Program-made: the position numbers and the translations under genes
Assembly (NCBI GenBank): GCA_938075675.1
Contig: CALJHE010000002.1
Span: 1-64,000 of the forward strand
DNA: 64,000 bases
Origin: Candidatus Poseidoniaceae archaeon
GTDB taxonomy: Archaea; Thermoplasmatota; Poseidoniia; Poseidoniales; Poseidoniaceae
Direction of reading: 5' to 3'
The notes under the pieces: model-generated
Told to the model about the DNA's origin: nothing
The model's input: only the letters and a program-made list of their open reading frames with translations
The model's database searches: none
Shown here: in pieces, positions 1-64,000 of the stretch
How positions within the stretch are numbered: the first letter of the stretch is position 1
How the letters are laid out: each line of letters begins with the position of its first letter

Positions 1-172
1 GTTCCAGGCGTTGTGATCTATCCGGTATTATTCTCAGTTTCCCAAGGTTATCCCAGAGCATAGGGCAGGTTATCCACGTGTTACTGAGCAGTTCGCAATG
101 ATCTAATTCATTCTACTCGCATGGCTTAATCGAACTCCAAAAGCGGTCGCCTCTGGCAGGATCAACCAGATT
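1..172 (-). rRNA. 16S rRNA gene, 5' end only (cut by window edge)
   Basis: Read on the minus strand, the segment starting at about 172 begins ATCTGGTTGATCCTGCCAGA, the near-universal 5' end of small-subunit rRNA with the pseudo-knot sequence GGTTGATCCTGCC. It continues with the conserved helix sequences CTCAGTAACACGTGG and AATACCGGATA in the right order. Only the first ~172 nt are inside the window; the rest lies before position 1. The start is placed by alignment to the usual 16S start and is good to a few bases. No 23S sequence or tRNA is visible on its upstream side, so the gene is not preceded by another rRNA. Confidence 0.97.
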
Positions 173-312
173 TCTCTTGTTATGATCCTTAGGCTACTTG
201 TCGCAAATTCATTTATTGAAATTGAATTACTGTCCTAAAAAAATTGGCGAGAGTATAATGCACTAATGCTTCTTACACAAAAATACGTCATAATCTCGAT
301 CACCTACCTGAC

Positions 313-348
313 CTCGAGCGATCTTCCGTGGGGGGAAGGTTTCTCGAG
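313..348 (-). other. hairpin in the 16S rRNA leader; rest of 173-577 has no gene
   Basis: CTCGAG (313-318) and CTCGAG (343-348) flank a second helix ATCTTCC/GGAAGGT (321-327 with 334-340) around the loop GTGGGG. An alternative pairing GCGATC/GATCGC (318-323 with 348-353) is also possible. The element sits about 140 nt before the 16S 5' end on the transcribed side, where archaea carry precursor-processing stems, but the matching 3' strand would lie outside this window. A separate small inverted repeat ACTGCG/CGCAGT is at 503-508 and 519-524. No open reading frame of interest is seen in 173-577. Confidence 0.45.
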
Positions 349-460
349 ATCGCAATAGCTTCGGCTTCACGTGTCAAGAGGATGGCGACGGTCATTGTCC
401 GAAGACTCAGCCGCCAACGCCGTTCTCGACAACGCAAGCATCCTTGCCACTTACCTCCCC

Positions 461-468
461 TATATCAA
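461..468 (-). promoter_or_regulatory. candidate TATA box for the 16S rRNA transcript
   Basis: Minus-strand reading TTGATATA lies about 290 bases before the 16S 5' end. It is the best TATA-like element I see between the 16S gene and the next gene. If used, transcription would begin near 438 and produce a leader of roughly 265 nt that contains the hairpin at 313-348. This is inference from sequence alone; other weak A/T-rich sites exist closer to the gene. Confidence 0.3.
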
Positions 469-561
469 AGTAACCTCTAACCATAGGTGTGAAAAATGGC
501 GGACTGCGCCTTAATTGACGCAGTTAATCCCCCCTTTCAGTCGAAATCATTACTGTATGGT

Positions 562-567
562 AAAAAA
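562..567 (-). terminator. T-tract terminator after the TSP3 protein gene
   Basis: The minus strand carries TTTTTT about ten bases past the stop codon at 578. Archaeal RNA polymerase terminates at such oligo-T runs without needing a hairpin. It would separate the secreted-protein transcript from the 16S rRNA unit. Confidence 0.45.
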
Positions 568-577
568 GCGGTAAGAC

Positions 578-2446
578 TTATTCGATATCGTAGAGATGTA
601 TGTTATCCATGTCATACCAGACGTTGACGCCCACGCCGGAATAACCATCGTACCATCCAGTTGCTTCAGCAAACTGGAATGTCATGCCGGATTTGGCTTG
701 GTCAGTCAATTGAACACCTTCACCTTCAGTCGAGTTTGGAATGTAAACTGCAGGCATTGCATGCCCACCCCAATCCTCGTCTGCATTGGGTTTGACCATT
801 AACAAAATGAGCAGAGCATCATAATCAATGGATTCCATCAAAGAGACATACAAGGATGCAGCGTCCTCGCAATCACCAGCGTGTTCCCACAACATTTCAA
901 TCGGATATTTTGGGTATTCATTGACGCCCATCCCGTCGATGTCGTATTGATACGGGATACCACCTACAAAAGCAAGGATAAAGTTAGCAATATCCAGTTC
1001 AGATGCGTAGCCATTGTCAATCGCCATATCTCTGAGCAGAACTGCAAGTTCAACCACATACTCTTCGCCAGGTGTCACGAAGCGTTGGTAATCATTCCAT
1101 GATGCAGTAGAATGGTCAAGAAGTTTGTATGTTCGGTACAATGAATAGTCGTAATTAAGATTCAACGAGTACGTTTGGTAGTCAAAAACCCAAACAAAGT
1201 TCGGATTATTCATGACCCGAAGATCTTGGAACATATATGAAAATTCAAGCGTCCCATCGTACCCCTCATTGTCTCCGATTCCAGAGACGGTCAGCTCGTT
1301 CACATCAGCTACAACTGCAATGCTGCTGTCAATTACAAACGTGTATGCCTCTACATCATCATCGAGATTAATGTCGACAGAATCGTCAAGGAATGGGTCG
1401 GAATCCCAAACTGAAATCTTAATTTCGTGAAGGGATGTTTGTTCTGGCAAATCATAAAAGAATTCGAAATTCAAGAGGTGTTCAGAATCTGTGAGCATTG
1501 AATAATAATTTTCTGACCCATTCGTCGGTGAACAGCCGATGTTCACGTCGTTGACTTCGACGCAAAAGTAAATTTCAGAATAAGCATCAAAAAGATCCAA
1601 TGAATCGTGAAGGGTGAATGAATGAAGAGAGAGGGAAAGGGCAGCATCAGAGTAATCGTTGACGTCAACGGTATCGAGTACACCGTCATCATCGTCATCT
1701 AAATCGCTGTTGTCCCCGGTGCCGTCCGCATCAAAATCCACCCATTCAGATGCGTCTCTTGGGAAGAGGTCTACTGAATCGTTGTAACCATCCCCGTCGT
1801 CATCAAAATCGGCAATATCTCCGATTCCATCAAGGTCGAGGTCGGACCAGTCTGTGGGATCCAAAGGAAGGTCGTCGTAAGCGTCTGGATACCCGTCATC
1901 ATCATCGTCCGTATCCAAGTTATTACCAATGCCATCCCCATCAGTATCGTACCATTCTGTGCCGTCGAGAGGGAATACATCCAATTCATCAGAAATACCG
2001 TCTCCATCGTCATCGACATCCACTGTATTGCATTCTCCATCGCCGTCAGAGTCCAATGGGTAATCGGTATGGTCAAGAGAATCGCTGTGTGGTAAGCAAC
2101 GCTCTAACTCATCGAAATCCGAGTAGCCATCTCCATCGTCATCCAAATCAGCGTTGTCTCCCTTGCCGTCAAAATCGGTATCTTTCCATTCGGTAGCATC
2201 ACCAGGGAATGTGTCGTTTGGGTCGAGGATTCCATCGCCATCGGAGTCCAAAGTAACTGCAAGAGTTTCCGTAGGCATCAATGTGGCAAACAAAAGCCCG
2301 AGTGCCACGAAAAAAACCACCGTTATTCCAGCAATTATTCCAAGCGATGCTTCTTTAGAAGGCAGTTCAAAAACTACCTGCCGAGGAGGAGGTTGTTGAA
2401 GAGCCTGAGCCTTTTCCAACAGTGATTGGGGCGGCTGAGTAGTCAT
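578..2446 (-). CDS. secreted/membrane-anchored thrombospondin type 3 repeat protein with transglutaminase-like domain
   Basis: With the ATG at 2446 the protein has 622 residues. It has a short cytoplasmic N-terminus, one hydrophobic segment (about residues 36-57), then about 190 residues of calcium-binding aspartate-rich repeats of the thrombospondin type 3 kind (D-x-D-x-D-G-x-x-D, about 67-260), a beta-rich middle, and a C-terminal papain-like/transglutaminase-like core with AGDCEDAA (Cys526) and GGHAMPA (His562). The likely role is a calcium-stabilised surface enzyme, either a peptidase or a cross-linker; substrate unknown. A minus-strand TATA box at 2469-2477 lies ~27 nt before this ATG, which argues for a leaderless mRNA and against the upstream in-frame ATG at 2479, which overlaps the TATA box. 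Confidence 0.8.
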   Translation of the reverse strand: MTTQPPQSLLEKAQALQQPPPRQVVFELPSKEASLGIIAGITVVFFVALGLLFATLMPTETLAVTLDSDGDGILDPNDTFPGDATEWKDTDFDGKGDNADLDDDGDGYSDFDELERCLPHSDSLDHTDYPLDSDGDGECNTVDVDDDGDGISDELDVFPLDGTEWYDTDGDGIGNNLDTDDDDDGYPDAYDDLPLDPTDWSDLDLDGIGDIADFDDDGDGYNDSVDLFPRDASEWVDFDADGTGDNSDLDDDDDGVLDTVDVNDYSDAALSLSLHSFTLHDSLDLFDAYSEIYFCVEVNDVNIGCSPTNGSENYYSMLTDSEHLLNFEFFYDLPEQTSLHEIKISVWDSDPFLDDSVDINLDDDVEAYTFVIDSSIAVVADVNELTVSGIGDNEGYDGTLEFSYMFQDLRVMNNPNFVWVFDYQTYSLNLNYDYSLYRTYKLLDHSTASWNDYQRFVTPGEEYVVELAVLLRDMAIDNGYASELDIANFILAFVGGIPYQYDIDGMGVNEYPKYPIEMLWEHAGDCEDAASLYVSLMESIDYDALLILLMVKPNADEDWGGHAMPAVYIPNSTEGEGVQLTDQAKSGMTFQFAEATGWYDGYSGVGVNVWYDMDNIHLYDIE

Positions 2447-2468
2447 GACACGATTCATGCACTGAACA

Positions 2469-2477
2469 CTATAAATC
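2469..2477 (-). promoter_or_regulatory. TATA box for the TSP3/transglutaminase-like gene
   Basis: Minus-strand GATTTATAG is centred ~27 nt before the ATG at 2446, the distance expected between an archaeal TATA box and the transcription start. The mRNA would therefore start at or next to the start codon. No Shine-Dalgarno sequence is needed or seen. Confidence 0.6.
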
Positions 2478-2549
2478 ATTCACCGGACAAAGCAGCACCT
2501 GCAGGATTTACTCACCAAGGGCAAGCCACTGTACCGTGGAGGATTCGCC

Positions 2550-4487
2550 TCAATCTGCTCCGAAGAACTGACGAATCATTGGGTGCATTTCCATAGCTTG
2601 TTCCTTTTGGATTTGCTCATAGGTTCTCAAGATGATACCGACTGCAAGCAACAGACCCGTACCAGTCGCATTACCAACCGTTCCAAGTAAATCGGCACCT
2701 GCCGCTAACAAACCTACGAAGGCACCGGAGAAGTAGGTCACCGGTGGGATGTAGTTTTCGAGAATCTTTTCCAGAATCTTTGGGTTCTTTCGGAAACCTG
2801 GGATTTGCATACCAGTTCGCTCAATTTGCTTGGCCACGTCTTTGGTACCCATGTTGGTTGTATCGATCCAGAACTTAGCGAAGACCATCGAACCAACAGT
2901 CATCAAAGCAGTGTAAAAGACAACGTGAACCATGATTTGGGTCAAGCTGTGACCGAATACATCGCCTTGCTGATTCAAGAGCGGTAGTAGCCAGTCGTTC
3001 ACTCCGTTCACCATGCTGGCGTACCAAGCAAAACCACCTGAAGCCGTCGTCTGACCCGCTTCGTAGGTACCGATGTACTGGGATGCACTCGCCCAACCTT
3101 CACGGCCGAGGATAGGTGTTTGCGAAAGGGTAGGATGGCTCCAGAAGAGCAGCGAAAACATGTTGATGTTCGCAAGAAGTGCAGCCATCAAAATAACCGG
3201 AATGTTCGAGGCATATACCAGTCGAATTGGATACTTACCTCTGTGACCACGAACCTTACCGTGCGTCAATGGAAGTTCGAGTTTACTCGATTCAGCATAA
3301 GCGACCACGAGGAACACGACGATCGATGAGAACAAGGCAGCAACGGGATTGACGTGCGTCAACAAAATCTGTTCAAAACCGTTGTTGGAAATCATTTCGG
3401 CATTCGTGGCCTCCCTAAACATGTAGAAAATCATCGGCAATGTTCCCGATGGCGGGTTCTGAAGAGAGTAAGGAACACCAGTGGTAGCAGGTAGAGGAGA
3501 CAATGTTCCAACGAACGTGGACTGTGCTACACCTGCAGCAATGAACAACGAGATACCAGAACCAATACCCCACTTGCTGACCAGTTCGTCAAGCAAGAAC
3601 ACGAGGTATGAACCAGCGAACAGTTGAGCTACGATCACGAAGTTTGCCCAACCTAGACCGTATGTATCGATAAGGAATTCTTGAGGGTCAAGGAAACCAT
3701 AGGTTTGTGGAATCGATTCAATTGGAATCATAATCAGAACCAAGAGTTTCTGAACACCTTGGTACATTGCCTTGTCTTCAGAGTTACTGAGGTCAAGGCG
3801 AATAATCTTGGCACCAGCGAACAATTGCATGATAATTGAACCAGTAACAATTGGACCGATACCCAGGTGCATGATTGTACCCGATGCACCTGCCATAATC
3901 GAACGGAATCCGCTGAACAAATCCAATGCTTCTCCGGAGAGCCCGTACAGCATTACGTTGGTCATTGCGAAATAAATGATGAGAACAAAAGTTGTTGTCC
4001 ACATTTTTTCGTTGAAACGAACGTGTCGCTCTGGCTTTGTTATTGTTGGATAGACATCCACGAATCGGCGAAGTGCGTACAGTCGGCTGCTTTCGTCACC
4101 GCCCCACATGAAACAAGTAATGATGGCTGCAGCACCAAATCCGAGTAGAGAAATACCTACGAGGAAAAACCCAACGCCTTCGTCGTATCCACCCCAAGCA
4201 GATGGACGAACATACCATGCAGATAAACCAAGCATGGCAAGCCATCCCAGTAATTTTCCATAGCGTCCAACAACTGGCATTGTTTTGAGGCCTTCTGGCA
4301 TGTCAATCATAAGGCAAGCCAACAAGTAGCCAACATAGACGACAGAGAAGACAAGACCAAAGATAGCTGCTTCTCCACCGGCAGTATCGAAACCTGCCTG
4401 GAGGTCATCACGAACCCAGTAAACGAGAAGACCCCAATAAAGAAGGCCAGAAAGTGCTACTGCGAGTGGCATTGGCTTATGTTTCAT
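2550..4487 (-). CDS. secY: preprotein translocase subunit SecY (Sec61 alpha)
   Basis: 645-residue polytopic membrane protein that forms the protein-conducting channel. It starts MKHKPMPLA behind a strong Shine-Dalgarno site (AAGGAGG). SecY traits are the N-terminal run of helices, the plug-region string FSGFRSIMAGASGTIMHLGI, the repeated GSIIMQLFAGAKI and IGSGISLFIAAGV segments, and a C-terminal helix ending in a cytosolic tail. It follows uL15 at the end of the ribosomal operon, the usual archaeal position. It is clearly longer than typical archaeal SecY (about 430-490 residues); the extra length is spread over the N-terminal membrane part and a large insert of soluble sequence near residues 310-500. 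Function is secure; the meaning of the insertions is not. Confidence 0.95.
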   Translation of the reverse strand: MKHKPMPLAVALSGLLYWGLLVYWVRDDLQAGFDTAGGEAAIFGLVFSVVYVGYLLACLMIDMPEGLKTMPVVGRYGKLLGWLAMLGLSAWYVRPSAWGGYDEGVGFFLVGISLLGFGAAAIITCFMWGGDESSRLYALRRFVDVYPTITKPERHVRFNEKMWTTTFVLIIYFAMTNVMLYGLSGEALDLFSGFRSIMAGASGTIMHLGIGPIVTGSIIMQLFAGAKIIRLDLSNSEDKAMYQGVQKLLVLIMIPIESIPQTYGFLDPQEFLIDTYGLGWANFVIVAQLFAGSYLVFLLDELVSKWGIGSGISLFIAAGVAQSTFVGTLSPLPATTGVPYSLQNPPSGTLPMIFYMFREATNAEMISNNGFEQILLTHVNPVAALFSSIVVFLVVAYAESSKLELPLTHGKVRGHRGKYPIRLVYASNIPVILMAALLANINMFSLLFWSHPTLSQTPILGREGWASASQYIGTYEAGQTTASGGFAWYASMVNGVNDWLLPLLNQQGDVFGHSLTQIMVHVVFYTALMTVGSMVFAKFWIDTTNMGTKDVAKQIERTGMQIPGFRKNPKILEKILENYIPPVTYFSGAFVGLLAAGADLLGTVGNATGTGLLLAVGIILRTYEQIQKEQAMEMHPMIRQFFGAD

Positions 4488-4513
4488 CCTATTTCCTCCT
4501 TAGAAAGTGGGAA

Positions 4514-4933
4514 TCATTCTTCTTCCCATTCGTCGTCGTCTCCGCCAACGATGCTGCCACCGGCGGCCTCGAGCTTCTCGACTGCGTTCGAACTTGCTTC
4601 TTGGACAATGACCTTAAGGGCACTGTTGATTCGACCACTTCCGAGAAGCTTATCGATACCAAGCGCGGTCAAATTGATGGTGTCGCTGCCCTTTGCCATG
4701 TCTTCCAATTGGCTGACATTGACGGTAACGTACACGGTTCGAAGAGTTGGGTGTCGGTTGAAACCATGCATACCCCAATGGTTTGGCATATACTTAATTC
4801 GGGTCATGACGCGGTGCTTGTTAATACCAGCATTTCCACGTCCACCACGCTTTCCTGCACCACGGCCGGCTTTCTTGCCGCGTCCATGGTATCGGTTTCG
4901 TCCACGATGTTTGTTTGCTTTTGTTCCCATCAT
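4514..4933 (-). CDS. rpl15: large-subunit ribosomal protein uL15
   Basis: About 139 residues. The glycine/arginine-rich N-terminus with GRGKKAGRGAGKRGGRGNAG is the signature of uL15, which reaches into the 23S rRNA core. The central YMPNHWGMHGF region matches archaeal/eukaryotic L27a-type uL15. The C-terminus ends in an acidic tail (GGDDDEWEEE), which is unusual for this basic protein. ATG at 4933 is chosen over the GTG at 4939 because that GTG is part of the Shine-Dalgarno site GAGGTG; the ATG at 4930 is equally possible. It lies between uL30 and SecY. Confidence 0.95.
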   Translation of the reverse strand: MMGTKANKHRGRNRYHGRGKKAGRGAGKRGGRGNAGINKHRVMTRIKYMPNHWGMHGFNRHPTLRTVYVTVNVSQLEDMAKGSDTINLTALGIDKLLGSGRINSALKVIVQEASSNAVEKLEAAGGSIVGGDDDEWEEE

Positions 4934-4940
4934 AATCACC

Positions 4941-5411
4941 TCAAATCATACGCTCTACGAGCGCACCAATCTTGTCTCCTCGAGAACCGAGGGCTCCACC
5001 AACCACAAAAGATCGCTTAATGCCACCCCAGCCCTTTGGGCCACGAGGTGGGTGAAGTCGGAATACACGCTTCAAGTCCGGAACATCCTTGACTGTAGCA
5101 TCGCCGTCAGAAATCGCCTTAGCGAAAGCACTGATGTCAGCATAGTCTGTGTGTTCTGCAACAAGAGCATCTGTCAAAGGAGCATCGCCGACCATTCGGC
5201 CACGTCCAGAGAGCATCATCTCAACCAATTCTGGAGTTGCTTCACCCCAAGTGATGTAGTCCTTGGCCTTTTGAAGCATACCTCTGTATTGAGCATTCTC
5301 TGGAATAATCACTGCGTGATTAACCTTCGTCAAATTCATGTGCAACATGGTTTCTTTGATACCACGTTCGACACCGACGTTACTTCGTGCACGTACAACA
5401 ATCCAGCTCAT
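4941..5411 (-). CDS. rpl30: large-subunit ribosomal protein uL30
   Basis: 156 residues, the longer archaeal/eukaryotic form of uL30 (L7). The N-terminus WIVVRARSNVGVERGIKETM and the segment LNKVNHAVIIP-like (here LTKVNHAVIIPENAQYRGML) fit the family, as does the C-terminal LHPPRGPKGWGGIKRSF. The ATG overlaps the uS5 stop by four bases and a GGGAGGA Shine-Dalgarno site precedes it, so translation is probably coupled. It binds 23S rRNA on the solvent side of the large subunit. Confidence 0.96.
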   Translation of the reverse strand: MSWIVVRARSNVGVERGIKETMLHMNLTKVNHAVIIPENAQYRGMLQKAKDYITWGEATPELVEMMLSGRGRMVGDAPLTDALVAEHTDYADISAFAKAISDGDATVKDVPDLKRVFRLHPPRGPKGWGGIKRSFVVGGALGSRGDKIGALVERMI

Positions 5412-6172
5412 TCTAGAATCCTCCCTTTATTGATAAACAAGCGCTCTTTCACTTCATTGGAAACACGAGTTGTGTTCATGTTCTGCAGAGCGTTGAATGT
5501 GGCACCAGCATAATTGATGGTAGTGCGAGTTTGTCCTTTCGTTCGAGAAAGAACGTCAGAAACTCCTGCAAGGTCAAGAACACGCTTGCCAGTTTCACCG
5601 ATAACAAGTCCTTTACCCTTTGCAGCAGGCATAAGTGTGACACGGGTCGAAGCAGAACGTCCATGGGTCTTGAATGGAATAGAAGTTCCAGGCCCGGCAG
5701 AAGATTCCCAAGAACCGTTACCACGTTGAACAGAGATAAGGTTGAGTTTAGCAGCGATAATTGCCTTGCGGATTGCTGCTGCGACTTCCTTAGCCTTTGC
5801 CATTCCAAGTCCGACGTATCCGTCTCGGTTACCAACACAAGCCATGACATTGAAGCGAACACGTCGACCACTGTCAGTCATTCGTTGGACCATGTTGACC
5901 TTGATCACATCGTCTTCGAGGTTTGGAATCAATGCATCGACGATTTCGACTTCCCGGATTGGAAGACCGGTTGCCAATGCTTGTTCGTAAGTAAGGATTT
6001 TGCCAGCCATGACCATTTGACCCAGTCGAGTCTTGGGAACCCACTTTCGGAGTCCCATCATTGGGTCATCTTGCTTGCGACGACGAGGTCGACCGCCAGT
6101 GTCCTCGGTTTCTTCAGGTGCAAGAGCTTGCATAAGCCCCGGTGCCATTTGTATGATTTCTTCTTCTGTCAT
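5408..6172 (-). CDS. rps5: small-subunit ribosomal protein uS5
   Basis: 254 residues. The double-stranded RNA-binding domain (about 85-150, with VGNRDGYVGLGMAKAKEVAAAIRKA-type sequence) and the C-terminal domain with GLVIGETGKRVLDLAGVSDV are clear. uS5 sits near the mRNA entry tunnel and affects decoding accuracy. The first ~45 residues form an acidic then arginine-rich extension (ending around RPRRRKQDD) beyond the usual archaeal start. The ATG shares one base with the uL18 stop (TGATG). Confidence 0.96.
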   Translation of the reverse strand: MTEEEIIQMAPGLMQALAPEETEDTGGRPRRRKQDDPMMGLRKWVPKTRLGQMVMAGKILTYEQALATGLPIREVEIVDALIPNLEDDVIKVNMVQRMTDSGRRVRFNVMACVGNRDGYVGLGMAKAKEVAAAIRKAIIAAKLNLISVQRGNGSWESSAGPGTSIPFKTHGRSASTRVTLMPAAKGKGLVIGETGKRVLDLAGVSDVLSRTKGQTRTTINYAGATFNALQNMNTTRVSNEVKERLFINKGRILE

Positions 6173-6681
6173 CAGTATGCCCCCTCGATTTTGGTTTTGG
6201 TTGATTCAACTGCGGCTGCGATGTCTCCGTTGATGTGAGCGCCGTTAATGCGTTCTTCATCAGGTAGGACATTTTCCCCGTGTGGAATATCTAGACCAGC
6301 GTCAACCATGCCCTTGAGGGCAGAGAAGACACGGTTTCCTGGTGTACTTGCAGCCAATCCGATGTCAAGAACTGCTTCTTCAGCACCTTGTGCAAGAGCA
6401 GCCTTACCCATAGCGTATCCTACGAGGTAGGATGCTGGAACAGATTTCTTTGAGTAGTCATCAGGCCAGCCGAATTTCTTCGACAAGTCAGAGCCAGTCA
6501 ACGAAACGGTAACCAAATCTCCGGAAGCAGCCCAAGTCACAAGTTGGCAGGTTGTGCGTGTGTTGGACACTCGAACAACTGCTCGTGGCTTGCGGCCAGT
6601 GAGGAGCTTGAGACGGCGACGATAGTCAGTCAAACCGGCCTTACGGCGACGGAAGATAGAGCGACGACGAGTCCCTCGCAT
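6172..6681 (-). CDS. rpl18: large-subunit ribosomal protein uL18
   Basis: 169 residues. The N-terminal FRRRKAGLTDYRRRLKLLTG motif and the central LVGYAMGKAAL segment are typical of archaeal/eukaryotic uL18 (L5), which carries 5S rRNA onto the large subunit. The ATG at 6681 is used because a GGAGGTGA Shine-Dalgarno site stands seven bases upstream; an in-frame GTG lies one codon before. Start and stop codons overlap those of eL19 and uS5 by one base, so the three are translated from one message. Confidence 0.96.
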   Translation of the reverse strand: MRGTRRRSIFRRRKAGLTDYRRRLKLLTGRKPRAVVRVSNTRTTCQLVTWAASGDLVTVSLTGSDLSKKFGWPDDYSKKSVPASYLVGYAMGKAALAQGAEEAVLDIGLAASTPGNRVFSALKGMVDAGLDIPHGENVLPDEERINGAHINGDIAAAVESTKTKIEGAY

Positions 6682-7142
6682 CACTGTTCACCTCCTTTGA
6701 ATTCGACGCCTTCCATGGTCATCTGAGAACGCATGTGAGCAATGGAACGGTACGAACCGCCCTTAGCTTTGAGGTAGTACCGACGGTATTGAGATGGTTC
6801 GATGGTTTCATCTTCACGGAGTTCCTTGAGAACACGTCGTTGTGAACGGATGGTTCGCATCCAACGGTTCTTTCGAGGATTACGAGCGTTTGCAGTACCG
6901 GCTCTCTTACCATGTCCCTTACGTCGACCCTTACGCTTTTGTTCGAGACGAGCACGAGCACGAACTCGGGAAGTTCCCTTGATCGGCTTTGCCTTGATCC
7001 ATCCTTCATCAATGAATTCACGAATATCATCGGTCTGAACCGCTGATGAAACTTGGTCAAGATATGCTGGATTAATCCAAACACGGTGGACACCGCACTT
7101 GAGTAACTTGGCTGCTAGGCGCTTTTGATTTGTAATTTGCAT
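6681..7142 (-). CDS. rpl19e: large-subunit ribosomal protein eL19
   Basis: 153 residues, a protein found in archaea and eukaryotes but not bacteria. Visible family traits are QKRLAAKLLKCGVHRVWINP at the N-terminus and a highly basic middle (KGRRKGHGKRAGTANARNPRK). The long C-terminal helix after residue 90 contacts the rRNA surface. The ATG at 7142 overlaps the eL32 stop (TGATG) and follows AAGGAGGGAT. Confidence 0.96.
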   Translation of the reverse strand: MQITNQKRLAAKLLKCGVHRVWINPAYLDQVSSAVQTDDIREFIDEGWIKAKPIKGTSRVRARARLEQKRKGRRKGHGKRAGTANARNPRKNRWMRTIRSQRRVLKELREDETIEPSQYRRYYLKAKGGSYRSIAHMRSQMTMEGVEFKGGEQ

Positions 7143-7756
7143 CAAATATCCCTCCTTCGGTTGAGGACACGAATACCGAGTTCATCGGCACGTGAGTAAA
7201 TTTTTTCTCGCTTTCGTCCACCGACGCTTCGGCCGACGCGTGCTGCTTCGGTTTCAGGGTCCATGGATTCAAGGTCGAGGGTGTTCTGCACCATGATTTC
7301 ACGGAAACCAGATGGGTGTAGTCCACGAGCAGCGGCAACCTTTCCGTGACCAACACGGACAAGTGCACTGCGGTATCTGTAATTGCGTCGTTGCTTGCTG
7401 TCCATACCGTGAGGTGCTCTCCAGCCTGAGCGGGAGAGACGCTTGTATCGGAACCACTCAGTACGGCGGAACGATGGAGTCATCTTCTTTTGTTCAGCAC
7501 GAAGTGCAAGAGCGGCTTTGGTTTCTTCATCAAGAACTGGCTTCTGTTTTGCGACGTGCCCAAGAGCAACATCGTCATCCCAGTCACCATCATCGTCCCA
7601 ATCCTCGTCGGAATCGTTCGATGCGGCATCATCACTGCCGTTGGCTTCAACCAAACGTGCGATGAGGTCAGATTTCTTACCGGAGACCGGTAGGTCAGCA
7701 GCCTTGAGAAGCTCTTTGAGTTCTGCAACAGTCATTTTATCATAATCTTCTGCCAT
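7142..7756 (-). CDS. rpl32e: large-subunit ribosomal protein eL32 with N-terminal SAP domain
   Basis: 204 residues in two parts. Residues about 8-38 (MTVAELKELLKAADLPVSGK followed by KSDLIARLVE) match the SAP helix-extension-helix motif, a small nucleic-acid-binding domain. An acidic linker with repeated D/W (about 43-62) follows. From about residue 90 the eL32 body begins (SFRRTEWFRYKRLSRSGWRAP, later GLHPSGFREIMV and GGRKREKIYSRADELGIRVLN). eL32 is archaeal/eukaryotic-specific. The ATG at 7756 has AAGGAGTGA before it and the SAP part is in frame without a stop, so the fusion is encoded as one protein. Confidence 0.94.
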   Translation of the reverse strand: MAEDYDKMTVAELKELLKAADLPVSGKKSDLIARLVEANGSDDAASNDSDEDWDDDGDWDDDVALGHVAKQKPVLDEETKAALALRAEQKKMTPSFRRTEWFRYKRLSRSGWRAPHGMDSKQRRNYRYRSALVRVGHGKVAAARGLHPSGFREIMVQNTLDLESMDPETEAARVGRSVGGRKREKIYSRADELGIRVLNRRRDI

Positions 7757-7761
7757 TCATA

Positions 7762-8304
7762 TCACTCCTTGTTAATGAGGTATATTCCATCTTGGAATAC
7801 ACGGCGGTCACGGTTTTTGACCGTGGCGCACTTTTCGATGTTTGCTGCTGTTTGTCCAACACTTTCTTTGTCGATGCCTGAGACAACGACTTCGACCTTG
7901 TTGTTGACCTTTACTTCAACGCCTGAGAGGATGGCTGCGTTTCGAGGAACACGTTCTCCGAAGTAGTTGTTGACAACGAAAACGTTGCCCTTCACAGACA
8001 TAGTCATTGGGAAGTGAGAGTAGAAGGCTTTCAAGTTGTATGTGAAGCCGTCAGTGACGCCCTTCACCATGTTGTTGAGATGAGCGTTCCAAGTCCCGGC
8101 CAAAGCACGTTGCTTACGGCGAGGCATGTCCACACGAACGGTTAATCCGCTGCCATCTTGGAGCAGACTGATGAAAGTACTCTTGAATTCACGAGAGAGA
8201 GATCCTTTCGGTCCCTGGATAGTTACGACGCCATCTTCGCTGATAGATGCTGTAACGCCTTCAGGGATGGTCACGATGTGTTCGATTCTGTCGAGTTTTA
8301 CCAT
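7762..8304 (-). CDS. rpl6: large-subunit ribosomal protein uL6
   Basis: 180 residues with the start set at MVKLDRIEH, which follows the Shine-Dalgarno site GAGGTGA; the longer in-frame reading to 8364 runs into uS8 and has no support. Two repeated uL6 domains are visible, the first with VTIQGPKGSLSREF and the second with FYSHFPMTMSVKGNVFVVNN and ending in DGIYLINKE, the standard archaeal C-terminus. uL6 lies near the factor-binding stalk base. Confidence 0.96.
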   Translation of the reverse strand: MVKLDRIEHIVTIPEGVTASISEDGVVTIQGPKGSLSREFKSTFISLLQDGSGLTVRVDMPRRKQRALAGTWNAHLNNMVKGVTDGFTYNLKAFYSHFPMTMSVKGNVFVVNNYFGERVPRNAAILSGVEVKVNNKVEVVVSGIDKESVGQTAANIEKCATVKNRDRRVFQDGIYLINKE

Positions 8305-8314
8305 ATTATTCACC

Positions 8315-8704
8315 TCAATATACGTAAGCCAGTAGCTTACCACCAATACGGGCATCTTTAGCATCGTAGTGATGCATAATGCCGGAGTTCGTTGTTAAAA
8401 TCAAGAGACCAAAGTCTTGAGCAGGCAAATAGCGTGTCTCCCATTGGTCGTATTCTTGACGTCGAATGCTGTGCCGTGGCTTAACTGTGCCACAACGGTT
8501 GATTGCGCCGCGTAGTTCGACCAAGTAGGTACCGCCTCGACCGTTTTCAGTTCGGTCGATCGAGCCTACATAGCCAGATTTTTGCATAATTTCAAGGACG
8601 TTTCCAAGCAGTTTGGAAGCCGGTGAAAGTTCGACATTGAACTTACCTGCTTGCTCTGCGTTGTACATCTTGATGAGTGCGTCGTTGAGTGGATCAAATT
8701 GCAT
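8315..8704 (-). CDS. rps8: small-subunit ribosomal protein uS8
   Basis: 129 residues. Starts MQFDPLNDALIKMYNAEQAG behind AAGGAGGAG. The C-terminal LPAQDFGLLILTTNSGIMHH and the final GGKLLAYVY fit archaeal uS8 (S15a in eukaryotes), which binds helix 21 of 16S rRNA and in many organisms represses its own operon. The expected uS14 and uL6 genes flank it. Confidence 0.96.
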   Translation of the reverse strand: MQFDPLNDALIKMYNAEQAGKFNVELSPASKLLGNVLEIMQKSGYVGSIDRTENGRGGTYLVELRGAINRCGTVKPRHSIRRQEYDQWETRYLPAQDFGLLILTTNSGIMHHYDAKDARIGGKLLAYVY

Positions 8705-8717
8705 ATCTTTCTCCTCC

Positions 8718-8870
8718 TTAATTCATTTTCTTGAAGCCTATTTCTGGAGCGACATCTCGGAAACACTGTCGGCACAGGCGAAGCCCGTGACGGCGTATCA
8801 TTCCTCGGCGGCGTCCACAGCGTCGGCAACCAATGGTTCGTCCAATTCTTTCTCCGTGATCTCTTGCCAT
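8718..8870 (-). CDS. rps14: small-subunit ribosomal protein uS14, zinc-binding form
   Basis: A 50-residue gene between uL5 and uS8. Translation gives [10 protein letters not shown], then CRRC, then [12 protein letters not shown] and a C-terminal GFKKMN. The two CxxC pairs are the zinc ribbon of the short (type Z) uS14, which sits in the head of the small subunit. The ATG is at 8870 with GGAATGAAA ahead of it, and the TAA stop at 8718-8720 overlaps the Shine-Dalgarno region of uS8. Its position between uL5 and uS8 is the standard archaeal order. Confidence 0.97.
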
Positions 8871-8872
8871 TT

Positions 8873-9400
8873 TCATTCCTCCATGATGGTGATGCCAAAG
8901 TTCTCAATGAACCAGGCTCGTGATTCGTCTGCATTTACTCGGTGGCCCATTCCAACCTTGCCCTTTGCTCGGCGGCGGCGGCTAACTCGGTGACCAGGTC
9001 GTTCAAGAACGACGGTGATGTCCATTCCAAAGATTCCAATATCTGGGTCGTATTTTTGACCAGGGAAATCTGTGTAATCGCGAACACCGAACGAAAGGTT
9101 GCCCTCTCGGTCGAAGTTCCATGTAGGAATCATGTTTTCACGAACCCAGAAAGCATCGGTCAAGAACTTCTTGATGACTTCTTGGTTTCGCATGGTAGCC
9201 TTGCAACCTATGGGTGCGCCTTGACGAACCTTCAGATCACGGTTTTGAATGCGACCAAGTGTACGTTGTGGCTTAACACCAGTAACGAGTTGCAAAACGT
9301 TTTCTGCGTTGACGAGGCGCTCTCCACCTTCACCAACACCGATGTTGACGCTCACTTTAGTGATGCGAGGCATGGACATTGGATTTGCTGCGTCGCTCAT
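8873..9400 (-). CDS. rpl5: large-subunit ribosomal protein uL5
   Basis: 175 residues. N-terminal [20 protein letters not shown] and the segment ITGVKPQRT-like (here [13 protein letters not shown]) are diagnostic, followed by [11 protein letters not shown] and [17 protein letters not shown]. uL5 binds 5S rRNA and touches the P-site tRNA. The ATG overlaps the eS4 stop by four bases. Confidence 0.97.
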
Positions 9401-10098
9401 TCAACCACCTCAGTGTGTGGAAGAGTCGAGTCGCCGACAGCGAACACGTTTGAAGCAACTGTTCCAAAATCGTCGAAGAGAACTTCGTTTGGCATGCTCG
9501 AACGCTTAATTTCTGATGACTTCATGTTAGCGAATCCACCAACGTGGGCCCCGCCGATAAGGTAGCATCGAACTCCATCTTCGAACTTGATGTGTTCGAT
9601 GACTTCCTGACTTGGTAGTGCGAGTTTCAGCGAACTGCCGGTCGAGTATTCGGTTGCATCATCAACAATGATGTTGCGTCCATCGTGAAGGTTAAGTTGT
9701 GTCTTCCCGCCCTTGATGGTATTCTTTCCTTCAATACGGCAAACTTTCCAACCTGCTTCATCAGCGGAGATGGTTCGGTATCGTAGGCGACCGTTGTGGT
9801 CGAGAACACATCGGTAGTGGGAATCTCCGAGAGTGAGGACATCCATGAGGCCAACTCCACGGCGAACATCCTTGCAGACACGACCATCGACAAGAGCGTG
9901 GCCGTTGTGCAAAATGTGTCGAACTTCACGGGTTGAGCGGGCGTATCCAAGAACATCTCGGATAACGAGGCTGATCGGCATGCACAACTCAAGCGAGTGA
10001 GCGCCTGGCGTTGGGCGAGTTACCCAGATACTGGTCTTACGAGGGAGAGGCCAGCTACGTGGCATTGCCAATCTCTTCAAGTGGTTACTGCTTCCCAT
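9397..10098 (-). CDS. rps4e: small-subunit ribosomal protein eS4
   Basis: 233 residues from the ATG at 10098 (MGSSNHLKRLAMPRSWPLPRK), the conserved start of the archaeal/eukaryotic eS4 family; AGGAG stands nine bases upstream, whereas the in-frame TTG at 10107 overlaps that site. An S4-type RNA-binding region is at about 40-100 (ARSTREVRHILHNGHALVDG) and a KOW-like region follows near 175. eS4 replaces nothing bacterial; it is specific to archaea and eukaryotes. Confidence 0.96.
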   Translation of the reverse strand: MGSSNHLKRLAMPRSWPLPRKTSIWVTRPTPGAHSLELCMPISLVIRDVLGYARSTREVRHILHNGHALVDGRVCKDVRRGVGLMDVLTLGDSHYRCVLDHNGRLRYRTISADEAGWKVCRIEGKNTIKGGKTQLNLHDGRNIIVDDATEYSTGSSLKLALPSQEVIEHIKFEDGVRCYLIGGAHVGGFANMKSSEIKRSSMPNEVLFDDFGTVASNVFAVGDSTLPHTEVVE

Positions 10099-10103
10099 AT
10101 TTT

Positions 10104-10511
10104 TCAACTCCTGTTACCGGTTAGTTGCTGAACACGCAACTTGTCTGTTTCGTCAAGTTTGACGACAACGACATTGGAAGAATGGACCGGGACCGCTTCT
10201 TCTTTGTTGTCGGCCTTACTGGCCTTGGCCCCTTCGATGTAAAGGCGACCCTTTTCTGAATCAATTCGGATGACTGGACCCGTCAATGGGTCGTTGCCAC
10301 GCTTTCCACCGTGTCGCTTTCCACCGTTGGAAAGGTCTCCACGGGTAACACGAACGGTGTCACCTACACGAACGGTGACCGTACGGACGCCGTCGAATCG
10401 TGAATCTGGCTTGTCGAGTTGGAGTCGGGCAGAAATTCGCTTACGCTTCTCGTGAAGAGGAGCGTTGAAATGTGCCTTACGTTGCTTGGTTGGTTTCATA
10501 CTTTTTACCAT
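10104..10511 (-). CDS. rpl24: large-subunit ribosomal protein uL24
   Basis: 135 residues. The N-terminal PTKQRKAHFNAPLHEKRK and the central KOW motif (VRVGDTVRVTRGD) identify archaeal uL24 (L26), an assembly initiator that binds near the 23S 5' end. The ATG at 10511 follows GAGGTGA. The stop runs into the Shine-Dalgarno site of eS4. Confidence 0.96.
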   Translation of the reverse strand: MVKSMKPTKQRKAHFNAPLHEKRKRISARLQLDKPDSRFDGVRTVTVRVGDTVRVTRGDLSNGGKRHGGKRGNDPLTGPVIRIDSEKGRLYIEGAKASKADNKEEAVPVHSSNVVVVKLDETDKLRVQQLTGNRS

Positions 10512-10520
10512 ATTCTCACC

Positions 10521-10919
10521 TCAGATTATTTGTTTTGCATTTGCTGCAATACGTGGCCAGCGTTCAGCTGCTTCACGAGAGACTGGTCCTTTGATATCGG
10601 AACCTTGAACATCGCCCTTTTCATTGGTAATGACGCATGCGTTGTCTTCGAATTGAACCCAAGTTCCGTCGACTCGGCGGAAAGGACGGCGCTGTCGGAT
10701 GATGACTGCGTTGAACATTTGGCGTCGTGTTTCAGGAGTTCCCTTCTTGACAGAAACCTTAGCAAGATCTCCTACGCCACCAGCAGGGTAACGACGAATG
10801 GTGTTTCCGAGTTTGAGAATGTTAATGATTTGGACAACCTTTGCACCGGTGTTGTCAGCAACATGTAGACGTGCTGCGGTTGGTAGACCACGGGTTTGCT
10901 TACCTGCAATTCCACGCAT
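10521..10919 (-). CDS. rpl14: large-subunit ribosomal protein uL14
   Basis: 132 residues. Starts MRGIAGKQTRGLPTAARLHV, then DNTGAKVVQIINIL, the conserved uL14 beta-barrel core; a late VTRGNE-type rRNA contact is replaced by the archaeal FEDNACVITNEKGD. The ATG at 10919 shares one base with the uS17 stop and is preceded by GGAGGTGAA. uL14 forms an inter-subunit bridge with 16S rRNA. Confidence 0.96.
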   Translation of the reverse strand: MRGIAGKQTRGLPTAARLHVADNTGAKVVQIINILKLGNTIRRYPAGGVGDLAKVSVKKGTPETRRQMFNAVIIRQRRPFRRVDGTWVQFEDNACVITNEKGDVQGSDIKGPVSREAAERWPRIAANAKQII

Positions 10920-11254
10920 CAAGCTTCACCTCCAGTGTGTTCAATGACGCAGAACGAAATTGTCTTTGAAAGGGGGCGGCACTCCATGATTTTCACAGAG
11001 TCGCCAACGTTGACATCGCCAATACATGCCGGCAAGTGTGCAGACACAGCACTGGTGCGCTTTTCGAAACGTTCGTACTTTTCCATGTAGCGAACATTGT
11101 GGCGTTCGATGGTAATCGTCTTCTGCATCCCGACACCTGAGACAGTTCCTTCAAGCACCTGACCGCGCAAGCGCAGTGAGCCGTAGAATGGGCAGTTTGC
11201 ATCTCCGTCCCACTCGCCGGTGGGGTTCTTTACATCAATTCCAATGTCTCGCAT
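10919..11254 (-). CDS. rps17: small-subunit ribosomal protein uS17
   Basis: 111 residues. It contains CPFYGSLRLRGQVLEGTVSG, an OB-fold start typical of archaeal uS17 (S11), and KTITIERHNVRYMEKYERFEKR. The C-terminal GDSVKIMECRPLSKTISFCV is the conserved loop that contacts 16S rRNA. It follows the Rpp29 gene after four bases and overlaps uL14 by one. Confidence 0.96.
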   Translation of the reverse strand: MRDIGIDVKNPTGEWDGDANCPFYGSLRLRGQVLEGTVSGVGMQKTITIERHNVRYMEKYERFEKRTSAVSAHLPACIGDVNVGDSVKIMECRPLSKTISFCVIEHTGGEA

Positions 11255-11258
11255 GGTA

Positions 11259-11516
11259 TCAGGCCTTCCTGTATTTTCGGTGAGTTCTGTCTTCTGGGCG
11301 CTGACTCACCAATGCGCCTTGAATAATGACATCGCTGTCATCAATCGTGAATGTGATTGCGGCCTTGCCGAAGGTAACAGAGTTGTCTCCTTCAAGCAAA
11401 ACCAATGTGTTCTTGGTTTCGTCAATGACTTGTCCGGAGCGACCTATCAACGTAGGGTCGTTCGAAGAAACGACATTCAATGTCGTTCCAATCCATGTTG
11501 AGTTATACATATCCAT
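11259..11516 (-). CDS. rnp1: RNase P protein component 1 (Rpp29/Pop4)
   Basis: 85 residues with the ATG at 11516 (MDMYNSTWIGTTLNVVSS), which has GGAGGTG upstream; the longer frame to 11594 overlaps the preceding gene and lacks support. The Sm-like barrel motif NPTLIGRSG-type (here NDPTLIGRSGQVIDETKNTL) is diagnostic. Rpp29 pairs with Rpp21 and supports RNase P RNA in 5' tRNA maturation. Its place between eIF1/SUI1 and uS17 in the ribosomal operon is the usual euryarchaeal arrangement. Confidence 0.93.
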   Translation of the reverse strand: MDMYNSTWIGTTLNVVSSNDPTLIGRSGQVIDETKNTLVLLEGDNSVTFGKAAITFTIDDSDVIIQGALVSQRPEDRTHRKYRKA

Positions 11517-11517
11517 A

Positions 11518-11817
11518 TTATCGCACCTCCACATTGAATCCGTTGTTTTTGAGTACACCTGCTGCTTTCTTTTTGTGATCGCCTTGAAGTTCAATTGTTC
11601 GTCCTTTCACTGTTCCGCCTGCAGCACATTTGTTCTTGAGTAATTTTGCGAGTTGATTAATGTCAATTGCTGAGTCATCTATTCCTTCTACCTTGGTTAC
11701 GATTTTTCCATAGCGTCGTCGGTCGGTTGATATGATGGCTCGTTGTTGTTCTTTGGCTATTTCTTGGCAAATGCAGAGTTCGTCTGGAAGTCCGCAGATG
11801 TTACAAATAGCCGCCAT
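11518..11817 (-). CDS. translation initiation factor aIF1 (SUI1 family)
   Basis: 99 residues. The N-terminus carries a small cysteine cluster (CNICGLPDELCICQ) followed by the SUI1 fold with KIVTKVEGID, KNKCAAGGTVKGRTIELQGD and a final NGFNVEVR. aIF1 checks the start codon on the small subunit. The Shine-Dalgarno site AAGGAGAAG precedes the ATG at 11817. It lies between uL29 and Rpp29. Confidence 0.94.
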   Translation of the reverse strand: MAAICNICGLPDELCICQEIAKEQQRAIISTDRRRYGKIVTKVEGIDDSAIDINQLAKLLKNKCAAGGTVKGRTIELQGDHKKKAAGVLKNNGFNVEVR

Positions 11818-11839
11818 TGTTGTCTTCTCCTTGTGTTTT

Positions 11840-12034
11840 TCACTTCGTGTTCAAATGCGTTTTGAGTCGAGCAATACTTCGGCGAGTTGCCTTGTATGCA
11901 CCGATGTTCGAAGGAGTGCCACCAAGTGCTTTCTCAGCACGAAGTTGAAGCAGTTCCTCTTGAAGTTCGAGAAGACGGGCTTCTCGAGCATCTTGGCTCA
12001 TTGATGCGATTTCACGGTTTGATACGTGGCTCAT
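11840..12034 (-). CDS. rpl29: large-subunit ribosomal protein uL29
   Basis: 64 residues forming the typical two-helix uL29 hairpin (LLELQEELLQLRAEKALGG, then RSIARLKTHLNTK). It lies beside the exit tunnel and helps dock SRP and SecY. The ATG overlaps the uS3 stop by four bases. Confidence 0.95.
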   Translation of the reverse strand: MSHVSNREIASMSQDAREARLLELQEELLQLRAEKALGGTPSNIGAYKATRRSIARLKTHLNTK

Positions 12035-12708
12035 TCGCTCGCCTCCGCTTTTTCTGCTTCAGCAGCAGCTTGCTCTGCACGAATTCGAAGTTCTTCTTCG
12101 GAGAAGATACTGATTTCGTGAGGTAGACGAGTTCCTGGTCGCATGATTTCGACAGTTACACCGATTGTTCCGAGTTTCTTGACAGCAACCGAATATCCCT
12201 TGTCCATGTGTTGTAGAGCAGTTTCACCGCAATACTTGACGTGACCAAGAATAAACTTCTGGGTTCGGTTTCGAGAACCAGTCAATTTACCTGCAACAGT
12301 AACGATGACACCACGTGCGCCAGATTCCATGATGTTCTGAGCAGCACTTGCTCCAGCACGTCGGTAGTACCAGCCACGCTCTAGAGCGGATGAGATTTTC
12401 TCAGCCATGACTTGAGCGTTGAGGGTTGCAGCCTTTCGGTCGATTTCTTCAACCTTGAGTTTCGGGTTCTCAATAGCGAATTCCTCATCAAGTCTCTTTT
12501 GGAGTTCGTTGATGATTTTTCCCTTTCGGCCAATGACCATACCTGGGCGTTCTGCGTGAACAGTAACTTCGGTTCCTTGAGGTGTGCGTCGGATGACGAG
12601 ATCACCAAAACCGGAGTTCTTGGTGTTCTTCATCAAGAATTCCTTGACGAGAAGTCGTTCAACGTTGCGGTTTACGATGGTTCGTAGAGTACTTTGTTTA
12701 CCAGCCAT
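12031..12708 (-). CDS. rps3: small-subunit ribosomal protein uS3
   Basis: 225 residues. N-terminal region with a KH domain (GMVIGRKGKIINELQKRL at about 60-77) and the C-terminal uS3 domain with GARGVIVTVAGKLTGSRNRT. uS3 forms the mRNA entry and has helicase activity. The ATG at 12708 (MAGKQSTLR) is set by GAGGTGATTG; an in-frame TTG two codons upstream is less likely. The tail (AEQAAAEAEKAEASE) is alanine/glutamate-rich. Confidence 0.96.
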   Translation of the reverse strand: MAGKQSTLRTIVNRNVERLLVKEFLMKNTKNSGFGDLVIRRTPQGTEVTVHAERPGMVIGRKGKIINELQKRLDEEFAIENPKLKVEEIDRKAATLNAQVMAEKISSALERGWYYRRAGASAAQNIMESGARGVIVTVAGKLTGSRNRTQKFILGHVKYCGETALQHMDKGYSVAVKKLGTIGVTVEIMRPGTRLPHEISIFSEEELRIRAEQAAAEAEKAEASE

Positions 12709-12719
12709 AATCAATCACC

Positions 12720-13313
12720 TCAGAAGTCGTCCTCCAACTCGTCTTCTTGAACACTAAAGTCTTCAAGGAATATTTCGAGATTCACTTGGTAGTGATTCGA
12801 AGGGGTTGCTCGACCACGTGCACGAGGGATGAATCCCTTGCGGATTTGTCCACGGTGTGCAGCGATGTGAGTGATTTCCATTTCTTCAGGGTCGACATCT
12901 TCGTATTGGTGTCGTGCATTTTCCATAGCGCTTTGAATCAACTTGATGATAGCGCGTGAACCCTTGACTGGATAGCGACCAGGACCAACTTTGCCCTTGC
13001 GGTGTCCAACCATGGATGGACCGCTACGACGCTTCTTCTTGTTACCGCTTCCGAGACGGAAAGGAACAGCTGCAGCTTTGCGGCGGATGTCCGCACGGTT
13101 TGAGTCAATCTTGAGAACTTCGTTGAGGAAAGCAATGGCTTCTCCTGCTTTCATATTCTTGACATGTCGGCAGATTTCGAAACAGTGCTTCACGTGCATG
13201 TCCATATTGACTGCACGAGCGGTAGCCAATCGGCTGCCTTGAAGTAGTTGCGTGTAACCCTTTTGTGGGTTTTGGCGGCGCTTTGAACGGCGATCTAATT
13301 GTGTCTTTACCAT
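12720..13313 (-). CDS. rpl22: large-subunit ribosomal protein uL22
   Basis: 197 residues from ATG 13313 (MVKTQLDRRSKRRQNP), preceded by GAGGTGAG. Central HCFEICRHVKNMKAGEAIAF and C-terminal ITHIAAHRGQIRKGFIPRARG are the archaeal uL22 (L17) signature; its extended loop lines the exit tunnel. It is longer than most archaeal uL22, with an acidic C-terminal tail (QEDELEDDF). Confidence 0.95.
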   Translation of the reverse strand: MVKTQLDRRSKRRQNPQKGYTQLLQGSRLATARAVNMDMHVKHCFEICRHVKNMKAGEAIAFLNEVLKIDSNRADIRRKAAAVPFRLGSGNKKKRRSGPSMVGHRKGKVGPGRYPVKGSRAIIKLIQSAMENARHQYEDVDPEEMEITHIAAHRGQIRKGFIPRARGRATPSNHYQVNLEIFLEDFSVQEDELEDDF

Positions 13314-13323
13314 ACATCTCACC

Positions 13324-13821
13324 TCACTTTAGAGCCACGTGCTTCGAAGAACGTGTTGCACCGACACCAGGACCGCTGTGAGCGACTCCTCGTCGGGTAA
13401 TTGCGAATTCACCGAGGTAATGACCAATCATTTCCGGCTTGATGTCGACGGGGACAAAGTTTTGTCCGCTGTAGACCGAGATGGTCTTACCGACGAATTC
13501 AGGGAGGATTGGCATGTCTCTGCGGTGCGTACGAACGGTTTTGCCATTCGAACGTCGAACTCGGTTAAGGAAATGTTCGTTCTCTTCTGAGAAACCACGG
13601 ACCATCGAGCGACGTGCTCGTGCAGAGAGAATTGTAGCAATACATTCTGCGCCTGGGTTGTCTTCTGGTGGGAAGAGAGGCATGTTGGACAACTCTTCAA
13701 CAGAGTATCCACGGTAGGTGAACTCTTTCTTCACTCGGCCAGTGGTTGTCGAAAGGCGCTTACGTGCCTTACGTCGGCTGGCTTTAGGGGTCATAAAGGA
13801 CTTCTTCTTCTTACGTGCCAT
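13324..13821 (-). CDS. rps19: small-subunit ribosomal protein uS19
   Basis: 165 residues. The core has TFRGYSVEEL-type sequence (here YRGYSVEELSNMPL), then RTHRRDMPILPEFVGKTISV and GHYLGEFAITRRGVAHSGPG, which identify archaeal uS19 (S15). uS19 sits in the small-subunit head near the A-site finger. The N-terminal ~30 residues are a basic extension rich in K and R. It overlaps nothing and has its own Shine-Dalgarno site (GAGGTGATG). Confidence 0.96.
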   Translation of the reverse strand: MARKKKKSFMTPKASRRKARKRLSTTTGRVKKEFTYRGYSVEELSNMPLFPPEDNPGAECIATILSARARRSMVRGFSEENEHFLNRVRRSNGKTVRTHRRDMPILPEFVGKTISVYSGQNFVPVDIKPEMIGHYLGEFAITRRGVAHSGPGVGATRSSKHVALK

Positions 13822-13832
13822 ACATCATCACC

Positions 13833-14549
13833 TCAGATTTTCTTACCGCGACCTCTTCCAGTGCGGCTTGGTGCAATCAGACCGACCTTAGCACCTGGAG
13901 GGGTGCCACGAGCGACCGAGTTAGGACCGTGAACAGCTTGGTGGTTTCCACCACCGTGCGGGTGGTCAACAGGGTTCATTGCAACACCGCTGACGTGTGG
14001 GAACAACTTACCACGAGCCTTAGCCTTGTAGTAAGCAGCACCTGCAGTTCGCAGTGGCATTTCGTCTCGTCCGTGACCTGCAAGAACACCGATGGTTGCT
14101 CGGCAGTTTGCTGGAAGTTCACGAAGAGATCCTGATGGCATTCGAACTCGAACCTTGTCGCCGATGCGTGCTTCAATGAAACACGAGTTACCAGCAGCAC
14201 GAGCGACTTTACCTCCGTCGCCAGGACGGAGTTCGAGGTTGTTGATTGCCGTTCCTTCAGGGATGTTACCAAGAGAGGTAATGTTGCCTGGTCGCAGAGC
14301 AGCATTGTCACCAATAGCGACACTTGAACCGACGGAAAGTCCTTCAGTAGCCACAACAAGTGTTGTTTCACCGTCTGGCAACTTCATTCGAGCAAGTGGA
14401 GCCGAGTGAACTGGGCTGTGTAGCAATTCTGTGATTTCGCCAACAACACCTTGAGTGCGAGGCATGCGGTTCGCACCTGGGAACCGATGGCTTGCAACAC
14501 GGTATCGTGGAGAGGAACCTTTTCGTTGTGCACGTATTCTCTTACCCAT
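13833..14549 (-). CDS. rpl2: large-subunit ribosomal protein uL2
   Basis: 238 residues. MGKRIRAQRKG at the start and the peptidyl-transferase-centre loop GVAMNPVDHPHGGGNHQ at about 190-206, including the essential histidine, identify uL2 (L8). The C-terminus RTGRGRGKKI is standard. GAGGTGAT stands before the ATG. Confidence 0.97.
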   Translation of the reverse strand: MGKRIRAQRKGSSPRYRVASHRFPGANRMPRTQGVVGEITELLHSPVHSAPLARMKLPDGETTLVVATEGLSVGSSVAIGDNAALRPGNITSLGNIPEGTAINNLELRPGDGGKVARAAGNSCFIEARIGDKVRVRMPSGSLRELPANCRATIGVLAGHGRDEMPLRTAGAAYYKAKARGKLFPHVSGVAMNPVDHPHGGGNHQAVHGPNSVARGTPPGAKVGLIAPSRTGRGRGKKI

Positions 14550-14560
14550 GATAAATCACC

Positions 14561-14818
14561 TCAGAATGCTCCCAAGCGCATTGCTGCGTCTTCTGCGTCG
14601 TAACCTTCGGCAAGCTTGACGGAAGCGTGCTTGCCGTGTTTTGAATTTCGTACGTTGACTTTCGCCACTTCGACTTCGAAGATGGTTTCAATCGCACGTG
14701 CGATTTGACTCTTTGATGCGCTGCGGTGGACGATAAACTCGAGGCGTTGCTCAGTTGTACGAGCTTCCATCGATTTTTCGGTCAACCAAGGTTGAATGAT
14801 AATGTCGTATGCGTTCAT
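14561..14818 (-). CDS. rpl23: large-subunit ribosomal protein uL23
   Basis: 85 residues from ATG 14818 (MNAYDIIIQPWLTEKSM), preceded by GAGGTGA; an in-frame reading to 14851 overlaps uL4 and is not supported. LEFIVHRSASKSQIARAIE and FEVEVAKVNVRN are typical. uL23 is the docking point for SRP and SecY at the tunnel exit. Confidence 0.96.
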   Translation of the reverse strand: MNAYDIIIQPWLTEKSMEARTTEQRLEFIVHRSASKSQIARAIETIFEVEVAKVNVRNSKHGKHASVKLAEGYDAEDAAMRLGAF

Positions 14819-14828
14819 GATATTCACC

Positions 14829-15710
14829 TCAGTTAAGTGCCTCCACAGCATCTTTGGTAAAGACGGTCAAACGACCGATGTCGCCACCAGGCGCCAAATC
14901 TTCAGCGCACAGGTCACGGGCTGCCACAACATCGACACCAGGGAGGTTTCGAGCGGCTTGTGCCAATCCTGACTTCTCCTTTACGACGAGAAGTATGGAC
15001 TTAGGAGTTTTGTGGACTCGGCCACGCATTGTCGCTTTACCAGCACGGATTTTTCGTCCATCACGGGCTCGCATCAAATCATCTCCAAGACCAATTTGGT
15101 TGAAGATAGCGAGGACCTTTCGAGTGGCTGAGCCATGGTTGAAGGATTCAATGTTGTACTCCTCACTCTTTCCATCTCGAACTTCGGTGTAGTTACCTAG
15201 GACGATAGGAAGGTTGGAAATGTCTTCGGAGAAACGGTGACCTCTGGAACTAACTGTTTCAACTGATGTTGTTGCAGTCAAAGCAGAGTTGCGTGCCAAA
15301 CGGCGTTCCTTCAAGTTGAGCTTTCGGCCCCAGTTCTTCTCGACCTTAGGTCCGTGTGCTCGACGTCCACCAAGGGTGTGCGGGTTTTGAGCACCACGGC
15401 TTTGTCCAGTACGTCGCATGATACGAGAGACACCTCTTCCCTTCCCCCACCATTCGACGGAGTGCTTCATACCGGCCATAGGAGCGCGCTTTCCAACGTG
15501 GGCTCTCGAACCGTATGCTTGGCGTCGGTTAGCACGGCTTGAAGCCACTGCCAACTTGATGAGATCGGTACGAAGTTCGGTGGAGAACGCATCAGAAAGT
15601 GTGACTTTCTTTCCATTCTCGACAGAGATTTCGAAGTTTTCCTGGAGACGGCCTGCATCAACTTCGTCTTGACTGACTGTGTTGGTGATATCGATGACGT
15701 TTACTTTCAA
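14829..15710 (-). CDS. rpl4: large-subunit ribosomal protein uL4
   Basis: 293 residues. AYGSRAHVGKRAPMAGMKHS and GGRRAHGPKVEKNWGRKLN mark the archaeal/eukaryotic uL4 with its long extended loop into the exit tunnel. Late motifs DDLMRARDGRKIRAGKATMR and PGVDVVAARDLCAEDLAPGG fit the family. It is slightly longer than typical archaeal uL4 (about 250-260) because of an N-terminal region. Two bases separate it from uL3. Confidence 0.96.
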   Translation of the reverse strand: MKVNVIDITNTVSQDEVDAGRLQENFEISVENGKKVTLSDAFSTELRTDLIKLAVASSRANRRQAYGSRAHVGKRAPMAGMKHSVEWWGKGRGVSRIMRRTGQSRGAQNPHTLGGRRAHGPKVEKNWGRKLNLKERRLARNSALTATTSVETVSSRGHRFSEDISNLPIVLGNYTEVRDGKSEEYNIESFNHGSATRKVLAIFNQIGLGDDLMRARDGRKIRAGKATMRGRVHKTPKSILLVVKEKSGLAQAARNLPGVDVVAARDLCAEDLAPGGDIGRLTVFTKDAVEALN

Positions 15711-15712
15711 CT

Positions 15713-16732
15713 TCAGACCCCCTGCTTGGATGATGTACTCACGTACGTAATTTCGTATGGGTGAAGAGTCTTGTCAGAGCCACGTGTTGCATCACGGAAT
15801 CGGATGAGACGCTTAGCAGGACCTGGGACGCTTCCTTTAACGAGAATGTAATCAGAATTGACTTCACCGTAGTGGAGGAAACCACCAGATGGAGTGATAG
15901 CATGGTCTTCTGGAGACGCAACACGAAGAATGCGCTTGTTGTATTCAGTGCGTTGGTGGTAACCGGTTTGTCCACCTTGTCGGATAGACTTTCGGACATA
16001 TCCGTCACCGAATGCTCCCATGTTACCGTGTTGACGGCGTTTCTTGGAGTTCTTGTGAGATTGCAACTTACCACCGAATCGCTTGATGACACCTTGCCAT
16101 CCGTATCCTTTGGTAACTGCAACAATATCAGTGAGGTTGCCTTCTTCAAAAGCGTCTGCGAATGAGTATTCTTCGCCCATCTTCTCTTTGGCGTAAGCAA
16201 GCTTTTCTCCGATGCTACCACCGTCAAGTCCAATTTCCATGACATCAGGTGTCTTGGAGGAAAGGCTGGATACTGAAGATGGCTGTGTTGCAGCAATCAA
16301 ACGAACTTCGACAAGGTCTGCCTTCATGAGATTTTCAAAGTGCTTCTCAGCGTCATGCTCCTTGCGTTCTGGCAATCGCTTGAACAAGTCAGGGAAAGCT
16401 TCAGTGATCTGAGCAGCGTCTGCCCACGCCTCACCAGCGGCTTGCTTGCCGTATGGAGTCATTGTGTATCCGCGAACCCCAAGAATACGCATCTTTGGGC
16501 ATTCAACCACAGTAACTGGTACACGTACTTCTTGACCAGCAGATGGGCTTCGTGGGTTCAGGTCTCGAGCGAGAATATGGGTCATACCGGCTTTCCAGCC
16601 AGCAAATCCTTGCATTCTCACTTCACTTGCATCGGTTGTAGGCCACGACTTTACGAGACCAAATGGACGGTTTGCACGCTTTCGCGGACTAAACGCCATC
16701 GATCCTCTTCGTGGGTGACTTTTCTTTGCCAT
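15713..16732 (-). CDS. rpl3: large-subunit ribosomal protein uL3, first gene of the ribosomal operon
   Basis: 339 residues from ATG 16732 (MAKKSHPRRGSMAFSPRKRA), the standard archaeal start; AAGGAGGAAT lies nine bases upstream. Later motifs include VTKGYGWQGVIKRFGGKLQS and the loop with HGNMGAFGDGYVRKSIRQGG near the peptidyl-transferase centre. It heads a run of 25 same-strand genes to SecY with overlaps or gaps under about 30 bases. Two possible promoters are upstream (see entries near 16751 and 16924). Confidence 0.97.
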   Translation of the reverse strand: MAKKSHPRRGSMAFSPRKRANRPFGLVKSWPTTDASEVRMQGFAGWKAGMTHILARDLNPRSPSAGQEVRVPVTVVECPKMRILGVRGYTMTPYGKQAAGEAWADAAQITEAFPDLFKRLPERKEHDAEKHFENLMKADLVEVRLIAATQPSSVSSLSSKTPDVMEIGLDGGSIGEKLAYAKEKMGEEYSFADAFEEGNLTDIVAVTKGYGWQGVIKRFGGKLQSHKNSKKRRQHGNMGAFGDGYVRKSIRQGGQTGYHQRTEYNKRILRVASPEDHAITPSGGFLHYGEVNSDYILVKGSVPGPAKRLIRFRDATRGSDKTLHPYEITYVSTSSKQGV

Positions 16733-16911
16733 GTCGGATTCCTCCTTTGTTTTATACAACGAATTGGCCCCACCGTGGGGGGCGTACGAGGGCCCTCAGG
16801 AAAGGAGAAGCCGTGACACTGCGCCCCAATCCCACGAGCGGGGAAAGAGACAGGTGGGGTCCTCGGGGGATGGCCCATTGTGTCTGGCTGCTCACCTTTG
16901 AGCAACCATCC
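16733..16911 (-). promoter_or_regulatory. GC-rich, structured possible leader of the ribosomal operon
   Basis: Hand count of 16771-16880 gives 74 G/C of 110 (67%), well above the flanking genes. It holds inverted repeats: CCCCA/TGGGG (16768-16772 with 16776-16780), the palindrome AGGGCCCT (16789-16796), and a nested helix GGATGG/CCATCC (16868-16873 with 16906-16911) enclosing TGCTC/GAGCA (16889-16893 with 16900-16904). On the minus strand the next pair at 16888/16905 is a G-U wobble, but on the plus strand it is a C-A mismatch, which favours a minus-strand RNA. No convincing reading frame, tRNA, SRP RNA or RNase P RNA motif is present. A leader controlling the uL3 operon is the simplest reading. 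Positions 16912-17102 hold promoter sequence only. Confidence 0.4.
16751..16757 (-). promoter_or_regulatory. TATA-like element immediately upstream of uL3
   Basis: Minus-strand GTATAAA is centred about 22 nt before the uL3 ATG. Used as a promoter it would give an mRNA starting at or inside the start codon, which conflicts with the strong Shine-Dalgarno site between them. I list it as a possible but less likely promoter. Confidence 0.25.
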
Positions 16912-16923
16912 GACTTACCTCCC

Positions 16924-16931
16924 GTATATGA
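16924..16931 (-). promoter_or_regulatory. candidate TATA box for the uL3-SecY operon
   Basis: Minus-strand TCATATAC closely resembles the TATA box before the eL41 gene (CTCATATATG near 33937). Transcription would start around 16900 and give a leader of about 170 nt covering the GC-rich element. The extended match CTCATATAYGG at two ribosomal-protein promoters supports it, but no start-site data exist here. Confidence 0.45.
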
Positions 16932-17102
16932 GTGGTTCGGTCACCCAATGCAGTGAGGTGAAGTGGTTACAACGAAAGTGTCATTCTTTGAACCACGGTA
17001 AGAACATATCCTTTTTCTCGAACTTTGCCAATTTCCTTTCTTTTCACTTTCACAAACACACCCCACACTATCCTTTTGAACCCTCGACCAAAAACAACAA
17101 CC

Positions 17103-19772
17103 ATGGCAGTGGTCGTACATCCTTTCCTCAAAGAGGGTGTACAGGCTCGAGCATACCAAATGATGGTCTTGCGAAACACACTGGCTGCTTCCACACTCAT
17201 GGTGATGCCAACAGGCTTCGGGAAAACCGCAGTCGAATGGATGGCTATGGCAGAAGCACTGCGATTAAACGTCGGAAAAATCTTACTCATCGCTCCAACA
17301 ACTGGACTCGTCGAACAGCAACAGCGAATGGCGCAAGAAATGTTGCAACTTGACAATGACCTCATCGTCACCTATACAGGAGAGAATCCTATTGCTCAGC
17401 GGCCAGCGATTTGGAAGGCAGCACGGGTGATAATGGCCACATCACAAGTTATTCGCAACGATGCTTCCAACGGCCGAATTGACCTGTCTGAGGTTGGAAT
17501 ACTCATCGTGGATGAGGCCCACCATGGCACTGGCAATCATGCCTATGCCCAGGTCGGCAACATGTATCGCAAAGCTTGCGAAGGAAACACTTCACCGAAG
17601 ATTCTCGGTGCAACTGCAAGCCCTGGAACAACCGAGGGCAGTATTCTTGAAGTGGTAAAAAATTACGACTTTGATTATCTTGAAGTATCTCGCAAGGAAG
17701 ACCCTATGCTCCAGCCCTATGCCGTTGAGATGAACACCATACCTCACAGATTACCATTGCCAGAGGAACTGTACCTTTTGATGAAACCGTTACAAGACCA
17801 TTTCGATCAAGAAGCAAAGCATCTCCAAGACATGGGATTCCTTTCCCCAACGTCTTACATCTCAGGAAAAATGATCAATGAAGCACAGCGAAGAGCCAGC
17901 CAAGCTATTCAGAAGCGAGATGTACGTGGCTACGATGCTGCACGAAGAATTGGCGACCTAAGGCGCATGCATATTCTTCTGGATCTCATCCAAACACAAG
18001 GACTCAAAGCAGCAGTATCTTTCTTAGATAGGGCAGAAGAAGACGGGCGTAGTGGTGAAAGAACGACAAATCGGTTTGTCGCCAAACCAGCAATCCATCA
18101 ATTTCGAATTGCTACCAAAGAGGTCGAAGAATTTCATCCTAAACCTGGCTATGTTAGGGACTTGGTGGTCAAACAACTCAAAAAACATCCGAAAAGCAAG
18201 ATTATCGTATTCACTGAATACAGAGATACTGTGGATAATCTTGTATCGATACTAAAATCTATAGAAGGGTGCGAACCGGACCGATTCATAGGACAATCGG
18301 GCAAAGGTAAGCGGAAAGGAATGTCGCAGAAAGAGCAACTCAACCAATTGCAACGCTTTCGAGACGGTGACATCAACATCTTAGTCGCCACATCGGTTGG
18401 TGAAGAAGGGTTAGATGTACCTGCAGCTGAACTTGTTATTCTCTATGAGCCCGTTGCAAGTGCCATACGAACCATTCAACGTCGAGGAAGAACCGCTCGA
18501 CAGCAAGCAGGAACGGTTCACACATTAATTGCTGAACAAACACGCGATGAGTTTGTGAACAGCGCTGCTGGAAAGCGAGAAGAAAGGATGTATCGACTGT
18601 TGAAACGTATTCGTAAGCGTGGACTCATTCCATCGAGACCTCCCGCCTCCGATGCTGTTTTCGATGCCTTCCGAATTCGCATTGGTGAGGACGAGATGAC
18701 AGTTCCTGCTTTCATAGAAAGCGAAAAAGAACGAATCGAAGCACTTCTCCCCGCACCACAGCCATCGAAATCCGAAGAAAAAGAGACCGTAAAGAAAGAA
18801 AGAGGTGTCCCCGTCATCGCACCTTCAGAACGACGACACAGTCATCAAATGGGGCTTGAACAATTTACCAGCAACACAAGGCAGGAAACGAAAACTGTCG
18901 AGAAAAGTACACCTACGATTCGTACTGTATGGCCCAAACCCATCCTCGATGGTCAAACTCACCGACATCAAGAAGACCTTGCTGCGGCAGCAGCATCCGC
19001 ATTAGCCGCAGAAATGGATGAAGTACAGAAGCAGAAAGTCTCCATCATACTCGATCACCGTGAATCCTCCTCAACACTTGGAGCCTACCTGAGAAGTCGA
19101 GGGGCGACGGTTGAGTTCCGTCACCTCAAAGAAGGCGATATTCGAATATCTGAGCGCATACTCATCGAGAGAAAAACCGCGAGAGACCTCGTCAATTCGC
19201 TTACTGATGGCCGGTTACTGAACCAATGTCGACGCCTTATCGCCTCCTCATCGAGGCCGATGTTGCTTATCGAAGTTGGAGAAGGCCATGGACAATTTGT
19301 TCATCCGAATGCAGTCCATGGGGCTCTGGCTCACGTAAGCCTCGATTTGGGAATTCCCGTCATGATGACGAAAAGCCCTGAAGAAACGGCACATTTCATT
19401 ATTGCAGCAGCAAAAAGAGAACACGACATGATTGAGAAAATGGCGTCACTTGCACAAGCCCGAACGGCGAGTTATGAAGATGAAAGAAGCATTGAGAGAG
19501 CAATCTCTGCAGCACTCTCTGAAATTAAGGCCATTGAACTTGACAACAGGGCATCGACACCGCTTGCTGGAAGATGGACTGAACACCAAAGACAAGTATC
19601 TGTCGATGTACTGTCCGCTATACCAGGTATAGGGACGAAGAAAGCGGAATCATTGGTAAATACATTCAACACTCTTTCAGGCGTTTTTTCAGCATCGGTT
19701 GATGAAATAAGCAAGTGCGAACATGTAGGTTCGGCAAGCGCTCTGAAGGTTTTCGAAACACTACATGAGTGA
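17103..19772 (+). CDS. hef: Hef: FANCM-like helicase fused to XPF-type nuclease
   Basis: 889 residues from ATG 17103 (MAVVVHPFLKEG). The N-terminal superfamily II helicase has Walker A PTGFGKT (about 37-43), DEAH box (VDEAHH near 142), TASPG, and a C-lobe with FTEYRDT and QRRGRTAR. A linker of about 130 residues rich in E/K leads to an ERCC4 nuclease (DHRESS, then IERKTARDLV, the ERKxxxD site) and a C-terminal helix-hairpin-helix pair (AIPGIGTKKAESLV). Hef processes stalled forks and flapped DNA in euryarchaea; both halves look catalytically intact. The earlier ATG-less stretch back to 17025 is unlikely to be coding. Its TGA is followed directly, without a gap, by the stop of the convergent gene at 19773. 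Confidence 0.95.
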   Translation: MAVVVHPFLKEGVQARAYQMMVLRNTLAASTLMVMPTGFGKTAVEWMAMAEALRLNVGKILLIAPTTGLVEQQQRMAQEMLQLDNDLIVTYTGENPIAQRPAIWKAARVIMATSQVIRNDASNGRIDLSEVGILIVDEAHHGTGNHAYAQVGNMYRKACEGNTSPKILGATASPGTTEGSILEVVKNYDFDYLEVSRKEDPMLQPYAVEMNTIPHRLPLPEELYLLMKPLQDHFDQEAKHLQDMGFLSPTSYISGKMINEAQRRASQAIQKRDVRGYDAARRIGDLRRMHILLDLIQTQGLKAAVSFLDRAEEDGRSGERTTNRFVAKPAIHQFRIATKEVEEFHPKPGYVRDLVVKQLKKHPKSKIIVFTEYRDTVDNLVSILKSIEGCEPDRFIGQSGKGKRKGMSQKEQLNQLQRFRDGDINILVATSVGEEGLDVPAAELVILYEPVASAIRTIQRRGRTARQQAGTVHTLIAEQTRDEFVNSAAGKREERMYRLLKRIRKRGLIPSRPPASDAVFDAFRIRIGEDEMTVPAFIESEKERIEALLPAPQPSKSEEKETVKKERGVPVIAPSERRHSHQMGLEQFTSNTRQETKTVEKSTPTIRTVWPKPILDGQTHRHQEDLAAAAASALAAEMDEVQKQKVSIILDHRESSSTLGAYLRSRGATVEFRHLKEGDIRISERILIERKTARDLVNSLTDGRLLNQCRRLIASSSRPMLLIEVGEGHGQFVHPNAVHGALAHVSLDLGIPVMMTKSPEETAHFIIAAAKREHDMIEKMASLAQARTASYEDERSIERAISAALSEIKAIELDNRASTPLAGRWTEHQRQVSVDVLSAIPGIGTKKAESLVNTFNTLSGVFSASVDEISKCEHVGSASALKVFETLHE

Positions 19773-20633
19773 TTAACCGCCGATGACAAGCGCACGGGTT
19801 CGTAGCTGTGCAAATCGATCGGGGTAGTGGCCCAAAGCAAAGGCAACCATCTCAGCGAGATGGAGAATCGGCATTGTCGTATCTTTACGTGCAATTTTAC
19901 CGGCTTTGGATTGGTAGGAGTCGAGGTTTGCATGTGAAATGGTACATGCCGAGACGATGAGGTCGGCACCACTTGACTTTGCATCAGAGAGGACTGCAGC
20001 CGTCATGCGCATCACTGGCTTGTTAATTGTTAGCAAAGATGGAGCACCGACGCTTTGGCATTTGAGGTCATATTCAACGGGAGTGCCTCCGAGAGCTGTA
20101 ATGAGTTGTTCCATGTATGTAGGCATGAATGGGTCATCAGCACCGCAGGCTCCGCTCCGTTGCATAGTTGAGCCGTAGTAGGCAGCGACATTCAAGCGAA
20201 GTGGATTAATAACAGCATCTCGGATCTTATCCAGTCCAATCTCTTCAACCAGGAAGTGGAGAAGGTGGCGTGACTGAGATTCACCGTTGTATTCGATACC
20301 TGAGGTTCGAGCAACAATATTGTTCACATGGTTAGCAAAGCCTTGGTCGTCGTTGAATTCATCAATCGTGTCACACATGATACCATGGCTTGTCGCACAA
20401 GTCGTTAGGACATCGAGGCCCTTCGATTCTGCGAGTGCGAGGTTGCGTGCAACCAATGCATGTTGGAGTTTTGGAGATGATTGTTTGATGATGTTTCCAC
20501 CGTCACTGCTGGCCTTTGGGAGTTCCGTTAATTGAATACCGAGAGTCTTGCAGAGCGGTTGAATACAATCCTCTACTTCGGAAGATGCAGCACGAGCGGC
20601 ATTACCGGGGTAATATGCAATTTTTACAGCCAT
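19773..20633 (-). CDS. HdrB/SdhE-like CCG-domain protein with most cluster cysteines lost
   Basis: 286 residues. The fold markers of the heterodisulfide reductase B / archaeal succinate dehydrogenase CCG subunit are in order: YYPG at the start, LTTCATSHG (about 77-84), LNVAAYYGSTMQR (about 148-159), YDLKCQSVGAPSL (188-200), GADLIVSACTISHANLD (222-238) and PILHLAEMVAFALGHY near the end. In the family each half has C, CC-G and CxxC ligands for a non-cubane cluster. Here GC is GN (10-11), the first CCG is SDGG, the second is SVG, and each CxxC keeps only its first Cys (C79, C230). It therefore probably holds no such cluster. A GAGGTGG Shine-Dalgarno site precedes the ATG, nine bases after its upstream partner, so both are one operon. 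Redox role inferred only. Confidence 0.75.
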   Translation of the reverse strand: MAVKIAYYPGNAARAASSEVEDCIQPLCKTLGIQLTELPKASSDGGNIIKQSSPKLQHALVARNLALAESKGLDVLTTCATSHGIMCDTIDEFNDDQGFANHVNNIVARTSGIEYNGESQSRHLLHFLVEEIGLDKIRDAVINPLRLNVAAYYGSTMQRSGACGADDPFMPTYMEQLITALGGTPVEYDLKCQSVGAPSLLTINKPVMRMTAAVLSDAKSSGADLIVSACTISHANLDSYQSKAGKIARKDTTMPILHLAEMVAFALGHYPDRFAQLRTRALVIGG

Positions 20634-20642
20634 AAATCCACC

Positions 20643-22610
20643 TCAGAACCTCTGGTCAATCTCATTGAAGAGGCTAACGACTTCGTGGTGCGCCTCAACT
20701 TTGGTGTTAATCATATTCGGAATTTTACCAATACCTGCAGGTGGTGCAAGAAGTGCTTGCAGACTTCGGAATGGTGGTGCACCGGTTCGTGTAAAGCCGA
20801 GGAACATACGGGCAGATACGCCATCGAAAATGTTGCTCAAAAGACCGACTGGTCCGAGTACTTGACGGTAAAGTGTGGTTTCGTTAACGTTGCCGCTCCA
20901 CTTTACACTGCGACCGTACCACTTCACGAGTCGTCCATGAGGACCAGAATAATTGTTAGAATTCAATAATTTACCACGTGCGGTGTTGAGGGCTTTTGAA
21001 GCAGTACGTCCATCAGAGCTGTATCGGGCAACTGAGGTGAAGTCTGCCTCTGCCCAGACGCCATGTTCGCTCCCAATTGAAGCCATCAAGGAATCACGCT
21101 GTGATTCGCCAGTTCGTGGGTCAACACACCGATTCCATTGCTGCAAGAGGACTCCCGGACCCATGTACTCCGAATCATAGGCAAAAGTATCGGACATTGA
21201 CTGCAACAGTTGGAAGGAAACTACATCCCCCATTGCGTGGAGGGTGTTCGCAGTGGCAGCTTCCATCGTGCCCATTGGGCTACCGTTGAGAAGGGTGTGG
21301 CCGTCACGAGGGTCGGCCTTCATCCACGGTTCACTGGATGAACGTGTTGTTTCATACGATGTGTAGTCGACAACAAGGTCACGTACAACTGGATATCCTG
21401 GGACTGGCTCCACTTTGAGGACACCACCTTCATTGACTAAATCACTGATTTGAGCAAGGTCAGACAAAACAATTCGACCGTTGACTCGAACACCGGATGT
21501 TGGAGATCCATTACCGCTTCCTCTTCGGAAAGCAAGGCTTCCATCCACGTCTTGTTGGACTGCCATAAGTAGGTCTTCAACAGTAGCATGACCTGGCACT
21601 GCGCATGCGATGGTATCCCATCCTGAATCTGCGGCTTCAGGGCAGTAGCGGAACAAGGAAAGTGTGATGGAAATGTCTTCTTGAACAATGGAGCCCGGAG
21701 TGAAGTCACCTTCGACAACCTCGTCGCCAGAGCCAGAACCGTATTCGATCATCTCATCGAGAAGTACTTCCTGCAATGTACCCGATTCATCGACACAAGC
21801 AATGATAGGAAGGGCTTCTGCAACCCATTGTGCCCACGGAGTATCGAAGTCTACATCGCACAATTGAGTGGTGTGAACCTTGCTTGCACCCAATGCAACA
21901 TACTTCTCATCCCAGTCAGTTCCAGCCTTGCAGAATTCGTCGTATGAAGAATCGCCGATCGCACAGACACTGAATGAGACTCCAGACATCGATGGTGCTT
22001 GAGTGCTGACGGATTGCCAAAGAGATTCAGCATTGTCGGGCATTTCTCCCTCGCCCCAAGTGGATGTAATAATGAGTGTACGCTTGTGATTTGGAAGGGT
22101 CGCTGCGTCGAATCCATCCATGTCGTAAACGGTAGGAACGAGCCCATAGTTTGCGGCGAGTTTTGCAGTTTTCTCAGCAAGACCCGCAGCGTTACCCGTT
22201 TGAGAGCCAAAAAGAATGGCAAGTGAACGGTCGCCGCCACCGAGAAGGGCTTGGAGTTCTGCGCTCCCTCCAGTAGCAACAGCTACGGTTGCGGCAGGTG
22301 CTGCAGCAACTTCTACCGCAGGTGCAACCTCTGCTACTGTTTCAGTTGCGCCGTCGGTTTGAAGTTCGAACTTAATAATCTCAACTGGACAAGCATCAGC
22401 TGCTTCAAGAATCATCTCACCGTAATCACTGCCGAAAGAACCAGCCATGGAGGCTCCACCGACGTTTCGGTCGAGAACGCCATCGGTGCGGACTGCAGCA
22501 ACAATCTTCGATGAATCATCGGAAACCAAAAACACTTCAGGACAAATATCCTGACAAGCGTCACATGTGATGCAATCTTCTTCAATCCACACCTTTGCTA
22601 CGATGGTCAT
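20643..22610 (-). CDS. ferredoxin-flavodoxin-SdhB-like fusion protein
   Basis: 655 residues from ATG 22610 (MTIVAKVWIEED), preceded by GAGGGTGA. Part 1 (1-85): ferredoxin with CxxCxxCxxxCP at 13/16/19/23 and a later CP at 74, enough for one [4Fe-4S] cluster. Part 2: Ala/Pro-rich linker. Part 3 (about 130-285): flavodoxin domain with the FMN loop FGSQTGNAAGLAEK and TSTWGEGEMP, as in sulfite reductase-type flavodoxins. Part 4 (about 305-655): SdhB-like, recognisable by FRR, VNGRIVLSD, VVRDLVVDYTSYE, YMGPGVLLQQWNRCVDPR and HGVWAE, but every Cys that binds the 2Fe-2S, 3Fe-4S and 4Fe-4S clusters in SdhB is replaced (e.g. the plant-type motif reads FRRGSGNGSPTSG). It forms an operon with the HdrB-like gene. 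Electron transfer between ferredoxin and FMN is likely; the partner enzyme is unknown. Confidence 0.8.
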   Translation of the reverse strand: MTIVAKVWIEEDCITCDACQDICPEVFLVSDDSSKIVAAVRTDGVLDRNVGGASMAGSFGSDYGEMILEAADACPVEIIKFELQTDGATETVAEVAPAVEVAAAPAATVAVATGGSAELQALLGGGDRSLAILFGSQTGNAAGLAEKTAKLAANYGLVPTVYDMDGFDAATLPNHKRTLIITSTWGEGEMPDNAESLWQSVSTQAPSMSGVSFSVCAIGDSSYDEFCKAGTDWDEKYVALGASKVHTTQLCDVDFDTPWAQWVAEALPIIACVDESGTLQEVLLDEMIEYGSGSGDEVVEGDFTPGSIVQEDISITLSLFRYCPEAADSGWDTIACAVPGHATVEDLLMAVQQDVDGSLAFRRGSGNGSPTSGVRVNGRIVLSDLAQISDLVNEGGVLKVEPVPGYPVVRDLVVDYTSYETTRSSSEPWMKADPRDGHTLLNGSPMGTMEAATANTLHAMGDVVSFQLLQSMSDTFAYDSEYMGPGVLLQQWNRCVDPRTGESQRDSLMASIGSEHGVWAEADFTSVARYSSDGRTASKALNTARGKLLNSNNYSGPHGRLVKWYGRSVKWSGNVNETTLYRQVLGPVGLLSNIFDGVSARMFLGFTRTGAPPFRSLQALLAPPAGIGKIPNMINTKVEAHHEVVSLFNEIDQRF

Positions 22611-22754
22611 GCTCGTCACCCTCACTTACGCGTCGTAAGCAAATATTCCCACCATGGAGAGGCCTTTCAAGGTTCGCTTTTGTTCCCTTCAAAGAAGGAC
22701 GACAATTTCAAGAAAAATAGTGTACGAAACATGACTCCAAACAGTGAGTCGACA

Positions 22755-24386
22755 TCACATCTGGAAGTCGCCCATGCCGCCCATATCTCCCATTCCGCCG
22801 TCCATTGAGACGCCCTTGGAAGAGATGACATCGTCGATTCTCAAAATCATGATTGCTGTTTCTGTAGCAGATTGAATCGCCTGTTCGACGACTCGCATTG
22901 GTTCAACAACATTTGCTTGCTTCATATCAACTACGCCACCTTCGTAAACATTGATTCCTGCGTGCGACTGACCGTCTGCGTGTGCCTTGCGAAGTTCAAT
23001 GAGGGTTGTCACGGGGTCAAGTCCTGCGTTTTCAGCCAGTGTACGTGGAATGATTTCCAATGCGGAGGCAAAGGCTTCGATTGCCATCTGCTCACGGCCG
23101 CCGACGGTCTCTGCGTAGGTACGCAGATCACGGGAGAGTGCTGCAAGAACACTGCCTCCACCGGTCAAAACTGCGCCGTCTTCCCAAGCAACTGAAACAA
23201 CACCGACCGCATCATCGAAGGCGCGACGGATTTCATCCACAACGTGTTCAGTTCCACCACGAAGAAGAACTGAAACTGATTTCGCTTCGGGACATCCAGT
23301 GATGAACGTCATATCGGATTCACCAATTTTACGCTCTTCGACCTTTGCAGCATGACCAAGGTCCTCGTCGGAGAGGTCGTCGACATTCGTAACAATTCGG
23401 CCAGCAGTTGCCTTTGATAGGGCTTCCATATCCGATTTCTTAGCGCGGCGAATAGCAAAGATGCCAGCTTTCGACATGTAGTGCTGGGCAAGTTCGTCAA
23501 TCCCTTTTTGACAGATAAGCACAGTTGCACCGGAGGCTTGGATTTTCTCAACAAGCCCGCGGATGTAGTTTTCTTCCTCCTCAAGGAAAAGAGCGAGTTG
23601 ATTTGGGTCTGTAATCTGAATCTTTGCATCGACTTCAGTCTTCTTCACCTCAATTGCTGAGTTAATGAGAGCAATTTTAGCATCAGAGATTGAACGTGGC
23701 ATTCCTGCGTGAACTCTTTCCTTATCCAGAAGGATTCCGTCAATAAGAGTTGAATCTTTAATCGAACCACCTTGTCGCTTTTCGACTTTGATGTCGGAAA
23801 GGTCAACAATTCTCTCTTCGTCTTCGATGATTCCAACGGCGTTCACTGCACGAACGCAAATGTCAGCCATGAAACTCTTGACCGCACCAGCAGACTTGCC
23901 GGTAAGAGCAGTTTTCGCAACCTCCATCAAAACGGAATCTTGGTTCTCAGTCGAGATACCATGGGCTTCAAGCAATTCAACTGCTTTCTCAGCAGCGAGC
24001 CGGAATCCTTCACAGATCACAGTAGGATGAACGTTCTGTTCAATGAGGTCTTCGCTGCGCTTGAGAAGTTCTCCAGAGAGAACAACAGCGGAAGTTGTCC
24101 CGTCATAGCAATGCTGTTCCTGAGTTTTTGCGACTTCAATGATCATCTTGGCGGCAGGATGGTCGATGTCCATTTCTTTGAGAATGGTTGCACCGTCGTT
24201 CGTGATGACGACATCACCCATTGAATCCACGAGCATCTTGTCCATGCCTTTCGGTCCGAGTGTAGATCGAACTGCATCAGCTACAGCCTTGGCAGCGGCA
24301 ATGTTGTTTGATTGAGCGGTTCTACCGCGAGTTCGCTGTGTTCCATCCTTCAAAATGAAGATGGGTGCTTGTCCGTTTCCATACAT
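22755..24386 (-). CDS. thsA: thermosome subunit (group II chaperonin)
   Basis: 543 residues. Conserved chaperonin motifs are [16 protein letters not shown] (about 40-55), ITNDGATIL, the ATP-site DGTTSAVVL (about 94-102), and a late GGGSVLAAL. The C-terminus is a GGM repeat ([14 protein letters not shown]), the disordered tail seen inside the folding chamber. It folds cytosolic proteins in an ATP-driven cage. AAGGAGAC lies before the ATG. A minus-strand TTAAAA element at 24445-24450 may be its TATA box, giving a leader of about 35 nt. Confidence 0.97.
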
Positions 24387-24457
24387 ATGAACGTCTCCTT
24401 ACAACTATGCCGAGGGCGAGTACGCCTTGAACCCTACGCTTGGGTTTTAATCGATAA

Positions 24458-27400
24458 TTAAGCCTGCCCATTTTGCTCAAGCCACATTTGGCCGTAGACA
24501 TTCCACTGTTCCATGGTCCATCCATCGGGCAAACCTGCAGCAGGAACCGGTGGAGCCGTTGAAGCAGTACTGAGTTGAGGCGATGGAGCTGTTGGAGCAG
24601 GGGCGATTGGAGGCGCTGCTGCAGGAGGAGTACCGACTGGAAGGGAAATTGATGGCAGTGACTTTGGTATATCGTATGCTGCACCAGCGACAGGAACTGT
24701 TGGTGCTGCGGCAACAGCGCCATAGGTTGCTTCGACGCTGCCTTCGTAACCTTCTTCTCCCCAGCCTCCGTAATCGTCTTCTTCTTCCTCTTCGGTGAGG
24801 ATGCGGAAAATTACTCCAACGCCGATGAGAAGAACAACGATGAAGCCAATCCAAGTGAGGATTGAACCAATGTCTACGCCATCAGAATCTCCGCCGGCAC
24901 CGTCAGTGGAAAGATCGGAACCGGTCTTGATCAACTGAAGTTGTAAAGTGGTGCTGGATGCATCACTTACGGTTTGAGATTCAGCCCATAGGGTAAGGTT
25001 GGTGAACAGAGAGTCGCTGCCGAGATTGTTAAGGGTCGTCGATGAAACGGTGAATATGACCGTAACTTGTCGTTCTTCTTCGACATCCAAGGAGAAGGTC
25101 CTGTCGCCGTTGGCAAGTTTGGATTGCACCCAGTTCGAAGAATCACCACTGTCGAGGTTCATAGATACGGATTGTGCAGTCGTGTATTGGTTTCGAACGG
25201 TAACGGTCATTGACCAAGCATCGACAGGTTCTGCCTCATCGATGACGAGCATCTCCGTTGGGATAATCTTTAACCAATTTTGAGAACCAACAAGATAGGT
25301 TGCTGAACCTGAAGAACTGATGGTCGCATCGTTGACGCTGGTCGCAATGATATCCAACACCAATTGACCTTCAGTACCATCTTGGAAGGAAAAGCGAACC
25401 GAAACGTTGTAACTGCTTCCGGTAGGAATCTCTGGCGTCATTCCGTCAAAGAGATTCGTGAACTCGATGTTCATGCCGGCTGGCGAGTTCGAAGTCATCG
25501 TGAAGCGGTCGACATTGTTACCATCGTTGAAAACTTCGAACTGCATGGTTTGAGCAGATTGACCCGGTATGTAGGATTGGTCGGCATCTTCGTCTGAAAC
25601 TCGGACTGCTGCCGTGTCAAGAATGTCCACCGTAAGGGTAATTGAAGCCTTGACCGATGAATCATCAACACTCGTTGCAGTAACAGTAAGACTGTACAGT
25701 TGAGGGGCCAATCCGATTGGCATTGGCAAATTCAATTGAATAATCGATGAGCCATCCCAAGCATCCATAACTGCAGTTTGGCTGCTTGCCAAGTTTGCAC
25801 CAAGTTGCCAGTTTTGTTGAGTTAAGGAGAGGTCGTACTGCTCGTCATCGTTACCTGTGTTGTAGATGCTGATGTAAACTTTCTCTGCCACGCCATTCGC
25901 TGGCCCTGAAAGATCAGTGTTGTCTGTTTCCATTGAAACTTGACGAAGAACTGGCACCTCAATGTTGCGAGTAAGTACATCGTTACCAAACAAAGCACCG
26001 CAAGATGGGCAGGTTGCTCGTAAAGTGAAAGAAACAGTACCTGGATTTGCTTGGGTAGCTGCAGTGACGTTCAACTGAAGATTGACGCTCTCCCCACGGC
26101 CGACATAAACAGGACTGGAGACAGACGCACCAGTATCATTGACAAGGAGTGCAGACCAATCATCCTCGGAAAAAGTGGTAGCGAGATTGAATGAAGCATC
26201 TCTGTTTCCAGAGTTTTGCAGACGGAATGGGACCAAGCCCGACTGACCAGGGCCAAACGAGCCTGCTTGGAGACCAACGGTCGATGTGAGAGACACACCG
26301 AATTGTTCAGTAACGCCGACTGGCGAAGATATTCGCGCCTTCTCTCCGGAGTTCTGCCCGGATGCATCCGTAAACCACAGTTCCCAAGTGAGTTGCTGAA
26401 CATCAGCGCCAGGTGGTATGGTGAGATTGACCCAAAGGTCGATAGAACCACCACCAGGGATTGGAGGGATGAGAATACTGGTATCGTGGTCAGGGACCAA
26501 AGTCGAATAGCCTGCACCGTTCAGGTACACTGCGTCTTGACGAATCATTGGATTTGCAGGGTTCATCCATGTGAGATTAGAGATATTTGACTCCGAGCGG
26601 ATTGTCGCAGGTGCGTATCCGTTGTTGGTAACCGTACAATACAAAGTAAGGAGATCGTTTGGTGGGGCTGAATAACCGTTTTCTGGAGCGTCGCAGTTGA
26701 CATCCAATGTATACTCTTGCACCTTACGAACTCCAAATTGAATCCAGTCATCCACATGGAACCCCTCAGTTGCTCCGCTGCTGTCGCTGCGAAGGACCAT
26801 TCCCATCGAGAATGAGTTTCCGCCAAGGAATACATTTTGGTTGGTCACATATGGGTTTTGAAGATAAGTTACTTGAGGGTCCCAACTGATACGAGTCCAT
26901 TGGTCCGGAGCCTGGCTCGGGTTGCCTTGGGCGATATCATAAACTATGGATTCGTTGATATTTTGGCTACCAGAACCACGCCACATTTCAATCGAAACAC
27001 TGTCGCCAGAGGCAACACTGCCCCATGCTTGAATATGTATTTGCGAAGAGATGTAGTTTGATGCATAGAATACATTTCGACAAATCCAAGTGCCGTATAC
27101 TTGAGACATTCCAGCGTCGAGTTGAGCGTTTGCACCGCAGTTGTTGCCGTTGGTAGAGATGAATGAATTGACGAGGCGATCGTGTGCATTTGAAGGATAG
27201 TTGTTACCCGACTCAGCATTGCCCCAATGTTTGGAACCTACGGCTCCACCAGAAAGGTCGGTCCATGAGCCATCGCCGTTTGCGTTACCCCCGTCAACAG
27301 GATAGCGGGCTGGAATGAAGGTTGAAGACTGAGTTGTTGTTCCATCGAAGGAATCTCGCATTATCGCTACCGGAACGGTCTTTTCCATCATGTCGTTTTC

Positions 27401-27889
27401 GTTACGGTCGTCACCGTTCGAGTCCTTGTCAATCATGGCTCGGAGGGTGAGGCCACCAGAAAGGTCATTGGTCGTTGTATCGAGAATCGAATGTGCTGCA
27501 GTTGGAGTCCAGATGAACGTTTTGGAATCAGATTGACCACTGACGAGATCTCCGGAGGTCCAATTGAATGTTTCCATCACATACCCGATTGGGTGGATGA
27601 CCTGAATCATGGCAATACTGTCTTTACCGATGAAAGAACTGCCTCCACGTTGAATTTCCATCCCGATCTCAATTGAATCTCCTTCGAACAGATAATCGAC
27701 GATAGAACCGTCTGATTGCGTCCATTCTTCAGCCGCATCAGTTGCGTTACCAACGGAAATAGAAACGACACGCCAATCATCGTTTGCCCCACCACGACCA
27801 GCAGCAGCACTGGCGGGTGCAGCCATTCCTAAGGCAAGAGTTTGGAACAACAATAGGGCAACAAGGGTCAACGGAGTGATACGACGCAT
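24458..27889 (-). CDS. large secreted surface protein with C-terminal membrane anchor
   Basis: About 1143 residues from ATG 27889 (MRRITPLTLVALLLFQTLAL), a clean signal peptide ending near APASA. The ectodomain consists of beta-rich segments resembling tandem Ig-like/CARDB modules, recognisable by repeated 'NxGN' turns such as QNSGNRDAS, YNTGNDDEQ and FNDGNNVDR. A CPSCG pair lies near residue 635. A single transmembrane helix (ILTWIGFIVVLLIGVGVIF) follows, then an acidic stretch, a Pro/Ala-rich cytoplasmic tail and a terminal LPDGWTMEQWNVYG module. An in-frame GTG at 27916 is possible, but the TATA-like site at 27921-27927 lies only ~9 nt before it. Role in cell surface structure or binding is inferred. 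Confidence 0.8.
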   Translation of the reverse strand: MRRITPLTLVALLLFQTLALGMAAPASAAAGRGGANDDWRVVSISVGNATDAAEEWTQSDGSIVDYLFEGDSIEIGMEIQRGGSSFIGKDSIAMIQVIHPIGYVMETFNWTSGDLVSGQSDSKTFIWTPTAAHSILDTTTNDLSGGLTLRAMIDKDSNGDDRNENDMMEKTVPVAIMRDSFDGTTTQSSTFIPARYPVDGGNANGDGSWTDLSGGAVGSKHWGNAESGNNYPSNAHDRLVNSFISTNGNNCGANAQLDAGMSQVYGTWICRNVFYASNYISSQIHIQAWGSVASGDSVSIEMWRGSGSQNINESIVYDIAQGNPSQAPDQWTRISWDPQVTYLQNPYVTNQNVFLGGNSFSMGMVLRSDSSGATEGFHVDDWIQFGVRKVQEYTLDVNCDAPENGYSAPPNDLLTLYCTVTNNGYAPATIRSESNISNLTWMNPANPMIRQDAVYLNGAGYSTLVPDHDTSILIPPIPGGGSIDLWVNLTIPPGADVQQLTWELWFTDASGQNSGEKARISSPVGVTEQFGVSLTSTVGLQAGSFGPGQSGLVPFRLQNSGNRDASFNLATTFSEDDWSALLVNDTGASVSSPVYVGRGESVNLQLNVTAATQANPGTVSFTLRATCPSCGALFGNDVLTRNIEVPVLRQVSMETDNTDLSGPANGVAEKVYISIYNTGNDDEQYDLSLTQQNWQLGANLASSQTAVMDAWDGSSIIQLNLPMPIGLAPQLYSLTVTATSVDDSSVKASITLTVDILDTAAVRVSDEDADQSYIPGQSAQTMQFEVFNDGNNVDRFTMTSNSPAGMNIEFTNLFDGMTPEIPTGSSYNVSVRFSFQDGTEGQLVLDIIATSVNDATISSSGSATYLVGSQNWLKIIPTEMLVIDEAEPVDAWSMTVTVRNQYTTAQSVSMNLDSGDSSNWVQSKLANGDRTFSLDVEEERQVTVIFTVSSTTLNNLGSDSLFTNLTLWAESQTVSDASSTTLQLQLIKTGSDLSTDGAGGDSDGVDIGSILTWIGFIVVLLIGVGVIFRILTEEEEEDDYGGWGEEGYEGSVEATYGAVAAAPTVPVAGAAYDIPKSLPSISLPVGTPPAAAPPIAPAPTAPSPQLSTASTAPPVPAAGLPDGWTMEQWNVYGQMWLEQNGQA

Positions 27890-27920
27890 AAGACCAACGA
27901 GACCTTCCAGTTTCACGCGG

Positions 27921-27927
27921 CATATAG
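27921..27927 (-). promoter_or_regulatory. TATA-like box for the large surface protein gene
   Basis: Minus-strand CTATATG is centred about 36 nt before the ATG at 27889 and only about 8 before the alternative GTG at 27916. This supports the later start with a leader of about ten nucleotides. Confidence 0.4.
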
Positions 27928-27976
27928 AGATGGCCTTTTGATGACCCCGTAGGGGTCACATGGATTAGCTTCGTAA

Positions 27977-29308
27977 TCACTTGGATTTACGCAGCCCCGT
28001 TATCGCAGGTTGGTCGTATGCTGGCGAGGATGTGAGTTCTTGAACACCGTCTGAGAGATGACCAGCTGCGTCTTTTTGGTCAAACAACTCACTGATTCCA
28101 TCAAACGATATATCTTCAGCCTCAGGAGGTATTGAATCAAGAACACCAGCAGCGTCATCAACCGCAGAAATTCCTTGGGATACTGTCTCGAGATGGGACG
28201 GTGCTTGGACTGCTAAGGTTGAACCTCCAACGGCGGCACTGGCAGCCTGAACTGCAGTAGCTGCCTTACTCGCCAATGCTGTCCCAGCAACCACGGCTGC
28301 AGTCGTTGCAGCAGAGGCGGCGATTCCGGCGCCTTTACCAACAAAACTCGCGGCTTTTGATGGTGGTTTCTGTGCAGCGGTTGGATTTTGAAGCTCATAC
28401 ATCCATTCGGGAGGATCTGACGAACCTGCCCCCAATACTGCAATCGTGGTAAAAGCAGCCAGGGGCATAACAGCAAGCGCTGTGAGTAAATCAAGGAAGG
28501 ATGTTTCTGGAATCGAAGCGATAGACAAAGATGATTCAAACAACTCTTTTTCGAGATTGATATTGAGGTTGAGGTCTGGGCCCATCCAGCCGATAACTGC
28601 CACGCTTGCTACACGCCCAAGAAGCCACAAAACAAGAACAGGGGCAAGCCAAGAAAGTTTCGTCATTGAAATGAGCCATTTCCGCGTAAAAGAGGCGATT
28701 CCGATGTATTTTTCAGCAATCCGAGGATACACTTTCATGATACTCAAGAGGCCAAATAGGTAGACGAGAAGGGCCATTTCGAGTCTACGCTCAGAATGCA
28801 TCACCGTATCAGGAATAAGCAAAACGAGCATCAACGGCACAGTTGCTAAAATCACTTGGAACGGCACTGCAAGTAGAATCAAACCGCCATGAGTTGACAG
28901 AATCGTATGTCCGTCAACCCATCGTTCATGCGCTAAAACAGTCAATCTGCCGTGAGGTGATTGCGCGTATTTCTTGCGCAGAATCCGACGTGAAAATGCA
29001 TCAGATTTACCCCTACTGAGCCCTAAAAATTGCAGCCAACCTCCTTTTTCAACGACTCGTAAAGGCCTAAATCCACCCAACAACAACGCCAACAAAAGAG
29101 CAATCATCCCGTACATCAGCGATGCAGCCACAATCCAAGGCAACATGTCCCAATCGAAGGAGAGAGCAGCACTCTCATCTGCCAGTGAAAATTGGAAGAA
29201 ATAAGTAATCAAAAAGGCAGCCAATGGCGTTAGAAATACCTGACAAAAAGCAATAATTGTCAACCATACTCTGGGGATGAGCGTTTTTCGGCGCGCATAC
29301 CTCCCCAT
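27977..29308 (-). CDS. multi-spanning membrane protein, function unknown
   Basis: 443 residues. I count about six to seven hydrophobic segments in the first 300 residues (e.g. LTIIAFCQVFLTPLAAFLIT, LPWIVAASLMYGMIALLLAL, LILLAVPFQVILATVPLMLV, LAPVLVLWLLGRVASVAVIG). The last 130 residues are cytoplasmic and start Ala-rich (GAGIAASAATTAAVVAGTAL) before turning acidic. I do not recognise the family. It lies between the surface protein and a second membrane protein on the same strand, 85 bases after the latter, and may share a role in the envelope. Confidence 0.7.
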   Translation of the reverse strand: MGRYARRKTLIPRVWLTIIAFCQVFLTPLAAFLITYFFQFSLADESAALSFDWDMLPWIVAASLMYGMIALLLALLLGGFRPLRVVEKGGWLQFLGLSRGKSDAFSRRILRKKYAQSPHGRLTVLAHERWVDGHTILSTHGGLILLAVPFQVILATVPLMLVLLIPDTVMHSERRLEMALLVYLFGLLSIMKVYPRIAEKYIGIASFTRKWLISMTKLSWLAPVLVLWLLGRVASVAVIGWMGPDLNLNINLEKELFESSLSIASIPETSFLDLLTALAVMPLAAFTTIAVLGAGSSDPPEWMYELQNPTAAQKPPSKAASFVGKGAGIAASAATTAAVVAGTALASKAATAVQAASAAVGGSTLAVQAPSHLETVSQGISAVDDAAGVLDSIPPEAEDISFDGISELFDQKDAAGHLSDGVQELTSSPAYDQPAITGLRKSK

Positions 29309-29393
29309 GAATGACGCTGATTCAGTCCCATCTCAAAGATTGCCCCTCAGAAATGGAGAAAATCGACGGTTGTGATGATGCAACAAAAGGCCG

Positions 29394-29999
29394 TCATTCT
29401 TCTTCTGCAACTGGAATCTGGTCGAAGAAAGTCAGAACAGAATGCCCATCTGTGAGCAAGAGGTAGAGAAATCCGAAAGGCCGTCTTTCGCTTCGTTTAC
29501 GGCCGAGGTCTGGTCGAAGCATATCGGAGAGTTTTGAATTACAATTTGGACAATAGACTCCAGAGACCCCCCAATGCGGAGAAGCCCAGTTGCAACACCC
29601 ATCGGAACTTTCGGCCTTGTCAGCGAGAACCTGCAATTCTACCGCCATTTGCTTGGTCCAAGGAGGTGGCATGCCTCCGACAAAATACTGCAGGCGGTTA
29701 AGAATAAGCCAACTGCTGGAAACCCAAAGCCCGAATCCGAAGGCTGCATTGCCCCAACGAACCGATGCAATACCAAGAATCAATGGAAGTATGACAACAA
29801 CAAGACCCATCCAATAGAACATGCGCATGTGCAGAACTCGCTGCGTAAGGTGAGGAGACAATGGCAAAGGCTCAGGATGCGGCGGCAGTTTCGTGTTGAA
29901 ACCTCGGGTTCTCGACAACATCAAAAACGGAAAACGCGGTAAAATTGTACCGAGAAGAACCCCAAGCAAAAAGAATCCAGTGGCTGATAAAAAGCTCAT
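29394..29999 (-). CDS. small membrane protein with zinc-ribbon-like cysteines, function unknown
   Basis: 201 residues with two or three hydrophobic helices (FLSATGFFLLGVLLGTILPR; YWMGLVVVILPLILGIASV; AFGFGLWVSSSWLILN) and a C-terminal soluble part containing CC and CPNC (CCNWASPHWGVSGVYCPNC), which looks like a metal site. The ATG at 29999 is preceded by GTAGGTGA and lies eight bases after the aminotransferase stop, suggesting co-transcription with it. No family assignment. Confidence 0.65.
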   Translation of the reverse strand: MSFLSATGFFLLGVLLGTILPRFPFLMLSRTRGFNTKLPPHPEPLPLSPHLTQRVLHMRMFYWMGLVVVILPLILGIASVRWGNAAFGFGLWVSSSWLILNRLQYFVGGMPPPWTKQMAVELQVLADKAESSDGCCNWASPHWGVSGVYCPNCNSKLSDMLRPDLGRKRSERRPFGFLYLLLTDGHSVLTFFDQIPVAEEE

Positions 30000-30007
30000 A
30001 CATTCAC

Positions 30008-31159
30008 CTACTCGTTGGACTGAAGGCGAAGAAGTGTCTTTGCAACAATGTCCATGCCCTTGCTGATGTCTTCTTGACTGATGGTGTAAGCAAAACGGAG
30101 GTGTCCTTCACCGGATGGTCCGAAAGCCGAACCTGGTGAGCAAAGCACACCGTCTCGAAGCAATTCCATTGCGACTTCTTGTGAAGTCATGTTGGGCACA
30201 TTGACCTTAGGGAAGACATAGATCGCACCCTTTGGCTTGTGACATTCGACTCCAGGCATAGCGTTCAACCGCTTGACAATTAAGTCGCATCGTTGTCTAA
30301 ATTCTTCTGCCAAAATATTTGGATAATCGCTTGCCTCGTTCATTGCAGTAAGAATTGCATATTGCATAGCGTCGTTCGAGCACGCTGTGATGTAGTACTG
30401 CATCTTGATAATTTGCTGCATAGCCTCACGGTTGGTAGAAGCGATGTAACCCATCCTCCAACCGGTCATGGCAAAGGTTTTCGAAAAGGAGTTGACAACC
30501 AACACACGGTCATAGTCAGTGCCCATGAACGATACATGGGGGGCATTGAAGACAATTCGGTCATACACTTCATCGGAAATAATCCATAGGTTGTGCCGTT
30601 TGGCAAACTCGAGCAATTGGTCACGCTGAGATTCGTTGAGAGTTCCACCGGTGGGGTTGCTCGGGAAGTTGTACAGGATTGCAACGGTGTTTTCATCAAC
30701 AAGCGATTCAAGGTGCGCCACATGAGGAATGAACTCGTCCTCAAACAAACATGAATAGTAACGCGCTGTGCCTCCAGCAATAGTCACGTCGGGACCATAA
30801 AGTGGGAAATATGGTTCAGGAAGCAAAACATTGTCTCCCGGATTAACGAGCGTCAAAAACAAATTGAGGAGTGCATTGGTGCCAGACATGGTAATGCAGA
30901 TGTTACTTTCATCCATCCCAGATTGGTACGAATCCCATGACTCCGCAATTTTTTGACGAAGCTCCGGCAAACCTGCAGTTGTCGTGTACTTGTTACGGCC
31001 GTCTAACATAGCCTGGTGAAAGGCTTCGATAGCAACTGGAGGAGGCTGAAAATCGGGCTCCCCGAGGCCAAACGAAATAACATCATCACCGGCGAGGTCA
31101 AACATTTTGCGAACACCCGTAGGCTGAATACTCAATGCTCTGTCGCTGAATGTCCCCAT
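30008..31159 (-). CDS. PLP-dependent aminotransferase, class I (aspartate/aromatic type)
   Basis: 383 residues. Fold type I aminotransferase motifs are present: GLGEPDF (31-37), the cofactor-contacting SGTNALL, YNFPSNPTGG (163-172), ISDEVYD (194-200) and the PLP-binding Lys227 in NSFSKTFAMTGWRMGY, followed by a substrate-carboxylate Arg in HLRFAY. It moves amino groups between an amino acid and 2-oxoglutarate; the acceptor cannot be told from sequence. It precedes the zinc-ribbon membrane protein with an eight-base gap. Confidence 0.92.
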   Translation of the reverse strand: MGTFSDRALSIQPTGVRKMFDLAGDDVISFGLGEPDFQPPPVAIEAFHQAMLDGRNKYTTTAGLPELRQKIAESWDSYQSGMDESNICITMSGTNALLNLFLTLVNPGDNVLLPEPYFPLYGPDVTIAGGTARYYSCLFEDEFIPHVAHLESLVDENTVAILYNFPSNPTGGTLNESQRDQLLEFAKRHNLWIISDEVYDRIVFNAPHVSFMGTDYDRVLVVNSFSKTFAMTGWRMGYIASTNREAMQQIIKMQYYITACSNDAMQYAILTAMNEASDYPNILAEEFRQRCDLIVKRLNAMPGVECHKPKGAIYVFPKVNVPNMTSQEVAMELLRDGVLCSPGSAFGPSGEGHLRFAYTISQEDISKGMDIVAKTLLRLQSNE

Positions 31160-31218
31160 GTTATCACCGAATCAAGTGGTCCTTTTGAAGCCGAGGTCAA
31201 AAATGAATCTCCGTATCG

Positions 31219-33411
31219 TCATTTCCCATCGCCGATCTCGTCGACCAGAACTCCATCGATGACTTCAGCCATCTCAGCATCTTCAGCAATTGCTGCATCG
31301 ATTGAAGCGTTTGATTCCTTCGTCGAAATGCCTAATGGAGCATCCGTTCGAGAGTTCCAAAGAAGAACGATCACAATGATGCTGAGCAGAATGAAATAGC
31401 CACTTGTGGGCAGTGCAGCAAACAAACCTGACGCTTGGTTCGAGACACCATCACCTGTACCCATGACTGATACCGAAACTGGAAGGGATTGTACTCCTTG
31501 TTCGTTGAGAGCACGGAATTCTACAGTCTGATTACCTTCTGCCAAAGCATCAAGGTCGAGCGCCACCATCCATGTGAACCGTTCCAAAGCGGCAAGTTGA
31601 GTGCTTGTTTCATCAAATGCTGCGCTCTTCCACTCTCCGCTGCCTATTCGATATTCAACCGCTGAAATTGTTCCTGCTTGACTCCAAGCTATTCCTTCAA
31701 TGACATGAAGGCCATTGGTTTCGTTAATTGAAGAGTTGGTGACGTGAACTTGTGCATGTACATCGATTGAACCAGTCAGATTTTCTTCCTTGAGCATTAG
31801 AGCCATCTTGGTCGCTTCGTAAGCATCAGCCATGCCCCATCCGAAGTCACGGTTCCAGAACGGGTCCACATCTGGTTGAGTCGGTTCTCCACGGCGTTCA
31901 GCAGTGAGTTTGATGATTTCTTTCATCTCTGCCGGCGAGAGGTCAGGATTTGCTTCAATCATCAAGGCGAGAATTCCTGATACTGCAGGTGTGGCATACG
32001 ATGTACCCGAGCCACGCCCTGTGTAGCCATTCTCAGAAGCGTCGCCTCCAATGAAATTGTTGCACAAACCACTCGTCACGCAACCTTCGGCTTGGACAAT
32101 GTTGGTGCCAGGTGCAGTAATCTCTGGTTTGAGTTCATTCAGAGGATTCCCATCACCGTTGTCTCTGCGAGGGCCACGAGAGGAATAATCTGCAATCGTG
32201 TCGTCTTGACGGTCAACTGTGTTGCGGTCATCGGTTGCACCTACGGTAAGTGAGAGATCTGAAGAGCCCATACCAGACAAACCATCGTTCGAGGGGCCGT
32301 CGTTTCCTGCGGCCACACTGACAATAATTCCAGCCTCCATGGCTTCATTGAGGATTTGGCTGTGCATGTCGTTACCGTCCGAGCCTCCGCCTTCGTGAGA
32401 AGTGATTCCCCACGAGAGAGACAAAATGTCTATGCCGTAATTTGTGCCATCTGCCCCTTGCCATTCGGTGTCTTTGTTGTCGATAATCCATTGGATTCCG
32501 TTCATAGCAGATTCATAAAACTCCTGTTCCAAAACATAATTTTCAAACGGACCTGCGCCTGCATCTGTTCCGATACGAACATCCACGAGCGCTGCATCAG
32601 GTGCTGAACCGTAGAATTCAGTTTGTGCACCACTCGCATCAATGCCCGTTGCAGCTGCCATACCCATGCATGCAGTTCCATGTTGATTGCCGTCATCAGG
32701 GTCAAATGTGCCGTCGGTTTCTCTTACACCGCCACCTGCTGCGATGCAAATTGGGTCGGACGGAGTGTAACAAACTGCATCGTATCCAGCAACGAACTTT
32801 TCACTGAGCCCAGGATGTTCGTTATCGACGCCGGTGTCAACCATGGCGATATTCACACCTGCTCCAGAAACGCCGAGGTCCCATGCACCTACTGGATAGA
32901 AACTGGAGTTGCTCGCTTTAACTGCGGGAGTTTGCACATCGCCGTAGAAGATCACATTGCCGTACTCTTCTACCATCACCACATCATCAAGCGCAGCCAA
33001 ATTTGGTGCCAGGGTCGTATTGACCTGCCCCAAGAGAACACCGTCTACAGCTTCGATGACATCGACTACATTCAATCCGAGGCCCGCTAACGCGGCTAGG
33101 TGGACGTCGGTCACATCGGTTTGATACACCAGTGCAGTACCGGTAACCCCGATTCTCGATTCTATAGAGTCGTGAATTCCGTTACGGTCGAGGTCCAGCG
33201 AAGTGCGCTCCCACCATGGAGTGTTGTCATCAACCCAATCGGGGGATGTTTGTTCAGGAATCTCAAATGTTTGTCCGGATTGAATCCATTGAATGCCTTC
33301 GGAATCGACGGATGTCCAAGAGGAGCGTTCAACGTCATTCGAAGCAGTCAGAGATCCAGTAACGGGGCCCATGAGGAGAGCAAAAAGAAGCAAGGCAATC
33401 GGTCGGCGCAT
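31219..33411 (-). CDS. secreted subtilisin-family serine protease, membrane anchored
   Basis: 730 residues. Signal peptide (MRRPIALLLFALLMGPVTG), a propeptide with the dockerin-like calcium string DLDRNGIHDSIES (about 73-85), then an S8 catalytic domain with Asp192 (MVDTGVD), His244 (GNQHGTACMG), oxyanion Asn370 (AAGNDG) and Ser471 (GTSYATPAVSG). A beta domain follows and a C-terminal helix (GYFILLSIIVIVLLW) anchors it, ending in an acidic cytoplasmic tail. It would digest extracellular protein for uptake. A TATA-like AATTATG at 33437-33443 lies about 29 nt before the ATG. Confidence 0.93.
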   Translation of the reverse strand: MRRPIALLLFALLMGPVTGSLTASNDVERSSWTSVDSEGIQWIQSGQTFEIPEQTSPDWVDDNTPWWERTSLDLDRNGIHDSIESRIGVTGTALVYQTDVTDVHLAALAGLGLNVVDVIEAVDGVLLGQVNTTLAPNLAALDDVVMVEEYGNVIFYGDVQTPAVKASNSSFYPVGAWDLGVSGAGVNIAMVDTGVDNEHPGLSEKFVAGYDAVCYTPSDPICIAAGGGVRETDGTFDPDDGNQHGTACMGMAAATGIDASGAQTEFYGSAPDAALVDVRIGTDAGAGPFENYVLEQEFYESAMNGIQWIIDNKDTEWQGADGTNYGIDILSLSWGITSHEGGGSDGNDMHSQILNEAMEAGIIVSVAAGNDGPSNDGLSGMGSSDLSLTVGATDDRNTVDRQDDTIADYSSRGPRRDNGDGNPLNELKPEITAPGTNIVQAEGCVTSGLCNNFIGGDASENGYTGRGSGTSYATPAVSGILALMIEANPDLSPAEMKEIIKLTAERRGEPTQPDVDPFWNRDFGWGMADAYEATKMALMLKEENLTGSIDVHAQVHVTNSSINETNGLHVIEGIAWSQAGTISAVEYRIGSGEWKSAAFDETSTQLAALERFTWMVALDLDALAEGNQTVEFRALNEQGVQSLPVSVSVMGTGDGVSNQASGLFAALPTSGYFILLSIIVIVLLWNSRTDAPLGISTKESNASIDAAIAEDAEMAEVIDGVLVDEIGDGK

Positions 33412-33522
33412 AGAATTCCCAAACGACCCTCGAAGGCATAATTCAAGAACATATGCCTCTTATGGAAAAGTTCCACTTGAGTTGAAGAAAATAAAACATG
33501 GAAGATCGTTTTGAACCCTTCC

Positions 33523-33555
33523 CAAAAAAAAACAAAAATGCCGCCCTACAGCGGC
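33523..33555 (-). terminator. hairpin plus T-tract terminator downstream of tRNA-Trp
   Basis: On the minus strand GCCGC-TGTAGG-GCGGC (33555-33540) is followed by TTTTTGTTTTTTTTT (33538-33524). It ends the tRNA-Trp transcript and also separates it from the protease promoter. Confidence 0.65.
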
Positions 33556-33559
33556 TATG

Positions 33560-33577
33560 AAAAACGCAATACTGCGT
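33560..33577 (-). terminator. first hairpin/T-tract terminator after tRNA-Trp
   Basis: Minus-strand ACGCA-GTAT-TGCGT (33577-33564) is followed directly by TTTT (33563-33560). With the second terminator 5 bases further on, it forms a tandem stop. Confidence 0.5.
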
Positions 33578-33638
33578 ACAGATAAGCAACAAAGGTGGGA
33601 GCAGAGGGATTTGAACCCCCCCCAGCGGATTTCTTCTG

Positions 33639-33664
33639 AAACTGCCCACCGAAATGGGCAGTCT
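33639..33664 (-). other. extra 10-bp hairpin in the tRNA-Trp intron
   Basis: Minus-strand AGACTGCCCA-TTTCGG-TGGGCAGTTT forms a ten-pair stem (one G-U) with a 6-nt loop between the sRNA domain and the 3' splice site. It may hold the intron in shape for the splicing endonuclease. Confidence 0.6.
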
Positions 33665-33670
33665 GCAGGA

Positions 33671-33739
33671 TTGCAACAGGTCGGCGCTCCAGTTGGTCAT
33701 CAACTTTCAGCAAACCCACTCGTCGTCATTCCTGTGCAA
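33671..33739 (-). ncRNA. C/D-box guide RNA inside the tRNA-Trp intron
   Basis: All elements of an archaeal C/D sRNA are present in order: terminal stem TTGCACAGG (33739-33731) with CCTGTTGCAA (33680-33671, one bulged T), box C ATGACGA (33729-33723), 12-nt guide (33722-33711), box D' CTGA (33710-33707), a 4-nt spacer, box C' TGATGA (33702-33697), 12-nt guide CCAACTGGAGCG (33696-33685), box D CCGA (33684-33681). Both guides have the canonical 12-nt spacing. AACTGGAGC pairs with GCTCCAG^TT of the unspliced tRNA-Trp, and the fifth base before box D pairs with C34, so it should direct 2'-O-methylation of C34. Box C and box D each have one variant base. The D' guide (CGAGTGGGTTTG) has no target seen here. 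Confidence 0.85.
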
Positions 33740-33798
33740 CTGGAGCCCGCGATACTACCAAGCTATACTATACTCCCTAAGTGTAGAAACACCATAAA

Positions 33799-33906
33799 TC
33801 AAGACTTGGCTTGTCTACGAGCACGCTTTCGACGGCGCAACTTCTTCTTACGCCACTTCCACCGTTGGTTACCGGTTTTTTTCCAAGCACGTGAGCCTCG
33901 CTTCAT
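33799..33906 (-). CDS. rpl41e: large-subunit ribosomal protein eL41
   Basis: A 35-residue very basic peptide, MKRGSRAWKKTGNQ followed by RWKWRKKKLRRRKRARRQAKS. The core W-(K)-W-R-K-K-K-L-R-R-R-K-R-x-R-R matches eL41, the smallest ribosomal protein, known from eukaryotes and some archaea, which forms a single helix at the subunit interface. The ATG lies about 30 nt after a TATA box, so the leader is only a few bases. It sits between tRNA-Trp (21 bases away) and a divergent gene. Confidence 0.85.
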   Translation of the reverse strand: MKRGSRAWKKTGNQRWKWRKKKLRRRKRARRQAKS

Positions 33907-33932
33907 GGTGAACGAGCCTCCGACCAACCATC

Positions 33933-33940
33933 CATATATG
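33933..33940 (-). promoter_or_regulatory. TATA box for eL41 (and possibly tRNA-Trp)
   Basis: Minus-strand CATATATG is centred about 30 nt before the eL41 ATG. No closer clear TATA box precedes tRNA-Trp, so the tRNA may be read from this promoter as well. Confidence 0.5.
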
Positions 33941-34168
33941 AGAGCATCGGGTTAATCCACTGAATCTCAATTGCAATAATTGAAACAATTTGCACCTCGA
34001 AAGACACCATTGCGTCGTAGAAATGGGCATTTTGGTTCAAAGAAGCAAACTCTTCGCAAACATTCGAGGCATCTACAGAATGTCCACCATAATCTACATG
34101 CCAGTGTATTAATGAAACCAGATTGCTCTTTTGCAAACATAATAAATCAGATTTGTGAGGAGCGTTCA

Positions 34169-35611
34169 ATGGAGCAGGTGAAAAGCAGCAAGAGCAAATC
34201 ACCTATACTTCGCAGGTTCGGCTTGACCCTTTTTCTTGCGAGTTTCATGTTGTGGCTTTACCGGCATGATTTGAACCCTGTCAACTACATCATCATGGTT
34301 TTGCTCATTTTTAGGGCATCAGAATATGCTGTTTCCAAAACCTCGCTCTTTGCAAAGAAAGAGATGGATATTGAGTCACCAAGTATTGCCCGACGAGCAA
34401 AAATCTATTCGACACTGGTTGCTATATTGCTCACCTTCATCGTAATTTCAGCAACTGTATTTCTCCAATTTTCCCAGCAAGTTGGTGGAGATCCTGGCCC
34501 ATATGACTCAGTGAATTACCGTGATGGAGCATTTCACAACCTTGAAGATTCAAACACTGGGACGGGCTCGTTTCTCGGTACAGCCCTCGAATACCTAATC
34601 GATGATGGGAGTCGGTATCCAAGTTCAGTCCTACCATCAATCGAATTTGCTCCTATGAACCTTACAGGAGATGAATTGGGCATCACTTGGTTCGGACATT
34701 CTTCCATTCTCGTTCAGACAGTGAACTTCACCCTCGTGTTCGATCCTGTGTTTGGTGACGACAACACTGATCCTCTGTTCTTTGGACCTTCACCCTTTGA
34801 ATACGAGCATACTTACGAACTCGAAGACTTGCCACCTATCGACTACGTGTTCATCTCACACGACCACTACGACCATCTCGATATGGATGCTGTCAAATTC
34901 CTTAGCTCTTCTCAATATATTGTCCCGTTAGGCGTAGGCGCTCACCTTTCTGAGTGGGGAATCCCGAGTTCGAGCATTCTCGAATTTGATTGGTATGAAG
35001 AGGCAAACGTGTCTGAAGAGATGAGTATTGTTTTCACCCCGTCTCAACACTTCAGCGGCAGAAGCATTTCAAGCGACAACACACTGTGGGGTTCTTGGGC
35101 CGTTTACATCAACGACCATGCGCTGTATTTCAGCGGCGATGGCGGGTATTCCAGTGAATTCTCTGAGATAGGAGACAAATACGGGCCTTTCGACATCGCA
35201 TTCATCGAGGCGGGGCAATACGATGAAGCGTGGTCTGACGTTCACATGTTCCCAAACCAAACCGTTCAGGCTGCATTTGACCTCAACGCTGAAACCCTCT
35301 TGCCGATTCACAACACAAAATTCGTTCTTGCTCTGCATGGATGGGACGAACCACTCGAAGAAGTCTCGACTGAGGGCCAACGAAGAAACCTAACAGTTAC
35401 CACCCCGATGCTTGGAGAAAGCTTTCTTCTAAGCGAGAACATGCCAAGTGATGCTTGGTGGAGAAATGTATCGGTATACGAACCTCCGATGCTGAAACAA
35501 AGTTCTCTCGTTGGGGCTTTGATGTACTCCTCAATGCTACTGGCAGCAGCCATGGTACAACTCGGCTCAAAGAAGCCAAGTGTTCATCTCAAGACAACAT
35601 ACGAGGATTGA
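34169..35611 (+). CDS. membrane-anchored metallo-beta-lactamase-fold hydrolase (UlaG/NAPE-PLD-like)
   Basis: 480 residues from ATG 34169 (MEQVKSSKSKSPI), with GAGGAG before it; an upstream in-frame stretch to 33980 overlaps the divergent promoter and is unlikely. Three hydrophobic segments are in the first 110 residues, followed by an MBL domain with WFGHSSILVQT, DPVFG, the metal site SHDHYDHLD, FSGDGGY and a late IHNTKFVLALHGW. This matches the UlaG/NAPE-phospholipase D branch. A final hydrophobic helix (VGALMYSSMLLAAAMVQL) would place the domain between two anchors. Substrate unknown; a phosphodiester or lactone of a lipid or sugar is plausible. Confidence 0.8.
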   Translation: MEQVKSSKSKSPILRRFGLTLFLASFMLWLYRHDLNPVNYIIMVLLIFRASEYAVSKTSLFAKKEMDIESPSIARRAKIYSTLVAILLTFIVISATVFLQFSQQVGGDPGPYDSVNYRDGAFHNLEDSNTGTGSFLGTALEYLIDDGSRYPSSVLPSIEFAPMNLTGDELGITWFGHSSILVQTVNFTLVFDPVFGDDNTDPLFFGPSPFEYEHTYELEDLPPIDYVFISHDHYDHLDMDAVKFLSSSQYIVPLGVGAHLSEWGIPSSSILEFDWYEEANVSEEMSIVFTPSQHFSGRSISSDNTLWGSWAVYINDHALYFSGDGGYSSEFSEIGDKYGPFDIAFIEAGQYDEAWSDVHMFPNQTVQAAFDLNAETLLPIHNTKFVLALHGWDEPLEEVSTEGQRRNLTVTTPMLGESFLLSENMPSDAWWRNVSVYEPPMLKQSSLVGALMYSSMLLAAAMVQLGSKKPSVHLKTTYED

Positions 35612-35636
35612 AAACCTCGTGCTCATGCTTCTTAAC

Positions 35637-36161
35637 ATGGAGAGAGCGTTGTTAGGCGGGGGATGTTTTTGGTGCACGGAGGGTGCGTTCAAAGGATTGT
35701 ATGGCGTTGAATCTGCTCTTCCTGCCTATGCTGGAGGCCATGATCCAAATCCAAGATACGAGCCAGTGTGCTCTGGAACTACAGGTCATGCTGAAATCGT
35801 TGAAGTCGTGTTCGATCCTAACTTGATTCCATTCGAGACCGTACTTGAGATATTCTTCACAGTGCACGACCCTACCCAACTCAACCGCCAAGGCAACGAT
35901 GTAGGCACACAATATCGAAGTTGCATCATGCCAACGACCGAGCAGCAAACGCTGACTTCCCAGATTGTGATTGAACGAATGCAGGCACACTACGACCGTC
36001 CAATCGTTACGACGATCGAAGAAGCAAAACATTTCACGCTTGCCGAAGAATACCATCATGACTACTACGCAAGAAACCCCGGGCAAGGGTATTGCATGGC
36101 GGTTGTCGGCCCTAAACTTAGGAAAGTCCGAGCCAAACACGCTCATCTTTACATTGCGTGA
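35637..36161 (+). CDS. msrA: peptide methionine-(S)-S-oxide reductase MsrA
   Basis: 174 residues from ATG 35637. GGGCFWCTEG holds the catalytic Cys10; YAGGHDPNPRYEPVCSGTTGHAE and FFTVHDPTQLNRQGNDVGTQYRS are classic MsrA motifs. It repairs oxidised methionine using thioredoxin. A more upstream ATG at 35625 is possible. It follows the MBL-fold gene on the same strand by 25 bases. Confidence 0.95.
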   Translation: MERALLGGGCFWCTEGAFKGLYGVESALPAYAGGHDPNPRYEPVCSGTTGHAEIVEVVFDPNLIPFETVLEIFFTVHDPTQLNRQGNDVGTQYRSCIMPTTEQQTLTSQIVIERMQAHYDRPIVTTIEEAKHFTLAEEYHHDYYARNPGQGYCMAVVGPKLRKVRAKHAHLYIA

Positions 36162-36193
36162 TATTGAAGTGGCGTCTGTGACAGCGTCGTTGC

Positions 36194-37831
36194 ATGGTGA
36201 ACAATGTTCCTCGCCCACCGACCCCTGTTAACGAACCTGTGCTCGGCTACCTTCCAGGCAGCCCTGAGCGAGCAGCACTCAAGGCTGAAATCGCTCGTCA
36301 AGAAAGCGAAATCCTCGATATACCATGCATCATCAACGGCAAGGAAGTCTTCACTGGTGACATCGTTGAGCAAGTCATGCCGCACGACCACAGCCACGTT
36401 ATCGCCCGAGTTCACATGGCCACACAAGCCAACGTCGATGAAGCAATTCAGGCATCACTTGACGCTCACGAGATGTGGTCTACCATGCCTTGGGAAGCAC
36501 GTGCTGCAATCTTCTTGAAAGCAAGCGAACTCTTGGCTGGTAAATACCGTGCACAGATTAACGCCAGCACTATGCTCAATCAATCCAAAACGTGCCATCA
36601 AGCCGAGATTGATTCGGCATGTGAACTCATTGACTTCTGGCGATTTAACACGGTCTATGCTCGTGAGATCTACGAAGACATGCAACCGCCTGTTTCACCT
36701 TCAAGCATGTGGAACTCCAGCGAAGTTCGTCCGTTGGAAGGTTTTGTATTTTCTGTAACGCCGTTTAACTTCTCGAGCATCGCCGCAAATTTGCCATCAA
36801 GCATGGCCATAATGGGTAACACTGGCGTATGGAAACCAAGCCGTAACTCGTATGTATCCAACTACTTACTTATGCGACTGATGATGGATGCTGGGCTTCC
36901 AGCGGGCGTCATCAACTTCATCCCAGGTAAGGCAAGCATGGTTGGCGATACCGTACTCGCCCACCCAATGCTGGCTGGAATCCATTTCACTGGCTCAACC
37001 TCGGTCTTCCGCAAGATGTGGAGAGATGTTGCCAACAATTTAGAGAACTATCGATCCTACCCTCGTGTGGTTGGAGAAACCGGTGGAAAAGACTTCATTG
37101 TTGCACATCCTGATTGCGATGAGGCTGCATTAATTGTCGCTCTTCTGCGTGGCTCCTTTGAGTTCCAAGGACAGAAGTGCAGTGCTGCAAGTCGCGCTTA
37201 CATCCCACAAACCGTATGGAACAACATCAAGGATGAGTACATAGCAGAAGTAGGCAAAATAACTCTCGGCGACCCTCGTAACTTCTCCAATTTCATGTCT
37301 GCCGTCATCGACAAAAAATCGTTTGACAATATTGCTGGATACATCGACCGAGCAAAGGCCGATGCAGGGTGTGAAATCGTAACCGGCGGCGGATATGATG
37401 GTTCAACGGGGTATTTTGTAGAACCAACGACAATTGTTTGTTCTGACCCTCACTATGAGTCGATGGGAGAAGAAATATTTGGACCGGTATTGTCCATACA
37501 TGTCTATGACGATGATGGTTTTGAAAACATCCTCAAAACATGCGATGAGACCTCCGAATATGCACTTACTGGCTCGATTTTCGCAACCAAGAGAGAGGAT
37601 ATCCTCACTGCAATGAGAGCACTCCGGTACTCGGCAGGAAACTTCTACATCAACGACAAACCAACAGGTGCTGTCGTTGGGCAACAGCCGTTCGGTGGAG
37701 CACGTGGTAGCGGAACGAACGATAAAGCGGGTTCACCACTGAATCTGTTGCGATGGGTATCTCCTCGTTCGATAAAGGAAACTTTTGCACCCCCGCACTC
37801 TTGGGGTTACGGTTTCCTTGAAGAAAAGTAG
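36194..37831 (+). CDS. 1-pyrroline-5-carboxylate dehydrogenase
   Basis: 545 residues, aldehyde dehydrogenase superfamily. Catalytic Cys329 is in FQGQKCSAASRAY and Glu295 in VVGETGGKDF; NAD-binding GSTSVFRKMW precedes them. The N-terminal arm (MVNNVPRPPTPVNEPVLGYL) and VSPSSMWNSSEVRPLEGFVF are specific to the mitochondrial-type P5C dehydrogenase (ALDH4A1), which oxidises glutamate semialdehyde to glutamate in proline breakdown. No proline dehydrogenase lies nearby. It starts 33 bases after msrA. Confidence 0.93.
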   Translation: MVNNVPRPPTPVNEPVLGYLPGSPERAALKAEIARQESEILDIPCIINGKEVFTGDIVEQVMPHDHSHVIARVHMATQANVDEAIQASLDAHEMWSTMPWEARAAIFLKASELLAGKYRAQINASTMLNQSKTCHQAEIDSACELIDFWRFNTVYAREIYEDMQPPVSPSSMWNSSEVRPLEGFVFSVTPFNFSSIAANLPSSMAIMGNTGVWKPSRNSYVSNYLLMRLMMDAGLPAGVINFIPGKASMVGDTVLAHPMLAGIHFTGSTSVFRKMWRDVANNLENYRSYPRVVGETGGKDFIVAHPDCDEAALIVALLRGSFEFQGQKCSAASRAYIPQTVWNNIKDEYIAEVGKITLGDPRNFSNFMSAVIDKKSFDNIAGYIDRAKADAGCEIVTGGGYDGSTGYFVEPTTIVCSDPHYESMGEEIFGPVLSIHVYDDDGFENILKTCDETSEYALTGSIFATKREDILTAMRALRYSAGNFYINDKPTGAVVGQQPFGGARGSGTNDKAGSPLNLLRWVSPRSIKETFAPPHSWGYGFLEEK

Positions 37832-39622
37832 GTGGGCGATTCATTGCCGACTTACCTCATAGCAATTGGCAAAAAATCTACTATTACGGCTTTAGAAAAC
37901 GAGATCTCAAAACGAGAAGGTTTTGATTCAAGCGAACTTGTAACAAAAGAACTCTCCTCCGAGAGTCTAGTTTTGTATATGGGCAAGAATGTCAGTGAGA
38001 ATGTAAAAAATTCCGAGGGGACTGAGTTTTTTTCAGGTTGGATGAACGATCACCATAATTGCTCAATATATCTGGGACAAAAAGGCTTTGAGAAGGCAGA
38101 AAAACAGCACGAAAGAAAGAATTTAAACCAGAAAGAAGGGGCATTTATTCATTCATACTGGGATGGCAAAACCTTCCGATTACAGCACGATTGCTTCGGG
38201 CTGTATCCGATTCTTTCTTTCCATGAGCGGGATGTTTTTGTTGCAAGTGATTCGCTGCTCTGTTTGACGAAAATCAGGACTGTTCTCGAACTGGAGAATG
38301 TTGTTGAAGAAAAGGCACATACGAGCAGGTTTTGGAAACATGGCCTAGCCAAATCGATAATGAGTACTTCTACTATCGTCAAAGGTATTGAGTACTTACC
38401 ACCTGCAAGTACGATTACTGTCGAGCAGGTACACAAAGCAGGTCGCCAGTTCCGACTCAATGTCAAGAAAAACATACCACAAATGCCGAAGGTTTTTGAG
38501 TTAGAAACTGCTTCATACAACGAGATTTTGCTGCAATCGTTTCGACAGATTGTCGGTACAATACTCGCCATTCAATCAATAGATGGCCTCAAAATCGAAC
38601 TCGGATTATCTGGAGGACTGGATTCAAGAGTTTTACTAGCAGTATTGCGAGGTAAGTCTCAACTCGCAGACAATATTTCCATTCGTTCCAACACACACCC
38701 GAGTCGCTCGAAGGACTTTGAAATCGTCAAGCAGATGTCTGAAACATTGAATTTCAAATTCAACGAAACAATCGATCCCGACAGTTCGACTTTGCCTAAG
38801 CCTAAACGAATCAAAGTGTCCAACAGGTTTGGCAATTGGGCCTTGACAAATCTGGGGATTTTTGACATGATGTACATGTATGACGATTATTGGGAACATC
38901 CTTACAAAATTCAGCTTGGCGGACATGGTGCTGAAATTGTCAAAGGCACTTTCGCAAAGTTGAGTTTCTTCAAAATCGCATTCAGATACAGAACACCAAT
39001 GCGTTACCTCCGCCTTCGTAAAGAGCTGAAGACTGCATTACGTTCAGTTGGAGTTCCTTTTCGATCCAAAAATAAATTGCAATGGCACCATTTGTGCTAC
39101 AAATCAGCAATTCAAAATGGCAGAAGCCTAAGCCAGTCTTTACTCGCATTACGTCCTTTCATGAACAGGACTATGTGTTCGTATAGCCTAAAAAATCCAG
39201 AAAATAATATCATGCAAGATTTGTTAATCCTTTTGGACACGGAACTTGCCATGTTCCCGTTTGATGATAAAAAAAAGAACATGTCTTCCGCCTACGTTGA
39301 ATATCGCAAGAAGGAACTGTCATCCATAAGTATTCCAGCGGTTGCAACTCCATATCGAGTGTATGGATGCGTACACGATATTCAAAACGGACTGCTTGGA
39401 AGCCTACTCGAATACGGTAACGAGTTTCAAATCGATTCTCATTCCACTCGGGTAAGCCTACTCGGGAAATTGGAAAGCATTTGGGAAAGTATTGAAAACC
39501 CCGACACGCACTACAAAGAAGTGTTCAACATCGCACGACAAGAACTGTCAAAAGAGAACGCATACATACCAAATGCTGGCTCAAACGCATCAAAATTAAT
39601 GATGGTGGAATTGTTTGATTAA
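37832..39622 (+). CDS. asparagine-synthase-like ATP-dependent ligase without glutaminase cysteine
   Basis: 596 residues starting at GTG 37832, directly after the previous stop. The C-terminal synthetase half has the ATP-pyrophosphatase loop LGLSGGLDSRV (258-267) and a later GGHGAEIV. The N-terminal 200 residues look like a class II glutamine amidotransferase fold (DCFGLYPILSF, VASDSLLCL) but the first-residue Cys that starts such enzymes is absent. It is thus unlikely to use glutamine and may adenylate a carboxylate for another amine or peptide bond, as in beta-lactam synthetase or lasso cyclase relatives. The gene is AT-rich and lysine-rich compared with its neighbours (see findings). Substrate unknown. 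Confidence 0.75.
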   Translation: MGDSLPTYLIAIGKKSTITALENEISKREGFDSSELVTKELSSESLVLYMGKNVSENVKNSEGTEFFSGWMNDHHNCSIYLGQKGFEKAEKQHERKNLNQKEGAFIHSYWDGKTFRLQHDCFGLYPILSFHERDVFVASDSLLCLTKIRTVLELENVVEEKAHTSRFWKHGLAKSIMSTSTIVKGIEYLPPASTITVEQVHKAGRQFRLNVKKNIPQMPKVFELETASYNEILLQSFRQIVGTILAIQSIDGLKIELGLSGGLDSRVLLAVLRGKSQLADNISIRSNTHPSRSKDFEIVKQMSETLNFKFNETIDPDSSTLPKPKRIKVSNRFGNWALTNLGIFDMMYMYDDYWEHPYKIQLGGHGAEIVKGTFAKLSFFKIAFRYRTPMRYLRLRKELKTALRSVGVPFRSKNKLQWHHLCYKSAIQNGRSLSQSLLALRPFMNRTMCSYSLKNPENNIMQDLLILLDTELAMFPFDDKKKNMSSAYVEYRKKELSSISIPAVATPYRVYGCVHDIQNGLLGSLLEYGNEFQIDSHSTRVSLLGKLESIWESIENPDTHYKEVFNIARQELSKENAYIPNAGSNASKLMMVELFD

Positions 39623-39634
39623 TCCGTTCCTTTG

Positions 39635-39943
39635 TTACGGTTTCCTGAAAGAATGAATGGATTTTTTCTTGCTCCGGTCAATTCTGTTTAAAGAGTCCAC
39701 TAAAACTCTGGATTCAAACCGTTGGCTCACCATTGAAATAAGCCACCAACCGAGTGTCAAGAGGGGGGTGGCAACGAACGCAACCAGTCCCAGCCACAGC
39801 AGAAAATTGCCTTGCGTGAGTGGCCAAGCCCAAATTGCACTACCGGCAAGCACCAACAAAAAATACAACCTTGCAGCCTCGCTTGGAGTGGACCAACCCT
39901 TGTGGTCTTTCCTCGGGGCAAACAAGAATCCCATCAGGCCCAT
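39635..39943 (-). CDS. small hypothetical membrane protein
   Basis: About 102 residues from ATG 39943 (MGLMGFLFAPRKDHKGWSTP). Two clear hydrophobic helices (LYFLLVLAGSAIWAWPL; LLWLGLVAFVATPLLTLGWWL) and a basic C-terminus (DRSKKKSIHSFRKP). No family recognised. It is convergent with the asparagine-synthase-like gene (12-base gap). Coding is likely because the plus strand offers no better frame, but proof would need homologues. Confidence 0.5.
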   Translation of the reverse strand: MGLMGFLFAPRKDHKGWSTPSEAARLYFLLVLAGSAIWAWPLTQGNFLLWLGLVAFVATPLLTLGWWLISMVSQRFESRVLVDSLNRIDRSKKKSIHSFRKP

Positions 39944-40142
39944 GCACGTAAATGAAGAGAACGAGATTATCAAGGCGTGTTTAATTCAACAGACCCGGTG
40001 GTTTGATGTGTAAGAGTTGAGAGCGTCCATCCCGCAATGATGAGGGCTTGAGCCGACTGCTGTTTTTTCAGTGACGAGTGATGGGCGAACTGAGCGGGAC
40101 CTCTTCGTAAATGTGATAGGTGTCAGCCATGCTGTTCATTTC

Positions 40143-41639
40143 ATGCAGGGTCTGCCTATCACTCCGTTGAGTCCGCCTCCTGCAGGGCTGGTCTTAGCGT
40201 ATCCATCCTCGAAATGGAAGACGATTCGCTCGATGCTCGGCTTCGTCATATTGCTTTTCATAGTAGCCAATGTATCCACGTCACTGATTTTTGGGGGCTT
40301 ACTTGACAGTGATTTTGACGGAGACCTCGGCCCGTCAGAACCATGGTATACGCTGTTTGGCTCGTTATGCTTGATTCCATGCGTAGCTGGATTCGCCTTC
40401 TTCAGAAGACCCCGACTTACACACATCATTCGGACGCAAAATTCTGTTTTTGGTAACACATTCAACATGATTACTCCGCAGACTGCCGTTCAAACGTTTG
40501 AGAAAGTTACTGTGGAACACCATCTCGTCCGTGACACAACACCTTTGGAAATGCCGAGTGGTAAACAACTGTGGTGGTTGTTCTTTGGAGGTGTATTCTT
40601 TAGCAGTGTATGCATGTTACCGTTACTGATTATGGGACTCAACTTATTCACAGGGGTTCTTTTTGCTCTGATTGCCATCCCTGCCTTCATCATCGGTTTT
40701 TCGACTCCAGTCTTTGCTTGGTGGTCGACTTCAAACACCTACTTTGGCCTCCCAACCACACGGCGGCTCGCTGAGTGGATGTTAATTGCAGGGATGATCT
40801 CAACACTCCCTGCGATTGCGATAAACTCCTTTCTCTCACCGCTCATCCTCAACGGGGTAGGACTCGATACCTCTGAAGCTACGAGCCTTGGTTTCGGTTT
40901 GATTCTCATGCTTTCAGCACCAATTGGAGAAGAACTGTGCAAAGCGGCTGCAGTTCTGGCCTTGGCCCGATTCATCGACAGCCCTCGCCGGGGTTTTCAA
41001 ATCGGTTTCACCGTTGGACTCGGATTTGCTTTGCTTGAAAATTCAGTCTACATCTTGGGAGCATTCGCGTCTGGAGAGGAGGCTGCCATTACATTCGCCC
41101 TTACCAGTGTCTTACGCGCCATCAGTTCAATACCCGGACATGGAGTATGGACTGGAATATCTGGCTACGCGATTGGAACATACTTGAACAGCAGAAAACA
41201 GCCGTTGGTTTTTCCGGGATATCAACAAAGTCAATTCGAGACAACGCCTGCAAACGAGAACTGGGTTCTCGTCGATTCATCAGGACACATAATGAGGCAC
41301 TCAGTAACTGAGCACATGCAGCCGTCCATGCCACCAACTTGGTTGTCTGCATCTCCTGACAAAGCGATTCCACTTCCGGTTCAGCCTTTGAAAGCACTCG
41401 TATTTGCAATGTTATTGCACTCTTTTTGGAACGGTTCTATGTGGGGATTGTCTCTTGTTCTCACAGATACCCACATTTTAATCGACCTGTTGGTTTCGAT
41501 CGTCTGGCTGTCTGTACTCATCTTAGCACTCTGGCAATTCACGCGCCACATATTACCAACTGCTCTTGCATTGGAATCGGGTTTTACCGGACAACGAAAG
41601 GAAAGCACCTTTCAAGGAGAAGATTACCCGAGAGACTGA
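40143..41639 (+). CDS. PrsW-family intramembrane metalloprotease
   Basis: About 498 residues from ATG 40143 (MQGLPITPLSPPPAG); a GTG at 40071 is the alternative. Several transmembrane helices surround the PrsW motifs: PIGEELCKAAAV (EExxK-type glutamates), GFALLENSVYILGAF (EN..Y) and RAISSIPGHGVWTG with a conserved His; a further His is in LLHSFWNG. PrsW enzymes cut membrane-bound regulators in bacteria; the archaeal target is unknown. A non-membrane insert of about 90 residues (Q/P-rich) lies before the last helices. It ends nine bases before the DUF92 gene. Confidence 0.82.
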   Translation: MQGLPITPLSPPPAGLVLAYPSSKWKTIRSMLGFVILLFIVANVSTSLIFGGLLDSDFDGDLGPSEPWYTLFGSLCLIPCVAGFAFFRRPRLTHIIRTQNSVFGNTFNMITPQTAVQTFEKVTVEHHLVRDTTPLEMPSGKQLWWLFFGGVFFSSVCMLPLLIMGLNLFTGVLFALIAIPAFIIGFSTPVFAWWSTSNTYFGLPTTRRLAEWMLIAGMISTLPAIAINSFLSPLILNGVGLDTSEATSLGFGLILMLSAPIGEELCKAAAVLALARFIDSPRRGFQIGFTVGLGFALLENSVYILGAFASGEEAAITFALTSVLRAISSIPGHGVWTGISGYAIGTYLNSRKQPLVFPGYQQSQFETTPANENWVLVDSSGHIMRHSVTEHMQPSMPPTWLSASPDKAIPLPVQPLKALVFAMLLHSFWNGSMWGLSLVLTDTHILIDLLVSIVWLSVLILALWQFTRHILPTALALESGFTGQRKESTFQGEDYPRD

Positions 41640-41648
41640 GGGATATCC

Positions 41649-42422
41649 ATGGATGTGCTTACCGGAGGTCTCAATCAGGGCAATTTGCTCGTGACCTCCG
41701 CCCTCCTCATCGGCTTGGTTCTGGTATCAGGACGAGCGAAAATGCTCGATAAGCCAGGGATCATCGCAGCAGCAGCCCTTGGATTTGTGGTGGGAGGCAT
41801 GGGCCACTGGACTTGGTTGCTTATTCTACTCGGATTTCTGCTCGCATCCCACAAAGCCACGAAATGGCGGTTTGACGAAAAAATGCAACGGGGAATGTCT
41901 GAATCAGAAGATGGACACCGAAGTTATGGAAACGTCATTGCCAATGGTGGACTACCTGGCCTCGTTGCCATCTTCGCATTCATCACGGAAGACTGGTACA
42001 ATGGAATTTGGATGTTTAGCGCAGCCGTTGCCGTAGCAGCATCCGACACTTTTGCCAGCGAAATCGGTTGCCTCGATGATAACGTACGAATGATCACCAC
42101 CTTGAAACCGTGTGAAGCAGGACTTAACGGTGGTTTCTCTCCATCGGGACAGAAGGCAGCGTTTTTGGGTTCAAGCATGATTGCAGTCCTAGCCTTTGCC
42201 GCATGGATGGTAGCCAACAACGGTGACGACAGCATGCAAGTCGGTTTGATGAAAACTGCAATTGTGGGCATCATTGGATGGCTAGGTTGTCAAATGGACA
42301 GTTTGCTTGGCGCAGTCTTTGAGAACAGAGGCTACTTGACCAAAGGCGGAGTCAACGGGATTTCAATCACCTTTGGAATGCTTGTCATGTGGGCAATTCT
42401 CTCCTTAGAATTACTTCTTTGA
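41649..42422 (+). CDS. DUF92 family membrane protein (VTE6-like)
   Basis: 257 residues, mostly transmembrane. Conserved DUF92 features are GHRSYGNVIANGGLPGLVAI, AASDTFASEIG, GLNGGFSPSGQKAAFLGS and GWLGCQMDSLLGAVFENRGY. The plant/cyanobacterial member VTE6 phosphorylates phytyl phosphate; archaeal members may act on prenyl or dolichyl phosphates, which is inference. It lies between the PrsW-like gene and a large membrane protein on the same strand, with short gaps. Confidence 0.85.
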   Translation: MDVLTGGLNQGNLLVTSALLIGLVLVSGRAKMLDKPGIIAAAALGFVVGGMGHWTWLLILLGFLLASHKATKWRFDEKMQRGMSESEDGHRSYGNVIANGGLPGLVAIFAFITEDWYNGIWMFSAAVAVAASDTFASEIGCLDDNVRMITTLKPCEAGLNGGFSPSGQKAAFLGSSMIAVLAFAAWMVANNGDDSMQVGLMKTAIVGIIGWLGCQMDSLLGAVFENRGYLTKGGVNGISITFGMLVMWAILSLELLL

Positions 42423-42484
42423 GGTTGACTCATCTTTCTCATGGCGCCATTGCCTTCATGAACCAAAACCATGTGGTGATGTTA

Positions 42485-44794
42485 ATGCGACAGCGGAAAC
42501 TCGTACTGGTCATGTTGGCACTCCTTGTCGGAGTGATGGCATCTGGAGCGGTGAAAGCAGCAAATGACCCGGTTTACGAACCCGGCTTTGTGGAATGGGA
42601 CATCGAACCACTGGAACGCCTCTTCGTCGAAGGGCTTGATGCTGAAGAAGCAGTTCTGCAACGCCAACGCACAGACAATGCCGTTGGCAGTCAGGCTGTC
42701 AATTCATTCGGTGGAATGAGTCAGGTTTTCTCGGTAAGCAGTCCGCCACTCGAAAATCCTGTCAATGCTACAGTCAACATGACGGTGTTTATGTCGGCAT
42801 ATATCGACAGTGTGGGTGGTCCACAATATTGCGAAAGAACAGCCTTTGGCACAGATAATAGTTTTACGATGGTGTATTCGGTTGATGCGGGTGGTGTTCC
42901 CGTCTATGATTCCGTTGTGTCTCAAGTGGTCAATACCGGCACTTCAAACTCCGCCATGAACTTCTCGGGAGAACGTATAGAGGTCTTCCTTTCGATGAAA
43001 GCAGGTGATGTATTCACCCTTACTGTTTCAGCGCAAAACAATTGTGAAGGAAGCACGATTCAAGTTCAATGGGGCGCATTTGAACAAAACAGTGGAGGCA
43101 TTGTCATGGAAGGGCAACTGTATGAGCCTAAGGCTCGTGTCGTAGTCGATGCTGAGCGTAGAGCTCACATTGAATTTGAACCTCTGTTCCCATGGGGCGT
43201 GGATGATGTCAAGTCTGCTAAATGGGAACTTTGGGGGCCACTCGCATCTGATGAAAAATTCGTTAAAGATGAAGACCTCATTGTTGAAACATCAACCGGT
43301 AGAATACGGATTGACCGTCCGATTGAAGGGAATCAAACCGTGTGGGCGTGGTCTGGTATTGCTAAAATGAAACCGGGAGATGCAAATCTCGAGTTTTGCG
43401 TCCAGACCGTTTCTGGCGACCTCAACAGCGATTGCCATGCCTTCGGAATTATACGGTTTGGAGTCGAAAAAGCAGATGAAGGGATACTCAGTTCATCGGT
43501 TGTGTTGTCATTGACCACCGTTTCATCTTTAGTTGGATTCCTCTATTTTTGCATTCGCAAGGACGAATTGCCACCACCCCCGGTTCTTATCGCATTGCTG
43601 CTGATGACAATTGTATTCCTTCCAACTGCTATGGATCAACCGAATCTTGGTTCAAACGATTTCATTGATGACCACGCACTGGTGTTTGATACTGAACTAT
43701 ACGACGAGAATATGCAACAGGTCCTCATCTCTGAGATATTTGATGGCAAGGATGCACTCGTACTCGCAGTTGCTTTACCCGGTACTCAGAATGTGGCGGA
43801 ACAATCCGTCGAATTGAACAAAACGGTAGACCTCATTGGTGACGATATCGCAGTAGCACATATCCTTGCGGGAATGGATGCGACCACGACTGATGTTGCT
43901 GCTTTGAAAAACAACTACAACATGACTTGGCCCACCTATGTTGACCTTGATGAATCGTTCACTGCTAGCACTCCGAACGGAACTTCCGATTCGATTATCG
44001 TCTTGGATAAAACCATGCGAGTTGTGTTCTCAAGCGCACCCTCTGCCTCATCAGAAGACATCATCGTTGCTGTTGAGAGCATCAACAACGGTGGCAGCAC
44101 AAGTGCTTGGTCCTATTTTTCTCTTGTTTTCGGGCCCGGGCTGTTCCTTTTCTTCTTGACGCTGCCTCGAGATGAATATGAGGCATTGGAAGACCCACTT
44201 CCTCTTGGCCTCCACATGGGGGCAATCGTTGGCGCTGGTGGAGCTGGTATCGTTTTGGTCAATCTACCGCTGTTAATTGCAACCTTGGCGCCAATTCCGA
44301 CCAATTTCTTGTTCTGGGTCGATGTCGCGATGTGTGCTTGGGTTGTACAAATGTGCATCGTTACCGCCCGCAGAGGAAACCCGTACGAGGCTGACCTCGT
44401 TGCCAAAGTCATGCACAAATTTTACCCTGAAAAATTCCGTAATTGGAGAGGAGTTGAGGAAATGCAACGAGATGTCACGGTTGGTGTTTGGCTCGGATGG
44501 TTTGGCTGGTTTGCCTTCCCGTCGCTGTTCCCACAGGGGATTTCTGCAGCACTACTGAGTGGGATATCAGGTATTTTCTTCGGAGTATTGGGATTGATTT
44601 TCATCATCATATTGGGAGGTGCAGTCGTCCTATTACTGCGGACGGTTGGTACTTTCGGAGGTTGGATTACACTAATGGTTGGTGATCTCGGAACCGAGGA
44701 TTACTCACGATTTGCCGGATGGTGCATTCTACCAGTGGCCATTTGGGCATCCGCCAATGCAATTATTTCAATGATGAATATCGGCGTCATTTGA
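42485..44794 (+). CDS. large membrane protein with signal peptide and thioredoxin-like region
   Basis: About 769 residues when started at ATG 42485 (MRQRKLVLVMLALLVGVMAS), which gives a clean signal peptide; in-frame ATGs lie at 42458 and 42479. The ectodomain of ~330 residues is beta-rich with two spaced cysteines (YCERTAF, NNCEGS). Two helices near residue 350-390 precede a ~170-residue region (ALVLAVALPGTQNVAEQ ... YNMTWPTYVDLDESF ... IIVLDKTMRVVFS) that resembles a thioredoxin/AhpC fold without the CxxC. Four more helices end the protein. No named family. A PD-(D/E)XK gene follows, starting 42 bases after its stop. Confidence 0.7.
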   Translation: MRQRKLVLVMLALLVGVMASGAVKAANDPVYEPGFVEWDIEPLERLFVEGLDAEEAVLQRQRTDNAVGSQAVNSFGGMSQVFSVSSPPLENPVNATVNMTVFMSAYIDSVGGPQYCERTAFGTDNSFTMVYSVDAGGVPVYDSVVSQVVNTGTSNSAMNFSGERIEVFLSMKAGDVFTLTVSAQNNCEGSTIQVQWGAFEQNSGGIVMEGQLYEPKARVVVDAERRAHIEFEPLFPWGVDDVKSAKWELWGPLASDEKFVKDEDLIVETSTGRIRIDRPIEGNQTVWAWSGIAKMKPGDANLEFCVQTVSGDLNSDCHAFGIIRFGVEKADEGILSSSVVLSLTTVSSLVGFLYFCIRKDELPPPPVLIALLLMTIVFLPTAMDQPNLGSNDFIDDHALVFDTELYDENMQQVLISEIFDGKDALVLAVALPGTQNVAEQSVELNKTVDLIGDDIAVAHILAGMDATTTDVAALKNNYNMTWPTYVDLDESFTASTPNGTSDSIIVLDKTMRVVFSSAPSASSEDIIVAVESINNGGSTSAWSYFSLVFGPGLFLFFLTLPRDEYEALEDPLPLGLHMGAIVGAGGAGIVLVNLPLLIATLAPIPTNFLFWVDVAMCAWVVQMCIVTARRGNPYEADLVAKVMHKFYPEKFRNWRGVEEMQRDVTVGVWLGWFGWFAFPSLFPQGISAALLSGISGIFFGVLGLIFIIILGGAVVLLLRTVGTFGGWITLMVGDLGTEDYSRFAGWCILPVAIWASANAIISMMNIGVI

Positions 44795-44835
44795 CGACCG
44801 AATCTTTGACAAGCGTTGAGCAGAATGTTCAACGC

Positions 44836-45723
44836 ATGGAATCAAAAATCGAATGGAGTCGAACCCGTAAAAGCCTGTTTTTCAAATGCCCACGTGCTTG
44901 GTATTTGAGATACGGAATGAGGAGAAAGTCCTCGAACAGAAAGGCAGCATCGTTCCAGCGGCCATGGGATTTGATGCTGAGAGCAATGAAAGAAACACTC
45001 CTGGATCAACTTGAAGATCTTAAAGAAGGTAAAGAATGGTCCATTTTGTTGACTGAGAATCAACTCAAGTCCTCTCTTGAGAATCAATTGAGCGCATCTG
45101 TACATCATATATCCGAACATACAAAGGAAGCTTTACTCAAGTTTGCTCGAAGCAGATATCGGTTGCTTTGGAGAACGAGAATTCTGCAGCAACTTTTGAA
45201 AAGAAGACATGCCCAATGGTATGTATTCGACAGAAGTGAACCCATTCTACATGGGGTTCGTAAACTCTATGTTTCTCCAGATCTAGTTATTCGTATTCAG
45301 AACCGTTGGCATCTTGTACGCTTTGACATGCAAAAGTCTCCAACCAAAGCACATGATGAACATGAGGCAAATGCCATGGTGTTTTGGGCGCTCAATCATG
45401 AAGGGTTCAACGCACCCAGTGAAACGTACAGACTGCATACAATAGGATGGAGGCAAGGATTTTGGAAGTGTGACACTTTCCAGCCAACCTCTCAATCGAT
45501 ACGTCTGTCGCAACAATTACTGGAGCACGACATGAAAGCGATGGAGGAAATCGTTCAGTGTGGAAGAAGGAATTTAGCACTCCTACCTCTTGCCAAGAAC
45601 AAAAGAACCTGTAATTCTTGCTTCTTTCGCAAGTTTTGCCCTGGAGGAGAGAATCTCGAGTTCGCAAAAAAGGAACAAGCCCTTCTTGAATTGTCAGCAA
45701 ATTCATTCAAGGCTGGCTACTAA
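44836..45723 (+). CDS. PD-(D/E)XK nuclease with four-cysteine Fe-S site (Cas4/AddB-like)
   Basis: 295 residues from ATG 44836. Cys18 (KCPRAWYLRYG) together with Cys259, Cys262 and Cys268 (CNSCFFRKFCPGG) has the C...CxxC-x5-C spacing of the iron-sulfur clamp in Cas4, AddB and Dna2. The nuclease centre is likely SPDLVIRIQNRWHLVRFDMQ, where the usual (D/E)xK reads D-x-Q followed by K. A helix with EHEANAMVFWAL fits the motif after it. No CRISPR array or cas gene is in the window, so a repair nuclease is more likely than Cas4. Its last 21 bases overlap the convergent tpiA gene. An upstream in-frame ATG at 44719 is inside the previous gene. Confidence 0.75.
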   Translation: MESKIEWSRTRKSLFFKCPRAWYLRYGMRRKSSNRKAASFQRPWDLMLRAMKETLLDQLEDLKEGKEWSILLTENQLKSSLENQLSASVHHISEHTKEALLKFARSRYRLLWRTRILQQLLKRRHAQWYVFDRSEPILHGVRKLYVSPDLVIRIQNRWHLVRFDMQKSPTKAHDEHEANAMVFWALNHEGFNAPSETYRLHTIGWRQGFWKCDTFQPTSQSIRLSQQLLEHDMKAMEEIVQCGRRNLALLPLAKNKRTCNSCFFRKFCPGGENLEFAKKEQALLELSANSFKAGY

Positions 45724-46371
45724 GTCTGCAAGAACGGCTTGAACATCGCTCGCTTTGGTTACACCGCTTGCGAGAAGAACACCCTCTGCCCCCAATTCAA
45801 CGGCTTTGGCTACATCAGCACCGCTTTTGACGCCTGCTCCACATAGAACACGCACATTAGCGTTAACTGCTTTAACAACAGCCACGGTATCACTGACAAT
45901 TGCTGGGTCTGCGGTGGTAACTGAGATATCGCCACCAATCAGTTCAGGAGGTTCCACTGCAATGAATGTTGGACCGATTTCAGCGAGGCTCTTTGCTTCA
46001 TCGACATCAGCTGCACAGCCGCACATAGGGAAATCAGAAGGAAGTTGATCTTTCAAGGCAGCGACATGTTCCATCGAAACTTTGTGTTCTGCATGATTGA
46101 TAATTGTTCCATGAGCGCCACGGTGAAGCGCAGTTTGGGGCTCAAGCCAGCCGGTGAAGCCACCTTGCCCGACTGGATCCAAGTGCTGAGTCCATACCTC
46201 CAAAGAAGGAGCAACTCTACGAACTGCTTCAAGGTCAAAAGCGGACACAACAGCAATCATTCGCGCTGGCCCATTTGAATGCGCTTCCATGGCGAGAGCC
46301 AATTGCTCAGCAGTCTCTCCGCTGGCAGATGCGTAAGTCTTAAAATTTACAACAATGAGTGGTTTGTTCAT
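45703..46371 (-). CDS. tpiA: triosephosphate isomerase, archaeal type
   Basis: 222 residues, the short archaeal form. NFKTYASASGE carries the substrate-binding Lys, WTQHLDP the catalytic His region, and FIAVEPPELIGGD the catalytic Glu; GAGVKSGADVAKAVELGAEG binds the phosphate. It interconverts dihydroxyacetone phosphate and glyceraldehyde 3-phosphate in glycolysis and gluconeogenesis. The 3' end overlaps the convergent nuclease gene by 21 bases. Confidence 0.96.
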   Translation of the reverse strand: MNKPLIVVNFKTYASASGETAEQLALAMEAHSNGPARMIAVVSAFDLEAVRRVAPSLEVWTQHLDPVGQGGFTGWLEPQTALHRGAHGTIINHAEHKVSMEHVAALKDQLPSDFPMCGCAADVDEAKSLAEIGPTFIAVEPPELIGGDISVTTADPAIVSDTVAVVKAVNANVRVLCGAGVKSGADVAKAVELGAEGVLLASGVTKASDVQAVLADLVASLE

Positions 46372-46422
46372 GTATTAGGCAAGAACAAAACGCATTTGAG
46401 CCTTCTGTTAAACCGAACTGAT

Positions 46423-47421
46423 TCAGAGCATTTGAGGCCACTGGCCGTCAGTCATCGAGGTACCATTAGGAATAATGCTCCCGTGATCAATCACCATATT
46501 ACGAAGTTCCACGTTCGAACCAATCACAACATCACGGCCAACAAGACATGATTCAACAACAGAATCCTGGCCAACTATCGCTCCTGACAAGAGCGTGGAG
46601 CGGTGAATTGTACTGTTGGAAACGACAACGTTTGAGTCAATCATTGATTCTGAAACACGGTCCGATATGGTAGTTTCACGTGAGCCATACCATGAGCTCC
46701 CATTGATGAGTCCTCGCCGAAACCGGCCTTCTTTGATACAACGGTTCACTGCATCCGACCACGCACTTGGAGTGCCAGCATCTATGAAATATCCTTCAAA
46801 TTGCTGTCCGTTCAAGGCACCTTGGGAAGCGAGTTGAGGGAAAACGTCTCTTTCTATAGAATGCTTCCCATTAGGCATGAAATCAAAGATATCATCCTCA
46901 AGGATGTATGAACCAGCATTGATGAGGTTGGAGAAAACTTCCTCAGGCGTTGGTTTCTCCTTGAATTGAGTAATACGTGACTCTTGGTCAAGACCAACGA
47001 TTCCAAATCGAGTTGGGTCTTCAACCTCCCACAATGCGAGCGTTCCAATTCCTCCGTTTTTCTTGTGTAAATCGAGCAAAGGATTGATTTGCAAAGATGA
47101 AACGATATCGCCATTGAAACAAGCAAAAGTTCCACTGACGACATCACGACAGTTTCCAAGAGCGCCGCCAGTACCGAGAGGTTTGTCTTCAGGAACGATT
47201 CGAACGTCAAAATCAACATCTGCTTTCGCAAAATATTGTTGAATCATGTCCACTTTGTACCCACCTGCAACGACAACTTCGTCAATCAAGTCTTCGGGAA
47301 CGCCCTCTACGACCCGTTCGAGAAGTGAAAGGTCTAGCATTGGAAGCAAGGGCTTAGGCACCGAATTGGTCCACGGGCGTAAGCGAGAACCAACTCCACC
47401 GGCCAAGACTACGACTTGCAT
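46423..47421 (-). CDS. sugar-1-phosphate nucleotidyltransferase
   Basis: 332 residues. The N-terminal Rossmann-like domain has LAGGVGSRLRPWT and PKPLLPMLDL, FNGDIVSS and GTLALWEVEDPTRFGIV, as in glucose-1-phosphate thymidylyl- or mannose-1-phosphate guanylyltransferases. The C-terminus is a short left-handed beta-helix of hexapeptide repeats (IDSNVVVSNSTIHRSTLLSG). It makes NDP-sugars for surface glycans; the exact sugar is not decidable from sequence. The gene is transcribed toward tpiA with a 51-base gap. Confidence 0.9.
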   Translation of the reverse strand: MQVVVLAGGVGSRLRPWTNSVPKPLLPMLDLSLLERVVEGVPEDLIDEVVVAGGYKVDMIQQYFAKADVDFDVRIVPEDKPLGTGGALGNCRDVVSGTFACFNGDIVSSLQINPLLDLHKKNGGIGTLALWEVEDPTRFGIVGLDQESRITQFKEKPTPEEVFSNLINAGSYILEDDIFDFMPNGKHSIERDVFPQLASQGALNGQQFEGYFIDAGTPSAWSDAVNRCIKEGRFRRGLINGSSWYGSRETTISDRVSESMIDSNVVVSNSTIHRSTLLSGAIVGQDSVVESCLVGRDVVIGSNVELRNMVIDHGSIIPNGTSMTDGQWPQML

Positions 47422-47555
47422 GGCTGGGCCTTCTACCGATTACCTATCAATACATCTCAATACTGCACCTCACCGAGACTGGTTCGGTGAATTGGCCCGA
47501 ATGCCGCGTCAAAGTATTCAAAGACGGTCTTACTTTGGAAGGATTGGAGAGCACC

Positions 47556-48764
47556 ATGAACATCCACGAATACCAAGGAAAAACCCTACTGCGAGAAAAC
47601 AACGTCGCTGTACTTGAAGGAGTCCACTGCACGACCGTAGAACAGGCGCTAAGTGCCTATGACTCCCTTGGTAGCAAAGTGGTGGCTGTCAAGTCACAAA
47701 TCCATGCTGGCGGACGAGGCAAAGGTACGCTCTACCATCCAGAGACACGAGAGCATGTCATGGACGGTGGTGTAAAAATCGCTTTCTCGAGAGAAGAAGT
47801 GGAATCCTACGCCACAAATATTCTTGGCAACATTCTGGTCACCATCCAAACCGGTGATGAAGGGAAACTTGTCAGCAATCTGTACATTGAAGCAGGCTGT
47901 GACATTGCTCATGAGTACTATCTCGCACTTCTTGTCGATAGAGACAACAAATCTGTTCTTATTATGGCTTCAACAGAAGGTGGAATGGACATCGAAGATG
48001 TTGCTCACAACACACCAGAACTCATTCACAAAGTCGTGGTCGACCCGAATGCAGGCCTTCTAGGATTCCAAAAGAGAGACCTTGGAATGTCCCTTGGACT
48101 GTCTGGCGCTGCTCTGAAATCGTTCGGCAAGATGTTGTCGAACATGTACACTATGTTTGTGCGTGAAGATTGTGTAATGGTCGAAATTAACCCCTTGGTA
48201 CGGACCGGTGCTGACGAAATTGTAGCACTCGATTCGAAAATTTCATTTGATGAAAATGCTGAATTCCGCCACAAGAATTGGGATGATCTACGGGATCTTT
48301 CAGAGGAGGAAGATGTGGAAATCCGTGCAAAAGAAACCGGACTCTCCTATGTCAAACTCGATGGAAACATTGGATGCTTGGTCAACGGTGCTGGTCTCGC
48401 AATGGCAACAATGGATGTCATCAAGCTCTACGGTGGAGAACCTGCAAACTTCCTCGATGTTGGCGGTGGCGCAAACGAAGAGCAAGTCAAAACAGCATTC
48501 TCCATCATTCTTGAAGACCCGAATGTTAAGGGGATTTTAGTCAACATTTTTGGCGGCATCATGCGTTGTGACATCATTGCACGGGGCGTTATTGCTGCAA
48601 CAGAAGCACTTTCGCTCGAAGTACCTCTCGTCGTTCGACTTGCCGGTACAAATGTCGACGAAGGGAAGGCCATTCTTGCTGCTTCGACCCTCAACATTCA
48701 CCCTGCTGATGATTTAGCAGAAGGTGCGCAAAAGATTGTTGCGCTTATTGGAGGCGATGAATAA
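47556..48764 (+). CDS. sucC: succinate-CoA ligase, beta subunit
   Basis: 402 residues from ATG 47556 ([16 protein letters not shown]). ATP-grasp motifs include [27 protein letters not shown] and EINPLV; the C-terminal CoA-ligase domain has [14 protein letters not shown] and [17 protein letters not shown]. It makes ATP (or GTP) from succinyl-CoA in the citric acid cycle. The TAA stop overlaps the sucD ATG by one base. Confidence 0.96.
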
Positions 48765-49687
48765 TGTCAATTTGGATTGAAGAAGATGCGAAAGTATTGG
48801 TGCAAGGAATCACTGGAAAGCAGGGCATGTTCCATGCAGACAAGATGGTCGAATACGGCACTAACATCGTTGGTGGGTGCACTCCCGGTAAAGGCGGTCA
48901 AACCGTTGAACTCCAAGGAAAACCGTTCCCAGTGTGGCACAGCATGAGTGAAGCCATCGAAGCAACCGATGCTGATGCCACCGTCATTTACGTCCCGCCA
49001 CCGTTTGCTGCGGAGGCAATTATGGAGGCAGCGGATGCCTTTGACACCATCAAAGGTGAAGGAGTCGTCGTCTGTATTACAGAAGGAATCCCAACCCTCG
49101 ACATGGTGAAGGCGGTTGCATACGTCGAAAACCGACCAGGTGTTCGACTCATTGGACCGAACTGCCCAGGAATTATCACGCCCGGAGAAAAAGGCGGCGC
49201 TAAGATTGGAATCATGCCTGGCCATATTCACGCCAAAGGTCGTATCGGGATTGTCAGCAAGTCTGGAACATTAACCTACGAGGCAGTAGCCCAAACGATG
49301 AGTATTGACGAAGGACAGTCTACCTGTATCGGTATTGGTGGAGACCCCGTGAACGGCACGGGGTTCATCGACTGCTTAGCCGCATTTGAGGCCGACCCGC
49401 AAACTGAAGCCATCATAATGATCGGTGAAATTGGCGGTAATGCTGAACAAGAAGCGGCTGCTTGGGCTGCTGGAAACGTGACCAAGCCCATTGTAGGTTT
49501 CGTGGCAGGGGCAACTGCGCCACCAGGAAAGCGGATGGGACACGCAGGTGCAATAATATCTGGCGGAAAAGGGACTGCCGAAGAAAAGTTTGAGGCGTTT
49601 AGAGCGGCTGGAATTGCTTGTGCAATGGACCCTTCAGAACTCGGCAAAGTCTTGCTGGAATCTCTCAAAGCTGCTGGCTTGCGATGA
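48764..49687 (+). CDS. sucD: succinate-CoA ligase, alpha subunit
   Basis: 307 residues. CoA-binding N-domain with [20 protein letters not shown] and GGCTPGKGG; the active-site His is in [40 protein letters not shown] is the other fixed motif. Together with sucC it forms the heterodimer; translational coupling by TAATG. Confidence 0.97.
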
Positions 49688-49717
49688 ACCCATTAACCGA
49701 AAACAATACTCGACACC

Positions 49718-51022
49718 ATGGCCAAGATGCCTGAGTTCGACCCAAGCATATTGCAGGGGTTTTACGCTCAGGACTTTGAAATAGATTTGTCGTGGATGAA
49801 AAAGCCGACACAGCACCAATTCCGTTGGCGATGCCTTGAGAATCGTTGGCAATCCGCACATCGAAGAGTTCGCAACAGCACGACATTAGTGAAGGCCTTT
49901 CGAAATTCAACACCCACCGATGTTTATGTTTCAACAGCATCATGGCTTAATCCAATTGAATTGCCGCGATTACGAGATCAAGAGGCTGCTTATCCCATTC
50001 TTCTCGACCATTTGGTCGTGTTCGATATTGATGTTCCACCGTTTTGCATTGCGAACATGGAACTCGCTCGGCAATCTGCCATTGATCTCTATGAATGGAT
50101 GAAAGACAAGGAAGAATACGCTTTCAGCCATGTGGCCTTTTCCGGTAGCAAAGGATTTCATCTGTTCTATCAGGACCTTGCACGAGAAAAGTTCCAAATC
50201 CAAGACCCGATGGAAAGAGAAGAGAAAGTTCGTTCTGAGCGCAAAAAGTTGCTCGACCTTGTCACATCTTCAGGACATACCGTCGACACCAAGATTACTG
50301 CTGATACCAGACGAATCATACGTCTTCCGGGGACAATTCACGGTAGAACCGGTTGGAAATGCAGCATCGTCGGCATCGATACAATGTATAAACCGTTCAA
50401 AAAATGGTACAAAACACTGGACCGACATAGCAACGCCGTCAAAATACCTCGTAAACCCAGTAAATCCAAGAAAGTTCATACACACTCTAAGGAAAAGGAA
50501 ATCAAATTGAATCCTCAAGTTGACAATTTGAGTATTGAGGTAAGCACACATGTTGCAGGAACTAAAAACCGATCCTCACTGCTCTGTTGGCTGCCGCATT
50601 CGTGGGGAGAACCGCAACAGGCCATACTTCGAGCGCTGAAGTTCATTGAGACATTCCACTTTGGAGCGACTGCGTTTTGGACGGACGGCCATCGAACCCT
50701 GATGATGGTTCCACGAGCCATTCCACGAGAACAACTTATCAAAATCGCCCGGAAATTAAAGATGAACACCCTTCATCGTGAATTAAAAGAAAGGCAGCAT
50801 TCATGGGTTCGAATCTCCGGAAAGTTCTCCGATGAAAACGACTGGGAAAGAGAATTAATGCCAATAAATGTTCTTGGAAAAGAATTCAACTCAGCATGCA
50901 CATGGCCCTGGTCGCGTTCGCATTTGGAACTAAGTAAACGCATGGGCCTATCCATTGAATGCAGCGAAGGGGAATTATCCGGAAATGGGGAGCCATCCAT
51001 TCGAATTGCCCAAAGGGCCTGA
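49718..51022 (+). CDS. priS: DNA primase small (catalytic) subunit PriS
   Basis: 434 residues, archaeo-eukaryotic primase family. Catalytic acids Asp103 and Asp105 lie in LVVFDIDVP, then FSGSKGFHLFYQD (141-153; nucleotide contact) and DTRRIIRLPGTIHGRTG (196-212). PriS makes RNA/DNA primers and would work with PriL, not seen here. The usual N-terminal REF-GF motif is HQFRW. The C-terminal ~150 residues, beyond the usual PriS length, contain a basic linker and a second folded part. The ATG is 30 bases after sucD. Confidence 0.85.
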   Translation: MAKMPEFDPSILQGFYAQDFEIDLSWMKKPTQHQFRWRCLENRWQSAHRRVRNSTTLVKAFRNSTPTDVYVSTASWLNPIELPRLRDQEAAYPILLDHLVVFDIDVPPFCIANMELARQSAIDLYEWMKDKEEYAFSHVAFSGSKGFHLFYQDLAREKFQIQDPMEREEKVRSERKKLLDLVTSSGHTVDTKITADTRRIIRLPGTIHGRTGWKCSIVGIDTMYKPFKKWYKTLDRHSNAVKIPRKPSKSKKVHTHSKEKEIKLNPQVDNLSIEVSTHVAGTKNRSSLLCWLPHSWGEPQQAILRALKFIETFHFGATAFWTDGHRTLMMVPRAIPREQLIKIARKLKMNTLHRELKERQHSWVRISGKFSDENDWERELMPINVLGKEFNSACTWPWSRSHLELSKRMGLSIECSEGELSGNGEPSIRIAQRA

Positions 51023-51108
51023 AATGATTATATGGTGTCTTGACAAGAGTAATTTGTTTCCACCGGAGCTTTGGCAATGACGGCTGCACTCGTGCCAATG
51101 ACACAACC

Positions 51109-51141
51109 GACCGTTGGCGCTTGGAAACCGCGCCAACGGTC
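51109..51141 (+). repeat. 12-bp perfect inverted repeat in a gene leader
   Basis: GACCGTTGGCGC (51109-51120) and GCGCCAACGGTC (51130-51141) are exact reverse complements around the 9-base spacer TTGGAAACC. It ends 17 bases before the ATG at 51159. It could be an RNA hairpin that covers the start region or a dimeric repressor site. No T-tract follows, so it is not a typical terminator. The stretch 51023-51108 shows a TATA-like GATTATATGG near 51027-51036 and nothing else. Confidence 0.75.
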
Positions 51142-51158
51142 AAACCCTCGGTGAGCCT

Positions 51159-52424
51159 ATGAACAAGTTCGGCATCATCATATTCATCATTGGAACTCTC
51201 TTCTCCGGAGCATTTGTCTTTTCGAATATTCAAGTGACTGAATCACATGTGCAAACTTTCGGGATAATCACAGAAGATTCAACCTACTCTGAGCGATTTG
51301 ACGGATACTACACATGCCGTGCAGATCTTGTGGTAGAATACGCCGTTGGTTCACCGTCTCAAACCTACATCGCTGAAACCTTTGCAACCATGGAAAGCAG
51401 CAATTCGTGTGTCGAATTAATTGAGAACTATTACCCTGTAGGATACGAAATCGAAGTCTTCTATGACCGCGATTCTCCAGAAAATTACGTCTTCCAGAAC
51501 TCAAACATACAGGACAATGCCGCACTTTATTCGTGTTGTGCATTCATCTTTGCATTGATTGCTTTAGGAGGACTCATCATGACATTTTCCGTTGGTTCAA
51601 CCCAAAAGGGAACGTTCAAAACCGGCGGATTGAGTGGCAGAAGTGCTGCGGGACAGTCGTCCGGTAGAGGACACACAGGCGGACTCAATGGAAGGAATGA
51701 ACAGACCTCAAAACATGCAGGAGTTCAATCACTCTCTGACCCCGATTTCACCGGACCTCACAATGACAAATTCCTCTCCGGGCACACACGACACGGTAAC
51801 AGAAAATTCAGCACGTTCCAAGAAGCCAAGGAGTACTGCCTTGCAGACTCCAAAGCAGGTGGCATTACCATGGAAGGTCCAAACCACTTTACAATCCGCC
51901 GTGAAAACAACTTACTCAACTCATCAAGCGGAGAAGTTTCCTGGGTGAAGAAAGTTGAATACAACACCTATATGGCAGGATCTTACGCCCAATCAAACCA
52001 AACACCACCTTCGCAAAATCGTAGGCTGGGGAGTAGAGAACGTAACTACGATTCACTCATTCAACGCTTTGGACTTCGAAACGTCCCACCAGGTCAGATC
52101 CGTGAGAAAGTAATGGCCGCAGGGATTATGACTCCGGCGATGGCAAACAAATTCTTTGCCAACCGTTTCGTTATCGAGACGCTCGGACTTCAACATGTAT
52201 CACCACAACCAAAACCAGCCTCAATCGTGATGGAAACTCCCGAAACTAATTTTTGGAGCAAAACAGAATCATCTATTTCCCCATCCAGTGGGGTTCAAGA
52301 GAAATGTGGCCACATTGGATGCTCCCGCACAGTTACATCCTTTGATTTTAGATGCTTTGATTGCAGAAAGCGATTTTGTGATGAACACAGAGGAGCAACC
52401 TTCCAGTGCTCCGGATGCGCATGA
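51159..52424 (+). CDS. membrane protein with DUF3592-like N-domain and C-terminal AN1-type zinc finger
   Basis: 421 residues from ATG 51159 (MNKFGIIIFIIGTLFSGAFV). A first helix, an extracellular beta-rich loop (DGYYTCRADLVVEYAV ... YPVGYEIEVFYDRDSPENYV) and a second helix near residue 130 form a DUF3592-like unit. A Gly/Ser-rich linker follows, then two small cytoplasmic helical parts (KEYCLADSKAGGITM; FGLRNVPPGQIREKVM). The last 40 residues (CGHIGCSRTVTSF, RCFDCRKRFCDEHR, CSGCA) have the C/H pattern of AN1 zinc fingers, common in eukaryotic ubiquitin-linked stress proteins. Function unknown. Confidence 0.75.
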   Translation: MNKFGIIIFIIGTLFSGAFVFSNIQVTESHVQTFGIITEDSTYSERFDGYYTCRADLVVEYAVGSPSQTYIAETFATMESSNSCVELIENYYPVGYEIEVFYDRDSPENYVFQNSNIQDNAALYSCCAFIFALIALGGLIMTFSVGSTQKGTFKTGGLSGRSAAGQSSGRGHTGGLNGRNEQTSKHAGVQSLSDPDFTGPHNDKFLSGHTRHGNRKFSTFQEAKEYCLADSKAGGITMEGPNHFTIRRENNLLNSSSGEVSWVKKVEYNTYMAGSYAQSNQTPPSQNRRLGSRERNYDSLIQRFGLRNVPPGQIREKVMAAGIMTPAMANKFFANRFVIETLGLQHVSPQPKPASIVMETPETNFWSKTESSISPSSGVQEKCGHIGCSRTVTSFDFRCFDCRKRFCDEHRGATFQCSGCA

Positions 52425-52429
52425 AGCAC

Positions 52430-55213
52430 TCAAATGTAGACTTCTTTTTGGTGCATTCCAACATTTGGTGAAAGGCCTCTTTGTCGAATGTATTGCAGCA
52501 AGGATTTACCATCGTTACTACGAGCATATGTGAGTTCACTCGGGCTGACGTAAAGATTCCAATATTTTTGAAACACATCTGCGCGCTCTCGAGTCGAGGC
52601 GAGAAGAGAAGGCACTGAATGATACATTTGAATTGAACTTACTTCCTTACGAAGGTACTTTGCAATCACTTCGGGCATCATCGTCGAGAGCCAAGTATCT
52701 TCCATGAATTGTGATGAACGACTGATTAGATATCTTGGATTTGATAAAGGACCTAATACTTCCTCGAGAGAAGTACTGAATGCTAATGCTTCATCCTGAG
52801 TCGAGTTGTGCAAATGGTAACGAAGCCAACCCCCACCTCGCTCACCACCTTTCGGTGAACAGTGAACAGTCATTTCTCCTAGTTCTTGTAAGCTTGCTAC
52901 AATGGATTGAGAAATGGCCAGCGTTAATGTTGAATCTGTCCACATTTCTTTTTCTGTCCCGAACCGGAATCCACTAGAGAACCCTTTCGGGGTTTTCGTC
53001 TCAACAGCCGGTCGCGATTCAATACCGAAGGGCTGGCCAATCCCCCACAATTCACGGGTATGTTCTCTTGTACGTGCCCTGCGAAGCATTTCGTCATTGA
53101 ACAAGGCCATGCCTTCACTGATTCCCTCAGGCCGAACATCGTTGAATGCTGCATGAACGTGACCTACTCCTTTCTCAATAGTCCCATCATCACAAACCCC
53201 GTACAATTGTTTGTGTTTTTGCTTGAACCGTAAATAGTCGTCAAAACCTTTGGTAAACTCTTCAGCAATGCAAACAATATCCCAATTGTTGGCTACTTTT
53301 TCAGGCCATTCTTTGTCAATGCGTATAGAACGCCCACGAAGTTGATTGATGCTCATGCTCGTCGTGACGGTTGTCATGTCAATAAGTACGTTAATTCTTG
53401 ATGCATCCCATCCTTCGCCCAACAAGCCGCGAGTTCCAACCAAACACCGAGTAAATCCTTCTTGGAAAAACTCCGTAATCATAAGAGAATAGTAACGAGG
53501 AATCCAATCCTTACCCTTCCCATGTATTTCATGAAACCCTTGGTGAGGTTTATCCTCGAGTTTGATGTCAAGTGAACGCTCCTCTACCCATTTCTCAGCC
53601 TTAGCGATGAACTTCTCATACAAATCATCGTCAACAAGAACGGTGCTACCGGTCATCAAGATAGGATCGAGGTAATCTCCTGCAGGATGGTGAACAAGCG
53701 TCCTTAGGACTGATATTGCTCCACCGGCTTCATCATCAAGAACTCCCTCTACAAGAGTCGTCGCCGAGGTTTTCTCAAAGTCAGTGACGATGACGGCACG
53801 TATGTCAGGCCCCAAGGTTTGCATCTCGACATTGATAATTTCATTGACGGCCTCAATTTTAGCTGATGCATAAGCCATGACTCGCCCCACAGGAGATGCG
53901 CAAGGCCGAGAACCTGTTTCAGTAATTTGTATCCCCAACATCCGCAATCTTGCCACAACAGATTCTGAAAGAGCGTGGTCATCCGAACTCTTTGAGCGCC
54001 TCAACCCATGGCGGACATAACGCGAAAGAACATTTCGTAGTACACTCATCCGTGTGAAGGACTGATCGTTTGGGTCGAAGTGAAAGTCGGGTACACCAGA
54101 AGGAAGGGACAACCGATTCATCCGAAGAAAACGACGTGCGTCAGTGGCAAAAGCGGAAAATTTTCTTTCGTAATCATCCCAAGAAAGTGAGTCGCCGGTC
54201 GGTGATTTACGTTGTGCAAGTTCATCTCGAACCCAAAGGTCAAGCGACGGAGTTCTGTTTTTTTTACCGTCATGCATTGGAGTACGTAATTCAGCCAGTA
54301 ATTGGTCAAACTCTTCATCAACTCCTGCGATGTATTGCAATTCATGACTTGCTGGGCGCACAAAATAACACAAGTCTTGGTACGGAGCAAGGTTAGAATC
54401 TCGAACCAACGCTGGAACAGGCACACTGTAATCCACAGGACCGAAAAACTCGTCATACCGTTCTGCATCCGATTCTCTGAACGATGAACCATCCGGTGGC
54501 GTTGCGGTGAGTCCAAGGATGACTGGGTCGTCGAATAATTCTCGAACTTCTGTCAAGATTCGCCCCCAATGATGCATAAGATGGTGACACTCGTCCAGAA
54601 TAATCAAACCAATACCCGCATCTTTCAGCAGCATGAGATTTTCTTTCGCGCTTTCATGAAGCGTCCATAACGCATTCCCATGTTCAGCATACTCGTCTCT
54701 TACCTTTTTTCGGTACGTTGAAAGTCGAGTGGTGTAATATTTTTTATTACGTTCAAGGAGGTCTTTTTGCCATGCAATCGCTTCTTCATGATTTGATGCC
54801 TCTTCGTCAGAAATTAGTTTTTCAGCCCATAACTCCAATGCCACCGCATCAAGATCTTCACCACCTTTTCTTGGCATCGTCACCGACTGGTAAGTGAGGG
54901 AAGTAAGCAAACCCGGTTTCTTGGGGTCGGTGCTGATGAATTCGTCTTTACCATCGAGATCAAAAAGCGAAGTCCGTGCGGCCCATTGGGCTTGTATGGC
55001 AGAGTTAGGGGAAAGCACCAATGCTGGCTTTCGAACGAGGTCTGCCCACACATACAGTCCAAGCACCGTTTTCCCTGAGCCTGGAGGGGCGACGATGTGA
55101 AGTCGTTTATTGCCCGCTTCTAACTGCGGAACAATCACAGAACGAGCAGCCTCTTGTGAGGGGCGAAGAGTTCCTGAAAATTGAATAGCGCCGAAATCCG
55201 GTAACTCAGTCAT
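52430..55213 (-). CDS. large superfamily II DEAD/H helicase (XPB/type III restriction-like)
   Basis: 927 residues from ATG 55213 (MTELPDFGAIQFSGTLRPSQ). Helicase motifs: the Q-like RPSQEAA, Walker A APPGSGKTVLG, DECHHL (motif II), GLTATPP (motif III), and a C-lobe with GTRGLLGEGWDASRINVLID and the arginine-finger NQLRGRSIRID. The ~200-residue stretch between the lobes is large and acidic. The last 250 residues form an unrecognised domain. It may act in DNA repair or defence; no nuclease or methylase partner is adjacent. It starts 18 bases after the zinc-ribbon protein and is probably co-transcribed. Confidence 0.8.
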   Translation of the reverse strand: MTELPDFGAIQFSGTLRPSQEAARSVIVPQLEAGNKRLHIVAPPGSGKTVLGLYVWADLVRKPALVLSPNSAIQAQWAARTSLFDLDGKDEFISTDPKKPGLLTSLTYQSVTMPRKGGEDLDAVALELWAEKLISDEEASNHEEAIAWQKDLLERNKKYYTTRLSTYRKKVRDEYAEHGNALWTLHESAKENLMLLKDAGIGLIILDECHHLMHHWGRILTEVRELFDDPVILGLTATPPDGSSFRESDAERYDEFFGPVDYSVPVPALVRDSNLAPYQDLCYFVRPASHELQYIAGVDEEFDQLLAELRTPMHDGKKNRTPSLDLWVRDELAQRKSPTGDSLSWDDYERKFSAFATDARRFLRMNRLSLPSGVPDFHFDPNDQSFTRMSVLRNVLSRYVRHGLRRSKSSDDHALSESVVARLRMLGIQITETGSRPCASPVGRVMAYASAKIEAVNEIINVEMQTLGPDIRAVIVTDFEKTSATTLVEGVLDDEAGGAISVLRTLVHHPAGDYLDPILMTGSTVLVDDDLYEKFIAKAEKWVEERSLDIKLEDKPHQGFHEIHGKGKDWIPRYYSLMITEFFQEGFTRCLVGTRGLLGEGWDASRINVLIDMTTVTTSMSINQLRGRSIRIDKEWPEKVANNWDIVCIAEEFTKGFDDYLRFKQKHKQLYGVCDDGTIEKGVGHVHAAFNDVRPEGISEGMALFNDEMLRRARTREHTRELWGIGQPFGIESRPAVETKTPKGFSSGFRFGTEKEMWTDSTLTLAISQSIVASLQELGEMTVHCSPKGGERGGGWLRYHLHNSTQDEALAFSTSLEEVLGPLSNPRYLISRSSQFMEDTWLSTMMPEVIAKYLRKEVSSIQMYHSVPSLLASTRERADVFQKYWNLYVSPSELTYARSNDGKSLLQYIRQRGLSPNVGMHQKEVYI

Positions 55214-55230
55214 ACATGACACCCTTCACT

Positions 55231-56826
55231 TCAACGTGGGGGACCGCGCTTGGGGCCCGAAGGACCACCCTTTGGAGGACCGCCTTTCGAAGGACCAGGT
55301 GGGCCGCTCTTCTTTGGAGGACCGCCTTTCGAAGGACCAGGTGGGCCGCTCTTCTTTGGAGGACCGCCTTTCGAAGGACCGGGTGGGCCGCTCTTCTTTG
55401 GAGGGCCGCCTTTCGAAGGACCGGGTGGGCCGCTCTTCTTTGGAGGGCCGCCTTTCGAAGGACCGGGTGGGCCGCTCTTCTTTGGAGGGCCACCTTTCGA
55501 AGGACCAGGTGGGCCGCTTCTCGATGGCCCAGGTGGGCCACTTTTCTTGGGAGGTCCTCCTTTCGAAGGACCGGGTGGGCCGCCTCTCTTTGGCGGAGCA
55601 CGACGTACCGGAGATTCTTCATTTTCTTCCTCTTCCTCTTCGAACATTGCGCCGCAATGCGGACATTCATTATCCGTTTCCTTGACCAGACCATCACAGA
55701 TCTCGCAGGCAAACATTTCGACATCTTCGTCATCGCCGCCGTCCTTGGCAAGAGTTTCCACTTGACCGTCTTTAGAACGGAATAATTTCAATTCTGTAGT
55801 AATGGTAAATCCTTTCAAAGCAACCTCAGTTTCGATGGCATGTCTGAACGCTTGCGTCAAATCCTCAGGTGTGTCGAGAACACGGCCGTCATCAACATAT
55901 GTTACATTCACTTGAAGCACATCTAAATCCATCTTTGCTTGAGGTGTTTCTACAGCCACACCTCGCTTGCGAGCGACTCGACGGACTGCAACCTCGCACA
56001 TTCTGCGCAATAATGCTTCATTTGGAGTGTCTTTTTCAGAAATCTGCCCAAGAGCACCAGCAACGACGTCTTTAGCCGCAGCACCAGGTTCAGAACCACG
56101 TAAATGGGCGGGCAAGTCCGCCCCTAATGATGCGAGCACATTGCTCGCAGGAGATTGATTCATGTTGAGCCATTGACTGCGGCGTTCGTCTTTCATTGCG
56201 CGCTCAGCTTCTGCCAATCGGTTCACCATTGCGTCGGTAGGAGATGTTGATGGATTTTCAGCAACCAAAGTTCCACCCTGATTGAATGTGGGAGACGGGT
56301 CGATGCTCTTCTGAGGTAGCGCTCCGCTGGCAAGCGATGGCCCACGTGCTTGTTGCGGTCGGTCGGATTGTGCGGCCGGCAAAACATTTCCCTGAGGAGG
56401 GCGTTGATTCAGAGCACCTGGCGGGAATTGATTCTGACCCATTTGGTTCTGCGGGGGGAATTGGCCCTGTGGAGGGAACTGCCCTTGAGGCGGGAATTGG
56501 CCTTGCTGAGTGAGATTTCGTGGCAGAGGCTGCGGAGGGAATTGGCCGGGCGGGACATTGGGTTGCTGCTGAATACCCATGGCAATCTGTTGCAAGACTT
56601 CAGGGGGGATATTGGAGTTCCCTCCTACTGATGTGTTCCGTTGTTGGCGTACTGCTTCGCCAGATACTACGCCGAAGTTTCGACCGCCGGTGACTTCCTG
56701 GCCACTAAGTCCAATCACACTTTGGTTCGAGAAACCATCGGCGCGTGAAACTTCTTGACGAGCACCGCACTCCGGACAAAAGATACTGTCATCAGGGATG
56801 AGTTCCGAACAAGACCCGCAATCCAT
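55231..56826 (-). CDS. zinc-ribbon protein with low-complexity Q/P and GPP-repeat regions
   Basis: 531 residues from ATG 56826; GAGGTGAAT is the Shine-Dalgarno region. Part 1: zinc ribbon CGSC ... CPEC (3-24). Part 2: ~130 residues rich in Q, P, F (FPPQGQFPPQ units). Part 3: a folded domain of about 200 residues (IEKDTPNEALLRRMCEVAVRR-like, TTELKLFRSKDG). Part 4: a second ribbon CEIC ... CPHC. Part 5: an acidic run, then 14-residue tandem repeats SGPPGPSKGGPPKK. The layout (zinc ribbons at the ends of disordered regions) suggests a nucleic-acid or protein scaffold. It is upstream of the helicase in the same operon. Homologues not recognised. Confidence 0.75.
   Translation of the reverse strand: MDCGSCSELIPDDSIFCPECGARQEVSRADGFSNQSVIGLSGQEVTGGRNFGVVSGEAVRQQRNTSVGGNSNIPPEVLQQIAMGIQQQPNVPPGQFPPQPLPRNLTQQGQFPPQGQFPPQGQFPPQNQMGQNQFPPGALNQRPPQGNVLPAAQSDRPQQARGPSLASGALPQKSIDPSPTFNQGGTLVAENPSTSPTDAMVNRLAEAERAMKDERRSQWLNMNQSPASNVLASLGADLPAHLRGSEPGAAAKDVVAGALGQISEKDTPNEALLRRMCEVAVRRVARKRGVAVETPQAKMDLDVLQVNVTYVDDGRVLDTPEDLTQAFRHAIETEVALKGFTITTELKLFRSKDGQVETLAKDGGDDEDVEMFACEICDGLVKETDNECPHCGAMFEEEEEENEESPVRRAPPKRGGPPGPSKGGPPKKSGPPGPSRSGPPGPSKGGPPKKSGPPGPSKGGPPKKSGPPGPSKGGPPKKSGPPGPSKGGPPKKSGPPGPSKGGPPKKSGPPGPSKGGPPKGGPSGPKRGPPR
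55274..55525. repeat. six tandem 42-bp units encoding 14-residue GPP repeats
   Basis: Units begin at 55274, 55316, 55358, 55400, 55442 and 55484, each 42 bp and nearly identical (plus-strand start GGAGGACCGCCTTTCGAAGG); the sixth unit diverges in its last bases. Imperfect copies continue to about 55590. The encoded minus-strand unit is SGPPGPSKGGPPKK. Near identity at the DNA level points to recent copy-number change by slippage or recombination. Confidence 0.9.
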
Positions 56827-57027
56827 AGCATTCACCTCGCAGGTTTGATGCTCGGGGGACTCTCCCTAAAGTCTTACGACGAAATGTTGAACTTCGCAGC
56901 GTAATCAAAGCAATGTAATGTCGCCAGAAGACATCGATTTATGGTTGTGGAATCTGTTATGCGAGCCGTGTTCGTTTGTCGAAGAAAACATGGCACAGAG
57001 TATTCCTTTCAAAACTATGCGAATCCA

Positions 57028-58044
57028 CTAAGCGTTCTTGTTTTTCCTTAACAGACGGTTTACTCCACCAGGAATAAGTAACGCACGTAGAAGTTTGCGA
57101 GCGTATGACTTCATCTCATCCCTCGTTATCTTGATCTTTTCATCAGAATCGAGAATGTTTCCCGTTCGGAGTAAGGACACTGTTCTTTGACCGATAAGCA
57201 CAGGTAACATGGTTGATGCTTTGAGTCGGAATTGACCATCAGGCAACATCCGTATGTAGTCAACGGCAGCCTCGAGGTGCTTGTCAGTAATATCGAGGTA
57301 CTGATCGTACAACGGCCGGAATTGTTCGATATTGGACTTGTCGAGTAAATCTGATGGAGTTAATCCGTGCTTTTTCAATTCCTCCCCAGGTAAATAACAG
57401 CGACCAAATCGAAGATCTTCAGGTATGTCGCGAAGGATATTGATCATTTGCAAGGCCTTGCCGAATCGAACACCCTTTTCGAAAAACTCATCTTGTTTAT
57501 CCGGGGAAATAGAAATGACGTGTGCTAAAGACATCTTCGTCCAGAAAACGCCCACGCATCCTGCGACCCTGAAAGTATAATCGTCAAGTTCCTCATTCGA
57601 ATTGAGAGATGAAATAATGCCACCCTCATTCGCCGGTCCAAATCGCTCCAAGTCGAGGACTTGCCCTTCAACGATGATATCAAGGCATTCAAGCATTCGC
57701 TGTTGGTCTTCTTTGGAATAGACCTCAAGGCCATCAACCACTTCGCGAACATTTCGAAGTAATTCTGCTTCATGCTCATTCGGTTGAAGATTGGCGAGCG
57801 CAGAAAAATCCGGTAAATCTGTGGAACGTCCTTGAGCGACCTCATTGTACTCTTGGAGCAAGCCAGTCAGAAATTCAGTTTCCCCGTGTTTTGTGTCTGC
57901 GATAGTATCCGCTACACGTGCAAGCAAGTACAACAGTCCAATTTGACCGCGGATTTTCTTAGGTAGATATTTGAGCGTGGGGTAAAACGAACGCGAAGTC
58001 GTTTCCAGCAGATTATCGATTTTCTCGTTGATGAGTACTGCCAT
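57028..58044 (-). CDS. squalene/phytoene synthase family protein A
   Basis: 338 residues from ATG 58044 (MAVLINEKIDNLLETTSRSF), after GGGGATAAG. First Asp-rich site ARVADTIADT (about 42-51) and second site INILRDIPEDLRFGRCYLPG match trans-isoprenyl head-to-head synthases that join two prenyl diphosphates with Mg2+. TSRSFYPTLKYLPKKIR and the late QRTVSLLRTG fit the squalene synthase branch. A second such gene is divergently arranged 188 bases away. Product (squalene or phytoene) not decidable. Positions 56827-57027 contain no gene. Confidence 0.88.
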   Translation of the reverse strand: MAVLINEKIDNLLETTSRSFYPTLKYLPKKIRGQIGLLYLLARVADTIADTKHGETEFLTGLLQEYNEVAQGRSTDLPDFSALANLQPNEHEAELLRNVREVVDGLEVYSKEDQQRMLECLDIIVEGQVLDLERFGPANEGGIISSLNSNEELDDYTFRVAGCVGVFWTKMSLAHVISISPDKQDEFFEKGVRFGKALQMINILRDIPEDLRFGRCYLPGEELKKHGLTPSDLLDKSNIEQFRPLYDQYLDITDKHLEAAVDYIRMLPDGQFRLKASTMLPVLIGQRTVSLLRTGNILDSDEKIKITRDEMKSYARKLLRALLIPGGVNRLLRKNKNA

Positions 58045-58231
58045 CTTATCCCCGCATCCTATGCGAATCACACATTGCTCTTGAGCGTGTGGGATGGATG
58101 GCTAAGTTGGATATTGATTCAGCAGAGCAGTGATTTTGAGGAGTAGTTCGTCTCAAACATTGGCTGTTTCCAAACTCAATGTTTTGGGCAATTAAGGGTA
58201 GAACTCAAAAAGGGTAACCTACGAGGGCTGG

Positions 58232-59539
58232 ATGGTCAACATGCTCGAACGCCGGAAACCGCTTGAATTGTTGTTCCCCTTGAAAGGGAATGCAACAACA
58301 AGGGGAGAGGACTCGGAGCCGAAGAACATGTCGACTCTCGACCATCTCCGCGCTGGTGTAATGCTTGCACGAGATGCTGTAAAGGCTGTCAGCCTAACTG
58401 CAATGGAAGCACTTCGAGAAGGTGCAACGTTCATTGGAATCGTTGGCGAAACCAACGAACTGGTCGACCCATTCGAACATCTTGATGCCCCAATTTGGTC
58501 TGAGCGACCTCCTCAAGAACTAACAAAGCTCGCTTTCCGTTACTGCGAAGAACTCACAATGCGAGAAGCCGGCAATTTCTACCATTCGTTCAAGTATTTA
58601 CCGGATCAGCAACGGCAAGCCATGTGCGCAGTGTACGCTTTCTGCCGCCGCGCAGATGACATCGCCGACGGTGATTGGGCTGACAGATTCCCTGGTAGCA
58701 TGGGTGAACTCGACCCTGAAGCGGTAAGTTACAGAGAACAACTCGAAAGTCTTCAAGACCAAGGAACAATACTTGACCCAGAAGCGTATTTGAACAAAAT
58801 TACTCAACTGTTTTTCTTCCGTAAAAAACTCTCCACGTGCTATTCAGACGTATATTCCACTGACCCCGTTTTCTTGGCACTGAAAGAGACGGTTAACACC
58901 TACGCAATCCCTCGAGATGTGTTTGATGATTTAATTTCAGGCATGGAAGATGACCTGTACAACAACAGATACCGAAGTTTTGACGAATTATACGTCTACT
59001 GTTATCGAGTAGCGTCCGTTGTTGGGCTAATGTGTATCGAGATTTACGGATACGAAGACCCTCGTGCAAAGAAATTCGCTGAATCATGGGGTATATTCAT
59101 GCAACTTACAAACGTCTTGCGAGATGTTGGCGAAGATATTGAGCGAGACCGAGTATACTTGCCGCTCAATGAACTTGAATCGAATGGTATTCAAGAAAAG
59201 GAACTCGACGGGAAAGTCGTCCTCAACAAAAACTGGGAACCGTATTGCAGAGAATATGCCCGAAGAGCAAGAACATACCTGCATGAGGCTCGCCAACTCC
59301 TACCGCTTCTTCCACGACGTACACGATACTCTCCTGCGGCGATGATTGCGTTTTATGACAAAATCCTACGACAAATTGAGCGTCAACAGGGCGACGTGTT
59401 CACCAAGCGGGTCAAACTCAACAAGGTTCAGAAAATTAGCCTTGCTGCTGCAGTGTACATGCGTCACAGACTACTTCCTGCCTTCCTCGACCCTGTATGG
59501 TCCGGACTGGCCCGGATCGGCATTTTGCCGGCTGTTTGA
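58232..59539 (+). CDS. squalene/phytoene synthase family protein B
   Basis: 435 residues with a ~105-residue N-terminal extension that is helical and not typical of the family. The core starts at AFRYCEELTMREAGNFYHSF; Asp-rich sites are CRRADDIADGDWADR and NVLRDVGEDIERDRVYLP, and VASVVGLMCIEIYGY is a conserved helix. This branch resembles phytoene synthase CrtB / HpnD. Its divergent neighbour is a second family member, so the two may act in series. It ends directly against the stop of the convergent DUF2892 gene. Confidence 0.9.
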   Translation: MVNMLERRKPLELLFPLKGNATTRGEDSEPKNMSTLDHLRAGVMLARDAVKAVSLTAMEALREGATFIGIVGETNELVDPFEHLDAPIWSERPPQELTKLAFRYCEELTMREAGNFYHSFKYLPDQQRQAMCAVYAFCRRADDIADGDWADRFPGSMGELDPEAVSYREQLESLQDQGTILDPEAYLNKITQLFFFRKKLSTCYSDVYSTDPVFLALKETVNTYAIPRDVFDDLISGMEDDLYNNRYRSFDELYVYCYRVASVVGLMCIEIYGYEDPRAKKFAESWGIFMQLTNVLRDVGEDIERDRVYLPLNELESNGIQEKELDGKVVLNKNWEPYCREYARRARTYLHEARQLLPLLPRRTRYSPAAMIAFYDKILRQIERQQGDVFTKRVKLNKVQKISLAAAVYMRHRLLPAFLDPVWSGLARIGILPAV

Positions 59540-59728
59540 TTAAATTGGGCATGTTGAATGTCCGAGCAATTTGTAGAACGGGCAGAAACCAAAGGCTGAA
59601 GTCATAACGCTCCAGCAACCGATAAACAACAATATCACATCCCAGTTGACATCTGCAGCATAGTCAAACAAAACCATACTCAAGCCAGCAACTACGCGCA
59701 CAATTCTGTCGTTGAATCCAAGGTTCAT
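59540..59728 (-). CDS. DUF2892-family small membrane protein
   Basis: 62 residues. MNLGFNDRIVRVVAGLSMVL and the C-terminal GFCPFYKLLGHSTC are the signature of DUF2892 (YgaP-type inner membrane helices, elsewhere fused to rhodanese). Two helices; role unknown. It is convergent with the synthase B gene with no bases between their stops. Confidence 0.85.
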   Translation of the reverse strand: MNLGFNDRIVRVVAGLSMVLFDYAADVNWDVILLFIGCWSVMTSAFGFCPFYKLLGHSTCPI

Positions 59729-59815
59729 TCAGTCACTTCCTAAAAAAACCTCCATTTTTGCGCCATTTAAAGGCCTGTATGGCGTGATTCGACACAACCA
59801 TCAGTGGATATTGCT

Positions 59816-60991
59816 TCAAACTGTTCGAGTAAATGCTTGAATTCCGGTGATGTAACGGCCGAGAATGAGGTTGTGAATATCATGCGTACCTTCGTAAGTT
59901 TTTACTGACTCAAGGTTTGCCATGTGCCGCATCACAGGATATTCGTCCAAGATGCCGTTTGCGCCATGGATATCTCGAGCAACACGAGCAATCTCTAGTG
60001 CGATGTCGACGTTGTTCATCTTAGCAAGGGAAATTTGTTCATTGATCCAAGTCCCTTCGTCTTTCTTACGGCCCAAGTGATATGCGAGCAGTTGTCCTTT
60101 GGTAATTTCACGAAGCATCCATGCCAACTTGTTCTGCACGAGTTGGTACGATGCAATCGGATGGTCGAATTGTATTCGAGAAAGAGAATATGTTTTCGCA
60201 CTGTGGAAGCAGGACATTGCAGCTCCCAATGCTCCCCACGAGATACCAAATCTAGCGTTGTTCAAACATGAAAATGGCCCTCGCAGTCCTTTAACACCCG
60301 GAAGCATTCGATCTTTCGGGATCTTACAATCTTGGAATACCAGTTCGCTGGTCACCGATGCTTTCAGTGAATGCTTACCCTTCATCTCAGGAGCGGTGAA
60401 ACCCTCGTCGTCCTTCTCAACAATGAATCCACGGATGACACCATCGAGTTTGGCCCAAACTACAGCAACATCAGCAATTGTTCCGTTGGTAATCCACATC
60501 TTTGCACCGTTAAGCAAGTAATGGTCTCCCATGTCTTCCGCTTTAGTAATCATATCACCAGGATTTGAACCATAGTCAGGTTCAGTAAGACCAAAGCATC
60601 CAATCCATTCTCCAGATGTCATCTTTGGGAGATAGTAATTTTTCTGTTCTTCAGAACCGAAATCCCAAATTGGATACATGGCAAGCGAGCCTTGAACCGA
60701 GGCAAACGAACGAAGACCTGAGTCGCCACGTTCGAGCTCTTGGCAGATGAGCCCGTATGCAACATACGAAAGTCCCGGACAGCCATAGCCCTTCAACGGT
60801 GCTCCAAGAACACCCATCTCTCCAAGGGCAACACGCCATTCGTCAAGGAAGATTCCTTCAGCGCAAGCGTGTTCGATTTTAGGAAGTACTTCTTCGTCAA
60901 CCCAGTCACGGACCATGTCACGAATCATTATTTCTTCTTCAGTCAGTAAGCTTTCTATGTCGTAGAAGTCGACTCCTTCGTATGGCTCCAT
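59816..60991 (-). CDS. acyl-CoA dehydrogenase, glutaryl-CoA dehydrogenase-like
   Basis: 391 residues. FAD and substrate motifs: SVQGSLAMYPIWDFGSEEQK, GCFGLTEPDYGSNPGDM, KMWITNG and the base Glu367 in KTYEGTHDIHNLILGR. The sequence around SFASVQGSLAM and RYITGIQAF is closest to glutaryl-CoA dehydrogenases (lysine/tryptophan breakdown), which decarboxylate to crotonyl-CoA. The electron acceptor would be ETF. Overlaps nothing; the propeller-like gene lies 69 bases upstream. Confidence 0.9.
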   Translation of the reverse strand: MEPYEGVDFYDIESLLTEEEIMIRDMVRDWVDEEVLPKIEHACAEGIFLDEWRVALGEMGVLGAPLKGYGCPGLSYVAYGLICQELERGDSGLRSFASVQGSLAMYPIWDFGSEEQKNYYLPKMTSGEWIGCFGLTEPDYGSNPGDMITKAEDMGDHYLLNGAKMWITNGTIADVAVVWAKLDGVIRGFIVEKDDEGFTAPEMKGKHSLKASVTSELVFQDCKIPKDRMLPGVKGLRGPFSCLNNARFGISWGALGAAMSCFHSAKTYSLSRIQFDHPIASYQLVQNKLAWMLREITKGQLLAYHLGRKKDEGTWINEQISLAKMNNVDIALEIARVARDIHGANGILDEYPVMRHMANLESVKTYEGTHDIHNLILGRYITGIQAFTRTV

Positions 60992-61060
60992 ACTATCCTC
61001 TCAACTTGGGGTCAACTCGGGGCTTCAAGAACCTAACCCTCCGGTCATTAGACGAAGGTC

Positions 61061-62236
61061 TCATTTCTTCTTGAGCCCACGTAGTTGAAGGTACTTCCTT
61101 TGAAGGTAAGGGCTGTTCATGTAAAGAAGTCCCAAAACCACACCGGGCACCGATATTGTCACTGCAATGACCACCGCCAATGAAACCATATCCATTTTCT
61201 CTACATCGCTTATCGGTTCGAAAGAGACAATGTTTCCAAATGATGTGATAATGAAGCCTTCTTGATGAGCGTTCTCCCAAACAAATTCGATCGAACGACC
61301 CGAAACAACTGCGTCCCAAGCGATGGCGTCCTCCGGTAAAACCTGTACGAATGCTTCGGTTATGAGTGGTTGCTGGCGGATGGTTGAGAATGGAGTCATG
61401 TGAACAATTGTGGTCCCGTCATGAGCGCGTGAAACACCTGTGAACTCTCCGGTAAGTGAACTGAGTTCGCCTATAGCGCGCATGGTCGATTGACTCGGGT
61501 CGTTCATGTCCAACCGTACAGCTTGAGTTTTCTTGCCGCTGGCAAAACCAACGCATTCGTTGAGCGTCGGATCGGCACAGTCTACGCCAATCCAAGTTTC
61601 TCCAATGGTTCCCGAAAGGAAAGTAACTTGGTCAAAGGTGGAAATCACCGCCATTCCGTCGTTAAGGGTCGTAAAAACACAAATGTTTTGATTTCGGTGG
61701 CACGAAATGTCACTGATTGGTGAGTTCCGCGTATCGGATAGTTTCTGCATGCCAGAGCCTTCCGAAAATTTCCAAACACTGCCATCAACGGCTCCAAAGT
61801 ATGCGAAATCACCTGCTGCCCTCCATTCAACCGCCGTCATGTTCAATCCAAGAAGAGCACCTGAACCATTGACCGTAGAGATGCCATGCGTCTCCGCTGT
61901 ATATCGAAGAGCCATTCCAAGGTCACCAGTAAGCAGAGCGGTCTTACCACCAGGATGCCAAGCAACATCTTGGAAGTCAGCGTTACGGTTTGAATCAAGT
62001 TGAACGTCTTGTGAGCGGTCTTCAGGATTGAATGCGGAAATTCGATGTGCATACCCGTCCTTACCGACGAGGATGACCGATAAACCATCAGGAGATACTT
62101 TGCCTGCATTGATTCCAATATCAACATCTTCTAAAGAATCAACCAACTCTAGTTCAATTGCCGATTCGGGTTCTGCAGGAACTGAAGGTAAGAGCAGAAT
62201 CATGAGAACGAAACCCAAGTAAAAGTATCCCCGCAT
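61061..62236 (-). CDS. secreted, membrane-anchored propeller-like protein
   Basis: 391 residues from ATG 62236 (MRGYFYLGFVLMILLLPSVP), a signal peptide. The ectodomain shows WD40/beta-propeller-like blades (KVSPDGLSVILVGKDG, DVAWHPGGKTALLTGD, VEWRAAGDFAYFGAVDGSVW) and four Cys in the later half (SCHRNQNICVF, DCADPTLNECVG), likely disulfides outside the cell. A C-terminal helix (LAVVIAVTISVPGVVLGLLYM) and a basic tail anchor it. Binding partner unknown. It is divergent from the gene at 62249 with almost no promoter space. Confidence 0.75.
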   Translation of the reverse strand: MRGYFYLGFVLMILLLPSVPAEPESAIELELVDSLEDVDIGINAGKVSPDGLSVILVGKDGYAHRISAFNPEDRSQDVQLDSNRNADFQDVAWHPGGKTALLTGDLGMALRYTAETHGISTVNGSGALLGLNMTAVEWRAAGDFAYFGAVDGSVWKFSEGSGMQKLSDTRNSPISDISCHRNQNICVFTTLNDGMAVISTFDQVTFLSGTIGETWIGVDCADPTLNECVGFASGKKTQAVRLDMNDPSQSTMRAIGELSSLTGEFTGVSRAHDGTTIVHMTPFSTIRQQPLITEAFVQVLPEDAIAWDAVVSGRSIEFVWENAHQEGFIITSFGNIVSFEPISDVEKMDMVSLAVVIAVTISVPGVVLGLLYMNSPYLQRKYLQLRGLKKK

Positions 62237-62248
62237 GAATTGCCGAAT

Positions 62249-62866
62249 GTGAACTATCAAAAAACCCCTCCTATTCACGAAGAGGAATTTATCACTCGCT
62301 CCAACGGTGAGCCTTATGGCAAAGAGGCTCTTCGCCGATGTATGGAGCGATTCGCAGTCAAGCGCGGTTTAGAGAAAAAGATTGGTGGAAATGCTGGTCT
62401 AGCACGTATAGCAACCAACTATTTTGATGATATTCAAGTAGATGCTGAAGGCGTATTTACCGCCTCATTTGCAATTCTTACTGGAATTACCGGACACTTT
62501 GGCACTGATGGCAAACTGGTCATGGATGTCAACCAAATGAAAGGCGATGACCTCAATGCATTCCTATCGGCTGATGGCGGAAGGGAACAAGCCATGGAAT
62601 CCCGTAAAAGATGGTCTTCATTCCTTGACGAAGCAACAGGATATTCCCCCAAGCAACGTGGAGACAAAGCGAAAGAGGACGCTAAGAAGTTCTCTAAAGC
62701 AAAATCTGCCATCAAGATGGCTCACAAGATGATGGAAATGAGCACATCCATTGACCAAGAAACAATTGACAAGGCCAACACCATGATTGCTGAACTGCAA
62801 GAAATGATTGATTCGGGCACCCCTCCTTCGGAAGGACGGGTCAAGAAACTCAACGACTTGATTTGA
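62249..62866 (+). CDS. conserved hypothetical cytosolic protein
   Basis: 205 residues if started at GTG 62249 (VNYQKTPPIHEEEF); TTG 62240 is the alternative. No ATG is available near the start. An A-rich TATA-like AAGTAAAAGTAT at about 62219-62230 would give a leaderless start at 62249 but lies inside the divergent gene's first codons. The protein is helical in its second half (AKEDAKKFSKAKSAIKMAHK; IDKANTMIAELQEMID) with an N-terminal beta/alpha part. No family assigned. It precedes tyrS by 17 bases and is likely co-transcribed. Confidence 0.65.
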   Translation: MNYQKTPPIHEEEFITRSNGEPYGKEALRRCMERFAVKRGLEKKIGGNAGLARIATNYFDDIQVDAEGVFTASFAILTGITGHFGTDGKLVMDVNQMKGDDLNAFLSADGGREQAMESRKRWSSFLDEATGYSPKQRGDKAKEDAKKFSKAKSAIKMAHKMMEMSTSIDQETIDKANTMIAELQEMIDSGTPPSEGRVKKLNDLI

Positions 62867-62883
62867 AGAAGATGGGTGGGAGC

Positions 62884-64000
62884 ATGGGCGTCGACAAAGT
62901 TCTCGAACCTCACATCGAAGACAACCCTCGAATCCTTGAACTCAACGATGAACAACAACGTCGGCTTTCATTGATGGTTGGCCAAGTTGACGAAACGGTA
63001 GGCATCGACCACTTGGTGACATGCCTCGCTGAGAATACCAGTATGGCAGGCGACGGTGTCATTCGATGCTACGTCGGTTTTGAACCGTCTGGAAAAGCCC
63101 ATATTGGGTGGAAAGTACTCTCGCTACAGCTGCGGCGAATGTTGGATGCAGATGCAAATGTGTTGATCTTCTTAGCGGACTGGCACGCATGGGTGAACGA
63201 CAAATTCAACGGCGTCATGGAAGACATTCAAACAACTGCCACTTACATGGAGGAAACCTTCAGAGCCCTGCTTGGCCATCCAGAGGAAGGGGAAGGTCCT
63301 GGGCAATTACGCTTCGTTTGGGCATCCCAAGTCATGAATTCGGGGGATTATTGGGCTCGTGTCCTTCGCTGTTCAAAGGGTGCGACATTGGCGAAGGTGC
63401 GGAAAACGTTTACGATTATGGGACGTGATGAGGCATCCTCCGAGCATGACTTGTCTAAATTCTTCTACCCCGCTATGCAGGCGAGTGACATCTTTGAGAT
63501 GAATATTGATGTTGCAATCGGCGGAATGGACCAACGCAAAGCGCACATGTTCATGCGCGACGTTGCCTCACGATGGAACTGGAGAAAGCCTACTTGCTTG
63601 CACACCCCTATTCTCTCATCTCTCAAAGCCACTGGTGTACGCATGGAAAGCTTCGATCACAAAATGAGCAAATCCGACCCCTCCGGAGCAATTTTACTTC
63701 ACGATGCGGAAAAATCAATCAGGAAGAAGATGCAGAAACACGCCTACCTCGACCCGGAAGACCCTCATTCACCAGTGTATGAACTCGCAGAGCATGTGGT
63801 CCTTCCTGAATGGGGAGAAATCGTTGTGACACCGAACCCTAAGTTTGGAGAGCCATCAACATGGACTGATTTATCATTGTTCAAAGCAGCAGTCGCCGAT
63901 GGAACATTGCATCCACTCGATGCAAAAATTGGCGTAGCAAACGGAGTAAGTAAAGGCTTACAAAGAGTATTCAACCACTTTGAGATGAATCCCGAAACTC
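62884..64000 (+). CDS. tyrS: tyrosyl-tRNA synthetase, truncated by window end
   Basis: The first 372 residues are present; the C-terminus lies outside. Class I motifs are FEPSGKAHIGWK (HIGH-type) and KMSKSDPSGA (KMSKS). VLIFLADWHAWVNDKFNG and ATGVRMESFDHKMSKSD match archaeal/eukaryotic tyrosyl-tRNA synthetase. The ATG at 62884 has GGTGGGAG before it; an in-frame ATG is at 62872. It follows the hypothetical gene at 62249 by 17 bases. Confidence 0.93.
   Translation, partial: MGVDKVLEPHIEDNPRILELNDEQQRRLSLMVGQVDETVGIDHLVTCLAENTSMAGDGVIRCYVGFEPSGKAHIGWKVLSLQLRRMLDADANVLIFLADWHAWVNDKFNGVMEDIQTTATYMEETFRALLGHPEEGEGPGQLRFVWASQVMNSGDYWARVLRCSKGATLAKVRKTFTIMGRDEASSEHDLSKFFYPAMQASDIFEMNIDVAIGGMDQRKAHMFMRDVASRWNWRKPTCLHTPILSSLKATGVRMESFDHKMSKSDPSGAILLHDAEKSIRKKMQKHAYLDPEDPHSPVYELAEHVVLPEWGEIVVTPNPKFGEPSTWTDLSLFKAAVADGTLHPLDAKIGVANGVSKGLQRVFNHFEMNPET

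Follow-up and report, generated by a model that had tools for sequence, protein, structure and literature searches.

E-type (non-classical) SdhABE enzymes, or 8-methylmenaquinol:fumarate reductases, are known from Wolinella and Acidianus (PMC2680327). They combine an SdhA with a dicarboxylate active site and a covalent-FAD His, an SdhB fold with 12 Cys ligands for a [2Fe-2S] and two further clusters, and an SdhE with ten cysteines in two CCG motifs. The HdrB subunit of heterodisulfide reductase has two non-cubane [4Fe-4S] sites, also in two CCG motifs. Candidatus Poseidoniales (Marine Group II, MGII) is an order of abundant archaea of the surface ocean. Canonical complex II and RnfB have been described in a survey of MGII (PMC6336850). 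The locus considered here is mentioned in passing as an SDH cytochrome b and a sulfite reductase flavoprotein (Pereira et al. 2019, PMC6741140). This is its single mention in the open-access PMC literature searched, which holds no described system of this layout, in agreement with a preliminary description of the locus.

The window is the whole stretch of 64,000 nucleotides of a Poseidoniaceae genome that was analysed. It contains two adjacent minus-strand ORFs, P0001 and P0002, separated by a gap of 9 nt (Table 1). We designate divergent relatives of SdhB, SdhE and SdhA as SdhB*, SdhE* and SdhA*, ferredoxin as Fd and flavodoxin as Fld. An alternative start of P0001 is possible at a GTG five codons upstream of the ATG.

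Table 1. Features of the gene pair, in window coordinates
Feature	Position	Strand	Remarks
Fd-Fld-SdhB* fusion protein (P0001)	20643..22610	-	655 aa from ATG; profile matches, family-wide conservation
SdhE*/HdrB-like partner (P0002)	19773..20633	-	286 aa; 8/10 CCG cysteines replaced
N-terminal [4Fe-4S] ferredoxin domain	22341..22610	-	residues 1-90; ligands C13, C16, C19, C74; Pfam Fer4_13 5.7e-10
Flavodoxin domain, CysJ/P450-reductase type	21786..22229	-	residues 128-275; FMN loop FGSQTGN; Pfam Flavodoxin_1 1.1e-27
SdhB* N-domain (Fer2_3 fold)	21336..21677	-	residues 312-425; four [2Fe-2S] ligand positions replaced
SdhB* C-domain	20946..21335	-	residues 426-555; eight cluster-ligand positions replaced
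C-terminal extension of P0001	20646..20945	-	residues 556-655; putative SdhE* contact
Retained Cys79, N-terminal CCG motif of SdhE*	20397..20399	-	in 72/73 homologues
Retained Cys230, C-terminal CCG motif of SdhE*	19944..19946	-	in 72/73 homologues; remaining one X

The preliminary description had related the two proteins to SdhB and to HdrB/SdhE, and both profile searches and predicted folds agree. Significant matches were obtained for SdhB, CCG/HdrB, ferredoxin and flavodoxin; in addition to the Pfam matches in Table 1 they include Fer2_3 (the SdhB N-domain, 2.5e-10) and CCG (1e-4). The NCBIfam models of SdhB (PRK05950, 5e-19), HdrB (TIGR03288, 7e-40) and SdhE (1e-37) also matched, all with scores below the curated equivalog or subfamily cut-offs. 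PDB sequence searches concur (HdrB 1e-32, SdhB 2e-9, small ferredoxins). The Fer4_8 match is confined to the N-terminal ferredoxin of P0001; the SdhB C-domain is left unmatched, as expected once its cysteines are gone.

The AlphaFold2 model of P0002 (pLDDT 86, pTM 0.88) has a predicted HdrB fold, which Foldseek matched to HdrB with TM 0.84 and 27% identity. Its low-confidence loops (13-17, 41-47, 198-201) sit near the sites of the former CCG cysteines. The SdhE* fold also matches PDB 3kwl, a hypothetical protein of Helicobacter pylori (TM 0.66). In the AlphaFold2 model of P0001, the SdhB-like part matches E. coli FrdB (TM 0.84 of target) and the flavodoxin domain matches the FMN domain of P450 reductase. 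Elsewhere this model is weak (pTM 0.42), above all in the linkers and the C-terminal 80 residues; the low confidence for the C-terminal extension applies to the protein modelled alone, as a single chain. The extension is one of the most strongly conserved regions of P0001 and is similar to the C-terminal extension of E-type SdhB. It may form the contact with SdhE*.

All cluster-binding cysteines of SdhB had been described as replaced in P0001. We aligned it with the intact E-type SdhB proteins of six Thermoplasmatota genomes and with the canonical SdhB of the window's genome, and found Cys at none of the 12 ligand positions. The same positions are non-Cys throughout 77 SdhB* homologues, except for one position that is Cys in four sequences; no homologue within the order restores the SdhB clusters. 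Two of the former ligand positions are Ser and Glu in 77/77 homologues (S473 and E521 of P0001 when numbered from its ATG; residues 478 and 526 in the numbering of the alignment).

The earlier statement that both CCG motifs of the partner are gone is correct for the window's genome, with the reservation that one Cys per motif (C79, C230) is still present in P0002; family-wide it does not stand. Two of the ten SdhE cysteines are left in P0002, and neither non-cubane site of HdrB is. The C-terminal motif, bar C230, is lost in 73/73 SdhE* homologues. Nine early-branching genomes, drawn from both families, have kept an intact N-terminal motif, one of these nine with Ser at one position; the motif is down to two Cys in most sister-family genomes and to C79 alone elsewhere. 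Because these early-branching genomes still have it, the clusters of SdhE appear to have been lost in steps. The best tree has two losses of the N-terminal motif. We do not regard two independent losses as settled, since a single loss stays acceptable (AU p 0.47). The window's genome also encodes intact CCG proteins and canonical SdhAB, and therefore the loss of clusters is specific. One of its proteins, EtfD/TfrB-like and 679 aa long (L110:2459-4495, plus strand, contig C6), has two CCG matches, so the organism still produces CCG proteins; this protein has an additional N-terminal region, which is apparently membrane-bound.

The ferredoxin domain and the FMN loop are intact, as first described. 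The N-terminal domain of P0001 has the CxxCxxC...CP ligands typical of a single-cluster [4Fe-4S] ferredoxin and would be expected to bind one cluster; the four ligands are kept in all Fd-bearing homologues save two rows masked by N/X. A fifth, non-ligand Cys lies past the motif at residue 23 (22542-22544). Ala, Leu or Tyr takes its place in roughly one third of the Fd-bearing homologues, with the four ligands unchanged. The next domain combines a flavodoxin fold with the FMN phosphate loop and is predicted to bind FMN; it is the sole flavodoxin match in the window's genome assembly.

The carriers of the pair are Poseidoniales. Within the window's family, 140 of 146 genomes have the SdhB* fusion, among them 21/21 high-quality ones, as do 30/30 sampled genomes of the sister family. 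No full-length fusion was found elsewhere in the phylum sample, which includes another family of the same class. Gene order at the locus is conserved throughout the order, the neighbours being a Hef-type helicase, a thermosome and a large surface-type protein. These are housekeeping or uninformative genes, and operon context was rejected as a functional clue. The 1152-aa surface-type protein is encoded beyond the thermosome gene (24461-27916, minus strand) and occurs in all sufficiently long loci across the order. Between close relatives dN/dS is ~0.01-0.1 in all parts of the pair, which is thus constrained by strong purifying selection and is not decaying. A local error or decay was rejected on the grounds of order-wide conservation, dN/dS and synteny. 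A record titled Rhodobiaceae bacterium (L217) has the Poseidoniales locus at 71% identity and is probably a mis-binned contig.

Other Thermoplasmatota have neighbouring SdhA, SdhB and SdhE genes with all 12 SdhB and 10 SdhE cysteines. P0001 scores 44-61 bits against their E-type SdhB, far above the 15 bits that it reaches with the canonical SdhB encoded in the window's genome. By sequence comparison, the pair evidently derives from a succinate:quinone oxidoreductase of the E type (SdhABE), with the folds of SdhB* and SdhE* kept. Canonical sdhAB is encoded separately in the window's genome. It is followed by a gene of a 132-aa MauE/DoxX-like protein (L108:8519-8914, plus strand), which is not a recognised SdhC/D.

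A candidate third member, SdhA* (556 aa, C22:30218-31885), is encoded outside the 64-kb window, unlinked to the pair, and orthologues of it occur in nearly all Poseidoniales. Among its best matches beyond the order are SdhA genes adjoining E-type SdhB-SdhE. The FAD-linking His, the substrate His residues, TExxRGEG and the GANR Arg are absent from 15/15 sequences, i.e., both the dicarboxylate active site and the covalent-FAD His of an E-type SdhA are missing; the Rossmann and C-terminal FAD-site motifs are kept in part. A position inside E-type SdhA is not established by the tree, the AU test giving p ~0.10 for each of the E-type and canonical placements. SdhA* may be the partner of SdhB*. A second strong SdhA-like match (C1:13825) was identified as L-aspartate oxidase NadB.

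The carrier domains of the fusion vary. Besides Fd-Fld-SdhB*, many genomes have Fld-Fld-SdhB* and some have Fld-SdhB*. Ferredoxin seems to have been swapped for, or lost beside, flavodoxin repeatedly: on the tree of the SdhB* core and SdhE* its presence switches about 15 times, at least 13 times on supported branches. A CysJ-like FNR, encoded, as SdhA* is, outside the SdhB*-SdhE* operon, varies too. It is bare, i.e., without flavodoxin, in the window's genome (C5:83360-84607) and has an N-terminal flavodoxin in some other genomes. All 100 Fd-bearing genomes have a bare FNR (flavodoxin-fused, 0/100), and the 37 Fd-less genomes have a flavodoxin-fused FNR in 22 cases and a bare one in 15 (Fisher 6e-16, kinship ignored). 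Among 13 phylogenetically independent contrasts, 5-11 (mean 7.7) have the same direction and none the opposite one (median p 0.008). Four of five Fd-less genomes with a single flavodoxin in SdhB* have an FNR with flavodoxin. In three lineages the FNR flavodoxin clusters with the Fd-replacing flavodoxin, away from the SdhB*-adjacent one. This joint change of carrier domains in two unlinked proteins is the main new functional evidence. The correlation could also reflect a general shift from Fd to Fld in these lineages and not direct contact.

At L108:1361-4385 (C5), the bare FNR gene is divergent to that of a CrtI-like FAD protein, ~3.3 kb from canonical sdhAB; an Fld-FNR form (L093) is flanked by the same neighbours. 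No sulfite reductase (NIR_SIR) match was found in the window's genome, where absences are provisional as the assembly is ~90% complete. Sulfite reduction was therefore rejected as the role of this FNR, which requires a different partner. P0001 is not the cell's sole ferredoxin, since further small ferredoxin-like ORFs are present, and the FNR could use those instead.

We propose, giving the idea an even chance, that a stripped SdhB/SdhE (possibly SdhA) scaffold holds an Fd/Fld relay exchanging electrons with FNR and NADP(H). SdhB and SdhE of an E-type SdhABE would have been stripped of their Fe-S clusters and kept as a scaffold, possibly joined by the equally stripped SdhA-like flavoprotein encoded elsewhere. 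Grafted onto it would be a relay of two carriers, a [4Fe-4S] ferredoxin or second flavodoxin and then the FMN flavodoxin. The separate CysJ-like FNR (FAD) would exchange electrons between NADP(H) and Fd or the first Fld, and the latter would exchange them with the FMN flavodoxin beside SdhB*. At the far end there might be a source such as a 2-oxoacid:acceptor oxidoreductase, or a sink that binds to the former SdhA/SdhE surfaces. Since the window's genome has one 2-oxoacid:acceptor oxidoreductase, no sulfite reductase match and no other flavodoxin match, oxidation of Fd/Fld to give NADPH is plausible, as is the reverse supply of low-potential electrons. The location of FNR and SdhA* outside the operon and the 15 Fd-less genomes with a bare FNR count against the proposal.

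In a wider and more tentative form, which we hold to be somewhat short of probable, a whole SdhA-SdhB-SdhE complex lost its ancestral redox centres and its catalytic residues and became the framework of a new NADP(H)-linked Fd/Fld electron-transfer complex. Its clusters would have been shed stepwise, possibly on more than one occasion, and the iron carrier repeatedly traded for a flavin, perhaps as an adaptation to surface waters that are poor in iron and rich in oxygen.

The fusion may alternatively be a stand-alone Fd-Fld carrier that SdhB* and SdhE* merely tether, e.g., at the membrane, with no SdhA-like subunit involved. We find this unlikely, at perhaps one chance in several. It fits the unlinked position of SdhA*, whose phylogenetic tie to the E-type operon is not settled, and the nature of E-type SdhE, which is without transmembrane spans and probably associates with the membrane by amphipathic helices (PMC2680327). 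However, the conservation of the C-terminal region and SdhE* exceeds the needs of a passive tether, and almost all members of the order have an SdhA*, which shows the same kind of reduction.

It is more doubtful still that the complex remains an oxidoreductase with a new site in SdhE*, formed by C79 and C230 with H123 and H234 (a dithiol/disulfide or a mononuclear metal) and fed by Fd-Fld with NADPH electrons via FNR. All four residues are invariant or almost invariant, whereas the remaining CCG cysteines have been lost, and the CCG positions of HdrB ring its heterodisulfide-reducing pocket. On the other hand, conservation of H123 and H234 is already seen in the intact homologues, and where the N-terminal motif is kept, C79 is a cluster-ligand position. 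Degeneration of a dying complex II paralogue that bears a useful ferredoxin-flavodoxin, to which one might ascribe the missing catalytic and ligand residues of SdhA*, SdhB* and SdhE* (lost stepwise in SdhE*), is very improbable given the low dN/dS in all parts, the invariant replacement residues, and the occurrence of the pair, in conserved synteny, in almost all genomes of two families.

The proposed scaffold-bound relay concerns a near-universal and strongly constrained Poseidoniales pair that appears to be mis-annotated as parts of succinate dehydrogenase and sulfite reductase. In SdhE*, Fe-S cluster loss can be followed through intact, half-lost and lost states of one orthologous protein. 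The fusion offers a repeated natural exchange of Fd for Fld in one polypeptide, matched by a change in another, unlinked protein. It becomes directly testable how an electron-transfer complex with several centres loses its wiring and yet persists.

The evidence points to an undescribed electron-transfer system; its novelty is the combination, each domain family being already known. The pair was not assigned to the E-type oxidoreductases or heterodisulfide reductases, since their defining features were looked for and are missing. It shares with E-type SdhABE the SdhB and SdhE folds, gene adjacency and the C-terminal SdhB extension, and no closer cluster-bearing relatives were found than the intact SdhABE operons of other Thermoplasmatota. 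It differs in having no SdhB cluster, SdhE CCG motifs that are partly or wholly lost, an unlinked SdhA-like gene without active-site residues, and Fd-Fld fused to the SdhB N-terminus. With HdrB/HdrC it shares the HdrB fold of P0002, in which 8/10 non-cubane-cluster cysteines are replaced, and the partner is an SdhB-like fusion, not HdrC or HdrA. Architecture, cluster loss and function are without analysis in the mention of the locus by Pereira et al. (2019). The flavodoxin domain is of the type found in diflavin reductases (CysJ, NADPH-cytochrome P450 reductase) and FNR-flavodoxin systems, and the genome's CysJ-like FNR has a flavodoxin content that tracks that of SdhB*; unlike in CysJ and the diflavin reductases, the flavodoxin is mostly fused to an SdhB-like scaffold instead of FNR, and there is no sulfite reductase match here. 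If our reading is right, the system with its re-used scaffold would work more like an FNR-flavodoxin system.
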